This document shows, piece by piece, positions 1 to 48,243 of a stretch of 48,243 bases of DNA. The stretch is taken from positions 1 through 48,243 of the forward strand of contig JACNKZ010000031.1 in assembly GCA_014381785.1 (NCBI GenBank). Reading direction: 5' to 3'. Numbering within the stretch: position 1 is the stretch's first letter; each line of letters begins with the position of its first letter. The position numbers and the translations under genes are program-made. Source of the stretch: Kiritimatiellota bacterium. Its GTDB lineage: Bacteria; Verrucomicrobiota; Kiritimatiellia; Kiritimatiellales; Tichowtungiaceae. Below the pieces are notes generated by a model. It saw only the letters and a list, made by a program, of their open reading frames with translations. It was not told the origin of the DNA and ran no database searches.

Positions 1-570
1 CCGGAAATTCTCGCCCCGTTGAAAGCGAGGAACAAAAAGATTTTCCTCGATCTCAAGCTGCACGATATCCCCCGAACCGTTGCAAACGCTGTAAAAACCG
101 CGGCCAGCCACGGAGTGAATCTGATGACCGTACATGCAATCGGCGGGCGGGCCATGCTCGAAGCCGCGGCAAAAGCCGCACGCGAATGCGACAACCCGCC
201 CAAGCTGGTTGCCGTCACGACCCTGACCAGCCTCAGTCAGGACGACTTCGTCGACCTGGGCATTAACCGAACCGTTTCCGAACAGGCGCTGGCGCTGGGC
301 GAGCTGGCCATTAGCTCCGGAATTGACGGACTAGTCACCAGTGCGCATGAAGCCGGTGCGCTTCGCGAACGTTTTCCAAACGCCCTGCTGGTAACACCGG
401 GCATCCGGATGCCGGACGGCGATGTAGGTGACCAGAAACGAGTTGCCACGCCGGCCTTTGCGGTTCAGCAAGGCGCCACTCACTTGGTGGTGGGGCGACC
501 CATTGTGCAAGCCAGTGACCCGGCTGCCGCTACGAATGCGATTCTCGACGATATAAAAAACGCTCTGTAA
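1..570 (+). CDS. pyrF: Orotidine 5'-phosphate decarboxylase, 5'-truncated by the window edge
   Basis: PyrF decarboxylates OMP to UMP, the last step of de novo pyrimidine synthesis, in the cytoplasm. The frame is open from base 1 (reads PEILAPLK...), so the roughly 45 N-terminal residues lie outside the window. A TTG at 19 could be mistaken for the start. The catalytic Asp-x-Lys-x-x-Asp signature is seen in FLDLKLHDIP, followed by the later barrel motifs TPGIR and VVGRPI that bind the phosphate. It ends DDIKNAL with a TAA at 568-570, and the stop codon lies inside a perfect hairpin. The family assignment is secure; only the true start is unseen. Confidence 0.96.
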   Translation, partial: PEILAPLKARNKKIFLDLKLHDIPRTVANAVKTAASHGVNLMTVHAIGGRAMLEAAAKAARECDNPPKLVAVTTLTSLSQDDFVDLGINRTVSEQALALGELAISSGIDGLVTSAHEAGALRERFPNALLVTPGIRMPDGDVGDQKRVATPAFAVQQGATHLVVGRPIVQASDPAAATNAILDDIKNAL

Positions 571-588
571 CTTGCGTTACAGAGCGTT
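555..588 (-). terminator. Intrinsic terminator of the RHH gene, overlapping the pyrF stop
   Basis: AACGCTCTGTAAC (559-571) and GTTACAGAGCGTT (576-588) form a perfect 13-bp stem with a 4-nt loop. Read leftward, the hairpin is followed by a run of T (complement of A555-560), the classic rho-independent layout for the leftward gene at 613-795. Read rightward there is no T tract, so it is a poorer terminator for pyrF, although it could protect that 3' end. Confidence 0.8.
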
Positions 589-612
589 CAACAGTCGATT
601 TATCGAATTCGA

Positions 613-795
613 CTATTTCCCTTCGGACAGTGTCAGTTTCTTTCCAGAATCAATCCACTGTTGCAAAATAATTTTGCAGTACTTGCTTTTGGAAATGTGC
701 ATAGAGTTCGCACGTTTCTCGAGCTCGTCCGCCATTTTCTTCGACATGTTAATGCCGATTGTCTTGGTTCCTTTGCCAATAGGATTTGTAGCCAT
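613..795 (-). CDS. Small ribbon-helix-helix (CopG/Arc-like) DNA-binding protein
   Basis: A 60-residue protein with a short beta strand (KTIGINM) followed by two predicted helices (KKMADELEKRANSM and SKSKYCKIILQQWID), the order typical of ribbon-helix-helix repressors and antitoxins. An excellent ribosome-binding site AAGGAGA lies 7 bases before the ATG. No toxin partner is adjacent: pyrF is convergent and ahcY is separate, so it appears to be an orphan regulator or antitoxin. The gene and its leader look AT-richer than the neighbours, which may mean later acquisition. The fold call is by pattern; the target is unknown. Confidence 0.8.
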   Translation of the reverse strand: MATNPIGKGTKTIGINMSKKMADELEKRANSMHISKSKYCKIILQQWIDSGKKLTLSEGK

Positions 796-823
796 AATTA
801 GTCTCCTTTTCTTTTGGGCGTGC

Positions 824-853
824 AGGGTATGAAAGCATGACCGTCAAAGTCAA
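824..853 (-). promoter_or_regulatory. Candidate promoter for the RHH gene
   Basis: On the minus strand TTGACT (853-848) is followed after 18 bases by TACCCT (829-824), about 30 bases before the start codon. The -35 is good and the -10 weak. The rest of 796-1003 is an AT-rich intergenic stretch in which I see no gene. Confidence 0.35.
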
Positions 854-1003
854 CAATCATTTTTACCCTCTATTCTTTTCTCCCCCTCTGTTGACACGCT
901 CTTTGTACATTATCTCTCAGCCAACGACAAGAAAAAAGACGGGATGTTTTTTTAAAGACGAATCATTCTATCCGCACTCCGCATAAGCCATTATTATCCT
1001 TAC

Positions 1004-2434
1004 TTAATAGCGGTAATGTTCCGGCTTAAACGGCCCCTTTTGGGGAATCCCCAAATACTTCGCCTGATTGCGGGTCAAGACATCCAGCCTTGCTCCCAAA
1101 CGGCCAAGGTGCAGTGCGGCGACCTCTTCATCCAAATGCTTCGGAAGCACATAGACCCCGATAGGGTATTGATCTTTCGTGCCATGTTTCTGCCAAATCT
1201 CCATCTGCGCCAGCACCTGATTGGTGAAGCTGTTTGACATAACAAAGCTCGGATGCCCCGTCGCACAACCGAGGTTCACTAGCCGCCCTTCAGCCAGTAG
1301 CAGAATGCTGTTGCCCTTCGGGAAAGTGACTTTGTCAACCTGCGGCTTAATGTTTGTCCATTTATACTTACGGATTTTCTCGACCTGAATTTCGGAATCG
1401 AAATGGCCGATGTTACAGACAATTGCCTGATTCTTCATCTGCTTCATGTGGCGCTCAGTGATCACATCGCAGCACCCGGTCGTGGTCACAAACACATCCC
1501 CCAGCTTGCACGCCTCGTCCATCGGCAGTACTTCAAACCCGGCCATCGAAGCCTGCAAGGCACAGATCGGATCGATTTCGGTGACAATCACGCGGGCATT
1601 CTGCCCCTGAAGTGACTGCGCGGAGCCTTTGCCGACATCGCCATAACCAGCGATAACCGCCACTTTCCCGGAAAGCATCACGTCGGTCGCGCGCATGATG
1701 GCATCGACCAATGAATGGCGGCAGCCGTAGACGTTATCAAATTTCGACTTGGTCACCGAATCATTCACATTAATCGCCGGGAACAGCAGCTCGCCCTTTT
1801 CGGCCAGCTGGTACAGGCGATGCACGCCGGTGGTGGTCTCCTCGGTTACGCCGCGAATCCCTTTGGCGATGCGTGAGAAGCGGGTCGGATCTTTTTTGAG
1901 AGCTTTTTTCAACTGCGCATAGAAAACCGCCTCTTCGGGGCTACCGGGTTTGCGGTCAAGGATAGAGGGATCCTGCTCGGCTTTCACGCCGACTTGCACA
2001 AACATGGTGGCGTCGCCGCCGTCATCAAGAATCATGTTCGGACCCTGTCCGTTCCCCCAATCGAGAATTTTATCGGTGTACTCCCAGTACTCCTCCAGCG
2101 TCTCGCCTTTCACGGCATAAACCGGTGTGCCGGTTTTTGCGATCGCGGCAGCGGCATGATCCTGCGTCGAATAAATATTACAGCTCGCCCAGCGCACCTT
2201 CGCGCCAAGAATCTGCAGGGTCTCAATCAGCATCGCCGTCTGAATCGTCATATGCAGCGATCCTGCGATCCGCGCACCTTTGAGGGGCTTCTCCGCGCCA
2301 TACTTTTCGCGCAGCGCCATCAGTCCCGGCATTTCGTGCTCCGCCAACTCCATTTCCTTGCGCCCAAAGGGTGCCAGTGAAATATCCTGAACGAGGTAAT
2401 CCATCTTCTTTGTTTTCTTCTTCGGGGTCGCCAT
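1004..2434 (-). CDS. ahcY: Adenosylhomocysteinase
   Basis: AhcY hydrolyses S-adenosylhomocysteine to adenosine and homocysteine, clearing the inhibitory by-product of SAM-dependent methylation. The 476 residues carry the family landmarks: [32 protein letters not shown], the NAD-binding loop [13 protein letters not shown], and the C-terminal KPEHYRY that reaches the neighbouring subunit's NAD site. The N-terminus begins with a Lys-rich extension ([13 protein letters not shown]). A GGAGC ribosome-binding site precedes it. It starts 18 bases downstream of the ArsR-methyltransferase gene on the same strand, so the two are almost certainly one operon. Identity is certain. Confidence 0.98.
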
Positions 2435-2452
2435 AATCTTTTGCTCCGTTTT

Positions 2453-3379
2453 TTATCCGTTTTTTTCAGCAACAACCATCAACACCGAAAAAGCCGGCTC
2501 CGGCCCTTCCAGTGTCTGGAAAATTTTAATTTTCAACCCGGCGTCCTTCAGCCAGCCGCGCAGTTCTTTTTCATCAAAGCCAAGCCACTGGTCGGCCCAC
2601 TCATTGCGCACCCATTCCTGATCGTGCCGCGACAGATCGAGCAGGATCATCTGCCCGCCGGGCTTCAAAACCCGAGCGGCCTCCTGCAATGCCTTGCCAG
2701 GACGCGTCGCGTGGTGCAGCACCTGAGAAACAAACACTGCATCCTCGCTGTTCGCTTTCAGCGGCAGTTTTTCAAGATCGCCCTTTTCAACCGCCACGCG
2801 ACCGGCCACGCCGGCTTCCGCCGAGCGCTCCTGCACGACGCGCAGCATCTGAGCGGACAAATCAATCGCCGTAACCCGCTTGGCAAAACGAGCCAGCAGC
2901 AGCGTCAAATCACCTTCGCCGCAACCGATGTCCGCAACCGATTTTCCGCTGAAACCCGCGGCGAGCGCCGCGGCCATCCCGCGCCAGCCGCCGCCCGGCT
3001 CGGTCAACGAACCATACCGCCCGGCAATCTCATCAAAAAACTTCGTGCTCTCTTTGCGGCGCTGCTCGAGCACTTTATCGACGGCCGCGCGGTCACAGCT
3101 GGCACCGCGCAGCTCGGCCAGCTTTTCGCTGAGCAGCTGCGCAAAAGATGCATCATGAAAAACCGGTCCGCGACGGTAATAGACAGATGTTCCTTCGCGG
3201 CGGGTTTCGAGCAGACCACTGTCGCGCAGCGGCTTCAGGTGGCGGCTCACTGATGACTGCGGCATTTTCAACGCCGTCACAATCTCCGCCACCGAAAGCT
3301 CCGCGATTTCCACCGCTCGCAGAATCCGCAAACGGGCCTCGTCGCCCAGCGCCTTAAATACATCGAGTAGATTGTCCAT
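2453..3379 (-). CDS. ArsR-family regulator fused to a class I SAM methyltransferase domain (SahR-like)
   Basis: The 308-residue protein has an N-terminal ArsR winged helix (about 1-85; MPQSSVSRHLKPLRDSGLLE is the recognition region). It is followed by a Rossmann methyltransferase domain with motif I VADIGCGEGD and a UbiE-like VLKPGGQMILLD strand. ArsR proteins with such a SAM/SAH-binding domain, SahR, are known to control SAM-cycle genes in Proteobacteria. The adjacent ahcY strongly suggests the same role here, with SAH as effector (inference). An AAAGGA ribosome-binding site precedes the ATG. Near the C-terminus the dispersed palindrome encodes IFQTLEG. A true methyltransferase activity cannot be excluded. 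Confidence 0.88.
   Translation of the reverse strand: MDNLLDVFKALGDEARLRILRAVEIAELSVAEIVTALKMPQSSVSRHLKPLRDSGLLETRREGTSVYYRRGPVFHDASFAQLLSEKLAELRGASCDRAAVDKVLEQRRKESTKFFDEIAGRYGSLTEPGGGWRGMAAALAAGFSGKSVADIGCGEGDLTLLLARFAKRVTAIDLSAQMLRVVQERSAEAGVAGRVAVEKGDLEKLPLKANSEDAVFVSQVLHHATRPGKALQEAARVLKPGGQMILLDLSRHDQEWVRNEWADQWLGFDEKELRGWLKDAGLKIKIFQTLEGPEPAFSVLMVVAEKNG
2507..2521. repeat. Dispersed palindrome copy inside the ArsR-methyltransferase gene
   Basis: Exact core TTCCA-GTGTC-TGGAA, followed by AAAATTTT. On the coding (minus) strand it is read in the FQxLE frame, about 20 residues from the protein's C-terminus. Confidence 0.85.
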
Positions 3380-3382
3380 AGT

Positions 3383-3430
3383 CCTTTATCCGCTTTTTCG
3401 GATAAAAGGATATTTAGCCTCTCAAATCAA
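3383..3430 (-). promoter_or_regulatory. Promoter with overlapping palindromic operator for the ArsR-MT/ahcY operon
   Basis: On the minus strand TTGATT (3430-3425), a 17-base spacer and TTTTAT (3407-3402) form a promoter close to the gene start. The -10 lies inside an inverted repeat, CCTTTATCCG (3383-3392) and CGGATAAAAGG (3399-3409), with a 6-base spacer. A winged-helix dimer bound there would block RNA polymerase, so autorepression by the ArsR protein is likely. A matching half-site CGGATAAA lies at the end of the regulator gene just before ahcY (about 2451-2458). Confidence 0.6.
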
Positions 3431-3435
3431 GGTTT

Positions 3436-3481
3436 TTCCGAACCTTGGAGAAATACCGTCCGTTTTTTCCGAGCCTTGGAA
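3436..3481. repeat. Two dispersed palindrome copies in tandem
   Basis: Cores TTCCG-AACCT-TGGAG (3436-3450) and TTCCG-AGCCT-TGGAA (3467-3481) lie between two leftward genes. The A-rich right flank of the second supplies the T tract of the adjacent terminator. Confidence 0.75.
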
Positions 3482-3511
3482 AAGAAAAGGCGCGCCGGAT
3501 TCCGGCGCGCC
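3478..3511 (-). terminator. Intrinsic terminator of the rubredoxin-like gene
   Basis: GGCGCGCCGGA (3489-3499) pairs with TCCGGCGCGCC (3501-3511), a very GC-rich stem. Reading leftward it is followed by TTTTCTTTTCC, contributed by the flank of the palindromic repeat. Confidence 0.8.
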
Positions 3512-3547
3512 CATTCAGGTTTCAATCCTCAGACTTCCGTCTTCCGC

Positions 3548-3883
3548 TTAGCCCCATTTTCCCTTGCCCATGTGTCCCTGCTGTTCAGTCATCGACAGCT
3601 TCATAATCTGCCAGGCCATGGCGCGGGATTTGGTGAACACATCAACGCAACCTGGATCCAGCGCATCTTCAATGCCATCTTCACAGATCGCCTCCAGCTC
3701 GCGGGCCATCCCGATCACTTCCGCATGTAGCGCATTAGTGTTGCGCGAACGCTCTACCAACGAAGCGGCGGCTTCATCGAGTTCAACAAACTGCTCTTTA
3801 GACGCTCCGCATTTCGGACACGTTTCAGGCGCTTCGTCCCCGTCATGGATGTATCCACAGGATGCACATTTGAATTTTTTCAT
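3548..3883 (-). CDS. Rubredoxin-like domain protein
   Basis: This 111-residue protein opens with an iron/zinc-binding rubredoxin-type knuckle (CASCGYIHDGDEAPETCPKC, residues about 6-25). The knuckle is short and of the kind found at the C-terminus of rubrerythrins. The rest (about 35-105) is predicted helical with no ferritin-like diiron ExxH motifs. A role in peroxide or electron handling is plausible but not shown. GAGGGAGA is a strong ribosome-binding site before the ATG. It is monocistronic, with its own terminator downstream. The domain order is reversed relative to rubrerythrin. Confidence 0.8.
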   Translation of the reverse strand: MKKFKCASCGYIHDGDEAPETCPKCGASKEQFVELDEAAASLVERSRNTNALHAEVIGMARELEAICEDGIEDALDPGCVDVFTKSRAMAWQIMKLSMTEQQGHMGKGKWG

Positions 3884-3992
3884 GATTTTCTCCCTCGTTT
3901 CTGTTTAAAACATGACCCAACAACTAATGTTTAAGCCCCCCTCCGTCAAGCACTGCTTGCGATATTACTTCGCCCTGCCTACAATCCAAGCC

Positions 3993-4754
3993 ATGAAGCT
4001 TAAAACTTTTATCGACTGTCTGGAAGAAATCGCACCGCTTGAGCTGGCCGAGGAATGGGACAATCCCGGCCTGCTGATCGAGCCGCTTAAAAGCCGCGAT
4101 ATCAAAAAAGTGCTGCTCACCGTCGACCTCACCGAAGCCGTCGCCCGCGAAGCCGTTCAACTGAAGGTTGATGCCATCATCACCTATCACCCGCTCTTCT
4201 TCGGCGGGTTCCAGGCATTGGGAAAATCGAATCCGCAGGCGCGGATCGCCATGCGGCTGATTCAAAAAGAGATCGCGGTCTACTCGCCGCACACCGCGCT
4301 CGATGCCGCGCCCGGCGGCGTCAACGACTGGCTGGCCGATGCGCTCGGCGACGGCGACCTCTACTGCGCCGAAGCCGGCGGCGCGCGCATCGTTGAACTG
4401 GCAGCCCCGGTCAAACTTCCAACCCTTGGAAAACGAATTAAGGAGAGTCTACATCTCAAGCATCTAAAAACCGCCAAGGCGAATGACAAGCCGATCAAAA
4501 TCGTCGCCCTGTGCGCGGGCGCAGGCATCGAGGCGCTGCGCGGGATTCAGGCCGACTGCTACCTCACCGGCGAAATGAAACACCATGATGTCCTCGGCGC
4601 GGTCGAACAAGGGACCTCGGTGATCCTGTGCGGCCACACCGAAAGCGAGCGCGGCTACCTCAAAATCCTGCGCCGCCTGCTTCTCGACGAAACAGACAAA
4701 GCGGTTGAGGTGCTTATTTCTAAAGCGGATGCTGCGCCGTTGAAAGCACTCTAA
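3993..4754 (+). CDS. Nif3/DUF34-family metal-binding protein (GTP cyclohydrolase type 2 Nif3 family)
   Basis: The start is set at the ATG of MKLKTFIDCLEEIAPLELAE, where family homology begins; the frame is open for 27 more codons upstream but these look non-coding. The dinuclear metal ligands of the family are present: YHP (about residue 65), SPHTALD, and near the end GHTESERG. The biological role of Nif3 proteins is unsettled. A copy of the dispersed palindrome encodes LPTLGK in the middle of the protein. The stop overlaps the next ATG (TAATG), so it is coupled to the EamA gene. Confidence 0.92.
   Translation: MKLKTFIDCLEEIAPLELAEEWDNPGLLIEPLKSRDIKKVLLTVDLTEAVAREAVQLKVDAIITYHPLFFGGFQALGKSNPQARIAMRLIQKEIAVYSPHTALDAAPGGVNDWLADALGDGDLYCAEAGGARIVELAAPVKLPTLGKRIKESLHLKHLKTAKANDKPIKIVALCAGAGIEALRGIQADCYLTGEMKHHDVLGAVEQGTSVILCGHTESERGYLKILRRLLLDETDKAVEVLISKADAAPLKAL
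4417..4431. repeat. Dispersed palindrome copy inside the Nif3-like gene
   Basis: Exact core TTCCA-ACCCT-TGGAA followed by AA, read in the PxLGK frame (LPTLGK). Confidence 0.85.
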
Positions 4755-5644
4755 TGATTCCGCCCTACCTTTTTCTGGCCCTTATCTCCGCCGTCGCCTA
4801 CAGCTTCGGCGGCCTGCTCAACAAACAGGCGATGGCGGGCGGGTGCGGATTCTACCGGGTAACAGCCTTCTCCATCTGGGCCTGCGCCCTGCTGCTGCTC
4901 CCCTTTGTGTTTCTATATGACGATCCGCTTCCGCTGGATCTTTGGTTTCAGCCACTGGTCACCGCCGTCTGCTTCAGCGCCGGCTCGATCTTCTTCACGC
5001 TGGCTCTGCGCACCGGCGACCTGAGCGTTGTGGCGCCGGTCTCCGGCATCAAACCGGTGCTCAATGCACTATTGGTTTCCACCCTACTGGGGGTCACCGT
5101 TCCGGCCACCACCTGGATTGCCTGCATTCTGTCCGGGGTGGCCCTGCTGATTTTACGCACACCCAATTCGACGACCTCACACTCGTTTCTGCGTACAGCG
5201 CTCATCACCCTGCTCGCTGTCTTCAGTTTTGCGCTGTGCGACACCTGCTTCCAGCACTGGGCCAAAAACTGGGGCGTGCTGCGGTTTTCCGCCATCACCT
5301 TTTCGGCCTCATCGCTTGCCGCCCTCGCGCTGATCCCCCTGTTCAGCACCCCGTGGAAGAACCTGACCAGCCCTGCAAAAACCCACACACTGGCTGGCTG
5401 CGCCCTCTGCGCGATTCCCGCTCTGTGCATGGGGCTGGCGCTGGGCCGCTACGGCCATGCCCCGGAGGTCAACGTGGTCTACAGCACGCGCGCCTTATTC
5501 AGCATCATCGCCGTCTGGCTGTTGAGCCATAAAATCGGGAGCATTGAACATACCGCCGGAACTGGCGTGCTACTGCGCCGTCTGGCCGGCGCCGCCGTGC
5601 TGATGGGAGCGATCGTGCTGATGCTCTTCGGCAGTGCGCGTTAA
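4754..5644 (+). CDS. EamA/DMT-superfamily transporter
   Basis: The 296-residue hydrophobic protein has about ten membrane segments arranged as two repeats of five, the drug/metabolite transporter pattern. The first repeat ends with a characteristic VVAPVSGIKPVLNALL segment and the second with VVYSTRALFSIIAVWLL. It overlaps the Nif3-like gene by one base and so is translated with it. Substrate cannot be read from the sequence. Members export amino acids, metabolites or drugs at the inner membrane. Confidence 0.88.
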   Translation: MIPPYLFLALISAVAYSFGGLLNKQAMAGGCGFYRVTAFSIWACALLLLPFVFLYDDPLPLDLWFQPLVTAVCFSAGSIFFTLALRTGDLSVVAPVSGIKPVLNALLVSTLLGVTVPATTWIACILSGVALLILRTPNSTTSHSFLRTALITLLAVFSFALCDTCFQHWAKNWGVLRFSAITFSASSLAALALIPLFSTPWKNLTSPAKTHTLAGCALCAIPALCMGLALGRYGHAPEVNVVYSTRALFSIIAVWLLSHKIGSIEHTAGTGVLLRRLAGAAVLMGAIVLMLFGSAR

Positions 5645-5676
5645 CGTCGCCGCCTTGAAAAATTGTCCTTCGGTTT

Positions 5677-5691
5677 TTCCAAGGTTTAGAA
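5677..5691. repeat. Dispersed palindrome copy (one mismatch) upstream of trmO
   Basis: Core TTCCA-AGGTT-TAGAA within TTTTTCCA...AGAAAA, between the EamA stop and the trmO start. Confidence 0.7.
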
Positions 5692-5711
5692 AATGAGTTA
5701 GAGTGGGCGGC

Positions 5712-6380
5712 ATGAACATGGAACCGATCGGAGTGATTCACTCCTGCTTTAAGGAAAAGTTCGGCATCCCGCGCCAGGCGGGGCTGGTGAAGAGCGCCAC
5801 GGCGACGCTGGAGCTGCTGCCGCCATACAACGTCGAAGAAGCCTTGCGCGGAATCGAGGAATTTTCCCATCTCTGGGTCGTCTTCGCGTTCCATGAAAGC
5901 ATCTGTGAAACATTCCAGCCGACGGTGAGGCCGCCGCGGCTCGGCGGCAACACCCGCATCGGGGTTTTCGCCACGCGTGCGCCGTTCCGCCCCAACCCGA
6001 TCGGGCTGTCGGTGGTGGAACTCAAACGTGTCAACGGCACCACGCTCGAGCTGGCGGGCGGCGACTTTCTCGACGGCACGCCGGTGCTGGACATCAAACC
6101 CTACATCCCCTACGCCGACTCCATCCCCGACGCGCAGGGATCATTCGCCCACGCCGCGCCCGAAGCCCCCAACACGGTTTCTTTTTCGCCCGAAGCTAAA
6201 ACGGTTTTCCAAGGTTTGGAAAAACCGCAGCAGCAACTGATCAAAAACGTTCTCGGCTACAACCCGCGCCCGGCTTATCAGGCTGATGATCCTGACCGCA
6301 TCTTCGGCACCACCCTCTTCGACCTCGAAGTGAAGTGGAAACACGACGGCGACACCGTCACCATTGTTTCCATTATTTAA
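5712..6380 (+). CDS. trmO: tRNA (adenine(37)-N6)-methyltransferase TrmO (TsaA/YaeB family)
   Basis: TrmO uses SAM to methylate N6 of t6A37 in certain tRNAs. Family hallmarks are PIGVIHSCF near the start, FSHLWVVFAFHE, RLGGNTRIGVFATRAPFRPNPIGLS and LDIKPYIPYADS. The C-terminal subdomain ends with FDLEVKW. The start is uncertain: an in-frame GTG lies at 5703 and another ATG at 5718; 5712 is preferred. No strong ribosome-binding site is visible. The linker before the C-terminal subdomain contains a palindrome copy read as TVFQGLEK. Confidence 0.93.
   Translation: MNMEPIGVIHSCFKEKFGIPRQAGLVKSATATLELLPPYNVEEALRGIEEFSHLWVVFAFHESICETFQPTVRPPRLGGNTRIGVFATRAPFRPNPIGLSVVELKRVNGTTLELAGGDFLDGTPVLDIKPYIPYADSIPDAQGSFAHAAPEAPNTVSFSPEAKTVFQGLEKPQQQLIKNVLGYNPRPAYQADDPDRIFGTTLFDLEVKWKHDGDTVTIVSII
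6202..6227. repeat. Extended palindrome copy inside trmO
   Basis: Core TTCCA-AGGTT-TGGAA (6207-6221), extended by flanking complementary bases to CGGTTTTCCA / TGGAAAAACCG. It encodes VFQGLEK in the linker between the TrmO barrel and its C-terminal part. Confidence 0.85.
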
Positions 6381-6393
6381 CTTGTTGTCTACG

Positions 6394-6445
6394 GGGCATA
6401 TTATTGCCCAAAAAGGCTGTTTTTGCGCTTTGTGAGCGTTATACT
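6394..6445 (+). promoter_or_regulatory. Candidate promoter and operator of hipBA
   Basis: GGGCA-N6-TGCCC (6394-6409) is an inverted repeat of operator size. A good -10, TATACT (6440-6445), stands 17 bases after a weak -35 CTGTTT (6417-6422). A second inverted pair, CTGCC...GGCAG, flanks the -10 downstream. HipB-type antitoxins repress their own operon from such repeats. The leader to the hipB ATG is about 75 bases and AT-rich. Confidence 0.4.
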
Positions 6446-6526
6446 GCCCGTTGTGTTTATGGTTTAAAAGGCAGAATATTTAACTTTTTTGTTGCATCCG
6501 CGTGCAAAAAGCTCATTATTTTCTGC

Positions 6527-6877
6527 ATGAAAAACCTAGAGACAGCCAACAACGAAGCAATCCGCCAGGAACTTGGCAAACGTTTGAAAGCCGAGCGCCT
6601 CAACCGGAACGTCACCCAAAAAGTGCTGGCCGAAAAAGCGGGCATCTCCCGCCGCACACTGGTCGGAGCCGAACGGGGCGAACCCTTCACCATCGACACC
6701 CTGCTTTCCATTCTCAGAGAACTCGACTGCCTGGCGCAAATCGACCTGTTCCTGCCGGAGCCGGAAATCAGCCCGATCCAGCTCTCCAAACTCAAGGGCA
6801 AAAAACGCCAAAAAGCCTCCAGCAAATTCACCTATCCGAAACCCCGCAGCACGCCGTGGGTCTGGAATGAAGGATGA
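6527..6877 (+). CDS. hipB: HipB-type antitoxin, XRE/Cro helix-turn-helix
   Basis: The 116-residue protein has an XRE helix-turn-helix (about residues 15-70; NVTQKVLAEKAGISRRTLVG is the core) and a basic, Pro/Ser-rich tail (KLKGKKRQKASSKF). It is predicted to neutralise HipA and repress the operon. I place the start at the ATG encoding MKNLETANN; the open frame extends further upstream but reads as the promoter. Its last codons overlap the hipA ATG (ATGA), the usual antitoxin-toxin coupling. Confidence is high from fold plus context. Confidence 0.88.
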   Translation: MKNLETANNEAIRQELGKRLKAERLNRNVTQKVLAEKAGISRRTLVGAERGEPFTIDTLLSILRELDCLAQIDLFLPEPEISPIQLSKLKGKKRQKASSKFTYPKPRSTPWVWNEG

Positions 6878-8190
6878 AAGAATCAATTACAGCCGATGTC
6901 GTCCTGTGGGGCAACACCATCGGATCCGCCGCATGGGATGCCGACCGGCAGCTGGCACTGTTTGAGTACGCGCCGGACTTCCTCGATAGTGGCATCGAAG
7001 TTGCGCCGCTTACTATGCCGCTGCGGGAACAGGTCTACGCATTCCCGGAACTGGCCCGCGAATCCTTTCACGGGCTGCCCGGCATGCTGGCCGACGCCCT
7101 GCCCGACCGGTTCGGCAACCTGCTGATCGACGAATGGCTCGTCCGCACAGGGCGCACGCCCGCCGATTTCACGCCGATCGAACGCCTGTGCTATCTCGGG
7201 CGGCGCGGCATGGGAGCGCTCGAATTCCGCCCCGCCCTGCGCGACCGGCAGAGCGGCTCGGTGCCAGTCAACGTGGCGGAGCTGGTCGACCTGGCCAATA
7301 CCGCTCTGGCGCAAAAGGAAATGCTCGTCACGAAAATTGCCCCGGAAGACGAAGAGAAGCTCGACGGAATGCGCGACATCCTGCGGGTCGGCACCTCAGC
7401 CGGCGGAGCGCGCGCCAAAGCGGTCATTGCGTGGAACGAAAAAACCGGCGCCGTGCTCTCCGGACAGGTGAAAGCCCCGCCAGGCTTCGGCTACTGGTTG
7501 ATCAAATTCGACGGCGTCTCCGGTAACCGCGACAAAGAACTCAACGATCCGCAGGGCTTCGGAAAAATTGAATACGCCTATCACCGCATGGCGGTCGCGG
7601 CCGGACTCGAAATGAGCGAGTGCCGCCTCTTCGAAGAAAACGGACGCAGCCATTTTATGACCCGCCGCTTCGACCGCACCGACGACGGGAGAAAGATTTT
7701 CATGCAGTCGCTGTGCGGCATTGCCCACATGGATTTTAATCAGGCGGGGGCCTATGGCTACGAACAAGCGCTCGATGTTGCGCAGCGCCTTGGCCTCGGC
7801 ACAGACACACTTGAACAGCTCTTCCGCCGCATGGTCTTCAACGTGATGGCGCGCAATCAGGACGATCACACCAAAAACATCGCCTTCCTGATGAACCGGA
7901 AAGGGGAATGGAAACTCGCCCCGGCCTACGACATCATCTACTGCTACAACCCGGACGGCGCATGGACTCGCCACCACCAAATGAGCGTCAACGGCAAACA
8001 CGACCACTTCGAACGGGCCGACTTCGAGGCCGTCGCCAAACGCTTCAACCTTCTAAAAAAATCCGGCATCGATCAGGTGCTTGAAGAAACCGCCGCCGCC
8101 CTCGCCCGCTGGCCGGACTTCGCCACCGAAGCCGGCGTGCCGGAACAAACCATCCAGCAGATCGCTGCCCACCACCGCCGGATCGTCTGA
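6874..8190 (+). CDS. hipA: HipA-family serine/threonine kinase toxin
   Basis: HipA kinases phosphorylate a target such as glutamyl-tRNA synthetase and induce growth arrest and persistence. The 438 residues show the N-terminal HipA domain (about 1-120), the glycine-rich GTSAGGARAKAV loop, and the catalytic loop NQDDHTKNIAF (residues 328-338). The metal-binding LAPAYDIIY Asp follows. All catalytic residues look intact, so the toxin is probably active. It is overlapped by the antitoxin gene by four bases. Target specificity cannot be deduced. Confidence 0.93.
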   Translation: MKESITADVVLWGNTIGSAAWDADRQLALFEYAPDFLDSGIEVAPLTMPLREQVYAFPELARESFHGLPGMLADALPDRFGNLLIDEWLVRTGRTPADFTPIERLCYLGRRGMGALEFRPALRDRQSGSVPVNVAELVDLANTALAQKEMLVTKIAPEDEEKLDGMRDILRVGTSAGGARAKAVIAWNEKTGAVLSGQVKAPPGFGYWLIKFDGVSGNRDKELNDPQGFGKIEYAYHRMAVAAGLEMSECRLFEENGRSHFMTRRFDRTDDGRKIFMQSLCGIAHMDFNQAGAYGYEQALDVAQRLGLGTDTLEQLFRRMVFNVMARNQDDHTKNIAFLMNRKGEWKLAPAYDIIYCYNPDGAWTRHHQMSVNGKHDHFERADFEAVAKRFNLLKKSGIDQVLEETAAALARWPDFATEAGVPEQTIQQIAAHHRRIV

Positions 8191-8197
8191 GCTTCCA

Positions 8198-8344
8198 CCC
8201 TATTGCATAGGGGCGCACAGATTTTCCAAGGTTTGGAAGCAGGCTGAGCCTGCACCCATTCAATTTTCCAATGTTTGGAAAAATTGTTGCCCTTGCGCCG
8301 CGAAGCGCTGAAATGCAACGAAGTTGCTTCCAAGGCTTGGAAAA
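8198..8344. repeat. Repeat cluster: three palindromes plus two accessory modules
   Basis: In order: module B, CCCTATTGCATAGGG (8198-8212) plus GCGCACAGATT; palindrome TTCCA-AGGTT-TGGAA (8224-8238); module C, GCAGGCTGAGCCTGCACCC (8239-8257); palindrome TTCCA-ATGTT-TGGAA (8266-8280), extended to CAATTTTCCA / TGGAAAAATTG; palindrome TTCCA-AGGCT-TGGAA (8328-8342). It fills almost the whole hipA-leuS gap. Module C recurs exactly, inverted, at 37994-38012, again beside a palindrome. Module B recurs at 17759, 24739 and 34171. Confidence 0.85.
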
Positions 8345-8388
8345 TCCGGGGAAATCCGTAGTCTGTTGCGGTTTACGAGGAATGAATT

Positions 8389-10926
<2,538 letters not shown>

Positions 10927-10939
10927 AGACACTCTTAAT

Positions 10940-10967
10940 AGCCCCGTTCAACCGAGCGGGGCTTTTT
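10940..10967 (+). terminator. Intrinsic terminator of leuS
   Basis: AGCCCCG (10940-10946) pairs with CGGGGCT (10957-10963) across a 10-base loop, followed by TTTTTGTT. It lies 13 bases after the leuS stop. Confidence 0.9.
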
Positions 10968-11163
10968 GTTACTTGATTTCATCACTCGGTCAGCCATCAG
11001 CGACACTGCCCCTATCAGAGAACGCTTGGAAAGAACCAAGGCTTTTCTTGATTATCTAGATCTAGCCGTCACAGAGATTAACGATGAGTCAATTGTCACC
11101 TTCTGGAAGGAACAGTCTGCAGAAGCCCGCAAGGGGTTTTTAGAAATAGAACAGAGAATTTAA
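10966..11163 (+). pseudogene. Probable gene remnant, 3' end of an unrecognised protein
   Basis: An open frame starting within the leuS terminator reads like real protein: charged, helical, for example RERLERTKAFLDYLDL and FWKEQSAEARKGFLEIEQ. It has no ATG, no ribosome-binding site, and only a TTG inside the terminator T tract. The segment is visibly AT-richer than its neighbours. I read it as the C-terminal relic of a gene lost or transferred here. I do not recognise the family. A chance open frame cannot be excluded. Confidence 0.3.
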
Positions 11164-11441
11164 CTTCAGCGAGCCGAGGGGTTTCCTAAAACGAAACAAG
11201 AGGGGTGGAGAGGTTGTTTTCTAAAATTCTCAGGCCGTCTCCTTTTCTTGCAGGGGCCGGTGTGAAGTCCTATTATTTCATCATTTTTGAGTTCTCTGCG
11301 ATCTCTCGTGGCAAAGAAACTCCCCACCGATTCTGTGCGTTTTTTCTACCACCCACTCGCTCCGCTCATTGGAGAGACAGCCGATTGAACAGCCAAGCGG
11401 GGCTTTTCTTTTTCTAATGGCGGGAACGATGGCGCGATGGT
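11164..11441. other. Gene-poor stretch with a second AGCGGGGCTTTT copy
   Basis: No supported gene. Near the right end, AGCC-AAGCGG-GGCT followed by TTTCTTTTTC (11391-11416) is a short terminator-like hairpin. Its AGCGGGGCTTTT (11396-11407) exactly repeats 12 bases of the leuS terminator at 10955-10966, so the AT-rich block is bracketed by a direct repeat. Confidence 0.5.
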
Positions 11442-11846
11442 TTACCAGTCTACCTGACAGACTCCGCCGGTGAGCTGGAGGCTTTGTTCGGTGTATTGAT
11501 GAAACTCGATCCGGACGCCGTTGGGGTCCGCGGTCCAGACCTGCCAGGAATGATCCGCCCCAAGAGATTTTTCACCGATTTCATAGCCGTGCTTCCTGAC
11601 CCGCTCAATGACCTCATCGATGTCGTCGGTTTGAATGGCGATGTGGTTGATGTTGCCGACTTCGCCGGGATCGCCTTTGAAGACCTCGATAAACGTGTTG
11701 TTTCCCAGCTTTATGTAATAGCCGAACAAGGCACCGTCCTTGATAAACTCAAAACCTTTTTCGAGGCCGAGCGCCCCCAGATAAAACCGGCCGGTTTCTT
11801 CAAGATCATTAGAGTGGATACTGACATGGGCGAACTGGTTTATCAT
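11442..11846 (-). CDS. VOC-superfamily (glyoxalase-like) metalloenzyme
   Basis: The 134-residue protein has two beta-alpha-beta-beta-beta modules of the vicinal oxygen chelate fold. Likely metal ligands are His in QFAHVSIHS, Glu in TFIEVF, His in NHIAIQTDD and Glu in VRIEFHQY. The pattern is close to lactoylglutathione lyase-like proteins, but the substrate cannot be assigned. An AAGGGAA ribosome-binding site precedes the ATG. It is followed downstream by the gene-poor region and is probably a single-gene unit or the tail of the RNB transcript, 155 bases away. Confidence 0.85.
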   Translation of the reverse strand: MINQFAHVSIHSNDLEETGRFYLGALGLEKGFEFIKDGALFGYYIKLGNNTFIEVFKGDPGEVGNINHIAIQTDDIDEVIERVRKHGYEIGEKSLGADHSWQVWTADPNGVRIEFHQYTEQSLQLTGGVCQVDW

Positions 11847-12001
11847 CTGATTTCCCTTAGTTTAATACTTTCTACAAGATGATCAAACCGTACCACCGCC
11901 CGGCCCCGTCAATCAATCGGGTTTGAAGGATAGAGCCGAAAAAGGGTCTGTCGATGAGTTTTAGAATCAGGAGCTCCGCGCCTCTGCTTGGAATATTCAC
12001 C

Positions 12002-13879
12002 TCAAACCTGTCGGCAGGAGAGATCAAGTTCCGGGAGGTTGATCCGGGTGAGCTGCACGTTGACTTCTGCATCCAGCGGAAGGTCGGCGATGCGGCGTAT
12101 TTTGACGTCGATGGCGAGCTCGGGGATCAGCACAGTGCCGCGGTCGTCGCGTTTATCGACGAGGACTCCGCGATAGATGGTTTCCGGATGTTGCTGCATG
12201 TGCAAGAGCGTCCAATGCCGGTTGCTCAGGCGTTCGGCCATGGAGGTGTTGCCTCCGCCGAGTTCGGCCTCGGCCATGCGAGCCAGCATGTCCGCTTCGC
12301 TGATTAATGGTTGTCCGCCGAGATGGGCGCGCAGTTGCTGATGGACCAGCAGGTCGGAGTAGCGGCGCAACGGGCTGGTTGCCCGGGTGTAGCGTTCCAG
12401 TCCGAGCCCGGCATGCAAATCGGGTTCGAGGTGCAGGCCGGAGCGTTTGAATTTTTTGCGATAGGCAAACATTTCAGACAGGGTCTCCGGGGTTGCCGCC
12501 TCATCCGGCGGCGCTTGGGAGGCGAAGGGTGCCGGAATTTCGTTTTGGATCAAAAAGTCAGCGATGGCTTCGCCGGCCATCAGCATGGCATCGGTGACCA
12601 TGTCCCGGCTTTTTAAACGGGGCAGCTCTTTGATTGCCACCGTATATTCCACCGGATTTTTGACGGCCAATTCATGCCGGGCGGAGAGATTGTAGAGCTC
12701 CCCGTCGACGGAGGTCTTCAGCTTGACTTCCGGCAGGTTCAGCTCCGCGGCCCCTTGCGCGATTCTGCGCTTGCGGAATTGTTCGGTGATGTCGCTCATC
12801 TCCTTAAACGGCGAGGTGTTCATCAACTGATCCGCGGCGGAATAGCTGAGGCGCTGAACGCGAACCCAGCTGGGTGTGATTTCCGCGCAGGCTGGGGAGC
12901 CGTCATCGTTTAAACCGATTTTAAAAGAGAGTGCCGGGGAGCGTTCTTGCAATCCAAGCCCCAGCGCTTCTGTGACACCCTGCGGCAGCATGTTGATGAC
13001 AATTTCGGGCAAATAGAGATTGGCACCACGGGCGCGGGCTTCCCGATCAAGCGGCGAGTCCGGCTTAATCAGCGCGGCGGCATCGGCGACGTGGATCCAC
13101 AGCGTATCCCCGTCGAGACTGATGGCATCGTCCGGATCGCTGCAATTGTCATCATCGATGGCAAAGGTTTCGAGCGCTGTCAAATCCTGGCGTGGTTCTT
13201 CGGGAAGCGCCGGCACCTCCAGCTCGGGTTGAATGGTTGCGCAGTCGAACCGGGCCGGATACGGATTCACGGCTTCATTCCAGAGCCCAAGCTGAAGAAG
13301 CAACCGATGCGCTTTTTCCGGAGTCACCTCGATGTCGAGTGCCTTCAACGTGCGGTTCGTGGACGCCTTGCGATAGGCCAAACGCTCCACATCGTTCAAA
13401 TGATCGAAGTCCTCTGGCTGGATGGCATTCTCTTTGACCCGCTGCAGGTAGTTCTGCCAGCTTTCGGCTTCCTGCTCTTTTTTGCGCTGTTTGTTCAGAA
13501 TCGCATCCACTTCATCCTGCGCACGGGCGGCGATGGCATCAATCGACCCAGTGAACCAGGTTTGTTCATGAAGCACGAGCCAGGCATGCCAGACGGTCAC
13601 CGGCGTGCTCTCGCCGTAGATGAATTCCGCCAATTCGATCAGCTCAACCGTCTCTCCCTGCAGCAACTCCCAGGCTTCTTCAAGATTTCCTTGAGGAACC
13701 TGCTCTAATTGATTGAGACTCTTCAACGGCCCCGGGTGAAGCAGTTGAATGTCTTTCGTCCGGACCTTCACCGCCTTTCCACTCGCAAGCCGAATGGTTA
13801 TTTTATCGGCGACCTGGTCGATGATTGCCGGGGCGTTTTTATAGAGGACTAAATTGTGCGAGCTGAATTCGTGCGGCAT
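12002..13879 (-). CDS. RNB-domain exoribonuclease (RNase II/R family)
   Basis: RNase II-type enzymes degrade single-stranded RNA 3' to 5'. The 625-residue protein carries the catalytic aspartate cluster AIDDDNCSDPDDAIS (about residues 240-255) and the later RNB motifs LYLPEIVINMLP, RYTRATSPLRRYSDLLVHQQ and ELGGGNTSMAE. The N-terminal 220 residues are less conserved and hold a long charged helix (QRKKEQEAESWQ). The C-terminal S1-like part is short. It resembles the divergent RNase II-like proteins found in cyanobacteria, plants and PVC bacteria more than E. coli RNase R. Start at the ATG of MPHEFSSHN. Confidence 0.9.
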   Translation of the reverse strand: MPHEFSSHNLVLYKNAPAIIDQVADKITIRLASGKAVKVRTKDIQLLHPGPLKSLNQLEQVPQGNLEEAWELLQGETVELIELAEFIYGESTPVTVWHAWLVLHEQTWFTGSIDAIAARAQDEVDAILNKQRKKEQEAESWQNYLQRVKENAIQPEDFDHLNDVERLAYRKASTNRTLKALDIEVTPEKAHRLLLQLGLWNEAVNPYPARFDCATIQPELEVPALPEEPRQDLTALETFAIDDDNCSDPDDAISLDGDTLWIHVADAAALIKPDSPLDREARARGANLYLPEIVINMLPQGVTEALGLGLQERSPALSFKIGLNDDGSPACAEITPSWVRVQRLSYSAADQLMNTSPFKEMSDITEQFRKRRIAQGAAELNLPEVKLKTSVDGELYNLSARHELAVKNPVEYTVAIKELPRLKSRDMVTDAMLMAGEAIADFLIQNEIPAPFASQAPPDEAATPETLSEMFAYRKKFKRSGLHLEPDLHAGLGLERYTRATSPLRRYSDLLVHQQLRAHLGGQPLISEADMLARMAEAELGGGNTSMAERLSNRHWTLLHMQQHPETIYRGVLVDKRDDRGTVLIPELAIDVKIRRIADLPLDAEVNVQLTRINLPELDLSCRQV

Positions 13880-14235
13880 AGCATTTCCTGGCGTCCCGGG
13901 GATTACGTGTTCCGATTCAGAGGAAGAGGATACCCGTTATGGTTCCCCCCGGCAACTCCAGAGGGAATACACCCCTCGAATCGGGGACAAAATTGCCCGC
14001 GGTCCGGAACCCCGCCGCTGGCGGGGTAAGCTTTTTACGGCTAATTTTTCCAATGCTTTGGACACGAAGTGAGGCTGGCGCGTAGCGACGGCAGCGAAGC
14101 GGCAAAACTCCGGTCATTCTCAAGTAGACTGACGCTCAAAGGTTCCGTAAACTATCCGTTCGGATTGAAAAGGGTTCGATCCCAACGCTTCATCGGAAAC
14201 CGGCGCAATAGCTTCACGATTTAATAAAGCAAACC
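13880..14235. other. Divergent intergenic region with an orphan GC-rich hairpin
   Basis: Between the leftward RNB gene and the rightward pair at 14236, I see no supported protein gene. ACCCCGCC (14009-14016) and GGCGGGGT (14020-14027) form a strong stem with a 3-base loop, followed by AAGCTTTTT. This is terminator-like for rightward transcription although no rightward gene ends here. CCCC-TCGAATC-GGGG (about 13970-13986) is a second small hairpin. A degenerate palindrome copy lies at 14048-14062. Confidence 0.45.
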
Positions 14236-14835
14236 ATGACAGAGTCGAACACAGAGAAAAACAGCGGAAACCCGAAGACCACACTCCTTGAACGAATCGA
14301 GTCGTTCATATCGGAGCTTTCAACCCGAAACCGCTTCTGGAACCGGATCTGCTCACTGATCTGGCTCCCCTACGCCTTCCACTCAGGGATCACGATGGCC
14401 TCCGACGAAACCACTCATCGGGCGATTCTCCCTTTTCGCCGGTTTAATAAAAACTGGTACAACGCAATGGCGGGAGCGGCTCTACTCGGCAACTCTGAAA
14501 TTGCGGGGGGCAACTATCTTTTCAAGTTCTGCGGCGGCGACTACACGGTAGTCTGCAAACATCTCGATTACAAATTTCTCCGTCCCTGCCTCGGCCCCGC
14601 CGAGTACAACATGACCCCGTTGGACGACATTCATGCTCTGATCGCCACCGGCAAAGAGTTCAATATCGCCATCCGCATGGAAATCGTACAGGTCCTGATG
14701 CCCGGCGTAAAACCACGGATGATCGCCGGAAAACCCGCCAAGCCCAAGTGCGTCGGACGTTGCACCGCAACCTTCCACGTGACCCCTAAATCACACCACA
14801 AGGCCAAAAAACTTCGCAAAAAAACAGCCCGATGA
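14236..14835 (+). CDS. Hotdog-fold-like protein (DUF4442-type), uncertain function
   Basis: The 199-residue protein has a central region (about 45-165; FHSGITMASDETTHRAILPF, then WYNAMAGAALLGNSEIAGG) that resembles DUF4442/YiiD thioesterase-like hotdog proteins. The C-terminus is strongly basic (SHHKAKKLRKKTAR). It overlaps the following membrane-protein gene by four bases (ATGA), so the two form a coupled pair. A role in acyl-thioester or lipid metabolism is only an inference from the fold. No strong ribosome-binding site is seen. Confidence 0.65.
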   Translation: MTESNTEKNSGNPKTTLLERIESFISELSTRNRFWNRICSLIWLPYAFHSGITMASDETTHRAILPFRRFNKNWYNAMAGAALLGNSEIAGGNYLFKFCGGDYTVVCKHLDYKFLRPCLGPAEYNMTPLDDIHALIATGKEFNIAIRMEIVQVLMPGVKPRMIAGKPAKPKCVGRCTATFHVTPKSHHKAKKLRKKTAR

Positions 14836-16016
14836 GTGAGTCAGCTTCCCCAGCGTTCACGCGCAACCCGATTCTTTGGGGCGCCTATCTCGCCTGCTCG
14901 TGGACCTGGTGCATCGGCATGTTTCTCCCCGCCCTCCTCCTGCGTGATATGGGGTGGGCCGGCTTCCTGATTTTTGCCATTCCCAATGTGATCGGGGCCG
15001 CAGCCATGGGATGGGTCATCCAATCCCGCGCCGACTCCGCTCGATTCGTCGATGCCCATCTCAACGCAATCTGGTGGTTTTCTGCGATCACCTTGGCCTT
15101 TCATCTGTTTTGGATCCTCTGGATTACGAGCTTCATCCGGGCGGCCTTCCACATTCCGACCCTCTACCTGGCTGGAGGCATCGGGCTTTCTTTCCTCTTT
15201 GCACTCATCTCACAGCGGGGGAACCGCCGCGGGCAGGCGCCGCAAATCGCACTCGCACTGCTTCTATTCAGCCTCGGCGTATTCATCGCCACAATCTGCA
15301 CACCCGATGTGCAGAAAGCCAACACTGCGCTGCTCGCCTCGGCAGACCACTCGATGGCCCCGCTCTGGATGCTTCCTGTCATGCTGTTCGGCTTTTTACT
15401 CTGCCCGTACCTCGACATCACTTTCCATCATGCCCGCCAACAACTCGACACGGAAAAGAACGGCCGACTCGGATTCTCCATCGGATTCATCGGCTTCTTC
15501 ACCTTCATGATTCTCCTGACCACCCGCTATGCCGGCGTCATCGCCAACGCCGCGGATGGCACCTGCCTGGCTCCCATCGCAACCCCCTGGCTCGCAACCG
15601 GAATCCTGATCCATATTCTATGCCAATGGCTCTTCACGGTTCGCGCACATCTCGACCGCATCCAGACCCTCCCCGGCGCCAAGTCAAAACGACCACTGCT
15701 CCTGGCTCTCGCACTCCTTTCCGGACTTGCCGGATTTTTGGCGACCCGGCTCCCCTCACATGCCGGACTCGCTGGCGGCGAAATCGTCTACCGCCTTTTC
15801 ATGAGCGCCTACGGACTCCTCTTTCCGGTCTACGTGCTCTATCGCGTTGTTATAAAAAAGAAAATCGGACTGCCGACCCTGTGGATCATGATCGCTCTCG
15901 CATCGCCGCTGTTTTGGATGGGATTCATTGAGCGCCAGCCCATCTGGCTGGTTCCCGGAATGGGCCTCATCCTTCTTGGGATCTTCATTCGGCTCCCCAA
16001 ACGATCGCAAAACTAG
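14832..16016 (+). CDS. Polytopic membrane protein of unknown function
   Basis: The 394-residue protein has roughly eleven hydrophobic segments spread over its whole length, with little soluble sequence, so it is an inner-membrane protein. The N-terminal segment (WTWCIGMFLPALLLRDMGW followed by GAAAMGWVI) is faintly like the first helices of sodium:solute symporters, but no defining motif follows. Translational coupling to the hotdog-like protein upstream suggests a shared role. I do not recognise the family. Confidence 0.7.
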   Translation: MSESASPAFTRNPILWGAYLACSWTWCIGMFLPALLLRDMGWAGFLIFAIPNVIGAAAMGWVIQSRADSARFVDAHLNAIWWFSAITLAFHLFWILWITSFIRAAFHIPTLYLAGGIGLSFLFALISQRGNRRGQAPQIALALLLFSLGVFIATICTPDVQKANTALLASADHSMAPLWMLPVMLFGFLLCPYLDITFHHARQQLDTEKNGRLGFSIGFIGFFTFMILLTTRYAGVIANAADGTCLAPIATPWLATGILIHILCQWLFTVRAHLDRIQTLPGAKSKRPLLLALALLSGLAGFLATRLPSHAGLAGGEIVYRLFMSAYGLLFPVYVLYRVVIKKKIGLPTLWIMIALASPLFWMGFIERQPIWLVPGMGLILLGIFIRLPKRSQN

Positions 16017-16173
16017 CGGCTCGGTTTTTCCATCCGCCTCCGCGCGGCTTCCTCCTTCACTAAACGTCCGGCGTAACAGGATGGTTGGAAATTCGGGGCG
16101 ATTAGCAGTCGGCTCTTCCGGAGCAACCTGCTATACATGCCCGCTATTTTTCAGGTTAACCTCAGAGTTTTTT

Positions 16174-17772
16174 ATGATTACAACATCACACATCACAATG
16201 CGCTTCGGCAAAACCACGCTGTTCGAAGATGTTTCCGTCAAGTTTGTCCCCGGCAACCGCTACGGCCTCATCGGAGCCAACGGCTGCGGGAAATCCACGT
16301 TCATGAAGATTCTGACCGGCCAGCAGGAGCAGAGCGAGGGCGAGGTGACGATTGGGCCGAACTGCACGCTCGGATATCTCCGGCAGGACCACTCCGCGTT
16401 TGATGAGCATACGATCCTCAATACGGTGTGCATGGGGAACCCCGAGCTTTGGAAGCTGCATTGTGAACGGGAAGCGCTCTATTCAAAGGATGAGTTGACC
16501 GACGAAGAGAACGACCGTTGCGGGCATATCGAGGATGAATTCGGCGAGGCCGGCGGCTATTCCATGGAGGCGGAAGCGGCCGCGCTTTTGGTCGGGCTGG
16601 GCTTTACGGAGGATCTGCTGGGGCAGCCCATGACTGTTCTTCAAGGGGGCTTTAAGCTGCGGGTTCTGCTGGCACAGGTGCTTTTCGGCAAACCGGACAT
16701 TCTGCTGCTCGACGAACCGACCAACCATCTGGATATGGAGTCGATCGAGTGGCTGGTCGAACTGCTCAAACGCTACCCCGGAACGGTCATTACGATTTCG
16801 CATGACCGCTTCTTTCTCAATCAGGTCTGCACGCACATTGCCGACCTGGACTTCCATGTAATTCGTCTGTTCCCCGGGAACTATGATGACTTCACCATTG
16901 CCAGCCTGGAAGCGCGCGAGCATCAAGAAAAAGCCAACCAAAAGGTCGAAAAGCAGGCCAACGAACTGAAGGCGTTTATCTCGCGGTTCAGCTCCAATGC
17001 CTCCAAGGCCAAGCAGGCGACCTCTCGCAAAAAGACGCTCGATAAACTGGAGGTCAAAAAATTTAAGGCCAGCAGCCGGGTCTCGCCCTTCATTCGCTTT
17101 AATCCGAAAAAGCGGCTGGGCGATAAGGTGATCGAAGCCACATCGATTTCTAAATCGTATGACGAAAAGATCTTCAGCAACTTTTCCTGCACGATCGGGC
17201 CGCAAGAGCGCATCGCCATCATCGGCAAAAACGGAATTGGCAAAACCACGCTGCTGAACGTGCTATGCGGTCAGCTGAAAAGCGACTCTGGGGAAATTGT
17301 GTTCGGCGACACCGTTCAGATCAGCCTCTTCCCGCAGGACGCATCGGATCTTCTCGACGCCGACAAGGAAGCCATTGAGTGGCTCGGTCGTTATTCGGAT
17401 GTCGACACCCCCGAAGTCGAGCTGCGCTCCTTTATGGGGAAGATGCTTTTCAAAGGGCAGGATGTCCTGAAAAAAATCGACGTGTTGAGCGGAGGAGAAA
17501 AAGCCCGGCTGATCATTTCCAAAATGATGATGGAAGGCGGAAATATCCTGGCGCTCGACGAGCCGACCAACCATCTCGACCTGGAATCGATTGAGGCGCT
17601 GAACTACAGCCTTTCGCTCTTCCCCAACACCCTTCTCTTTGTGTCGCACGACCACCGTTTCATCGCGACGCTGGCCACGCGCATCTTCGAAATCACCGAA
17701 GACGGGATTGTCGACTACCCGGGCACGCTGGACGACTACGAAGCCGAGAAGAAGAAAAAGTCTATTGCATAG
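16174..17772 (+). CDS. ABC-F family ATPase, YbiT-like
   Basis: Two ABC cassettes without membrane domains mark a ribosome-associated ABC-F protein. Walker A motifs are GANGCGKST (from residue 34) and GKNGIGKTT; both Walker B/H regions are LLDEPTNHLD-like. The first signature is degenerate (LQGGFKLR), as in E. coli YbiT (SPGWKLR-type), while the second is canonical LSGGEKAR. The inter-domain linker is charged (about 245-310). At 532 residues it matches the family. The start is placed at MITTSHITMRFG; 82 open codons upstream are not homologous. The last codons and stop lie inside repeat module B. Confidence 0.94.
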   Translation: MITTSHITMRFGKTTLFEDVSVKFVPGNRYGLIGANGCGKSTFMKILTGQQEQSEGEVTIGPNCTLGYLRQDHSAFDEHTILNTVCMGNPELWKLHCEREALYSKDELTDEENDRCGHIEDEFGEAGGYSMEAEAAALLVGLGFTEDLLGQPMTVLQGGFKLRVLLAQVLFGKPDILLLDEPTNHLDMESIEWLVELLKRYPGTVITISHDRFFLNQVCTHIADLDFHVIRLFPGNYDDFTIASLEAREHQEKANQKVEKQANELKAFISRFSSNASKAKQATSRKKTLDKLEVKKFKASSRVSPFIRFNPKKRLGDKVIEATSISKSYDEKIFSNFSCTIGPQERIAIIGKNGIGKTTLLNVLCGQLKSDSGEIVFGDTVQISLFPQDASDLLDADKEAIEWLGRYSDVDTPEVELRSFMGKMLFKGQDVLKKIDVLSGGEKARLIISKMMMEGGNILALDEPTNHLDLESIEALNYSLSLFPNTLLFVSHDHRFIATLATRIFEITEDGIVDYPGTLDDYEAEKKKKSIA

Positions 17773-17795
17773 CCTCGCATCAGATTTCTAATCCG
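17759..17795. repeat. Repeat module B copy at the ABC-F stop codon
   Basis: AGTCTATTGCATAG, then CTCGCATCAGATTTCTAATC, closely matches the copy at 34171-34206. It supplies the final Ser-Ile-Ala codons and the TAG stop of the ABC-F gene, then runs to the 3' end of the convergent helicase gene. Confidence 0.65.
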
Positions 17796-19056
17796 ACGGG
17801 CACTGCGGATTCGGCGGAGTCGGGTCCTGATCTTCCGCAGCGCGGGCTTTGTCTTTTTTGCTGAGGCCCTTCCCCTTTTTCGGCGGTGGGCCTTTTTTCT
17901 TTTTGGGGGCTTCGCCTTCCAGCTCGAAGCCGGGAATCTGCTCGCGAGGCGGATGCTGCTTTGTCCGCTTTTCGATGACGTTGAAGAATGCCTGATCACT
18001 GTGGTCCACAAAGCTGACGGCCACGCCATCGGCCCCGGCGCGGCCGGTGCGTCCGATACGATGAATGTAATCGACGGGCGAGCGCGGGAGGTCGTAGTTC
18101 ACGACCGTGGATAGATTCTGAATGTCGATCCCGCGCGCGGCGATATCGGTGGCGATCAAGACATGGATATCGCGGTTTTTAAACTGGCTCAGGACAAAGG
18201 TCCGCTCGTCCTGATCGAGGTCGCCATGAAAGGCGTCCGCTTTAACTCCATCGCGCCTCAATTTAACGGCGAGGTTGCGGGCGGCGCGTTTGCTGCTCAC
18301 AAATACAAGCACATGCTCCCACTCCTCTTGTTTGATGAGATGCTGCAAAAGCGGGCGGCGGTTGAGCCGGTTTACTTCGATGACGCGCTGGGCGATATTC
18401 GCAACAGTCGGCGCATCGCCGGACGCATTGATCGTCACGGGGTTTTGCAGTATCTGCCCGGCCAGCGTTTCCACCTTTTTTGGATAGGTGGCGGAAAAAA
18501 GAAGCGTCTGGCGTTCCGTCGGTAGCGCGTCCATCAGTTGGGCGAGCTCTTCGGCAAACCCGAGAGCGAGCAGGCGGTCGGCCTCGTCGAGCACGAGGAC
18601 GCGCAGTTCGTCAAAGTCGATTTCGTCTTCGCGGATGAGCTCCAGCAATCGGCCGGGAGTGGCGACAACGATCTGAACGCCGTGGCGGAGATGCCGCAGC
18701 TGAAAATCTTTACTCTCTCCGCCGATGATGGCGGTGACCCCGATTTTACAGGGCATGGTTTTCTCAAATTCTTCGATGGTGTCGGCGACTTGCTGCGCGA
18801 GCTCGCGCGTGGGGGCCAGCACCAAAACGCGAACCGGACTCGGGCCGGAATCCTCTTCGACCCGGCTCAGCATTTGCAGAATCGGCAAGGCGAAGGCGGC
18901 GGTTTTTCCCGTGCCGGTCTGGGCGCGGGCGATCAGGTCATCTCCTTCGAGGATCAATGGAATGGCCTGCTCTTGAATGGGAGTCGGCGTGTCAAAATGA
19001 GCCGCTTCGGCGACCCGTTGCAGCGGTTCAGAAAGCCCCAGTTTAGAAAATGGCAT
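17788..19056 (-). CDS. DEAD-box RNA helicase, RhlE-like
   Basis: ATP-dependent RNA helicase of about 422 residues. Motifs in order: Q motif (FDTPTPIQEQAIPLIL), I ARAQTGTGKTAA, Ia PTRELAQQ, Ib TPGRL, II VLDEADRLL, III SAT, IV-V ATDIAARGIDI and VI HRIGRTGRAG. The tail is Lys/Pro-rich (PKKKKGPPPKKGKGLSKKD), as often seen in RhlE proteins. The start is at MPFSKLGLSEPL because an AAGAGGT ribosome-binding site stands at the right distance; 17 upstream codons are open but lack one. It is convergent with the ABC-F gene. Confidence 0.95.
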   Translation of the reverse strand: MPFSKLGLSEPLQRVAEAAHFDTPTPIQEQAIPLILEGDDLIARAQTGTGKTAAFALPILQMLSRVEEDSGPSPVRVLVLAPTRELAQQVADTIEEFEKTMPCKIGVTAIIGGESKDFQLRHLRHGVQIVVATPGRLLELIREDEIDFDELRVLVLDEADRLLALGFAEELAQLMDALPTERQTLLFSATYPKKVETLAGQILQNPVTINASGDAPTVANIAQRVIEVNRLNRRPLLQHLIKQEEWEHVLVFVSSKRAARNLAVKLRRDGVKADAFHGDLDQDERTFVLSQFKNRDIHVLIATDIAARGIDIQNLSTVVNYDLPRSPVDYIHRIGRTGRAGADGVAVSFVDHSDQAFFNVIEKRTKQHPPREQIPGFELEGEAPKKKKGPPPKKGKGLSKKDKARAAEDQDPTPPNPQCPSD

Positions 19057-19153
19057 ATTGGATACCTCTTGCGTGGACACATCGAGCCCGTTGTTGAAGA
19101 GAAACAATCTATCCTTTCCGCATCAGAACTCAATGAGGAATGGCAACCGACGA

Positions 19154-19182
19154 TTGTCTACACCGCGCCGATATGGTACAGT
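19154..19182 (+). promoter_or_regulatory. Candidate promoter for the secreted glycosidase
   Basis: TTGTCT (19154-19159), a 17-base spacer and TACAGT (19177-19182), about 90 bases before the first ATG of the glycosidase frame, in the divergent gap with the helicase. Confidence 0.4.
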
Positions 19183-19272
19183 TTCAGTGCAGAAAAAGCC
19201 GGATTTGGGCAATAGCCGGCAGTAAATGAGGTAAGAGACACGTACGAACGCATAAGAATTATAGCGAGCCTG

Positions 19273-21135
19273 ATGTTGTTGGTAGCGCTGGCGGCGGATG
19301 CGACCAGTGTCTTCACAGTGTCGGATCGGGAAATCCTTCTGGACGAATCCGCCTTTGACGTGCGGGGCATGTGTTATCAGCCGACGCCGATCGGAAAAAG
19401 TGTCATAACAGATCCGCCCTACGGAGATTACTACACAGCCGCTTATTCCAACCTGTGGGCGCGTGATTTTGAGAACCTTCGCCAAATGGGGGCAAACGTG
19501 GTCCGGGTTTATGGGTGGACAACTGGAGCAAACCACAGCGCGTTCCTTGATGCGGCCTACAATAATGGCGATCAAAGCCTGTACCTTCTGGCCAATAAAT
19601 GGATCGACCCGGCGACAGACTGGAGCGATACAAATGCCGTCAATGATCTGATTCCCGAATGGGAGGCCATTGCCACGGAACTGAAGGATGATCCTGCTGT
19701 GATGGGCTTTCTGGTTGGGAATGAAGTAAACTGGCAGAATGAAAACGGATACGACACGAATTTCTGGGCGGCCATTAACCAGATTGCCGGAGCGGTGAAG
19801 GCGGTGGCTCCGGACAAGGTGGTTTCGACAGCGATCACGGATGCGCTTGATCAGGTCCAGACCTACGATTCCATAATGGACAACCTCGACTTTTGGGCCA
19901 TCCAAATCTACAGAGGGGGCACCTTTGGGGACTTTTTTGAGAGTTACACCACCAATAGCTCGAAGCCGCTGGTAATTACCGAATTTGGTTACGACGCCTG
20001 CGATGCAACCATCAATGCGGAGTTTTCCGAAGATGCAGCGGTTCCCGCCGATGCCATGGAAACTCTGTGGAATGAGTTGCGGGGCAACCGCCCAGTGGTT
20101 TCGGGAGGGTGCGTTTTTGAATATGCCGATGAGTGGTGGAAAGCGGGAAACCCCTCAATTCATGACACTACCGGCTATATAAGAGAAACCGTTATCGACG
20201 GGGAAGGCAACGAGGAGTGGTGGGGCGTGTTCCGCGTTGTGGATAACGGAACCGAGCCCGATCTGCTCGAGCCGCGAGCCATGTTTTACCGACTGGCGTC
20301 TATGTGGAATGAGCCCTTCGCTCTCACTTTTCTGCAGACCGGCGTGTCCAACGGCAATCTGCAAACCCGGTTCAGCTATCCCACCTATCTTCGCGACCAG
20401 CAATTCCAGATCGAGATATCTCCGGATCTGAATGCGTGGACCACGGTTGCCGGCAATTCCGATTCCATCTATCTGGAAGCCTTCACGCCAACGATTGTCC
20501 TGACCAGCCTCGAAACAAATGATGAAGTACAAGTGCCCCTCGTACATGACGCCTCGGCGACCGGACCGTATACCCTGCCTAACCTGCTTGCCAATGGAGA
20601 TTTTGAATACGGTAACGCGTTCGGCTGGACACCTTGGAAGACTGTTACTAACGCGTTTGCCCAGAGCGGCACCTATTCCCTCCAGATCGACGCCTCCGGA
20701 GGATTTACGGTACCCACAGCCTTCCAGACTGTTTCGGCCTCCCCGGGCGAAGAATTCAACCTGTCGGGGTACATGTACACCGCCGCACCCCTTCCGGCTA
20801 ATACAACCCTCGGGCTGCTCAAGATCGTCTTCAGAGATGCTTCCGGAACAAATGACCTGGCTCCGGCCTCAATCAGTATCGGCAGCTCCGGCGGCGAATG
20901 GCCGGGCGCAGAGTCCCTGCCCGTGCTGAACGCTTCGAGCCCGGCTGGAAGCTGGGAGTTTTCACAGGCCCAGGCCATTGCGCCTCCGAACACGGTCACT
21001 GTTTCCTTCTACGTCATGAATATCGATCAATCGGCGAACACGATATATTTTGATGCCATCGAAGCCGTTAAAGTGGTGGAAATCCCGGCACTCGGTGCCA
21101 GTGGCTTTTTCCGCATTATCAATTCAGGCCGCTAG
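19273..21135 (+). CDS. Secreted clan GH-A glycoside hydrolase with C-terminal carbohydrate-binding-like module
   Basis: The catalytic TIM barrel spans about residues 15-360. The Asn-Glu pair of clan GH-A is GNEVNW (acid/base Glu151) and the nucleophile is in ITEFGYDA (Glu237). The DFENLRQMGANVVRVYGW segment resembles GH2/GH72-like glucan-active enzymes. Next comes a beta-rich linker and a CBM4/9-like jelly roll starting NLLANGDFEYGNAFGWTPW (about 438-600). The C-terminus is SGFFRIINSGR. The first ATG (19273) truncates the signal peptide: upstream in-frame codons read RIRIIASLMLLVALAADA, but no ATG/GTG/TTG exists there. The true start may therefore be non-canonical. Substrate is unassigned. 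Confidence 0.85.
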   Translation: MLLVALAADATSVFTVSDREILLDESAFDVRGMCYQPTPIGKSVITDPPYGDYYTAAYSNLWARDFENLRQMGANVVRVYGWTTGANHSAFLDAAYNNGDQSLYLLANKWIDPATDWSDTNAVNDLIPEWEAIATELKDDPAVMGFLVGNEVNWQNENGYDTNFWAAINQIAGAVKAVAPDKVVSTAITDALDQVQTYDSIMDNLDFWAIQIYRGGTFGDFFESYTTNSSKPLVITEFGYDACDATINAEFSEDAAVPADAMETLWNELRGNRPVVSGGCVFEYADEWWKAGNPSIHDTTGYIRETVIDGEGNEEWWGVFRVVDNGTEPDLLEPRAMFYRLASMWNEPFALTFLQTGVSNGNLQTRFSYPTYLRDQQFQIEISPDLNAWTTVAGNSDSIYLEAFTPTIVLTSLETNDEVQVPLVHDASATGPYTLPNLLANGDFEYGNAFGWTPWKTVTNAFAQSGTYSLQIDASGGFTVPTAFQTVSASPGEEFNLSGYMYTAAPLPANTTLGLLKIVFRDASGTNDLAPASISIGSSGGEWPGAESLPVLNASSPAGSWEFSQAQAIAPPNTVTVSFYVMNIDQSANTIYFDAIEAVKVVEIPALGASGFFRIINSGR

Positions 21136-21141
21136 GTCGGG

Positions 21142-21164
21142 GGCCGGCGTCGGGCCGGCCTTTA
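21142..21164 (+). terminator. Intrinsic terminator of the glycosidase gene
   Basis: GGCCGGC (21142-21148) and GCCGGCC (21154-21160) with a 5-base loop, followed by TTTAGTCTCTT, seven bases after the stop codon. Confidence 0.7.
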
Positions 21165-21181
21165 GTCTCTTGAATGGTCAC

Positions 21182-21209
21182 TTGACACCCCCATATTCCG
21201 AGATAAAAT
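21182..21209 (+). promoter_or_regulatory. Strong sigma-70-type promoter for the barrel/KPEKPA operon
   Basis: Perfect -35 TTGACA (21182-21187), a 16-base spacer and TAAAAT (21204-21209). It implies a leader of about 265 bases before the barrel gene. A small frame at 21259 (about 74 codons, AAAGGA before its ATG) lies within this leader. Its composition (SRFSFFANFPRQTGG...) is not convincing as protein, so I leave it uncalled. The leader could hold regulatory RNA structure. Confidence 0.65.
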
Positions 21210-21479
21210 ACGCCCGCAATCGAAAAAAAAGTCATCATATTCCGAAAGGATTTCGTATATGACGAAGCATTCGACAGCGGCTCAGCTCCCGGGGTCACCC
21301 TCTCTGTTGAGGAACAAGGTGATCTGGCTCCGGCAACCCTCCCGTTTCTCTTTTTTTGCAAACTTTCCCCGTCAAACAGGCGGCGCCCTGTCTTTGTCTA
21401 GGCATTTCCCGTCACAGGTAATGCTCATCACTCACAGTAATAAACTGACGACAAAACAACCCAAGGAGGAATGTTCATC

Positions 21480-22292
21480 ATGAAAGTTAATTCCGCACAG
21501 AATTCGGGGGCTCTAAAAAGAAGCGTCCGAAAGATCCGCCTTTACCTCGCGCTTCCGCTTCTATCCGCTCTGCTTTGCGATTTCGCCTTGGCTGAAGAGG
21601 GTCAATGGAAATTTTCCACCGGCGTGGATTACAGTTCGGGTGACTACACAGATGCCTCTGACACCACCATGCTCTATGTGCCGTTCAGCGCCAGTTATAA
21701 GCGAGGAAACTGGAGTGGAAAAATATCCACAGGCTGGCTGAGTATCGACGGGCCCGGGAATGTGATCGATGGCGGCGTTGTCCTGCCGGGCGGCGGAACA
21801 GATCGCTCGGAATCCGGCATCGCCGACACCTGGCTTGCCCTCACCTATTCGCTGGAAGCCCTTCCCTCTGAACTGGGATACCTGGATTTGACCGGAAAAG
21901 TTAAAATTCCCACTGCAGACGAAGACAAGGGGCTGGGTACGGGCGAAGTCGATTACGCTCTGCAGGCGGATTACTTCTATGTGATGGGCAAGCTGACCCC
22001 GATGTTCACCGTAGGATATAAATTTAAGGGCGATCCCGCTGACATGAACCTGAATGACGTTCTGTATCTATCGGCGGGTGCCGATTGGCGCTGTTCAGAC
22101 AACACCCATATCGGAGCCTCGCTGGACTTCCAGCAGGCCTCTGTAAGCGGAGTGGATGATCCGCTGGAGGTATTCACATACCTCAATCACAAGATAAGTG
22201 AGGCGTGGAGCCTTTCTCCCTATTTCTATTATGGACTGAGTGACAGCAGTCCGGATATGGGCGGAGGCCTCCAGCTGATCTTCAAACCATAA
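21480..22292 (+). CDS. Outer-membrane beta-barrel (transporter/MetA-pathway-like) protein
   Basis: A signal peptide (about residues 1-38, ending DFALA before EEGQWKF) is followed by alternating amphipathic strands (WKFSTGVDYSSGDY, LYVPFSASYKRGNWSGKISTGW, LTPMFTVGYKF). The protein ends with a barrel-type terminal strand GGGLQLIFKP. This matches the putative outer-membrane transporter/phenol-degradation MetA-like group. The start is fixed by AAGGAGG at 21463-21469, ten bases before the second ATG; the first ATG at 21471 is too close. It is the first gene of a two-gene unit with the next. The transported substrate is unknown. Confidence 0.8.
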   Translation: MKVNSAQNSGALKRSVRKIRLYLALPLLSALLCDFALAEEGQWKFSTGVDYSSGDYTDASDTTMLYVPFSASYKRGNWSGKISTGWLSIDGPGNVIDGGVVLPGGGTDRSESGIADTWLALTYSLEALPSELGYLDLTGKVKIPTADEDKGLGTGEVDYALQADYFYVMGKLTPMFTVGYKFKGDPADMNLNDVLYLSAGADWRCSDNTHIGASLDFQQASVSGVDDPLEVFTYLNHKISEAWSLSPYFYYGLSDSSPDMGGGLQLIFKP

Positions 22293-22305
22293 ACTGGAGA
22301 ACATT

Positions 22306-23025
22306 ATGAAGATGAAATTGCTCAGGTATCTCACGGCAGGATTGATTTCCTTCTGCGTGTGCGCGATGACGCTTCACGCTCAGGAACCGGATCCGAACCC
22401 GGATCCGAACCCTGCCCCAGCACTCAGCGGCGGCGAAGAAAAAGTAATTGAAACCCTCGCGGCTGAATTTTCCGACTTTGCCGGAGAAAACAGCGAGCCA
22501 TTGGTTGAAGCATTACGTGCCGGCGACTCGTTGAGCTATGCCATTGAAGTGGAACAGCCTGTTCTGGATAGTCAGGGCAACCCTGTTCTGATTGATGTAA
22601 CCAATCCGGACGGATCCGTATCACAGGTTCCGCAAATGGAACTGGTAGAACAGACCGTCATCGCAGAAAACTCTGTAGGTCCGATGGGGTTCGGAAACGT
22701 CAAGCTAGCCCTCGGTCTGGCGGAAGCCTCTTTGCCGGAAGGGTCGAGCTATCAGGACATCGTGAGGTCCCTGTTCGACAGTGATGCCGCCAGCGGTATT
22801 CTTGACATGCGCGCGGCGGGCATGGGCTGGGGAGACATCTATCGTTCGTTCGACCTCAAGGTCGGGGATGTCATGCGAAACGAAAACGCCGGCCTAGAAA
22901 ACAAGCCCGAGAAGCCGGCAAAACCAGAGAAGCCGGCAAAACCCGAGAAGCCGGCAAAACCCGAGAAGCCAGCAAAGCCCGAGAAGCCGGAGAGACCGGC
23001 AAAGCCCGAGAAGCCGAATGAATAG
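22306..23025 (+). CDS. Secreted protein with KPEKPA-repeat tail
   Basis: A signal peptide (about 1-25, ending TLHA) is followed by a DPNPDPNP stretch, an acidic segment, and a module reading GNVKLALGLAEA...GMGWGDIYRSFDLKVGDV. Similar 'GxGWGxI...LGxKxG' sequences recur in secreted proteins of several phyla, usually of unknown role. Residues 200-238 are KPEKPA repeats, highly basic and acidic in alternation, suited to binding polymer or cell wall. GGAG precedes the ATG. It lies 13 bases after the barrel gene, with which it is probably exported and used. A shared terminator follows. Function unknown. Confidence 0.8.
   Translation: MKMKLLRYLTAGLISFCVCAMTLHAQEPDPNPDPNPAPALSGGEEKVIETLAAEFSDFAGENSEPLVEALRAGDSLSYAIEVEQPVLDSQGNPVLIDVTNPDGSVSQVPQMELVEQTVIAENSVGPMGFGNVKLALGLAEASLPEGSSYQDIVRSLFDSDAASGILDMRAAGMGWGDIYRSFDLKVGDVMRNENAGLENKPEKPAKPEKPAKPEKPAKPEKPAKPEKPERPAKPEKPNE
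22903..23019 (+). repeat. In-frame minisatellite encoding KPEKPA
   Basis: Tandem 18-base units (AAGCCCGAGAAGCCGGCA and variants) make up the 3' end of the gene. Near identity of units at DNA level suggests recent slippage expansion, so copy number may vary between strains. Confidence 0.85.
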
Positions 23026-23076
23026 CCCATTATGAAAGGGACCTCATGTCGTTTCGGAACGACGAGAGGCTCAAAG

Positions 23077-23111
23077 AGCCCTGCTCATCCGAGCAGGGCT
23101 TTTTCTTTTTC
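23077..23111 (+). terminator. Strong intrinsic terminator between convergent genes
   Basis: AGCCCTGCTC (23077-23086), loop ATCC, GAGCAGGGCT (23091-23100), then TTTTCTTTTT. The stop codon of the leftward NDK-like gene (23085-23087) lies inside the stem, so its last residues are encoded by the terminator. Confidence 0.92.
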
Positions 23112-23993
23112 CAAAGCCTGGAAAATTTCGTCCGTGTTCTTTTCTTCGGTCTCGTCAAATAAGTTGCCGAGGGCCGCAAGAGGCTGACTCTTCCGCCAAC
23201 GGGAAAAGGATTGGAGCGTGACACCCCGCTCGGCGAGGTACGCTCCGACTGGGTTCGTGGTGATGTCGAAATCTGCCTCATGAATCGTGCGCTCAACAAC
23301 CCCCTCCACCGGGCCGGCGCTGCCGTGCACATAATTATCGCGGTCAGGGAACTCGACCGGGTAGTCGCCATAAAGTTTTCCGCGAAAACTTTCGGGATTC
23401 GCCGTGCTGACATTGGTCGTCCCCAGCAGATTCCGGCGAAACTCTTTCCATGAAGTCTGCGAGGAATCAAATTCCACCACATGATAATCGAGCCGCGCTT
23501 CGAGATCATAAAAAATCTCTTCGAGCGAAGGATAGAAGGCGTTGATGGCATACACATTCAACTCTTCGATAAAGCCCATGATCAATCCGGCCTGCAACTT
23601 TACCGCTTGCTTGCCAGCGCATAGATTTCGCCAAATGGTGAACAGCTGGTGGGCATCCATACCGGGTCGGCTCAAAAGGCGGGGCATGGGTACAATGCGG
23701 CCAGCATCCATTTCGCTCTGCCACGTTCTGCCAAAGAAGGCCTCGAACCGTTCTTTTGCAGCCGCATCCACGCGAACCGTCTCCGCGCAGGCGGCCGCGC
23801 TGTACATTAGATAATGCTCTTTGATGACCTCTCGCGCTTTCAGATCTGCTCCGCTCACCTTTTTGCTGACGACAAACTGAAACCCTTTTTGTTCAAAAAA
23901 ACAACGCAGTCGCTGATTAAGCTCTTCCGGAGAAAGGTCTGTTCGAAGATGATGGACAGGCTTCGTAAAAATGACGGCTTGATTGACTGACAT
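23085..23993 (-). CDS. Nucleoside-diphosphate-kinase-like protein, enlarged
   Basis: NDP kinases move phosphate between nucleotides through a phosphohistidine. Here the start VIFTKP, the middle SWKEFRRNLLGTTNV..ESFRGKLYG and the active-site region DRDNYVHGSAGPVEG line up with the NDK fold, and the catalytic His is present in VHGS. At 302 residues it is about twice the usual 140-150. Roughly 100 extra residues lie between the first strand/helix and the RNLLG region, plus a C-terminal tail. The canonical HGSD is HGSA. It may be a true kinase or a derived homologue. The end carries a palindrome copy (IFQALEK). Function unproven. Confidence 0.7.
   Translation of the reverse strand: MSVNQAVIFTKPVHHLRTDLSPEELNQRLRCFFEQKGFQFVVSKKVSGADLKAREVIKEHYLMYSAAACAETVRVDAAAKERFEAFFGRTWQSEMDAGRIVPMPRLLSRPGMDAHQLFTIWRNLCAGKQAVKLQAGLIMGFIEELNVYAINAFYPSLEEIFYDLEARLDYHVVEFDSSQTSWKEFRRNLLGTTNVSTANPESFRGKLYGDYPVEFPDRDNYVHGSAGPVEGVVERTIHEADFDITTNPVGAYLAERGVTLQSFSRWRKSQPLAALGNLFDETEEKNTDEIFQALEKEKALLG
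23109..23123. repeat. Dispersed palindrome copy in the NDK-like gene 3' end
   Basis: Exact core TTCCA-AAGCC-TGGAA, sharing its left T run with the adjacent terminator; read as IFQALEK on the minus strand, ten residues from the C-terminus. Confidence 0.85.
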
Positions 23994-24111
23994 GGGTCTG
24001 AGTACACAACAAAAATCGCAAGGTGTCGACCCGCAGTTGTCTGTTCCCCGCCCGGGATGCCGTGCATTTGATTTCTGGCAGTCCCGGCCGCTTTATGGCA
24101 TCCATTGAGGA

Positions 24112-25068
24112 ATGAGCGAACCATTTCTAATTATGGCACCGATGCGGGGCATCACGACGATGCATTACCGCAAAGCGTTTGTGCGGCACTTCCAGGGGCT
24201 GGACGCAGAGATGGCGCCGTTTGTTGCGACGGTCGCCGCAGAGAGAATTAATCCCAAGCTGCTGAAGGATGTGCTACCGGAAAACAGCTCCGGTCTTCCG
24301 ATCATCCCGCAGTTGATCGGCAACAACGCCGCCGACTTTGTGAATATGGCCCGCGCGCTACACGACCTCGGCTACAACGAGGTAAACTGGAATCTCGGCT
24401 GTCCGCATAAGCCCATCCGAAACAAGCAGCGGGGCTCCGGCCTGATCCCCCGCCCCGAGCGGGTCGATAAGCTACTCACCGAGATTTGCGCAGGGAGTCC
24501 CTGTAAAATCTCCGTTAAAGTTCGACTCGGAGTTTCGGACAAGTCGGAAGTGATGCGGCTGATTCCGGTGCTCAACCGTCACCCGCTGAGCGAGGTGATT
24601 GTCCACCCGCGCACAGCCGAGCAGATGTATGACGGCACCGTCGATCTCGCCGCGTTTGCAGAAGCCTCCAGGCTCATTGAACATCCCATCTGCTACAACG
24701 GCGACATCAACGACCTCTCCTTTTTCCAAGCCTTGGAACCCTATTGCATAGGGACGCACAGATTTATGCTCGGCCGAGGTTTGCTTGCCAATCCGTTTCT
24801 ATGCGAGGTGATTAAAAGCGGCAATCCGAAAACGGAAAACGCAATTAAGCGACTCAGGGGATTCCACGACGAGGTATTCGAAAATTACCGCTCCGTCATT
24901 GACGGCGATCTTCCAATGCTTGGAAAAATGAAAGAATTCTGGGCTTACCCGTCGCAGAACCTTTCCAATGGTCGGACGTTTTTCAAGAAGGTGAAAAAAT
25001 GCCACCGACTGGCGACCTATCAGGAGATCGTCAGCGAGTTTCTCGCCGATGCGGAGTGGGCGGCCTAG
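24112..25068 (+). CDS. tRNA-dihydrouridine synthase family protein
   Basis: Dus enzymes use FMN/NADPH to reduce uridines in tRNA. The 318-residue protein shows APMRGITT, the catalytic cysteine loop NWNLGCPHKPIRNKQRGSGL, CKISVKVRLG, VIVHPRT, CYNGDI and MLGRGLLANPFL. The C-terminal helical RNA-binding domain is short. Between NGDI and MLGRG lie residues encoded by a composite repeat (FFQALEPYCIGTHRFM), where other Dus proteins have an ordinary loop. A second palindrome encodes LPMLGK. Subfamily (A, B or C) is not assigned. It overlaps the convergent PilZ gene by four bases. Confidence 0.92.
   Translation: MSEPFLIMAPMRGITTMHYRKAFVRHFQGLDAEMAPFVATVAAERINPKLLKDVLPENSSGLPIIPQLIGNNAADFVNMARALHDLGYNEVNWNLGCPHKPIRNKQRGSGLIPRPERVDKLLTEICAGSPCKISVKVRLGVSDKSEVMRLIPVLNRHPLSEVIVHPRTAEQMYDGTVDLAAFAEASRLIEHPICYNGDINDLSFFQALEPYCIGTHRFMLGRGLLANPFLCEVIKSGNPKTENAIKRLRGFHDEVFENYRSVIDGDLPMLGKMKEFWAYPSQNLSNGRTFFKKVKKCHRLATYQEIVSEFLADAEWAA
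24724..24765. repeat. Composite repeat (palindrome plus module B) inside the dus gene
   Basis: Palindrome core TTCCA-AGCCT-TGGAA (24724-24738) is directly followed by CCCTATTGCATAGGG (24739-24753) and ACGCACAGATTT (24754-24765). The second half matches the hipA-leuS intergenic copy at 8198-8223 base for base except one position. It stays in frame and encodes FQALEPYCIGTHRF. Confidence 0.88.
24911..24925. repeat. Second palindrome copy inside the dus gene
   Basis: Exact core TTCCA-ATGCT-TGGAA followed by AAA, read as LPMLGK in the C-terminal domain. Confidence 0.85.
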
Positions 25069-25814
25069 TCACGGCCATGTTTTTCGACGTATTTGCCAAA
25101 CTGCTGTTGCGCGGCTTCATCAAAAGAAGAAAACTTTATCCCGATATAGAAACTTTGCATCAAGGCCCCGGGTGCGGTTACTTTATCTACCCGCACAACC
25201 TGCCCCCTGCACACCACGGGGGATTCCAAAAACGGCAACCTGATCCGCAAAGCAACCTGCTCCTCGATGTCCAGTGGTTCCGAATAACCAATCAGGGCGC
25301 CTGACACGCTGAGATTTTTCATTGATGCCGAAACCCAGTCCGTCTGACCGATCCTCTGAATCCACGTGAAGAACGAGCGGTCAATCCGTTTTTCACGGGG
25401 CTTGCTTGGTTTGTCATCCGCCGGAAATTTATTGACTTCCACTTCATCGCACGCGCTTAGAAACTCCCCCATCACCAGTTGATCGTGCTCTGAAATGTCC
25501 TTGAAAACAGCGGCGATAGCGCACACCTCCGGGTCGGACCCTGCGAAGACGCCACGGGGGGGGCCCATCACATTCCTGACAACCTCCCCTTCACACTCCA
25601 CGGCATCACAAACAGGTAGGGAGATTTTGAATCGGATCCGGGTTCCCGGCTCAATATAGCGGTCATAGTTAAAAAGAATGCCCGACGCACTGAGATTTTT
25701 CGCCGTGACCATATCCCAGTGTACATTCTCAGTCGAAATATCCTCGCTGATACGCACGGCAAAAGACCGAGGAACCCGAGGCGCACGTTCATTAGTTGTA
25801 AAATCTTCACTCAT
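25065..25814 (-). CDS. Protein with two PilZ domains
   Basis: PilZ domains bind cyclic di-GMP or act as adaptors in motility and envelope control. Two are in tandem: the first (about 10-115) has RVPRSFAVRIS and NLSASGILF; the second (about 140-245) has KRIDRSFFTW and NLSVSGALIGY. The binding signature RxxxR...[DN]xSxxG is nearly complete (R-x-x-R-S and N-L-S-x-x-G), but spacing of the arginines is unusual, so nucleotide binding is uncertain. A C8 tract in the coding strand (25556-25563) interrupts the first domain at GPPRG. No enzymatic domain is attached. Confidence 0.85.
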   Translation of the reverse strand: MSEDFTTNERAPRVPRSFAVRISEDISTENVHWDMVTAKNLSASGILFNYDRYIEPGTRIRFKISLPVCDAVECEGEVVRNVMGPPRGVFAGSDPEVCAIAAVFKDISEHDQLVMGEFLSACDEVEVNKFPADDKPSKPREKRIDRSFFTWIQRIGQTDWVSASMKNLSVSGALIGYSEPLDIEEQVALRIRLPFLESPVVCRGQVVRVDKVTAPGALMQSFYIGIKFSSFDEAAQQQFGKYVEKHGRD

Positions 25815-25826
25815 GTTTCGCTTTTT

Positions 25827-25855
25827 GATATATCTGGCTTACTGAATAAAATCAA
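25827..25855 (-). promoter_or_regulatory. Candidate promoter of the PilZ gene
   Basis: On the minus strand TTGATT (25855-25850), a 17-base spacer and TATATC (25832-25827). The predicted transcription start is only about 6-8 bases from the ATG, which would give a very short leader. That fits the lack of a clear ribosome-binding site. Confidence 0.45.
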
Positions 25856-26016
25856 TAGCAAGCGCACAAACAAATCCCCGAGTCAGCGGGTTCGGCGGAC
25901 TCTTTAGCTCTCTAGTGCTCGCCCGGCTTCTGCTCACCGCGCCCTTTCCCATTGTGCAGGCTAAGCCGTCGCCCAATTCATTTTGAAATGGTGGAGGGAA
26001 TTGCTAGGGTCACGCT

Positions 26017-26217
26017 GTGAAGAAGATACCGGCCATTCTTGAAGAACTGTTGATCTGGATCCGCGGGCGCTTCTCCCTGACGGGCGAAGAAAAGTTGTGG
26101 CTGCTGATCTTCCTGATCATCTGCTGGACCGGATTGCTCGGCCGCTATGTTTATCTTAAAAATCAGCAGCCGGAACTGCTCACCCCGCAGCAAATGGAAC
26201 ACCTCCTCAATCCTTAG
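26017..26217 (+). CDS. Small single-pass membrane protein
   Basis: The 66-residue frame starts at GTG: a short amphipathic N-terminus, then GRFSLTGEEKLWLLIFLIICWTGLLGRYVYL containing one membrane helix (about residues 25-47), and a polar tail ending QQMEHLLNP. The 'LTxEEK-hydrophobic-G' pattern resembles the N-terminal anchor of ComEA/helix-hairpin-helix proteins in related phyla, without the HhH domain. AGGG lies upstream. It precedes the glycosyltransferase gene by about 40 bases. Function unknown. Confidence 0.6.
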   Translation: MKKIPAILEELLIWIRGRFSLTGEEKLWLLIFLIICWTGLLGRYVYLKNQQPELLTPQQMEHLLNP

Positions 26218-26257
26218 GTTTTTGACCTTCCCGTTTAAAGCCTCTATGCTCCGGCTC

Positions 26258-27667
26258 ATGAATGTTGCCATTGTCCATTACCATGCCCGGCCCGGCGGAG
26301 TAACCCGCGTGGTCGAGCGCGCCGTGGAGTCGCTCGGTAAAAACGCGCACTGCCTTTTTTTCACCGGCGAAGCGGCGCGCGGCGAAACCCCGCTGCAGAA
26401 AAAAATCCGCGAAGTTCCGAACCTTGGATATTCGACGGATAAAAACGCTCCCTTCGGCGAAGCTCAGGGCAGGCAACCTTTGGAACTTTTAAAACGTGCG
26501 CGCGGCGCCTTCGGCGGCGAACCGGATGTGTGGCACATTCACAACCACAGCCTCGGCAAAAATCCGGCGCTGACGCAGGAGGTGAGCAACCTCGCCATGG
26601 CGGGACAAAAAATCCTGTTGCAGATTCACGACTTCGCCGAAGACGGACGGCCCGACAACTACGCCAACCTCAGAAAACTCAGCAAGCGCCTCTACCCCGT
26701 CGCCGAGCACATCCACTACGCCGCGCTCAACCAGCGGGACTTCAGTTTCCTCAAAGCCGCCGGTATTCCCGAAGCCAACCTGCATCTCCTGCCAAATGCT
26801 GTCTCTCCCCTCCCCAACTCTGAACCGGGAGCTCCGAACTCCGAACCGCTCTACGTGTATCCATGTAGAGCGATCCGGCGCAAAAACATTGGCGAGCTGC
26901 TGCTGTGGAGCGCGGCCATGCCGGAGGCGAAATTTGCAATTACCCTCGCGCCGAAAAACCCGGAGGTGAAACCGATCTACGACGCATGGGTGGCCTTCGC
27001 CGAAGAGCTCGACCTGAATGTCGAATTCGACGCCGGCGCTAAACTGCCGTTTGAAGAAATGATGGCCAAAGCCGACGCGCTGATCACCACCAGTATCGCC
27101 GAGGGCTTCGGGCTCGCCTTCCTCGAACCATGGCTGGCCGGCAAGCCGCTGGTCGGGCGCAACCTGCCGGAGATCACGGCCGACTTTGAACAGCACGGTC
27201 TCGACCTCTCCACCCTCTACAACCGCCTCGGTGTACCGCTGACGTCCACTGCCTGGGATATCGGCGCTCAATTTTTCCAAACCCTGGAAGAAAAAATGCG
27301 CGCGTCGTGCGAAGCGTACGGCCATGAGTGGAGCGACGAACGCTTTGAAGCGGCGAAGCTCGAGCTGGTGCAGGACGGCACGGTTGACTTCGGCATTCTC
27401 GACGAAGAGCTGCAACGTATCATCATCCGCGCGGCCAAAGAGGATCCGTCCATGTTCGGCGACGGCCTCGGCGATGCCTCCGCGCAGGTCGCGCATAACC
27501 GCGCGGTGGTCGAAGAGGCCTACGGCGCGGAAGCGTACGGCGCGCACCTGCTCTCGATTTATCACGAACTGCTGAACGCCAAGCCCGGCTCCGTCCGCTA
27601 CGCCGACGGCCAAAAACTGCTCGACGAATTTCTGAATCCGGCACGCTTTAATCTACTCCGAACATAA
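26258..27667 (+). CDS. GT4-like glycosyltransferase
   Basis: The start is placed at MNVAIVHYHARPGGVTRVVE, a typical GT-B N-terminal strand with a glycine-rich turn. The acceptor-side motif HIHNHSLGKN and donor-side PCRAIRRKNI and SIAEGFGLAFLEPW (EX7E) follow. The C-terminal 130 residues are unusual and helical. The gene carries several low-complexity or repeat insertions: FGEAQGRQ (a repeat at 26450-26474), NSEPGAPNSEP, FFQTLEEK (palindrome) and the duplicated EAYGAEAYGA. It is one base from the Na/Pi cotransporter gene, so co-transcribed. Donor and acceptor are not assignable. Confidence 0.85.
   Translation: MNVAIVHYHARPGGVTRVVERAVESLGKNAHCLFFTGEAARGETPLQKKIREVPNLGYSTDKNAPFGEAQGRQPLELLKRARGAFGGEPDVWHIHNHSLGKNPALTQEVSNLAMAGQKILLQIHDFAEDGRPDNYANLRKLSKRLYPVAEHIHYAALNQRDFSFLKAAGIPEANLHLLPNAVSPLPNSEPGAPNSEPLYVYPCRAIRRKNIGELLLWSAAMPEAKFAITLAPKNPEVKPIYDAWVAFAEELDLNVEFDAGAKLPFEEMMAKADALITTSIAEGFGLAFLEPWLAGKPLVGRNLPEITADFEQHGLDLSTLYNRLGVPLTSTAWDIGAQFFQTLEEKMRASCEAYGHEWSDERFEAAKLELVQDGTVDFGILDEELQRIIIRAAKEDPSMFGDGLGDASAQVAHNRAVVEEAYGAEAYGAHLLSIYHELLNAKPGSVRYADGQKLLDEFLNPARFNLLRT
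26450..26474. repeat. Candidate dispersed repeat inside the glycosyltransferase gene
   Basis: CCCTTCGGCGAAGCTCAGGG is a sequence type I associate with dispersed repeats in other bacterial genomes. Here it is a single copy, encoding FGEAQGRQ at a point where the protein looks interrupted. A degenerate palindrome copy (TTCCG-AACCT-TGGAT) lies just before it at 26415-26429. Confidence 0.45.
27275..27289. repeat. Dispersed palindrome copy inside the glycosyltransferase gene
   Basis: Exact core TTCCA-AACCC-TGGAA with T and A flanks, read as FFQTLEE. Confidence 0.85.
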
Positions 27668-27668
27668 T

Positions 27669-29387
27669 ATGAACGGCTTCATGACAACCTTTACGATTGC
27701 GGGCGGACTGGCGCTGTTTATCTTCGGTATGCACACCATGACCGAGGGACTGCGCGGATTCGCCGGAGCGAACCTGCGCCGCATTCTCTCCAAAGCAACC
27801 CGCAACCGGCTGAACGGAACCGGCCTCGGCACCCTGATCGGCTTTCTGGTTCAAAGTAGCGCGGCAACGGTGATGCTGGTCGGCTTCATTAATGCCGGGC
27901 TGATGACGCTGGGCCAGTCTGTTCCGGTGATGCTCGGTGCCAATATCGGCACCACGCTGTCCATGCAGCTGATTTCTTTTAAGCTGACGGACTACTGTTT
28001 CCTCGCCATCGCGCTCGGCTTCCTGCTGCGGACCGCTGCGCCGAAACCGCGGGCGAAAGCCATCGGCACCGCCCTGCTCGGCTTCGGCCTGCTCTTCCTC
28101 GGCATGTCGACCATGAGCGGCGCGATCGCTCCGTACCGCGAAACCTTCATTCCCATTTTTAAACAAATCGACGGATCGACCGCCGGCGGCATGATCCGCG
28201 GCATTCTGCTGGCCACGCTCATCACCGGCATCATCCAAAGCAGCGGCGCGGTAATCGGCATAACCTTCGCGCTGATCGCAGCGGGTGTAATCACCGATCT
28301 GCCGGGCGCATTTCCGATCATCATCGGCGCCAACATCGGCACCTGCGTCACCGCGCTGCTCGGCAGCATCGGCACACACATCGACGCGCGCCGCAGCGCC
28401 ATCTCCCACCTGCTGTTCAACCTCTTCAGCACGGCAGTCGCCGCGCTGGCCGCGCCGCTGTTCTACCGCTGGATTCCACTGTTTGGAAGCGACCTTGTCC
28501 ATCAGGCGGCCAACGCCAATACTCTCAAAATGGTTATCACCGCGCTGATGGTTCTGCCGTTCGCGCCGCTGCACGCCGCGCTGGTTCGCAAGGTGGTTCC
28601 GTCGCGCAAAGCCCCGCCGCAGCCCAGCTTTCTCGACGAGTCGCTTATTCCCACGCCCGAACAGGCTCTGTATGCGGCCATGCGCGAACTGCGCCGCATG
28701 ACGGAGCTGTGCCGCGAAAGCCTCGTGCTCGACGAACAGCTTCTCGACGAACAAGCCCCGCGCGCGATCCGCACGGTCTACCAGAACGAAAAAACCATTG
28801 ATGCGGTCAAGCTGGCGCTCGGCGACTATCTGGCGAAAATCACCTCCCGCGTCCTGTCGCGGCGGCAGGCGGTGCTGGCCCAGCACCTCGACCGCTGCAT
28901 GACGGAGATTGAGCGGATCGGTGATCACCTGAAAGTGATCTGCAGGCTGAACGGGAAACTCGTCCCGTACACACAGTACGCCTTCTTTGCCCCGTGCCGC
29001 AACCAACTCAAAGAGCTCTACATCCGCATCAACCGCATCCTCGGCAACCTGAGCGACTCGCTCGACCCCGCACACGAAAACTACGAGGAAAAAGCCGCCG
29101 CCATTCTCACCGCGCGCAAAAGCTATGTGGAAAAAAAGGAGGAGGCAAAAAAACTGATTACCGGACATGTCGGCCGCCACGAGCTGCCGCCAATGCTCGG
29201 GATCTACCTCAATGAATATCAGATGACCTTCAGCAAAATCGCGCGGCACTGCAAAACCATTGCCGGAACGCAGCAAAGCCCCTTCTTCTGGCTCAAACAG
29301 CACAAGCTCAACCGGGCGGCCGATCTCTACACCGAAAAGGATATTCTTGATGAACTGGACGAATCGGATCTGTTCGATACTCTATAG
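27669..29387 (+). CDS. Na/Pi cotransporter family protein with C-terminal PhoU-like domain
   Basis: The 572-residue inner-membrane protein has two inverted repeats each containing the transport signature QSS: GFLVQSSAATVMLVG and GIIQSSGAVIGIT. Each is followed by a GANIGT motif. About eight to nine membrane helices occupy residues 1-320. The remainder (about 340-560) is a helical PhoU-like cytosolic domain (MRELRRMTELCRES and HLDRCMTEIERIGDHLK). Such NptA-like proteins move phosphate with sodium. The ATG follows the glycosyltransferase stop by one base and the HAD gene starts three bases after its own stop. Confidence 0.93.
   Translation: MNGFMTTFTIAGGLALFIFGMHTMTEGLRGFAGANLRRILSKATRNRLNGTGLGTLIGFLVQSSAATVMLVGFINAGLMTLGQSVPVMLGANIGTTLSMQLISFKLTDYCFLAIALGFLLRTAAPKPRAKAIGTALLGFGLLFLGMSTMSGAIAPYRETFIPIFKQIDGSTAGGMIRGILLATLITGIIQSSGAVIGITFALIAAGVITDLPGAFPIIIGANIGTCVTALLGSIGTHIDARRSAISHLLFNLFSTAVAALAAPLFYRWIPLFGSDLVHQAANANTLKMVITALMVLPFAPLHAALVRKVVPSRKAPPQPSFLDESLIPTPEQALYAAMRELRRMTELCRESLVLDEQLLDEQAPRAIRTVYQNEKTIDAVKLALGDYLAKITSRVLSRRQAVLAQHLDRCMTEIERIGDHLKVICRLNGKLVPYTQYAFFAPCRNQLKELYIRINRILGNLSDSLDPAHENYEEKAAAILTARKSYVEKKEEAKKLITGHVGRHELPPMLGIYLNEYQMTFSKIARHCKTIAGTQQSPFFWLKQHKLNRAADLYTEKDILDELDESDLFDTL
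28474..28488. repeat. Palindrome core copy inside the Na/Pi gene
   Basis: TTCCA-CTGTT-TGGAA matches the core exactly but lacks the T and A flanks; it may be coincidental. Read as IPLFGS. Confidence 0.5.
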
Positions 29388-29390
29388 GCC

Positions 29391-30338
29391 ATGAAACCGC
29401 TTCTTGAATCTATCCGTACGCTGTCCGCTCCGCTCGACCCGATCCCGACCGGCGCCGCGCTGAAGCTTGCTGTGCTCGACGGCATCGAAACCATTTTGTT
29501 CGACATCTACGGCACCCTGCTCGTTTCCGGCTCAGGCGATGTCGGCACCGCCGCCGCGGCCGACAGCGCCGAAGCGCTGATTCAGTCGCTGATTGTCTCC
29601 GGCTATGCAGGCGACCTCGAGCGCGCCGGCGAGCTCGGCCCGGAACTGCTTCATGCCGAAATTGAACACTGGCACAAGGCCGCCCGTGAAAACGGAATCG
29701 ACTTCCCCGAAGTGGAAATTTCCAGAGTCTGGAAAAAAGTGCTCGAACGGCTCCAAACCTTGGGACTTCTCAAGCCGGATGATGACGCGCAAAAAATTCT
29801 GCAGCTGGCGGTGGAGTATGAGTGCCGGGTGAATCCGGCCTGGCCGATGCCCGATGCTCGGCAAACCATTGATAACCTGCGGTCGCGCGGCTTCCGGCTC
29901 GGGATTGTCTCCAATGCGCAGTTCTATACCCCGCTCATGATCGAAGCGCTCTTCGGAACCCCGCTGGAAGCGCTCGGGTTCGAAAAAGAGCTCTGCGTGT
30001 TCTCTTATAAGCAATTGATGGCCAAGCCGGCGGTCGAACTTTTCCACTCGATCGGAGGGAGAGAGGCCGCACAAATGTGCGGCAAGGAACGAAAAGACTG
30101 GCAAGCCCCGGAAACGTGTGCCGCCAAAGGCGGTAACAAGGTCGACTGGAGCACAACGCTGTATGTCGGCAACGACATGCTCAACGACATCTGGACCGCC
30201 GCACAGGTCGGCTGCCGCACCTGTCTGTTTGCGGGCGACCGGCGATCGTTGCGCCTGCGCGAAAAAGATAAACGATGTAAAAAACTTGTTCCCGACGCCA
30301 TTGTCGACCATCTTTTCCAGCTCACAGAAATGGTTTAA
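29391..30338 (+). CDS. HAD-superfamily hydrolase with repeat-derived insertions
   Basis: Motif I FDIYGTLL (nucleophile Asp, with Tyr two residues later as in haloacid-dehalogenase-type members), motif II GIVSNAQF, a Lys in YKQLMAKP for motif III and YVGNDMLNDIWTAAQVG for motif IV. At 315 residues it is long for a C1-cap HAD. Between motifs III and IV there is an odd insert (REAAQMCGKERKDWQAPE and on) encoded by DNA holding two small perfect hairpins (30066-30083, 30121-30133). A palindrome encodes ISRVWKK in the cap. Substrate unknown; phosphatase activity is likely given the phosphate-linked neighbours. Confidence 0.85.
   Translation: MKPLLESIRTLSAPLDPIPTGAALKLAVLDGIETILFDIYGTLLVSGSGDVGTAAAADSAEALIQSLIVSGYAGDLERAGELGPELLHAEIEHWHKAARENGIDFPEVEISRVWKKVLERLQTLGLLKPDDDAQKILQLAVEYECRVNPAWPMPDARQTIDNLRSRGFRLGIVSNAQFYTPLMIEALFGTPLEALGFEKELCVFSYKQLMAKPAVELFHSIGGREAAQMCGKERKDWQAPETCAAKGGNKVDWSTTLYVGNDMLNDIWTAAQVGCRTCLFAGDRRSLRLREKDKRCKKLVPDAIVDHLFQLTEMV
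29720..29734. repeat. Dispersed palindrome copy inside the HAD gene
   Basis: Exact core TTCCA-GAGTC-TGGAA with flanking T and AAAA, read in the third frame as SRVWK. A degenerate copy follows at 29752-29765. Confidence 0.85.
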
Positions 30339-30350
30339 GGAACAAGTCGA

Positions 30351-31304
30351 ATGTTATTTTTTATTCTAAAAAGGTGTCCGCTGTTGCGGCAGGCGGGATG
30401 GGTGTTGTTGATTGCATCCTCTATAACCGGTTGCACTTCGCAACAGCGCACGATCGCCCTCGGGGCGGCACCCGCCGCGACGCCGGAAGAAATCAGAAAA
30501 CATGTAGACGAATACCCGTGCACGCCAGGCGCACACCGCGGCGACTCCGTCTTATACGTGGAAAATACCCTCTCCGCCATTCGCTCAGCCCGGCAGAACC
30601 CGAAATACAAATTCATCGAGTTTGATGTGCAGTATTCCGCAGACAAACAGGCGGTTGTTTTTCATGACGGCAGTCTGCGCCGGATCTTTGGTGAACGGGC
30701 AAAAGTAAAAGAAACCCCCTATGAAGAACTCCGCCGGTTGAGCGATAACAAAATCCCCACCTATGAGCAGGCCATGGCGGTGGCGGTTGGCAAACCGCTC
30801 AACATCGAAATTAAATCGCAGGGAAATCAAGCGGACGACGAACAGCTGATTGATTACATTATGGCAGACATCCAGAACCGGGGAATCGAAGATCGCATTC
30901 TGATCAGCTCCATCTCTGCCGAGGCAATCAAATATGTCAAGAAACGCTACCCGGAGATGCCCACGGGACAGATTTTCTGGCGCAAAGCATCCACCTATCT
31001 GCCGTTCGATTTTCTAACTGAAGGGCTCTATCAGGAGATTGATGATTCAAACGCGGACTACCTCATGCTTCACGTCTCCAATCAAATGAACATCAAGGAT
31101 CTGCTCCGATTCAAACCCGAAAACAAAACCCTCGTGTTTTGGGACTTTGACGACACCATGTATCTCGTGCAAAAAGACCCGACCGACCGGCTGTGGAGTG
31201 CCCCCGAAGAAACCCTTATCTCCCAAACAACCCAGAGCCATGCTCAACTGCAATCCTCATACAACCGGTCACCACTTGCCAAGACCGACGCGACCAGCCT
31301 ATAG
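30351..31304 (+). CDS. Lipoprotein glycerophosphodiester phosphodiesterase
   Basis: GDPD enzymes split glycerophosphodiesters into glycerol-3-phosphate and an alcohol. The lipobox ITGC (Cys28) predicts a lipid-anchored envelope protein. Catalytic features of the TIM barrel are GAHRGDS..ENTLSAIRSA, FIEFDVQYSADKQAVVFHDGSL and LNIEIKSQG. AAGGAAC is the ribosome-binding site. It follows the HAD gene by 12 bases in the same operon as the Na/Pi cotransporter, which together suggests phosphate scavenging from phospholipid head groups. The C-terminal 35 residues are Ser/Thr-rich and less conserved. Confidence 0.93.
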   Translation: MLFFILKRCPLLRQAGWVLLIASSITGCTSQQRTIALGAAPAATPEEIRKHVDEYPCTPGAHRGDSVLYVENTLSAIRSARQNPKYKFIEFDVQYSADKQAVVFHDGSLRRIFGERAKVKETPYEELRRLSDNKIPTYEQAMAVAVGKPLNIEIKSQGNQADDEQLIDYIMADIQNRGIEDRILISSISAEAIKYVKKRYPEMPTGQIFWRKASTYLPFDFLTEGLYQEIDDSNADYLMLHVSNQMNIKDLLRFKPENKTLVFWDFDDTMYLVQKDPTDRLWSAPEETLISQTTQSHAQLQSSYNRSPLAKTDATSL

Positions 31305-31313
31305 TGCACGCCA

Positions 31314-31955
31314 ATGATTTCTGCAGTACTATTTGATTTTGACGGGGTGATTGTCGACTCGGAGCGGATCCACTGGGCGGCGTTCAATGCGGTGCTGGAG
31401 CCGCACGGTAAAACCATTTCATGGACGGAATACACCGATGTATTCATCGGCTTCGATGACCGCGATACGTTCAAGACCGCATTTCCAGACCTTGGAAAAG
31501 ATGAGTTGGCGACGCTGATTGCCGGCAAAGCGGCGGCGTTTCAAGATCTGCTGGCGGACGGCGGCGCGGCCGCGCTGCCCGGCGCGGTCGACCTGATTAA
31601 ACATCTTTCCGGAGACGTGCCGATCGCCATCTGTTCGGGCGCATTGCGCGAGGACATTGTTCCAATCATTGAAAAGCTCGGCGTGGCCGACGCGTTCGAC
31701 ACGATTGTGACGGCCGACGACACGCACATCAGCAAGCCCAACCCCGCACCCTATAAACTGGCGGCACAAAATCTGGGAATCACGAACGGCATAGCGATTG
31801 AGGACACTCCGGCTGGAATTGCGTCCGCCAAAGGCGCGGGGCTGAAGGTGCTGGCGGTTACGAACAGTTATGACCGCAGCTATCTCACGGCAGCAGATGT
31901 GGTGGTTGATACGCTCGAAGGCCTGACGCTTGAAAAGCTGAATAAGCTTTTTTAA
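31314..31955 (+). CDS. HAD hydrolase, beta-phosphoglucomutase/phosphatase-like
   Basis: A 213-residue C1-cap HAD with motif I FDFDGVIVDS, motif II ICSGALRED, motif III Lys in HISKPNPAPY and motif IV IEDTPAGIASAKGAGL. This is the beta-phosphoglucomutase/sugar-phosphatase subgroup. It sits back to back with the glucosyl-3-phosphoglycerate synthase gene (stops overlap by four bases). It is therefore a candidate for the phosphatase that would complete glucosylglycerate synthesis, an inference from context only. A palindrome copy encodes FPDLGKD in the cap domain. Confidence 0.88.
   Translation: MISAVLFDFDGVIVDSERIHWAAFNAVLEPHGKTISWTEYTDVFIGFDDRDTFKTAFPDLGKDELATLIAGKAAAFQDLLADGGAAALPGAVDLIKHLSGDVPIAICSGALREDIVPIIEKLGVADAFDTIVTADDTHISKPNPAPYKLAAQNLGITNGIAIEDTPAGIASAKGAGLKVLAVTNSYDRSYLTAADVVVDTLEGLTLEKLNKLF
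31483..31497. repeat. Dispersed palindrome copy inside the HAD gene
   Basis: Exact core TTCCA-GACCT-TGGAA, flanked by T and AA, read as FPDLGK. Confidence 0.85.
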
Positions 31956-32926
31956 TCCCGCCCGAATTTTTCGCGGTACTCCGGCAATGTGATCATCGGC
32001 GGACGTTCTTCTTCGACGATTTCGTGTTCGACCTGTTGATACTTCTCATCCTGCGCCTGAAACTGGCGCATGATGCTTGAGAGTTTGTTCATATCGACAT
32101 CGACGCCCATATCTTTTGCGCGGGCGAGGAACGCGCGCAGGATACCGAAGGCCATTTTTCCGAGACTCAATGTGGACTGGTTGCGATGAACGCGCTGGTC
32201 AAGGTCGGTCTGCCCGAAGGCCTCCATACCCCACTTTTTATAGACATCGAGGATGTGCGAGGTTTCCACGCCATAGCCAATCGGAAACGGAATAGATTCA
32301 AGCACCTCACGGCGCACAGCATACTCGCCGGAAAGCGGCTGGATCAGGCCGGTTAAATCGGGAAAGAAGAGTGAAAACAGCGGACGGACCAGAATCTCGG
32401 TGACGCGGCCGCCGCCGGAGGGACGAATACCCTGTGAAAAAGCGAGCGGGCGGTCATAAAACGCCTTCACATATTTCATCGGTTCATTGTAGATCAACGG
32501 GGCAATCAACCCGTAGGCAAAGCGCGGGTGGATGTTGGCGATGTCGGCGTCGACATAGCAAATAATGTCGCCCTTTAGTTGATAAACCGCTTTCCAGAGG
32601 TTTTCGCCCTTCCCTTTCTTCTCGCCGTATTGCGGCAGAATATCGGCAGAGAGGTAGACATCCGCGCCGTAAGCGGCGGCGATCTCGCGAGTTTGATCCG
32701 TAGAGCCGGAGTCAATCACCGCAATCTCGTCGAGCAGCGGATAGCGATCCATCAGTTCGGATTTGAACAGGATGATCTCTTTGCCGATGGTTTTCTCTTC
32801 ATTGAGGGTCGGCAGACAAAGAGAAATGGTGAGTCCCTGCTTTTCCTTATCCTCAATCAGCTGCTTGATGTCCCAGAACTGGGCATGATGGAAGGTGTTT
32901 TTACTGATCCATTCATTCAGATTCAT
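31952..32926 (-). CDS. gpgS: Glucosyl-3-phosphoglycerate synthase (GT81)
   Basis: GpgS transfers glucose from a nucleotide sugar to 3-phosphoglycerate, making the precursor of the compatible solute glucosylglycerate. The GT-A fold shows SLCLPTLNEEKTIG, AVIDSGSTDQT, the metal-binding YVDADIANIHPRF and GLIQPLSGEYAVRRE, matching the family in order and length (324 residues). The start is MNLNEWIS because GGAGG lies 8 bases before it; that ribosome-binding site and start lie inside the 3' end of the upstream M20-like gene, so translation is coupled. Annotation is strong; donor preference (UDP- or GDP-glucose) is not readable. Confidence 0.92.
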   Translation of the reverse strand: MNLNEWISKNTFHHAQFWDIKQLIEDKEKQGLTISLCLPTLNEEKTIGKEIILFKSELMDRYPLLDEIAVIDSGSTDQTREIAAAYGADVYLSADILPQYGEKKGKGENLWKAVYQLKGDIICYVDADIANIHPRFAYGLIAPLIYNEPMKYVKAFYDRPLAFSQGIRPSGGGRVTEILVRPLFSLFFPDLTGLIQPLSGEYAVRREVLESIPFPIGYGVETSHILDVYKKWGMEAFGQTDLDQRVHRNQSTLSLGKMAFGILRAFLARAKDMGVDVDMNKLSSIMRQFQAQDEKYQQVEHEIVEEERPPMITLPEYREKFGRD

Positions 32927-34094
32927 CACAAAAACCTCCATCAATAGCTAACAGCACGGCGATCAGCTGAGTCAGCCCGGTGAAAATAGGGTCGATCTTT
33001 ACTGTCTCGCGTTGCTCATGCAGGTGCTCACCTTCGGTGATACCAAGCGTTACAGCAGGAACATCACTGGCAATCAGCGCCGACAGCTCTGAAATGCTGG
33101 GCGTGATGTGCGGACGAAGATCCAGCGCACTCATAATTTCGCGGGTTTGCTTAACCAAGGGGTGCCCGATCCCCAACCCGGCGACTTCACGCCGCGCAAC
33201 CACATCCAGCGTCACTTCTGATCCGGTTTGAGAGGTAACATCCTCAATGATGTCTTCGAGCTCTCCGGAGATGCGCTCGACGATTTCAGATGACTCGCTG
33301 CGCACCTCAAAGCGAAGGGTGGCCTCCGTCGGGATAATATTAAACCCGGTGCCCGCCTCGACAGAGCCCAGTACAATGGAGGTCTGTGGCTTGCGCGGCA
33401 GGGCGATGCCGAGAATCCGGTTGATCACCTCGTTCATCACCAGAATGGCTCCGGTCGCGCCGCGGCGAATCCAGTCATATTCCTCCGGCACCCGGCAGGA
33501 AATCTCGCCGCGAAGCATGCCGGCAGAGGCGTAGCTGAGGCGGCCAAGCTTCACGCCCTCCACGCAAATTCCGGATGTCAGTGGGAGCTTATTATTTTCG
33601 AGAAAAAACCGGGGTCCTTCGAGGTCGCCGCGGCCCAGACTGCGTGCGGCGCCCATCAGCACCAGCCCGGAGTTGAGCTCAATGCCGAGTTTTTCAAGCA
33701 TGGTCGGCAACGTGGCGAGCACGGCGAGTCCGAGACTGTTATCAGCAATTCCCGGGCCGCTGATCCGCTCGGCGTGCACCGAGACGGTATGATCGCGCCG
33801 CTCCGAAAACACGGTGTCGGCATGCGCCATCACCAGAATATTCCGGGTGCGGTCTTTGCCGGGAACAATGCCCAGCCCATTGCCGCATTCATCGGAAGAG
33901 GTGTTGGTTAAGCCGCACTCACTGAAGCGCTGCATCAGGAAATTAACGCGCGCCTCCTCTTTAAAGGTGGGAGCCGGGATCTCGCCGAGCATCACCAGAT
34001 TAGCCAGCAATGTCTCGCGCAGCGAAACACACACCTCGCGAATTGCCGGCAGATCGCTGATGATCTCTTCGACGCTTTTGTACTCTTTGCTCAT
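32913..34094 (-). CDS. M20-family metallopeptidase-like protein, possibly inactive
   Basis: The 393-residue protein follows the M20/PepT layout: metal ligands in VMAHADTVF and GPGIADNSLG, a dimerisation domain (about 200-310), and a final His in GEHLHEQRETVKID. The position that normally carries the catalytic Glu-Glu pair reads GAARSLGRGDLEG, so the general base is missing. The C-terminal ligand region looks intact. It overlaps gpgS by 14 bases and the two are co-translated. Its part in the osmolyte locus is unknown: perhaps a hydrolase of an acylated derivative, or a non-catalytic binding protein. Confidence 0.85.
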   Translation of the reverse strand: MSKEYKSVEEIISDLPAIREVCVSLRETLLANLVMLGEIPAPTFKEEARVNFLMQRFSECGLTNTSSDECGNGLGIVPGKDRTRNILVMAHADTVFSERRDHTVSVHAERISGPGIADNSLGLAVLATLPTMLEKLGIELNSGLVLMGAARSLGRGDLEGPRFFLENNKLPLTSGICVEGVKLGRLSYASAGMLRGEISCRVPEEYDWIRRGATGAILVMNEVINRILGIALPRKPQTSIVLGSVEAGTGFNIIPTEATLRFEVRSESSEIVERISGELEDIIEDVTSQTGSEVTLDVVARREVAGLGIGHPLVKQTREIMSALDLRPHITPSISELSALIASDVPAVTLGITEGEHLHEQRETVKIDPIFTGLTQLIAVLLAIDGGFCDESE

Positions 34095-34165
34095 AGTGCC
34101 TCCCCTCAGGCAGACCTCTATCTATAGGCCAAAACCTTGCGGTCGGCAAGACTGCGGGGCCGAAG

Positions 34166-34308
34166 TTTCCAGTCTATTGCATAAACGCGCACAAGATTTT
34201 CTAATGTCTGGAACTTTCCACGTGGGGCAGACACTCTTGTCTGCCCATTTTTCCGATGGGTGGAAAAATATGGGTGAAGGCTCTACCTCCTTCCAAGATT
34301 TGAAAAAG
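34166..34308. repeat. Intergenic repeat cluster (module B, palindromes, inverted repeat)
   Basis: A half palindrome TTTCCA (34167-34172) runs into module B, AGTCTATTGCATAAACGCGC (34171-34190) plus ACAAGATTTT. Palindrome TTCTA-ATGTC-TGGAA follows (34199-34213). An inverted repeat GGGCAGAC / GTCTGCCC (34225-34246) precedes TTTTT, then palindrome TTCCG-ATGGG-TGGAA (34251-34265) and a degenerate copy TTCCA-AGATT-TGAAA (34291-34305). It fills the divergent gap between the M20-like gene and the GT4 gene. Confidence 0.8.
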
Positions 34309-34354
34309 TCGATTTGGGTCTTCTCGAATGCACGGGAAAGTTTATCCTACCAAT

Positions 34355-35623
34355 ATGAGCGAGCGCATTGGATTTATCTCAACACGGTTTGCGGGCACGG
34401 ACGGCGTGTCCCTGGAAAGCGCCAAATGGGCCAAAGTGCTTTGGGACTTCGAGCATAAATCCTTCTGGTATGCCGGACTGCTGGATCGCGCCCCGTCGGT
34501 CAGTCATTGCGTGCCGGAGGCGCACTTCGACCACCCCGAAAATCTCTGGATTAATCAGAAAATCTGGGGGCAACATCAGCGCGATCCGATTGTCAGCCGT
34601 CGCATCCATGAAATGGCCAGCTACCTCAAATCGACGCTCTACGAATTTGTCGAGCGGTTCGACATTTCCATACTGGTCGCCCAGAACGCGCTGACGATTC
34701 CGATGAATGTTCCGCTCGGCGTGGCGCTGACCGAATTCATCACTGAAACGCGCATTCCGACCATCGCCCACCATCACGACTTCTACTGGGAGCGCACGCG
34801 CTTTTCTGTCAATGCGGTCAGCGACTACCTCGACTTCGCCTTCCCGCCGCGCCAAAGCGGCATCCAGCATGTAGTCATCAACGAAGCCGCGCAGGAGGAG
34901 CTGGCGTGGCGCAAGGGCGTACCCTCCATTCTGGTGCCGAACGTATTCGACTTTGAAAACACCCCGCCCGCGCCGGACGAGTACACGGCAAACATCCGCT
35001 CCGAACTGGGATTCAGCGCCGATGACATTCTGATTCTGCAGCCGACGCGCATTGTCCCGCGCAAGGGAATCGAGCATTCGATCAAACTGCTCGAAGCCCT
35101 CAACGAGCCGAAGGCCAGGCTGGTGATCTCCCACGCGGCGGGCGATGAGGGCTATGAGTATCGCAACATGCTCTCTGAACTGGCGCACGACTCCGGAGTG
35201 GACCTGCGCTTTATCGACGACCGCATCGGCGATATCCGCAAAAAAAATTCAGCGGGCGAAAAAATGTTCACGCTGTGGGATCTGTATCCACACGTCAACT
35301 TCGTGACCTACCCCAGCCTCTACGAGGGCTTCGGCAACGCATTCCTCGAAGCGATGTTCTTCAAGCTGCCGATCCTTATCAACCGCTACGCCATCTTCGC
35401 GCGCGACATCGAACCGAAAGGCTTCCGCGTTCCGCTGATGGACGGCTATCTCACCAAACACGTGATCGAAGAGGTGCGCCGCCTGCTCGCCGATCCCGAA
35501 TACTGCCGCCAGACCGTCGAGCATAACTACGCCGTCGCGCGCCGCTTCTACAGCTACGCCCTGCTGCGCCGCCGTCTGCGCACCATGATCACCAATGTAT
35601 CGGGGGTGGAAAACCATGATTAA
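34355..35623 (+). CDS. GT4-family glycosyltransferase of the osmolyte locus
   Basis: The 422-residue GT-B protein starts MSERIGFISTRFAGTDGVSLE, with the glycine/Ser turn of GT4 enzymes. Other motifs are APTIAHHHDFYWERTRF-like acceptor-side sequence (IPTIAHHHDFYWERTRF), QPTRIVPRKGI and the donor-binding YPSLYEGFGNAFLEA (EX7E). The stop overlaps the GH13_18 start by eight bases, giving tight coupling. Beside gpgS, a GT4 of this kind could add mannose to glucosylglycerate, as the mannosylglucosylglycerate enzymes of Petrotoga and Rhodopirellula do. That is inference; another acceptor is possible. Confidence 0.85.
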   Translation: MSERIGFISTRFAGTDGVSLESAKWAKVLWDFEHKSFWYAGLLDRAPSVSHCVPEAHFDHPENLWINQKIWGQHQRDPIVSRRIHEMASYLKSTLYEFVERFDISILVAQNALTIPMNVPLGVALTEFITETRIPTIAHHHDFYWERTRFSVNAVSDYLDFAFPPRQSGIQHVVINEAAQEELAWRKGVPSILVPNVFDFENTPPAPDEYTANIRSELGFSADDILILQPTRIVPRKGIEHSIKLLEALNEPKARLVISHAAGDEGYEYRNMLSELAHDSGVDLRFIDDRIGDIRKKNSAGEKMFTLWDLYPHVNFVTYPSLYEGFGNAFLEAMFFKLPILINRYAIFARDIEPKGFRVPLMDGYLTKHVIEEVRRLLADPEYCRQTVEHNYAVARRFYSYALLRRRLRTMITNVSGVENHD

Positions 35624-37340
35624 AAATCTGTCATCCCGACTGCTCGGAGAAATGCGCGGACGCTTCAACCGCCTCTACGGCGCACGACGCGCCGACCAGT
35701 GCGTCGAACGGCTCGCCGCCATGATCGGCCGCTACGGCATCGGCTATAACCGCCTCTCCACCGACCCGCGCTGGGATGAAAAACGCACGGTGCTGATCAC
35801 CTACGGCGATATGGTTCGGCGCGAAGGCGAACGCCCGCTGACCACACTGAAGCACTTTGCCGACCGCCACCTGTGCGATGTCATCGACAGCATCCATATT
35901 CTGCCCTTCTGCCCGTGGTCGTCCGACGACGGCTTCTCGGTGATCAACTACCGGCAAGTCAGCCCCGACCTCGGCCGCTGGAAGGATGTGCAAGCCGTCG
36001 GCGACAACTTCAACCTCATGTTCGATATCGTCCTCAACCACTGCTCGCGCTGGAGCGAATGGTTCCGCAACTACACCGCGGGCATCGCACCGCACCGCGA
36101 CTATTTCATCGAAATGGATCCAAAGACCGATCTCTCAGCGGTCGTGCGCCCGCGCAACACCCCGGTGCTGACACCCGTCCATAAAAATCTGGACGAAGCA
36201 CACGTCTGGGCCACCTTCAGCGCCGACCAGATCGACCTCAACTTCGCCAACCCCGATGTCCTCTTCGAATTTTTCGACATCCTGCTTCTCTATCTCTCCA
36301 TGGGTGCGCGCATCTTCCGGCTCGATGCCATCGCCTACCTCTGGAAACAGCCCGGCACCGCCTGCATCCACCTCGAACAGACGCACGAAGTCGTTAAACT
36401 CTTCCGCAACCTGCTCGATATGATCGCGCCCGAGGCCGTGCTGCTCACCGAAACCAATGTCCCGCACGAAGAAAACATCTCCTACTTCGGCCACGGGAAC
36501 GAGGCGCACATGGTCTACCAGTTCAGCCTGCCGCCCCTGCTACTGCACGCGCTCACCACCGACCGCGCCGACCACCTCACCGCGTGGGCGCAAAGGGTTT
36601 CAGCCTGCCCTGAAAACTGCACCTACCTCAACTTCACCGCCTCGCACGACGGCATCGGCGTGCGCCCGCTGACCGGACTCATTCCGGACGAAGAGCTCGC
36701 CGCGCTCGTCGAGCACGTCAAAGCGCAGGGTGGCGAAGTCTCCACTAAATGCAACTCCGACGGCTCCGAAAGCCCGTACGAACTGAACATCACCTACTTC
36801 GACGCGCTCGGCGGCGACGAACATCAGGTCGACCGCTTCCTCTGCTCGCAGACCGTCATGCTCGGCCTCAAAGGCGTTCCCGCCATCTACTTCCACAGCC
36901 TCACCGCAACGCCCAACGACCGCGACGGCGTAAACTCCTCCGGCCGCGCGCGCTCCATCAACCGCAAAAAATGGAATGCGGACGAACTGGAAAACGAACT
37001 CAACGGAAACGGAGCCACGGCCAAGGTCTTCACCGAATACCGCCGCCGTATCCAGATCCGCACCCGCCACGCCGCCTTCCACCCCGACGCCCATCAGCGG
37101 GTGGTTGAGCTCGGCGACGGTCTTTTCGGTTTTGTGCGCGTCTCCGTGGACGGCTCGGAAATCATCGCCTGCGTCAGCAACATTTCCAGAGTTCGGAAAA
37201 CGCTCAAGGTCGACAGCCATCTCCCCGAGCTCGATTCTCCCAAACCGCTCACCGACCTGCTCTCCGGCGCCCGCACCTCTGGCGCGGACAAACAAATCCC
37301 CCTCGAGCCCTACCAGACCGTTTGGTTAACTGCCGGCTAA
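35616..37340 (+). CDS. GH13_18 phosphorylase, probably glucosylglycerate phosphorylase
   Basis: Sucrose-phosphorylase-like enzymes cleave alpha-glucosides with phosphate to glucose-1-phosphate. Motifs in order: IHILPFCPWSSDDGFSVINY, FDIVLNH, FRLDAIAYLWK (nucleophile Asp237), LLTETNVPHEEN (acid/base Glu279) and TASHDGIGVRP (Asp345). The 574-residue length fits subfamily 18. Gene pairing with gpgS favours glucosylglycerate over sucrose or glucosylglycerol. The start is at MIKNLSSRLL, with GGGGGTGGA before it. A palindrome near the C-terminus encodes ISRVRKT. Substrate choice would need the acceptor-loop residues compared with characterised enzymes. Confidence 0.88.
   Translation: MIKNLSSRLLGEMRGRFNRLYGARRADQCVERLAAMIGRYGIGYNRLSTDPRWDEKRTVLITYGDMVRREGERPLTTLKHFADRHLCDVIDSIHILPFCPWSSDDGFSVINYRQVSPDLGRWKDVQAVGDNFNLMFDIVLNHCSRWSEWFRNYTAGIAPHRDYFIEMDPKTDLSAVVRPRNTPVLTPVHKNLDEAHVWATFSADQIDLNFANPDVLFEFFDILLLYLSMGARIFRLDAIAYLWKQPGTACIHLEQTHEVVKLFRNLLDMIAPEAVLLTETNVPHEENISYFGHGNEAHMVYQFSLPPLLLHALTTDRADHLTAWAQRVSACPENCTYLNFTASHDGIGVRPLTGLIPDEELAALVEHVKAQGGEVSTKCNSDGSESPYELNITYFDALGGDEHQVDRFLCSQTVMLGLKGVPAIYFHSLTATPNDRDGVNSSGRARSINRKKWNADELENELNGNGATAKVFTEYRRRIQIRTRHAAFHPDAHQRVVELGDGLFGFVRVSVDGSEIIACVSNISRVRKTLKVDSHLPELDSPKPLTDLLSGARTSGADKQIPLEPYQTVWLTAG
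37184..37198. repeat. Dispersed palindrome copy (one mismatch) inside the GH13_18 gene
   Basis: Core TTCCA-GAGTT-CGGAA with flanking T and AA, read as SRVRK in the C-terminal beta domain. Confidence 0.75.
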
Positions 37341-37366
37341 CAACGGAGTTCCGGGGGGGGGTGAAA

Positions 37367-37831
37367 TCAGTCGCGTGAATACCAGACTTTGACTTCGCGA
37401 TGCTGAACACCCCAGTTTTCGCCGGATCGGTGCTGCCAGAAAAAAAGGTCGAGGTGGCGGCCTTTGATGTCGCCGCCGGTGTCGCGGGCGATGCCGAAAC
37501 CGTAGCCGGGAATGTAAAATTTTGTTCCCATCGGGAAAAGCTTCGGATCGACAGCGACGGTGCCGGGGCGCGCCATGCGGCTGCTAGCGGTCTGACCGAT
37601 GATTTTGAATTTTCCTTTGCGCGGGCCGGAGGCGGAAACCGGCATTCCGAGCCAGTTGAATTTCCAGCTGCAGCATTTCGCGCAGGCGCAGTAGCCGGTG
37701 AGCTTCATTTCGATAACGGCATCGGGCTTGCGCAACGGCGGGACGATCAAATGACAGCGCGCGAGAACCAGCAGGTAGAGCACCCCGGCTCCGATCAGAT
37801 AAAGCTTCCACTGTTTGCGCCGCGGTTTCAT
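37367..37831 (-). CDS. 3D (Asp-Asp-Asp) domain protein with N-terminal membrane anchor
   Basis: The 154-residue protein has one hydrophobic helix (YLIGAGVLYLLVLARC, about 10-26). It then has a 3D domain of the double-psi-barrel type: GYCACAKCCSW, GTVAVDPKLFPMGTKFYIPGYG and ARDTGGDIKGRHLDLFF with the three aspartates. Such domains occur in lytic transglycosylase MltA and spore/cortex proteins, so cell-wall remodelling is likely. The start is MKPRRKQWK; the open frame continues 39 codons upstream, but those codons (VGQASSLS...RLEACPTLG) are the translated inverted repeat and not gene sequence. Convergent with the GH13_18 gene. Confidence 0.87.
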   Translation of the reverse strand: MKPRRKQWKLYLIGAGVLYLLVLARCHLIVPPLRKPDAVIEMKLTGYCACAKCCSWKFNWLGMPVSASGPRKGKFKIIGQTASSRMARPGTVAVDPKLFPMGTKFYIPGYGFGIARDTGGDIKGRHLDLFFWQHRSGENWGVQHREVKVWYSRD

Positions 37832-37850
37832 TGGAAAAAGATACCCCAAC

Positions 37851-37924
37851 GTGGGACAGGCTTCCAGCCTGTCTGCACACGCAATGGACCGAACCACCGC
37901 AGACAGGCTGGAAGCCTGTCCCAC
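37851..37924. repeat. Long perfect inverted repeat
   Basis: Two 26-base arms (37851-37876 and 37899-37924), beginning GTGGGACAGGCTTCCAGCCT and ending AGGCTGGAAGCCTGTCCCAC, flank a 22-base loop. Each arm also folds on itself (ACAGGCT-TCC-AGCCTGT). Translated, it gives the VGQASSLS / RLEACPT peptide that I know as a false N-terminus in many PVC-bacterial proteins. The type is therefore a widespread dispersed element. Confidence 0.9.
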
Positions 37925-37927
37925 ATT

Positions 37928-37965
37928 AAAAAAACCCGGTTTTTCCAAACATTGGAAAAACCGGG
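37928..37965 (-). terminator. Intrinsic terminator of the etf-trxB-acd operon, built on a palindrome
   Basis: CCCGGTTTTTCCA (37935-37947) and TGGAAAAACCGGG (37953-37965) form a perfect 13-bp stem with loop AACAT. Read leftward it is followed by TTTTTTTAATG. The core is an exact TTCCA-N5-TGGAA element (37943-37957) framed by CCGGG. Confidence 0.9.
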
Positions 37966-37973
37966 CTTCAACT

Positions 37974-38012
37974 TTCCAATGCTTGGAAAAGAAGGGTGCA
38001 GGCTCAGCCTGC
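37974..38012. repeat. Composite repeat: palindrome plus module C
   Basis: TTCCA-ATGCT-TGGAA (37974-37988), AAGAA, then GGGTGCAGGCTCAGCCTGC (37994-38012), the exact reverse complement of 8239-8257. Order and spacing also match 8239-8280. It ends on the first base of the acyl-CoA dehydrogenase stop codon. Confidence 0.88.
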
Positions 38013-39181
38013 TATTTGGCTTTGGAGGCGTACTCTTTGATGAGCGCCGCGCCAATGACGTCGCGCTGGATCTGGTTGGTGCCTTCGTAGATCTGGAGGA
38101 TCTTGGCGTCGCGCATCATTTTCTCAGCCGGATATTCTTTCATGAAGCCGTAACCGCCGAGCACCTGCACGGCGTCGGTGGTGACGGACATGGCGACATC
38201 GCCAGCGTAGCATTTGCACATGGCAGAGATTTTGGAAACATCTTTGGTTCCAGCATCAATGGTGTTGCAGGCGGCGTAGGTGATGGCGCGGGCAGTCTCC
38301 ACTTTCATGGCCATGTCGGCGAGCATCCACTGCAGGCCCTGGTTGGCGATGATCGGTTTGCCAAACTGGTGGCGGACACGGGCGTAGTCAACGGCCATAT
38401 CGAGCGCACCCTGTGCAAGACCAACACCCTGCGCGGCGATACCCGGGCGGGAGATGTCGAACGTTTTCATGGCGAGCAGGAAACCCATGCCTTCGCGTCC
38501 GATGAGGTTTTCCGCCGGAACTTCGCAGTCCTGGAAGATGAGCTCGCGGGTGGCGGAGGCGCGGATACCGAGTTTGTCTTCTTTTTTACCGAATTCAAAA
38601 CCGGGGGTTCCTTTTTCGACGATAAAACAGGAGACGCCGCGGGCGCCTTTGGCTTTGTTGGTGACCGCAAGGATGGTGTAGGTGTCAGCTTCGCCGCCGT
38701 TGGTAATCCACTGCTTGGTGCCGTTAAGAATGTATTTGTCGCCTTTTTTGACCGCGGTGGTGGCGATGCCGCCCGCGTCGGAACCGGCGTTCGGCTCAGT
38801 CAGACCAAAGGCGGCCCATTTTTCACCCGTAGCGAGCGGGGCGAGATATTTCTTCTTCTGCTCTTCGGATCCGCCGATGATGATCGGGTCGGCGCCGAGG
38901 GCGTTCGCGGCGAAGGAGACGGAAACACCGATACAGTATTTACTGAGGGTTTCAACGGCGACGCTGAAGCCGAGGTGGCCCATGTGCATGCCGCCGTACG
39001 CTTCGTCGATATACAGGCCCATCATGTCCATCTGCGCCAGCTCGTTGAGCAGGTCGGCAGGAAAAATTCCTTTTTCGTCCAGTTCCGCGCGAACCGGAAG
39101 AATGCGTTCACGACCGAATTCGTCGAGCATATCGCGAACTTCAATCTGCTCCTCGGTTAAACCCCAATTGATTTCTGACAT
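38012..39181 (-). CDS. Acyl-CoA dehydrogenase
   Basis: FAD enzyme that oxidises an acyl-CoA to the enoyl-CoA and passes electrons to ETF. In 389 residues it shows FGLTEPNAGSDAGG, KQWITNGGEADTY, GYGFMKEYPAEKMMRDAKI and the catalytic-base region QIYEGTNQIQR with its Glu. This matches the short-chain/butyryl-CoA group most closely, but chain length is not certain. It is the last gene of a leftward operon with etfB, etfA and trxB, 15 bases after trxB. The complete ETF beside it supports a working electron-bifurcating or beta-oxidation step. Confidence 0.95.
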   Translation of the reverse strand: MSEINWGLTEEQIEVRDMLDEFGRERILPVRAELDEKGIFPADLLNELAQMDMMGLYIDEAYGGMHMGHLGFSVAVETLSKYCIGVSVSFAANALGADPIIIGGSEEQKKKYLAPLATGEKWAAFGLTEPNAGSDAGGIATTAVKKGDKYILNGTKQWITNGGEADTYTILAVTNKAKGARGVSCFIVEKGTPGFEFGKKEDKLGIRASATRELIFQDCEVPAENLIGREGMGFLLAMKTFDISRPGIAAQGVGLAQGALDMAVDYARVRHQFGKPIIANQGLQWMLADMAMKVETARAITYAACNTIDAGTKDVSKISAMCKCYAGDVAMSVTTDAVQVLGGYGFMKEYPAEKMMRDAKILQIYEGTNQIQRDVIGAALIKEYASKAK

Positions 39182-39196
39182 AATACTTCTCCTTGG

Positions 39197-40123
39197 TTAA
39201 TCCTGTTTCATACTTTCCAAATAGCGTTCCGCTTCGATCGATGCCGCGCAACCGGTTCCGGCGGCGGTGATGGCTTGACGATAGACGGAGTCCTGCACAT
39301 CGCCGGCAGCAAAAACACCTTCGATGTTGGTGCGGGTGCTGTTGGCGATCAAATAGCCGGTGGGGCCGGTGTTGAGCTGCCCGATGAAGGGGGCGGTGTT
39401 CGGTTTGTGGCCGATGGCAACAAACACCCCGGTTACATCAAGCTGAGATATTTCGTTCGTTTTAACGTTACGAACCTTGAGGCCGGTGACTTCGTTCTTT
39501 TCGACGTCGAGCACTTCCTCGATGACGGTGTCCCAAAGCACTTCGACTTTCGGATGCGCCTGCACGCGGTCCGCCATGATCGGCGAAGCGCGGAACTGGT
39601 CGCGGCGATGAATGACGGTGACTTTGGATGCAAAATGGGTGAGGAAAAGTGCGTCTTCCATGGCGGTGTCGCCGCCGCCGACCACGGCGACGGGCACGTC
39701 GCGGTAGAAGGAGCCGTCGCAAGTGGCACAGCCGGAGACCCCGCGGCCGATCAGCTTCTGCTCGGACTCGATGCCGAGGTACTGCGCACTCGCGCCGGTG
39801 GCAATGATGATGCTCTGCGCTTCAATTGTTTCGCCATCGGTGAGCGTGAGCGTCATCGGGCGGCAGGTCAGGCAAGCCTCCGTGACCTCCCCGCCTTTAA
39901 AGCGGCTGCCGAAGCGTTCGGCCTGTTTGCGGGTCAGCGCCATTAGCTCCGTTCCGTCGATCCCTTCGGGAAATCCCGGGTAGTTTTCGATTTCGGCGGT
40001 GGTGGTGAGCTGCCCGCCGGGCTGGAAGCCTTCAATCACCAACGGATCGAGGTTGGCCCGCGCCGCATAAACCGCGGCGGTCAGACCGGCAGGCCCCGTT
40101 CCGATGATGACTAACTTTTCCAT
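39197..40123 (-). CDS. trxB: Thioredoxin reductase
   Basis: NADPH/FAD flavoprotein that reduces thioredoxin. The 308-residue sequence has the N-terminal FAD fold IIGTGPAGLTAAVYAARA, the redox-active CATC, the NADPH site VVGGGDTAMEDALFL plus HRRDQFRAS, and the C-terminal TNIEGVFAAGDVQD. It lies four bases downstream of etfA and 15 upstream of acd in the same operon. That placement is unusual and may tie thiol redox balance to flavin electron transfer. Confidence 0.96.
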   Translation of the reverse strand: MEKLVIIGTGPAGLTAAVYAARANLDPLVIEGFQPGGQLTTTAEIENYPGFPEGIDGTELMALTRKQAERFGSRFKGGEVTEACLTCRPMTLTLTDGETIEAQSIIIATGASAQYLGIESEQKLIGRGVSGCATCDGSFYRDVPVAVVGGGDTAMEDALFLTHFASKVTVIHRRDQFRASPIMADRVQAHPKVEVLWDTVIEEVLDVEKNEVTGLKVRNVKTNEISQLDVTGVFVAIGHKPNTAPFIGQLNTGPTGYLIANSTRTNIEGVFAAGDVQDSVYRQAITAAGTGCAASIEAERYLESMKQD

Positions 40124-40127
40124 GCCG

Positions 40128-41126
40128 CTACGCTTTCAAGGCTTCGATCTGTTTGGTGAATTCCGGCACCACTTCGTGCAGGTCGCCGACCAGACCGAAG
40201 TCGGCCACGTCGAAGATCGGTGCGTCCGGATCTTTGTTGATTGCAATGATAAGATCCGCGCTCTGCATACCGGCCAGATGCTGAATGGCTCCCGAAATTC
40301 CGCAGGCCACATAAATGAGCGGGCACACGGTTTTACCGGTCTGCCCAACCTGGTGGTGATGGGAAATCCAGCCCGCGTCGACCGTGGCGCGCGAGGCGCC
40401 GACCGCGCCGCCGAGCGTGCTGGCCAATTTCTCGATTTTGTCGAAGTTTTCCGGCCCGCCGATTCCGCGTCCGCCGGACACGATGTATTCCGCCGCTTTA
40501 AGATCAACCATGTTGATTTCTTCTTCGACGCTTTCGATGCGCTTCATGCGCTCGGGAACATCGGACAGATCGACGGTGATATCAACCACCTCGCCGGTTT
40601 CGGCTTCGCCGACCTTTTCCTTTTTGAAGACGTTAGAGCGCACGGTCGCCATCTGCGGCCGGTGATCCGGACAGATGATGGTGGCCATGATGTTTCCGCC
40701 GAACGCGGGACGCGTCTGGAGGAGAATGTTGCGCTCGGTGTCGAAGTCGAGCTCGGTGCAGTCGGCGGTGAGGCCGGCCCATCCCATCACGGCGACGGTC
40801 GGGGCAATGCTGCGTCCGATGGTGCTGGCGCCGTAGAGCACAATTTCCGGCTCTTCGGATTTCAGCAACTGATCGACCACTTTGGCGAAGTAATCGTTCT
40901 GGTAGGTGACCAGCTTGGGGTCTTCCACATTGTAGATCTTCTTGGCCCCGTAGTTGAACAGCTCCTGATGCATCGGCTTGCCATCGGCGGAAGCCAGTAG
41001 CGCACAGAGGGTGAAACCCGATTTCTCGGCCAACTTGCGTCCTTCGGAAAGAAGCTCGAACACTGTGCCGGCCAGTTTGCCGTTTTCCTGTTCCGCGTAT
41101 ACCCAGATTTCTTTTTTGGTGCTCAT
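40128..41126 (-). CDS. etfA: Electron transfer flavoprotein subunit alpha
   Basis: The alpha subunit holds FAD and accepts electrons from acyl-CoA dehydrogenases. The 332-residue protein has the N-terminal ETF domain (EIWVYAEQENGKL, about 1-190) and the C-terminal FAD-binding domain with VSGGRGIGGPENF, GQTGKTVCPLIYVACGISGA and NKDPDAPIFDVADFGLVGD. All binding motifs are intact. Its start overlaps the etfB stop by four bases, so the subunits are made together. Confidence 0.97.
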   Translation of the reverse strand: MSTKKEIWVYAEQENGKLAGTVFELLSEGRKLAEKSGFTLCALLASADGKPMHQELFNYGAKKIYNVEDPKLVTYQNDYFAKVVDQLLKSEEPEIVLYGASTIGRSIAPTVAVMGWAGLTADCTELDFDTERNILLQTRPAFGGNIMATIICPDHRPQMATVRSNVFKKEKVGEAETGEVVDITVDLSDVPERMKRIESVEEEINMVDLKAAEYIVSGGRGIGGPENFDKIEKLASTLGGAVGASRATVDAGWISHHHQVGQTGKTVCPLIYVACGISGAIQHLAGMQSADLIIAINKDPDAPIFDVADFGLVGDLHEVVPEFTKQIEALKA

Positions 41127-41908
41127 AGGACCTTCTTCTCCCGCAGTTTGAAAATGAGTTCTTTAACCATGTCAGCCGGCTCACCAGAGAGGATCTCCTT
41201 GTTGAGCTTAATCGGTGGAGCAAATACCTTGTTCACTTTGGTGGGCGAACCGCTCAGGCCGATCTTTTCCTCGTCGGGGTTGAGGTCGTCAAAACCCCAA
41301 CAGGGGATCTCGGCTTTTTTGGCCGCCAGTTTTTTGCGCAGGTTGGGCATCCGAAGCTCGTTGGCTTCTTTCACCACGGTCAGCGCGGCAGGTTTTTCAA
41401 TTTCCCAGAGGTTGTACCCGCGGTCGGTCACCTGCTTGACGCGGAAGCCGTTTTCGGTCACTTCGCACTCTTTGGCGTAGGTGATCATCGGCACACCGTA
41501 GAAGTGGGCAACGCCCGGTCCCACCTGCGCGGTGTCGCCGTCGATGGCCTGTTTCCCGAAAAGGATCAAATCGATCGGCTCTTTAATTTTTTTGAGCGCC
41601 AGCGTCAGGGTGTAAGAAGTCGCCCAGGTATCCGCGCCGCCGAATTTGCGGTCAGATACTAAAATCGCTTCGTCAGCACCTAATGAGAGGGCGGTACGAA
41701 GCGCTTCTTCGGCCTGCGGCGGTCCCATCGAAACGACCGTAACTTTTCCGCCGTGTTTGTCCTTCAACTGAAGCGCCATTTCGAGGGCGTTCTCATCGAA
41801 GGGGTTGATAATACTCGGCACGCCGGCACGGTTGAGACGGTTTGTCTCACGGTCAATGGTGACCTTATCCGAATCGGGTACCTGCTTAATGCAGACCACA
41901 ATGTTCAT
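41123..41908 (-). CDS. etfB: Electron transfer flavoprotein subunit beta
   Basis: First gene of the etf operon, 261 residues. It begins MNIVVCIKQVPDSDKV and contains NPFDENALEMALQLKD, VVSMGPPQAEEALRTALSLGADEAILVSD and LILFGKQAIDGDTAQVGP, the AMP/nucleotide-binding ETF beta pattern. The start is chosen at this Met because AAGGAAGG stands just before it and homology begins there. A clear promoter is present upstream. Confidence 0.97.
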   Translation of the reverse strand: MNIVVCIKQVPDSDKVTIDRETNRLNRAGVPSIINPFDENALEMALQLKDKHGGKVTVVSMGPPQAEEALRTALSLGADEAILVSDRKFGGADTWATSYTLTLALKKIKEPIDLILFGKQAIDGDTAQVGPGVAHFYGVPMITYAKECEVTENGFRVKQVTDRGYNLWEIEKPAALTVVKEANELRMPNLRKKLAAKKAEIPCWGFDDLNPDEEKIGLSGSPTKVNKVFAPPIKLNKEILSGEPADMVKELIFKLREKKVL

Positions 41909-41942
41909 AAACCTTCCTTTCAAAATAGACAAAGAAGCTGAT

Positions 41943-41971
41943 GTTATAGTGATTCAGAGCGCTTCTCTCAA
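41943..41971 (-). promoter_or_regulatory. Promoter of the etfB-etfA-trxB-acd operon
   Basis: Minus strand TTGAGA (41971-41966), a 17-base spacer and TATAAC (41948-41943), about 35 bases before the etfB start. Confidence 0.6.
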
Positions 41972-41996
41972 GCCGAATCCCCCTTGATTGCAACTG

Positions 41997-42080
41997 GAAT
42001 TGTGGAACAAGGGAGTGGTGGAGTAATGGAAAAAAGTTGTCCAGCCATCCAGTACTCCAGCAATCCAGTATTCCATGAAT
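41997..42080. repeat. Probable dispersed repeat in the etfB/lipoprotein gap
   Basis: AATTGTGGAACAAGGGAGTGG, truncated here at 20: AATTGTGGAACAAGGGAGTG, is followed by GTCCAGCCATCCAGTACTCC and AGCAATCCAGTATTCC, a run of short near-repeats (CCAGNNNTCCAG). Sequences of this type recur as dispersed elements in several phyla. No second copy is in this window. Confidence 0.35.
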
Positions 42081-42089
42081 GAATTTCGG

Positions 42090-42118
42090 TTGCCTGCCCC
42101 TGATGAATGCTTTATTTT
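42090..42118 (+). promoter_or_regulatory. Promoter of the lipoprotein gene
   Basis: TTGCCT (42090-42095), a 17-base spacer and TATTTT (42113-42118), 40 bases before the ATG. Confidence 0.5.
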
Positions 42119-42158
42119 GCAACCGATTAGGACGTAGATTAAAAAAGGAGTTTTGATT

Positions 42159-42743
42159 ATGAAAAAATCACTGTTTTGCATCACCTGCCTCATCACCGCC
42201 ATCCTGCTCGCCGGATGCTCCAGCACACCGGCATCTAAAGCCAAAGCGCAGCGGCCGCTCTTTAACGACTTTCAGGAAATGTCCACTGAAGTCCTTGAAT
42301 CCGGCGGCCTCGCCGTCGTAGGGATCGGCGAGTCCAAAAGTCTCGAACTCGCTCTGAACAAAGCCAAAACCCGCGGCCGCGTCGAACTGGCCCAAATGCT
42401 CAAAACCAAAATCGAGGCCCTGCTGAAAGATTTCGTTGAGGAAACCGGACTGGCCGAAACCGCCCAAATTCTCGCGCAGTTCAGCAGCACCGCTCAGGCC
42501 ATTACCAGCCAGGAAATCCAGGGCAGCGTCGCCAAAGAGCTGAAATATGAAATTATCAACGACACCGTCACTGCCTATGCCTTGATGGAACTTGATCCCA
42601 AACTGGTGATGAACCAGCTTGAAAAAGAGGAAGAGCTCTACACCCGCTTCCGCGCCACCAAGGCATTCGAAAGCCTCGACGCCGAAATCAAGGAATATGA
42701 AGCCTACAAAAAAGCGCAGGTGGACGCTCTAATGGCGCAATAG
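42159..42743 (+). CDS. LPP20-like lipoprotein
   Basis: Lipobox LAGC (Cys20) after a short hydrophobic segment marks a lipoprotein of 194 residues. The mature part begins SSTPASKAKAQRP and carries GLAVVGIGESKSLELALNKAKTRGRVELAQML, a pattern like LPP20-family lipoproteins, then mainly helix rich in Glu, Gln and Lys to the end. AAGGAG stands 8 bases before the ATG. It is monocistronic with its own promoter. Function unknown; an envelope location is likely. Confidence 0.82.
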   Translation: MKKSLFCITCLITAILLAGCSSTPASKAKAQRPLFNDFQEMSTEVLESGGLAVVGIGESKSLELALNKAKTRGRVELAQMLKTKIEALLKDFVEETGLAETAQILAQFSSTAQAITSQEIQGSVAKELKYEIINDTVTAYALMELDPKLVMNQLEKEEELYTRFRATKAFESLDAEIKEYEAYKKAQVDALMAQ

Positions 42744-42745
42744 GC

Positions 42746-42946
42746 CTAGCAGACGCCGTGATCGCGTGCGAGTGCGGCGATGGAGCGGTCGTAGGTGGCT
42801 TCACCTTTTTTGGTGAAGAAGCAGCCCGGAACCTGATTGGCTTTGCGGTGATAGGCGACGCATTCACAGCAGTTGCCGCGCTTATCGCAGGAATAGGTGC
42901 AGGTGCACATCTCCAGATTCTTCTCTTTTTGTGAGCAGTCCGCCAT
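42746..42946 (-). CDS. DUF6485-type small Cys-rich protein
   Basis: A 66-residue protein with nine cysteines, including EMCTCTYSCDKRGNCCEC, followed by YHRKANQVPGCFF and the conserved YDRSIAALA. This matches the DUF6485 family of small, probably metal-binding proteins found in anaerobic bacteria. GGGGAGT precedes the ATG. It starts two bases after the hisC stop and would be co-transcribed with hisC. Metal and role unknown. Confidence 0.85.
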   Translation of the reverse strand: MADCSQKEKNLEMCTCTYSCDKRGNCCECVAYHRKANQVPGCFFTKKGEATYDRSIAALARDHGVC

Positions 42947-42948
42947 GT

Positions 42949-44004
42949 CTACTCCCCTTTCCCCAAAATCTCTTCGAGCGCCTCAATCAGCTTCATCGTT
43001 TGCTGATCGGTGCCGACGGTGATGCGCAGGTAGTCTTTGGTACGCTCGCCGCTGAACCAGCGCACGAACACATTGCGCTTTTTGAGCTCCTCGAAAATTT
43101 TCTGCGCGCCGGGTTTCGGCGGCTTGGCCCACAAAAAGTTGGTTTCGGAGAGGCAGACGTTGAAGCCGAGTTCGGCCAGCTCGTTGGTCATAATGGCGCG
43201 CGAGTTTTTAATCGCCGTGGTGACGGCCTCCATCGTTCCCTGGTCGAGCAGCGCGACACGGGCAATCTCCTGCGTGAGGGTGTTGACGTTGTAGGAGTCC
43301 TTGATCTTGTACATCGCGTCAATCAGCTCTTTGTTTCCGACGCAGTAACCGAAGCGAATGCCCGCCAGCGCATAGGATTTCGAGAGCGTGCGGCAAACCA
43401 GCACGTTGTCATATTTGACAGCCAGCTCCATGCAGTCCTCGGAGGCAAAGTCGACATACGCCTCATCAATAACCACCACGCCGGGGAAATCCTTCACGAA
43501 GGCTTCGACGGTTTCTTTCGGAAACAGCAGGCTGGTCGGCGCATTGGGATTGGCCAGGAAGAAAACCGAGGCTTCGTAGCCGTCCGGCATCTGCCAGCCG
43601 AAATGTTCGTCGAGCGCCACCGGGCGGGTTTCCACATCCTCGATTTCCGCCAACACGGGATAGAGTGAATAGGACGGGTCGAAAAAGCCGACGGAGCCGC
43701 CGTCGCGCTCCACAAAGGCACGAATGCACAGCGCCAACACTTCGTCCGAACCGTTGCCGGCAAACACATTGCCGATACCGACCTCGTGCTTCTCAGCGAT
43801 CACCTTGCGCACGTCCGTGCAGACGGGGTCGGGATACTTCGCCAGCACGGACACATCAATCTCGCGCAGAATATCGTACACTTCCGGCGAGCAGAGCCAC
43901 GGATTTTCGTTGGTGTTGAGCTTAACGACGTCATCGCCCTTCGGTTGTTCGCCGGGCACATAGCCGTCCAGCTTTTGGACGGATTTTCGAATTAAATTTT
44001 TCAT
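42949..44004 (-). CDS. hisC: Histidinol-phosphate aminotransferase
   Basis: PLP enzyme of histidine synthesis that makes histidinol phosphate. The 351-residue sequence shows VKLNTNENPWLCSPEV, FAGNGSDEVLALCIRAF, ANPNAPTS, VIDEAYVDF and the PLP lysine in RTLSKSYALAGIRFG. The start is MKNLIRKSVQKLDGYVPGE; 28 more open codons upstream come from two palindromic repeats. The right arm of one repeat supplies the GGAAG that serves as ribosome-binding site. hisD lies further along the same strand but a regulator gene separates them. Confidence 0.94.
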   Translation of the reverse strand: MKNLIRKSVQKLDGYVPGEQPKGDDVVKLNTNENPWLCSPEVYDILREIDVSVLAKYPDPVCTDVRKVIAEKHEVGIGNVFAGNGSDEVLALCIRAFVERDGGSVGFFDPSYSLYPVLAEIEDVETRPVALDEHFGWQMPDGYEASVFFLANPNAPTSLLFPKETVEAFVKDFPGVVVIDEAYVDFASEDCMELAVKYDNVLVCRTLSKSYALAGIRFGYCVGNKELIDAMYKIKDSYNVNTLTQEIARVALLDQGTMEAVTTAIKNSRAIMTNELAELGFNVCLSETNFLWAKPPKPGAQKIFEELKKRNVFVRWFSGERTKDYLRITVGTDQQTMKLIEALEEILGKGE

Positions 44005-44009
44005 ATTGC

Positions 44010-44097
44010 TTCCAAGGTTCGGAATTGTTGCCGCCAACGGCGTTAAAGGTTTCCCGCAAACGCACCCTAATAAACACGAATTTTCCAAAAGTTGGAA
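44010..44097. repeat. Two palindrome copies upstream of hisC
   Basis: TTCCA-AGGTT-CGGAA (44010-44024) overlaps the hisC ribosome-binding site. TTCCA-AAAGT-TGGAA (44083-44097) lies 58 bases further upstream. The rest of 44098-44233 shows no supported gene. Confidence 0.8.
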
Positions 44098-44233
44098 TCC
44101 GGAACCGCTTCTAAATCAAAGCCATCAAGCCCCCGGCTCATGTTTCACAGGCAATGCCCGGCGGGTTGAATAGATCATTGATCCATGCGGCGTTGTCGAA
44201 ACCGCGCTCAGCGATTCGCGCAAATAGACCGGG

Positions 44234-45595
44234 CTAGCCCAACCACTTGATATCTGAGGAATCGCCGAAGTTCTTTCTGTTCGGCGGCGGCTTTTTGTTT
44301 TCCCCCGCATCTGTGGTGGGTTTTTTTAAACGGTCTCTCATTCTATCGTATAAAAAGGTGCGGAAGAACTGGCCTTTAAACTGTCCAGTCGCCCCGGGGG
44401 CCTCGTGGGAATGAATCGCCCTTTCAGCCGCCATCGCGATTTGGGCGGGAAGGCTTTCTTTGGTAATCACTCTGTTTTTCGCTACGGCGGCGGCATAGCG
44501 AACGGCTCCTTCAAGTTCGCGCTCATTGCAGGGCCATCTGTAATGCCTCAGAATATTCTCTGCGTCCACATCGAGGTCCATCTTGCCCCGTTGGTGGACT
44601 AATTCTTCGTGCAGGATCTGATCAACAAGCGGAAGAATGTCTTCGGATCGATCACGCAGCGGGGGAATATCGATTCGAAGGGCGCTGAGTTCGCGATATA
44701 AATCTGCGCGGAATGCGCCCCGCTTAATCAAGGGGTCAACGTCCAGGCTGGTCGCTGCGATAATCCGCACATCGACATCTGTCGGCTCAGATCCTCCGAT
44801 TTTACAGACTTTATTGTTTCGCAACGCTTTAAGAAGCTGCATCTGAATGTCGAGTGACAGAAACGTGATGTCATCGAGAAAAAGAGTCCCGCCGCACAGC
44901 GTCTCAAGCAGGCCTTCCTTAGGGGCATCCGCCCAATCGAAGGCACCTCGAACATATCCGAACATATCCAGTTCCATCTGTTGAGAGGACAACTGCTCAC
45001 AGCTGACCATCTGGAACGGGTTGTCCTTTCTGGGGCCGATACGATGAAGCGTGCGGGCAATCCGGTCTTTACTGGTGCCATCCTCGCCATAGAGAAACAG
45101 ATTGATGTCTTCAGGAGCCGCGCTTGCGATGGTGTTGCAAATGTTACACATGCTGCCGCTTTGGGCCACAAGGCCCTCAAGCGAATTCAGATGTTCCATC
45201 TCGGCCCTCAAGCGCCTGTTCTCTGCCTTCACGGCGCAATGCGCTAATGCATGTTGCACCGTTAGCGACAACGCATCCACATCCAGCGGCTTGGTAATAT
45301 AATCGAACGCCCCTTTTTTCATCGCATCCGTCGCGACTTCGAGGGTGGAATGGGAGGTGAGGATGATCACTTCCAGATCGGGATAGAGGGAGCGACTGTT
45401 GAGCAACAGCTCCATGCCGTTTACAGGTCGCATTTCGACATCCGAAATCATCAAATCAAACGAGTCGGCCGCGAGCATCTGAAGCGCCTGATCACCGTTT
45501 TGAGCCAAGGAGATTTTATGCCCATTGTTCGTAAGAATCTTATTAATTAATGTCAAAAAAAGCTGATCGTCATCTACAACCAAAATTTGAGCCAT
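44234..45595 (-). CDS. NtrC-like response regulator with degenerate sigma-54 AAA+ domain
   Basis: The receiver domain (1-120) is intact: acidic pocket VVDDDQ, phospho-acceptor Asp52, Thr80 and Lys102. The AAA+ domain (about 140-370) is altered at every key site: Walker A reads GEDGTSKD rather than GESGTGKE, the sigma-54-contacting GAFTGA loop is GAFDWA, and Walker B is FLDDI rather than FLDEI. The C-terminus (about 375-453) is Pro/Lys-rich with no Fis-type helix-turn-helix. It therefore probably does not activate sigma-54 polymerase and may act by protein contact. GGGGAGA is the ribosome-binding site. No sensor kinase is adjacent. Confidence 0.88.
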   Translation of the reverse strand: MAQILVVDDDQLFLTLINKILTNNGHKISLAQNGDQALQMLAADSFDLMISDVEMRPVNGMELLLNSRSLYPDLEVIILTSHSTLEVATDAMKKGAFDYITKPLDVDALSLTVQHALAHCAVKAENRRLRAEMEHLNSLEGLVAQSGSMCNICNTIASAAPEDINLFLYGEDGTSKDRIARTLHRIGPRKDNPFQMVSCEQLSSQQMELDMFGYVRGAFDWADAPKEGLLETLCGGTLFLDDITFLSLDIQMQLLKALRNNKVCKIGGSEPTDVDVRIIAATSLDVDPLIKRGAFRADLYRELSALRIDIPPLRDRSEDILPLVDQILHEELVHQRGKMDLDVDAENILRHYRWPCNERELEGAVRYAAAVAKNRVITKESLPAQIAMAAERAIHSHEAPGATGQFKGQFFRTFLYDRMRDRLKKPTTDAGENKKPPPNRKNFGDSSDIKWLG

Positions 45596-45623
45596 TTGTC
45601 TCTCCCCGTTGGGCCCTTGACCG

Positions 45624-45660
45624 GAATCATTTAAAAGACGTTTTCGTCCCGCAATGATTC
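45624..45660. promoter_or_regulatory. Inverted repeat upstream of the response regulator
   Basis: GAATCATT (45624-45631) and AATGATTC (45653-45660) enclose an inner GACG-TTTT-CGTC hairpin. It lies about 30 bases before the regulator's start codon and could be an operator or leader hairpin. Confidence 0.35.
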
Positions 45661-45801
45661 GTCACGGTAACCACTTGTATTGAACATAAAGCAAAAACAG
45701 GTGCCAGGGAAATGATTTTCTTCCCCTGCGCCCGAACCCTTGTCGCTATACGGCTTTCTGATAGAAACGCGGCTTCGGCCATGCCGCAAGTCCGTTCGGG
45801 C

Positions 45802-47109
45802 TTATTTTCCCAATCGGATGGAAGCGGAGCGGGCGTGGGCGTCGAGGGTTTCGACGCGCCCGAACGCTTCGACCACCGAGGCGGTCTCTTCGAGATCACC
45901 TTTCTTGAAATGGATCAGGCTGACGCGACGGCGGAAGTCCTCAACCGTCAGGCCGGAGAAAAACGCGGCCGTTCCGCCGGTTGGCAACACGTGGCTCGGG
46001 CCGGCGGCAAAGTCGCCGACGGCTTCCGGTGTCCACGGGCCGATAAAGATGGCCCCGGCTCTATTAATTTTTTTCGCCACGCTTTCCGCGTTTTTGGTAA
46101 TGACTTCCATGTGTTCGGGCGCAAATCGGTTGCACAGCTCAATCCCTTTTCCAATGTTTGGAACCACCGCCAAAATACAACCGCGCGCCATCACTTTGGC
46201 CACCGAGGCTTTGCGGGTCAGCGTTTTTGCCTGTGCATCGAGCTCGGCGCGAACCGCTTTGGCTAAGGCTTCCGATGTTGTCACCAGCAGCGCCTTTTCA
46301 GAGCCGGTGCCGTGCTCGGCCTGCGAAAGCAGATCGGCGGCGACATGCGCCGGATCAGCGGATTCGTCGGCCAGCACCGCGATTTCACTCGGGCCGGCCA
46401 CCATGTCGAGCGCCACCTCACCGTAAACGAGACGCTTGGCGGCGGTCACGTACGGGCCGCCCGGGCCGACAATCTTCTGCACTTTATCGGTCGTCTTCGT
46501 GCCGTAGGCCATCAGGCCGATCGCCTGAATGCCGCCCACTTTATAAATCTCGGTCGCGCCGGCCAGATCGAGTGCATAAAGAATGTAGGGGTTCACCTTG
46601 CCCTCGCCGTTGGCGGGCGTGCAGGCGACCAGCTCCGGGACACCGGCAACCTTCGCGAGCGTCAGCGTCATCAGCGCAGTGGAGGCCAGCGGCGCGGCCC
46701 CGCCGGGAATGTAGGCGCCGACCCGGTCGAGCGGCACAAATTTTTCGCCAAGCCAGCCGCCCTGCGGGGCGGGCATTTTCCAGTCCTCGCGCAGACCGGC
46801 CACGGCAAAGTGCACGATCCGTTTGTGCGCCTCTTTGGCGGCCGCTTTAAATTCTACATCCACCTCTTTTTTCGCGGCGGTGATCTCGGCTTTGGAAACC
46901 CGGAGTTGCACCATCGTGCTTGGGGCCCGGTCGAACTGACGGGCGTACTTAAGCACAGCACTGTCGCCGCGACGTTTGATGTCGGCCAAAACGGTCGCGG
47001 CGATTTTATCCGCGCCCTTCTCAATCGGCGGCCGCAACAAAAAATCTTCGATCTTGCGGGAGCGCCCTTTGGCGCTGTATTTCAAAATAGGGGCGTCTGT
47101 TTTCTTCAT
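45802..47109 (-). CDS. hisD: Histidinol dehydrogenase
   Basis: Zn/NAD enzyme that oxidises histidinol to histidine in the final two steps. The 435-residue protein has VGAYIPGGAAPLASTALM, VAGPSEIAVLADESADP, the zinc ligands in DLLSQAEHG, the catalytic FAPEHMEV and GPSHVLPTGG. It is full length with no missing motif. A palindrome encodes VPNIGKG just before FAPEH. TTAGGTG precedes the ATG. About 200 bases separate it from the response regulator downstream. Confidence 0.97.
   Translation of the reverse strand: MKKTDAPILKYSAKGRSRKIEDFLLRPPIEKGADKIAATVLADIKRRGDSAVLKYARQFDRAPSTMVQLRVSKAEITAAKKEVDVEFKAAAKEAHKRIVHFAVAGLREDWKMPAPQGGWLGEKFVPLDRVGAYIPGGAAPLASTALMTLTLAKVAGVPELVACTPANGEGKVNPYILYALDLAGATEIYKVGGIQAIGLMAYGTKTTDKVQKIVGPGGPYVTAAKRLVYGEVALDMVAGPSEIAVLADESADPAHVAADLLSQAEHGTGSEKALLVTTSEALAKAVRAELDAQAKTLTRKASVAKVMARGCILAVVPNIGKGIELCNRFAPEHMEVITKNAESVAKKINRAGAIFIGPWTPEAVGDFAAGPSHVLPTGGTAAFFSGLTVEDFRRRVSLIHFKKGDLEETASVVEAFGRVETLDAHARSASIRLGK
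46149..46163. repeat. Dispersed palindrome copy inside hisD
   Basis: Exact core TTCCA-ATGTT-TGGAA preceded by TT, read as VPNIGK on the minus strand, a few residues before the catalytic FAPEH motif. Confidence 0.85.
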
Positions 47110-47196
47110 GCACCTAAGTTGCTATACAGTGCTTCGCATCGCAAGAGCAGAATGATTCCGTTGAGCCCCTGCCGCGCTATGCCGTAACACCGCTGC

Positions 47197-48243
47197 TCAT
47201 TTTCCGATGCAGAAACGGGAGAAAACGTTGTCTAGCAGCTCATCGTGATAGATGCGTCCGGTGACCTGCCCGAGGCTTTCGAGCGCGGAACGCAGGTGCT
47301 CGGCCGCCAGCGCAACCCCTTCGTCTTCCAGTCCGGTCAGTTGTTCGCGGGCATGTTCCAGCTCGGCATGCGCCAGCTCAAGCAGATTGCGATGCCGCTC
47401 CGAAATCACGGCATGCGCCGGAGCCGCCATGTTGATTCCGCCCTCCAGCTTCGAAGCGATGGCCCGTTTGATGTCATTCAGCCCCGCCCCATCGATCAGT
47501 GAGGCCTCAACGGCGTGGATCGTGGTTATTGGATATTGGATGTTGGGGATTTTGCGGTCGGCCTTGTTGAGCACAATGACGGTCTGCTCCGGATTCAACC
47601 GCGCGAGGTGCTCGGCGTCCTCGACAGAGACCGGCGCGGAGGAATCGATAAGATACACCGCAATGTCCGCCGCGGCGGAGTGTTCGCGGGCGCGGCGGAT
47701 TCCCTCACGCTCGATTTCGCATTCCGCCTCGCGCAGCCCGGCGGTGTCGAGAATGCGCAGCGGAATGCCGTCGAGCACCAGCCCTTCTTCCAGAACGTCG
47801 CGGGTGGTGCCGGCCAGTTCGGTGACGATGGCGCGGTCGGTGCCGAGTAGCGCGTTAAAGAGCGTGGACTTCCCCGCGTTGGGGCGGCCCATAATGACGA
47901 CGCGCGCGCCTTCGCGCAGCAGCCTCCCTTCGTCCCAGGTGGAGAGCAGGGTTTCCAAGGTTTGAAAACTTTCATCCAGTTTTTTTCCAAGCATTGGAAA
48001 AACGGTGTCGGGCAGCTCTTCTTCGGCGAAGTCGAGGGTGGTTTCGAGGTCGGCCGCCACATCGACAAGCTGATCGTAAAGCGTATTGAACTGCCCGCTC
48101 AAAGAGCCTTCGAGCTGTTCGAGCGCGGCCTTGGCGGCGCGATCGGACCGGGCGTGGATGAGGTCGGCGACGGCCTCCGCCTGTACGAGATCCATCTTGC
48201 CGTTGAGGAAGGCGCGCTTGGTAAACTCGCCCGGCTCGGCCAT
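47197..48243 (-). CDS. mnmE: tRNA uridine-5-carboxymethylaminomethyl modification GTPase, N-terminus outside the window
   Basis: MnmE, with MnmG, modifies the wobble uridine of several tRNAs. The visible 348 residues start inside the N-terminal domain (AEPGEFTKRAFLNGKMDLVQAEAV) and continue with the helical domain, the G domain (GRPNAGKSTLFN, GTTRD, DTAGLR, NKAD) and the invariant C-terminal FCIGK. About 110 N-terminal residues are missing at the window edge. The helical domain holds two palindrome copies (FPMLGKK and SFQTLET), and the G domain has an odd KIPNIQYPITTIHAVE stretch after NKAD, encoded by a repeat-like sequence. Confidence 0.96.
   Translation of the reverse strand: MAEPGEFTKRAFLNGKMDLVQAEAVADLIHARSDRAAKAALEQLEGSLSGQFNTLYDQLVDVAADLETTLDFAEEELPDTVFPMLGKKLDESFQTLETLLSTWDEGRLLREGARVVIMGRPNAGKSTLFNALLGTDRAIVTELAGTTRDVLEEGLVLDGIPLRILDTAGLREAECEIEREGIRRAREHSAAADIAVYLIDSSAPVSVEDAEHLARLNPEQTVIVLNKADRKIPNIQYPITTIHAVEASLIDGAGLNDIKRAIASKLEGGINMAAPAHAVISERHRNLLELAHAELEHAREQLTGLEDEGVALAAEHLRSALESLGQVTGRIYHDELLDNVFSRFCIGK
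47953..47999. repeat. Two palindrome copies inside mnmE
   Basis: TTCCA-AGGTT-TGAAA (47953-47967, one mismatch) and TTCCA-AGCAT-TGGAA (47985-47999, exact, with T and A flanks), both in the helical domain. Confidence 0.8.

Follow-up and report, generated by a model that had tools for sequence, protein, structure and literature searches.

A palindromic spacer module that probably overwrote part of a tRNA-dihydrouridine synthase gene in Kiritimatiellia, and the helically phased palindrome that accompanies it

The gene dus of a Kiritimatiellota bacterium contains a 42-bp segment that would represent one unit of a repeat system, composed of an interrupted palindrome A, the presumed core of the system, followed by a second palindrome B and a short linker (together the B-linker). 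We consider it fairly likely that A is a putative site for a symmetric protein positioned on one face of the helix and that part of dus was overwritten by the B-linker. The window, that is the whole stretch of 48,243 nucleotides that was analysed, is contig C72 of the 2.22-Mb draft genome G000.

Results and discussion

A repeat module in the coding sequence of dus

The Dus domain PF01207 is matched in the 318-aa protein, and the structure model of this protein (pLDDT 93.9) is nearest to E. coli DusC structures, with TM of 0.82-0.85. Domain and fold both place the protein in the Dus family, and its named relatives belong to the Kiritimatiellales and the Pontiellaceae. The gene contains the following features:

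24112..25068, + strand: dus, tRNA-dihydrouridine synthase, 318 aa (Pfam Dus E 7e-34; DusC-like model)
24724..24738, + strand: palindrome A1, TTCCAA-GCC-TTGGAA (TTCCAAGCCTTGGAA), in-frame FQALE
24739..24753, + strand: palindrome B, CCCTAT-TGC-ATAGGG (CCCTATTGCATAGGG), reads PYCIG in place of KRFPT/KCFPT-type residues
24754..24765, + strand: linker of 12 nt (ACGCACAGATTT), reads THRF
24911..24925, + strand: second A copy in dus, reads LPMLGK; the same site is kept in G009 (12/12) and G001 (11/12)

A1, B and the linker form a module of 42 bases (24724-24765) between the motifs NGDI and MLGRG. A preliminary description of this DNA had placed a palindrome plus linker in frame between these motifs, which we confirm for positions 24739-24765. 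The composite repeat that it proposed was correct as to the B-linker, but the 42 bases also hold palindrome A1, which had gone unrecognised. A1 is one among hundreds of A palindromes in G000, and an A-like sequence is also present at its site in several dus orthologues that have no B.

The dus 42-mer is identical at 41 of 42 positions to the unit of a tandem 42-bp array located 3′ of a frame on contig C13, which we take to be recA-like from its C-terminal sequence. For the B palindrome, 2 matches were found against 0.08 expected, and the B-linker has 7-9 copies in G000 against 0 with a reversed-pattern control, so that these matches are not explained by chance. Chance convergence of codons in dus was likewise rejected, given the match to the recA-3′ unit and the loss of an almost invariant Phe-Pro.

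The same module had also been described as intergenic. The B-linker is indeed found upstream of an 845-aa ORF starting at 8389, where it is followed by a series of A units:

8198..8224, + strand: intergenic B-linker, 26/27 identical to the dus copy, 7 nt past the stop codon at 8190
8224..8238, + strand: A unit abutting the B-linker
8239..8253, + strand: palindrome GCAGGC-TGA-GCCTGC of 6-3-6 form, lying within the 27 nt that separate two A units; also found at L144:3263-3277
8266..8280, + strand: A unit, 42 bp (4 turns) past the preceding A
8328..8342, + strand: A unit, 62 bp (6 turns) past the preceding A

The B-linker as a spacer between A units

Twenty copies of the B-linker could be aligned without gaps. 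The outer two stem pairs of B vary, CG alternating with GC and CG with TA; pairing holds in 94 % of cells, and the covariation is 0.332 compared to 0.153 after shuffling (0/500). In 18 of the 20 copies the adjacent A matches 10/12 positions or more, and in the remaining two 7/12 and 8/12; in nearly all copies a clear A is located 13-16 bp upstream or 24-30 bp downstream of B. Where both A of an A-B-A arrangement are clear, they are 41-43 bp apart, or four turns. The GCAGGC-TGA-GCCTGC palindrome likewise sits between A units 42 bp apart, so that B is probably not the only module used in this way. We read B as a covarying hairpin-like element adjoining an A, one of several modules that serve as spacers in phased A arrays. 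REP/BIME elements, which are extragenic, resemble this arrangement in that palindromic units alternate with a limited set of spacers (here A, the B-linker and other 6-3-6 spacers). Unlike REP/BIME elements, half of the A copies are genic and their spacing follows the helical turn.

Alternatively the B-linker may be an RNA hairpin that serves stability or termination at mRNA 3′ ends and that reached dus by accident. The covarying stem agrees with such a function, as does the location of many intergenic copies, in sense orientation, just past a stop codon; three times a TAG within B itself ends the frame (a uxuA-like gene and a HAD-like gene in G009, and a gene in G024). A U-run directly past the stem is however not seen, Rfam gave no match, and the perfection of the palindrome could also stem from the symmetry of a protein dimer or from template-switch repair. 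We regard the RNA hairpin as rather unlikely. In another genome, G027, a run ACAGATTACACAGATGCGCACAGATTTTTAATCC at L106 (G027:C31:11499-11520) resembles the linker and may be kin to the intergenic AATCTGTG-type repeats of other bacteria.

Abundance and conservation of palindrome A

The consensus of A is TTCCAA-NNN-TTGGAA. The corresponding pattern TTTTCCAANNNTTGGAA matches 320 + 290 times in G000 (610 strand-matches, where one palindrome may count on both strands) compared to 1 match for the control. Genomes in parts of the class Kiritimatiellia contain some 300-800 copies of A. Many families of the class, though not all, are rich in it, with up to 837 forward matches, and it is found at most once in the sampled genomes of the phylum outside this class. 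The genomes G018-G020, which derive from Pontiellaceae isolates, have 155-289 forward matches. Within a single genus, four genomes (G005, G007, G008, G012) have 20-35 forward matches and others (G000-G003, G009, G010) have 240-400, and this roughly tenfold drop makes the genus a natural setting in which to look for the cognate protein.

Among known repeats, HIP1 comes closest to A as regards abundance and patchy occurrence between related lineages. HIP1 is the highly iterated palindrome GCGATCGC of cyanobacteria, of debated function (PMC4390886), and it propagates by nucleotide substitution according to the title of reference 6 in that paper. Unlike HIP1, A has a different sequence, a 15-bp interrupted palindrome that is helically phased and more concentrated in intergenic DNA. 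Its length of 15 and its free centre point to a protein that binds as a dimer rather than to a methyltransferase octamer.

In 435 kb of G000, using home-made ORF predictions, 58 of 117 A copies are in predicted genes and about 56 are between genes, which corresponds to a density 6-7 times higher between genes than within them. The intergenic copies are found in tandem (37), divergent (12) and convergent (7) gaps, roughly by gap length, and the genic copies are distributed 30/22/6 over the three frames according to the same gene calls. A role of A as a promoter-operator is not favoured given this spread over all three kinds of gap.

Twenty-nine segments with genic A copies of G000 were compared to G009, G010 and G001. 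No local gap was found in 54 of the 62 comparisons, and perfect arms are kept at 32 of 60 sites, with the NNN centre differing in 18 of those 32. The codons of the arms are identical in 164 of 186 cases compared to 93.5 expected from the same codons elsewhere (P 5e-28), so that the arms are kept at the DNA level beyond the need of the protein.

Three A-rich segments, in AroB (L134:16484-16541), an AceE-like gene (L139:17295-17384) and a PlsY-like gene (L132:19457), differ in length by about 3-15 residues among relatives. These length differences are real and indicate that some genic A sites are in indel-prone regions.

A units are spaced by whole helical turns

In stretches of seven genomes, adjacent A units are spaced by 22, 31/32, 41/42, 52, 62/63, 73/74, 83, 95, 104/105 ... 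bp. A period of 10.45 bp at phase zero fits best (R=0.88, n=120; Rayleigh test, P about 2e-41), and the phasing persists once the most common class, that of 31 bp, is removed (R=0.79, n=51, P about 1e-14); as the A-A pairs are not all independent, these P values are rough. G000 alone provides 21 distinct spacing values, and 0 of 20000 simulations were as phased. The spacers have mostly unrelated sequences and lengths fixed at 7, 16/17, 26/27, 37 and 47/48 nt.

Whole-turn spacing is what an array of protein-binding sites displays, and it would put a protein on one face of the helix; neither an RNA hairpin nor a transposon is expected to give it. We consider it likely that A is a binding site for a putative protein on double-stranded DNA. 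The symmetric half-sites and the same-face spacing of 2, 3, 4 ... turns are those of operator or nucleoid-protein arrays. Unlike such arrays, A has hundreds of sites genome-wide and does not prefer promoters. In parts of the Kiritimatiellia we hypothesize a chromosome-wide system in which a putative dimeric protein occupies several hundred A sites set in whole-turn arrays within genes as well as between them, the genic sites constrain codons and residues, and homology between sites leads to overwriting by spacers as in dus; we would put the chances of this broader proposal at about even.

Some genomes of other families contain ordered A arrays such as 22-31-31-30-22. In one family of the class, perfect A units are arranged with near-symmetric spacing of 22-30-31-31-31-22, 22-31-31-30-22 or 22-31-30-22 at G104:C1:7080-7265 (L246:2083-2264), L247:2043-2193, L249:1985-2135 and L250:1990-2109. 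The arrays of this family are possible operator, partition or origin-like sites.

Alternatively, A might serve as an uptake sequence in a lineage with natural competence, with uptake bias keeping the genic copies and B being incidental. As with the uptake sequences of Neisseria and Pasteurellaceae, there are hundreds of A copies and about half of them are genic, including orthologous sites in weakly conserved stretches. In contrast to uptake sequences, A has a long and perfect symmetry around an interrupted centre, and neither helical-turn spacing nor the ordered arrays would be expected from uptake. We consider an uptake sequence improbable and retain the protein-binding site as the preferred reading of A.

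A helix-turn-helix-like family (L073) has several paralogues in G000 (contigs C85, C19, C87, C26, C50 and C7). Some of the matches cross an in-frame TGA and one member is fused to a YpsA-like domain.

Replacement of a dus segment without change in length

Besides G000, 22 genomes contain a family-level dus orthologue with 64-80 % identity, of which one ends before the site and 21 cover it. The number of residues from NGDI to MLGRG equals that of G000 in all 21, and distant Dus homologues from Firmicutes, including Lachnospiraceae, and from Bacteroidales also align without gaps at the module site. This equal length points to a length-neutral replacement. The preliminary description had the repeat inserted in frame and predicted a clean presence or absence of 42 bases (14 codons) in the Dus alignment; since all orthologues have the same length there is none, and the module in dus is very probably not an insertion.

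The residues at the site are FFQALEPYCIGTHRF in G000, FFQALEPYCIGVHRF in G009, FFQTVDKCFSTLNRF in G010 and FFQTLDKCFPTLGRF in G001, and mostly FFQxLEKRFPTIxRF in family f2. G009 shares the module; elsewhere among the relatives the site holds either an A-A pair or plain residues of the RFPxI type. Relatives lacking the repeat thus carry other residues, and the earlier claim of repeat-derived DNA in frame within the dus coding sequence stands, for a single lineage made of G000 and its sister G009. Both G000 and G009 have Tyr-Cys-type residues in place of Phe212-Pro213 (alignment numbering, G000 positions), which is at least 90 % conserved across these phyla. An artefact of the draft metagenome assembly (MAG) was rejected, as G009, a single 3.88-Mb contig, has the segment too.

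A Dus tree built without the module segment places G000 and G009 as sisters (support 96/85), so one event in their common ancestor suffices. In that ancestor the B-linker would have overwritten about 21-27 nt of dus in a length-neutral manner. Between G000 and G009, 10 of the 11 codons of the dus A+B block are identical, compared to 139 of 239 same-residue codons elsewhere.

The model of Dus has a helix at 202-207, after NGDI, and a strand at 217-220, before MLGRG. Residues 210-214, encoded by B, together with those of the linker make up the end of the short helix and the loop into the next strand, predicted to be the alpha7-beta8 loop of the TIM barrel. The alpha-to-beta loops of a TIM barrel are on the face opposite the active site, and we propose that the overwritten segment is tolerated because of this location.

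A second gene provides a comparison. On contig C32 a YpsA-like gene contains an antisense linker-B plus A in frame (EICACLCNRFPNLG), and its G010 orthologue has two in-frame A units at the site (IFQALEKLPEFFPNVGK). One A of the pair seems to have been exchanged for the B-linker with 6 extra residues, which would mean that length neutrality is not general for B. A clean 14-codon insertion was rejected here, as G010 has the A-A pair and G000 only 6 residues more.

The preliminary description had likened the repeat to the mobile palindromes of Rickettsia. Rickettsia palindromic elements are elements of 105-146 bp with a long stem-loop and terminal inverted repeats, whose in-frame insertions add residues (PMC2229807). 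As in Rickettsia, copies are found in intergenic DNA as well as in frame within conserved genes, and true indels are located next to A sites in the AroB and AceE-like segments. The likeness fails on size and structure, the module being 42 bp with two short 6-3-6 palindromes, and on the mode of gain, residues in dus being replaced one for one; the main palindrome is moreover helically phased and conserved. A mobile palindrome that inserted in frame and was compensated by a deletion of the same size needs two coupled events, leaves neither a target duplication nor a larger element here, and is at odds with the unchanged length of the Dus orthologues and with the gap-free majority of the other coding A comparisons. 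We consider it very improbable.

Direction and route of the replacement

The B-linker followed by A is found away from Dus in G010, G003 and, in another family, G024, and the Dus of G010 is without the B-linker, which argues that Dus was the recipient; the near identity of the dus and recA-3′ copies would also suit Dus as the source of fragments copied out to other places, but the same distribution leaves that direction hardly credible.

We favour the following route from A-like sequence to the present segment. The ancestral dus of the Kiritimatiellales, as reconstructed from few relatives since only four genomes of the genus have a full-length orthologue, would already have contained A-like DNA at this site, in some cases two copies spaced by 22 bp. 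The B-linker would then have overwritten the segment downstream of A1 in the last ancestor shared by G000 and G009, leaving the length unchanged. The likely route would be ectopic gene conversion or a template switch, with A as the shared homology that primed it, and an A-B-linker-A array like that 3′ of recA may have been copied. We are evenly divided on whether the B-linker reached dus by this means. Of the candidate donors seen, the array 3′ of recA is the nearest in type, and the replacement could have taken several small steps instead of one copying event.

Should the overwriting of dus be as proposed, a repeat module replaced an almost invariant Phe-Pro without change in length, a route of protein change that scans for insertions miss. 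Hundreds of phased palindromes appear to shape codon use in ordinary genes of the Kiritimatiellia, and finding the cognate protein would put a name to a new chromosome-organising or regulatory system of bacteria that are known largely through metagenomes. Our literature search found the A motif in no paper and nothing joining Kiritimatiellota with palindromic repeats, within a coverage that leaves out most subscription journals.

The window contains one further repeat, an 18-bp tandem array of the AAGCCCGAGAAGCCGGCA type at 22885-23028, located at the 3′ end of a 239-aa ORF, where it encodes KPEKPA-like repeats.
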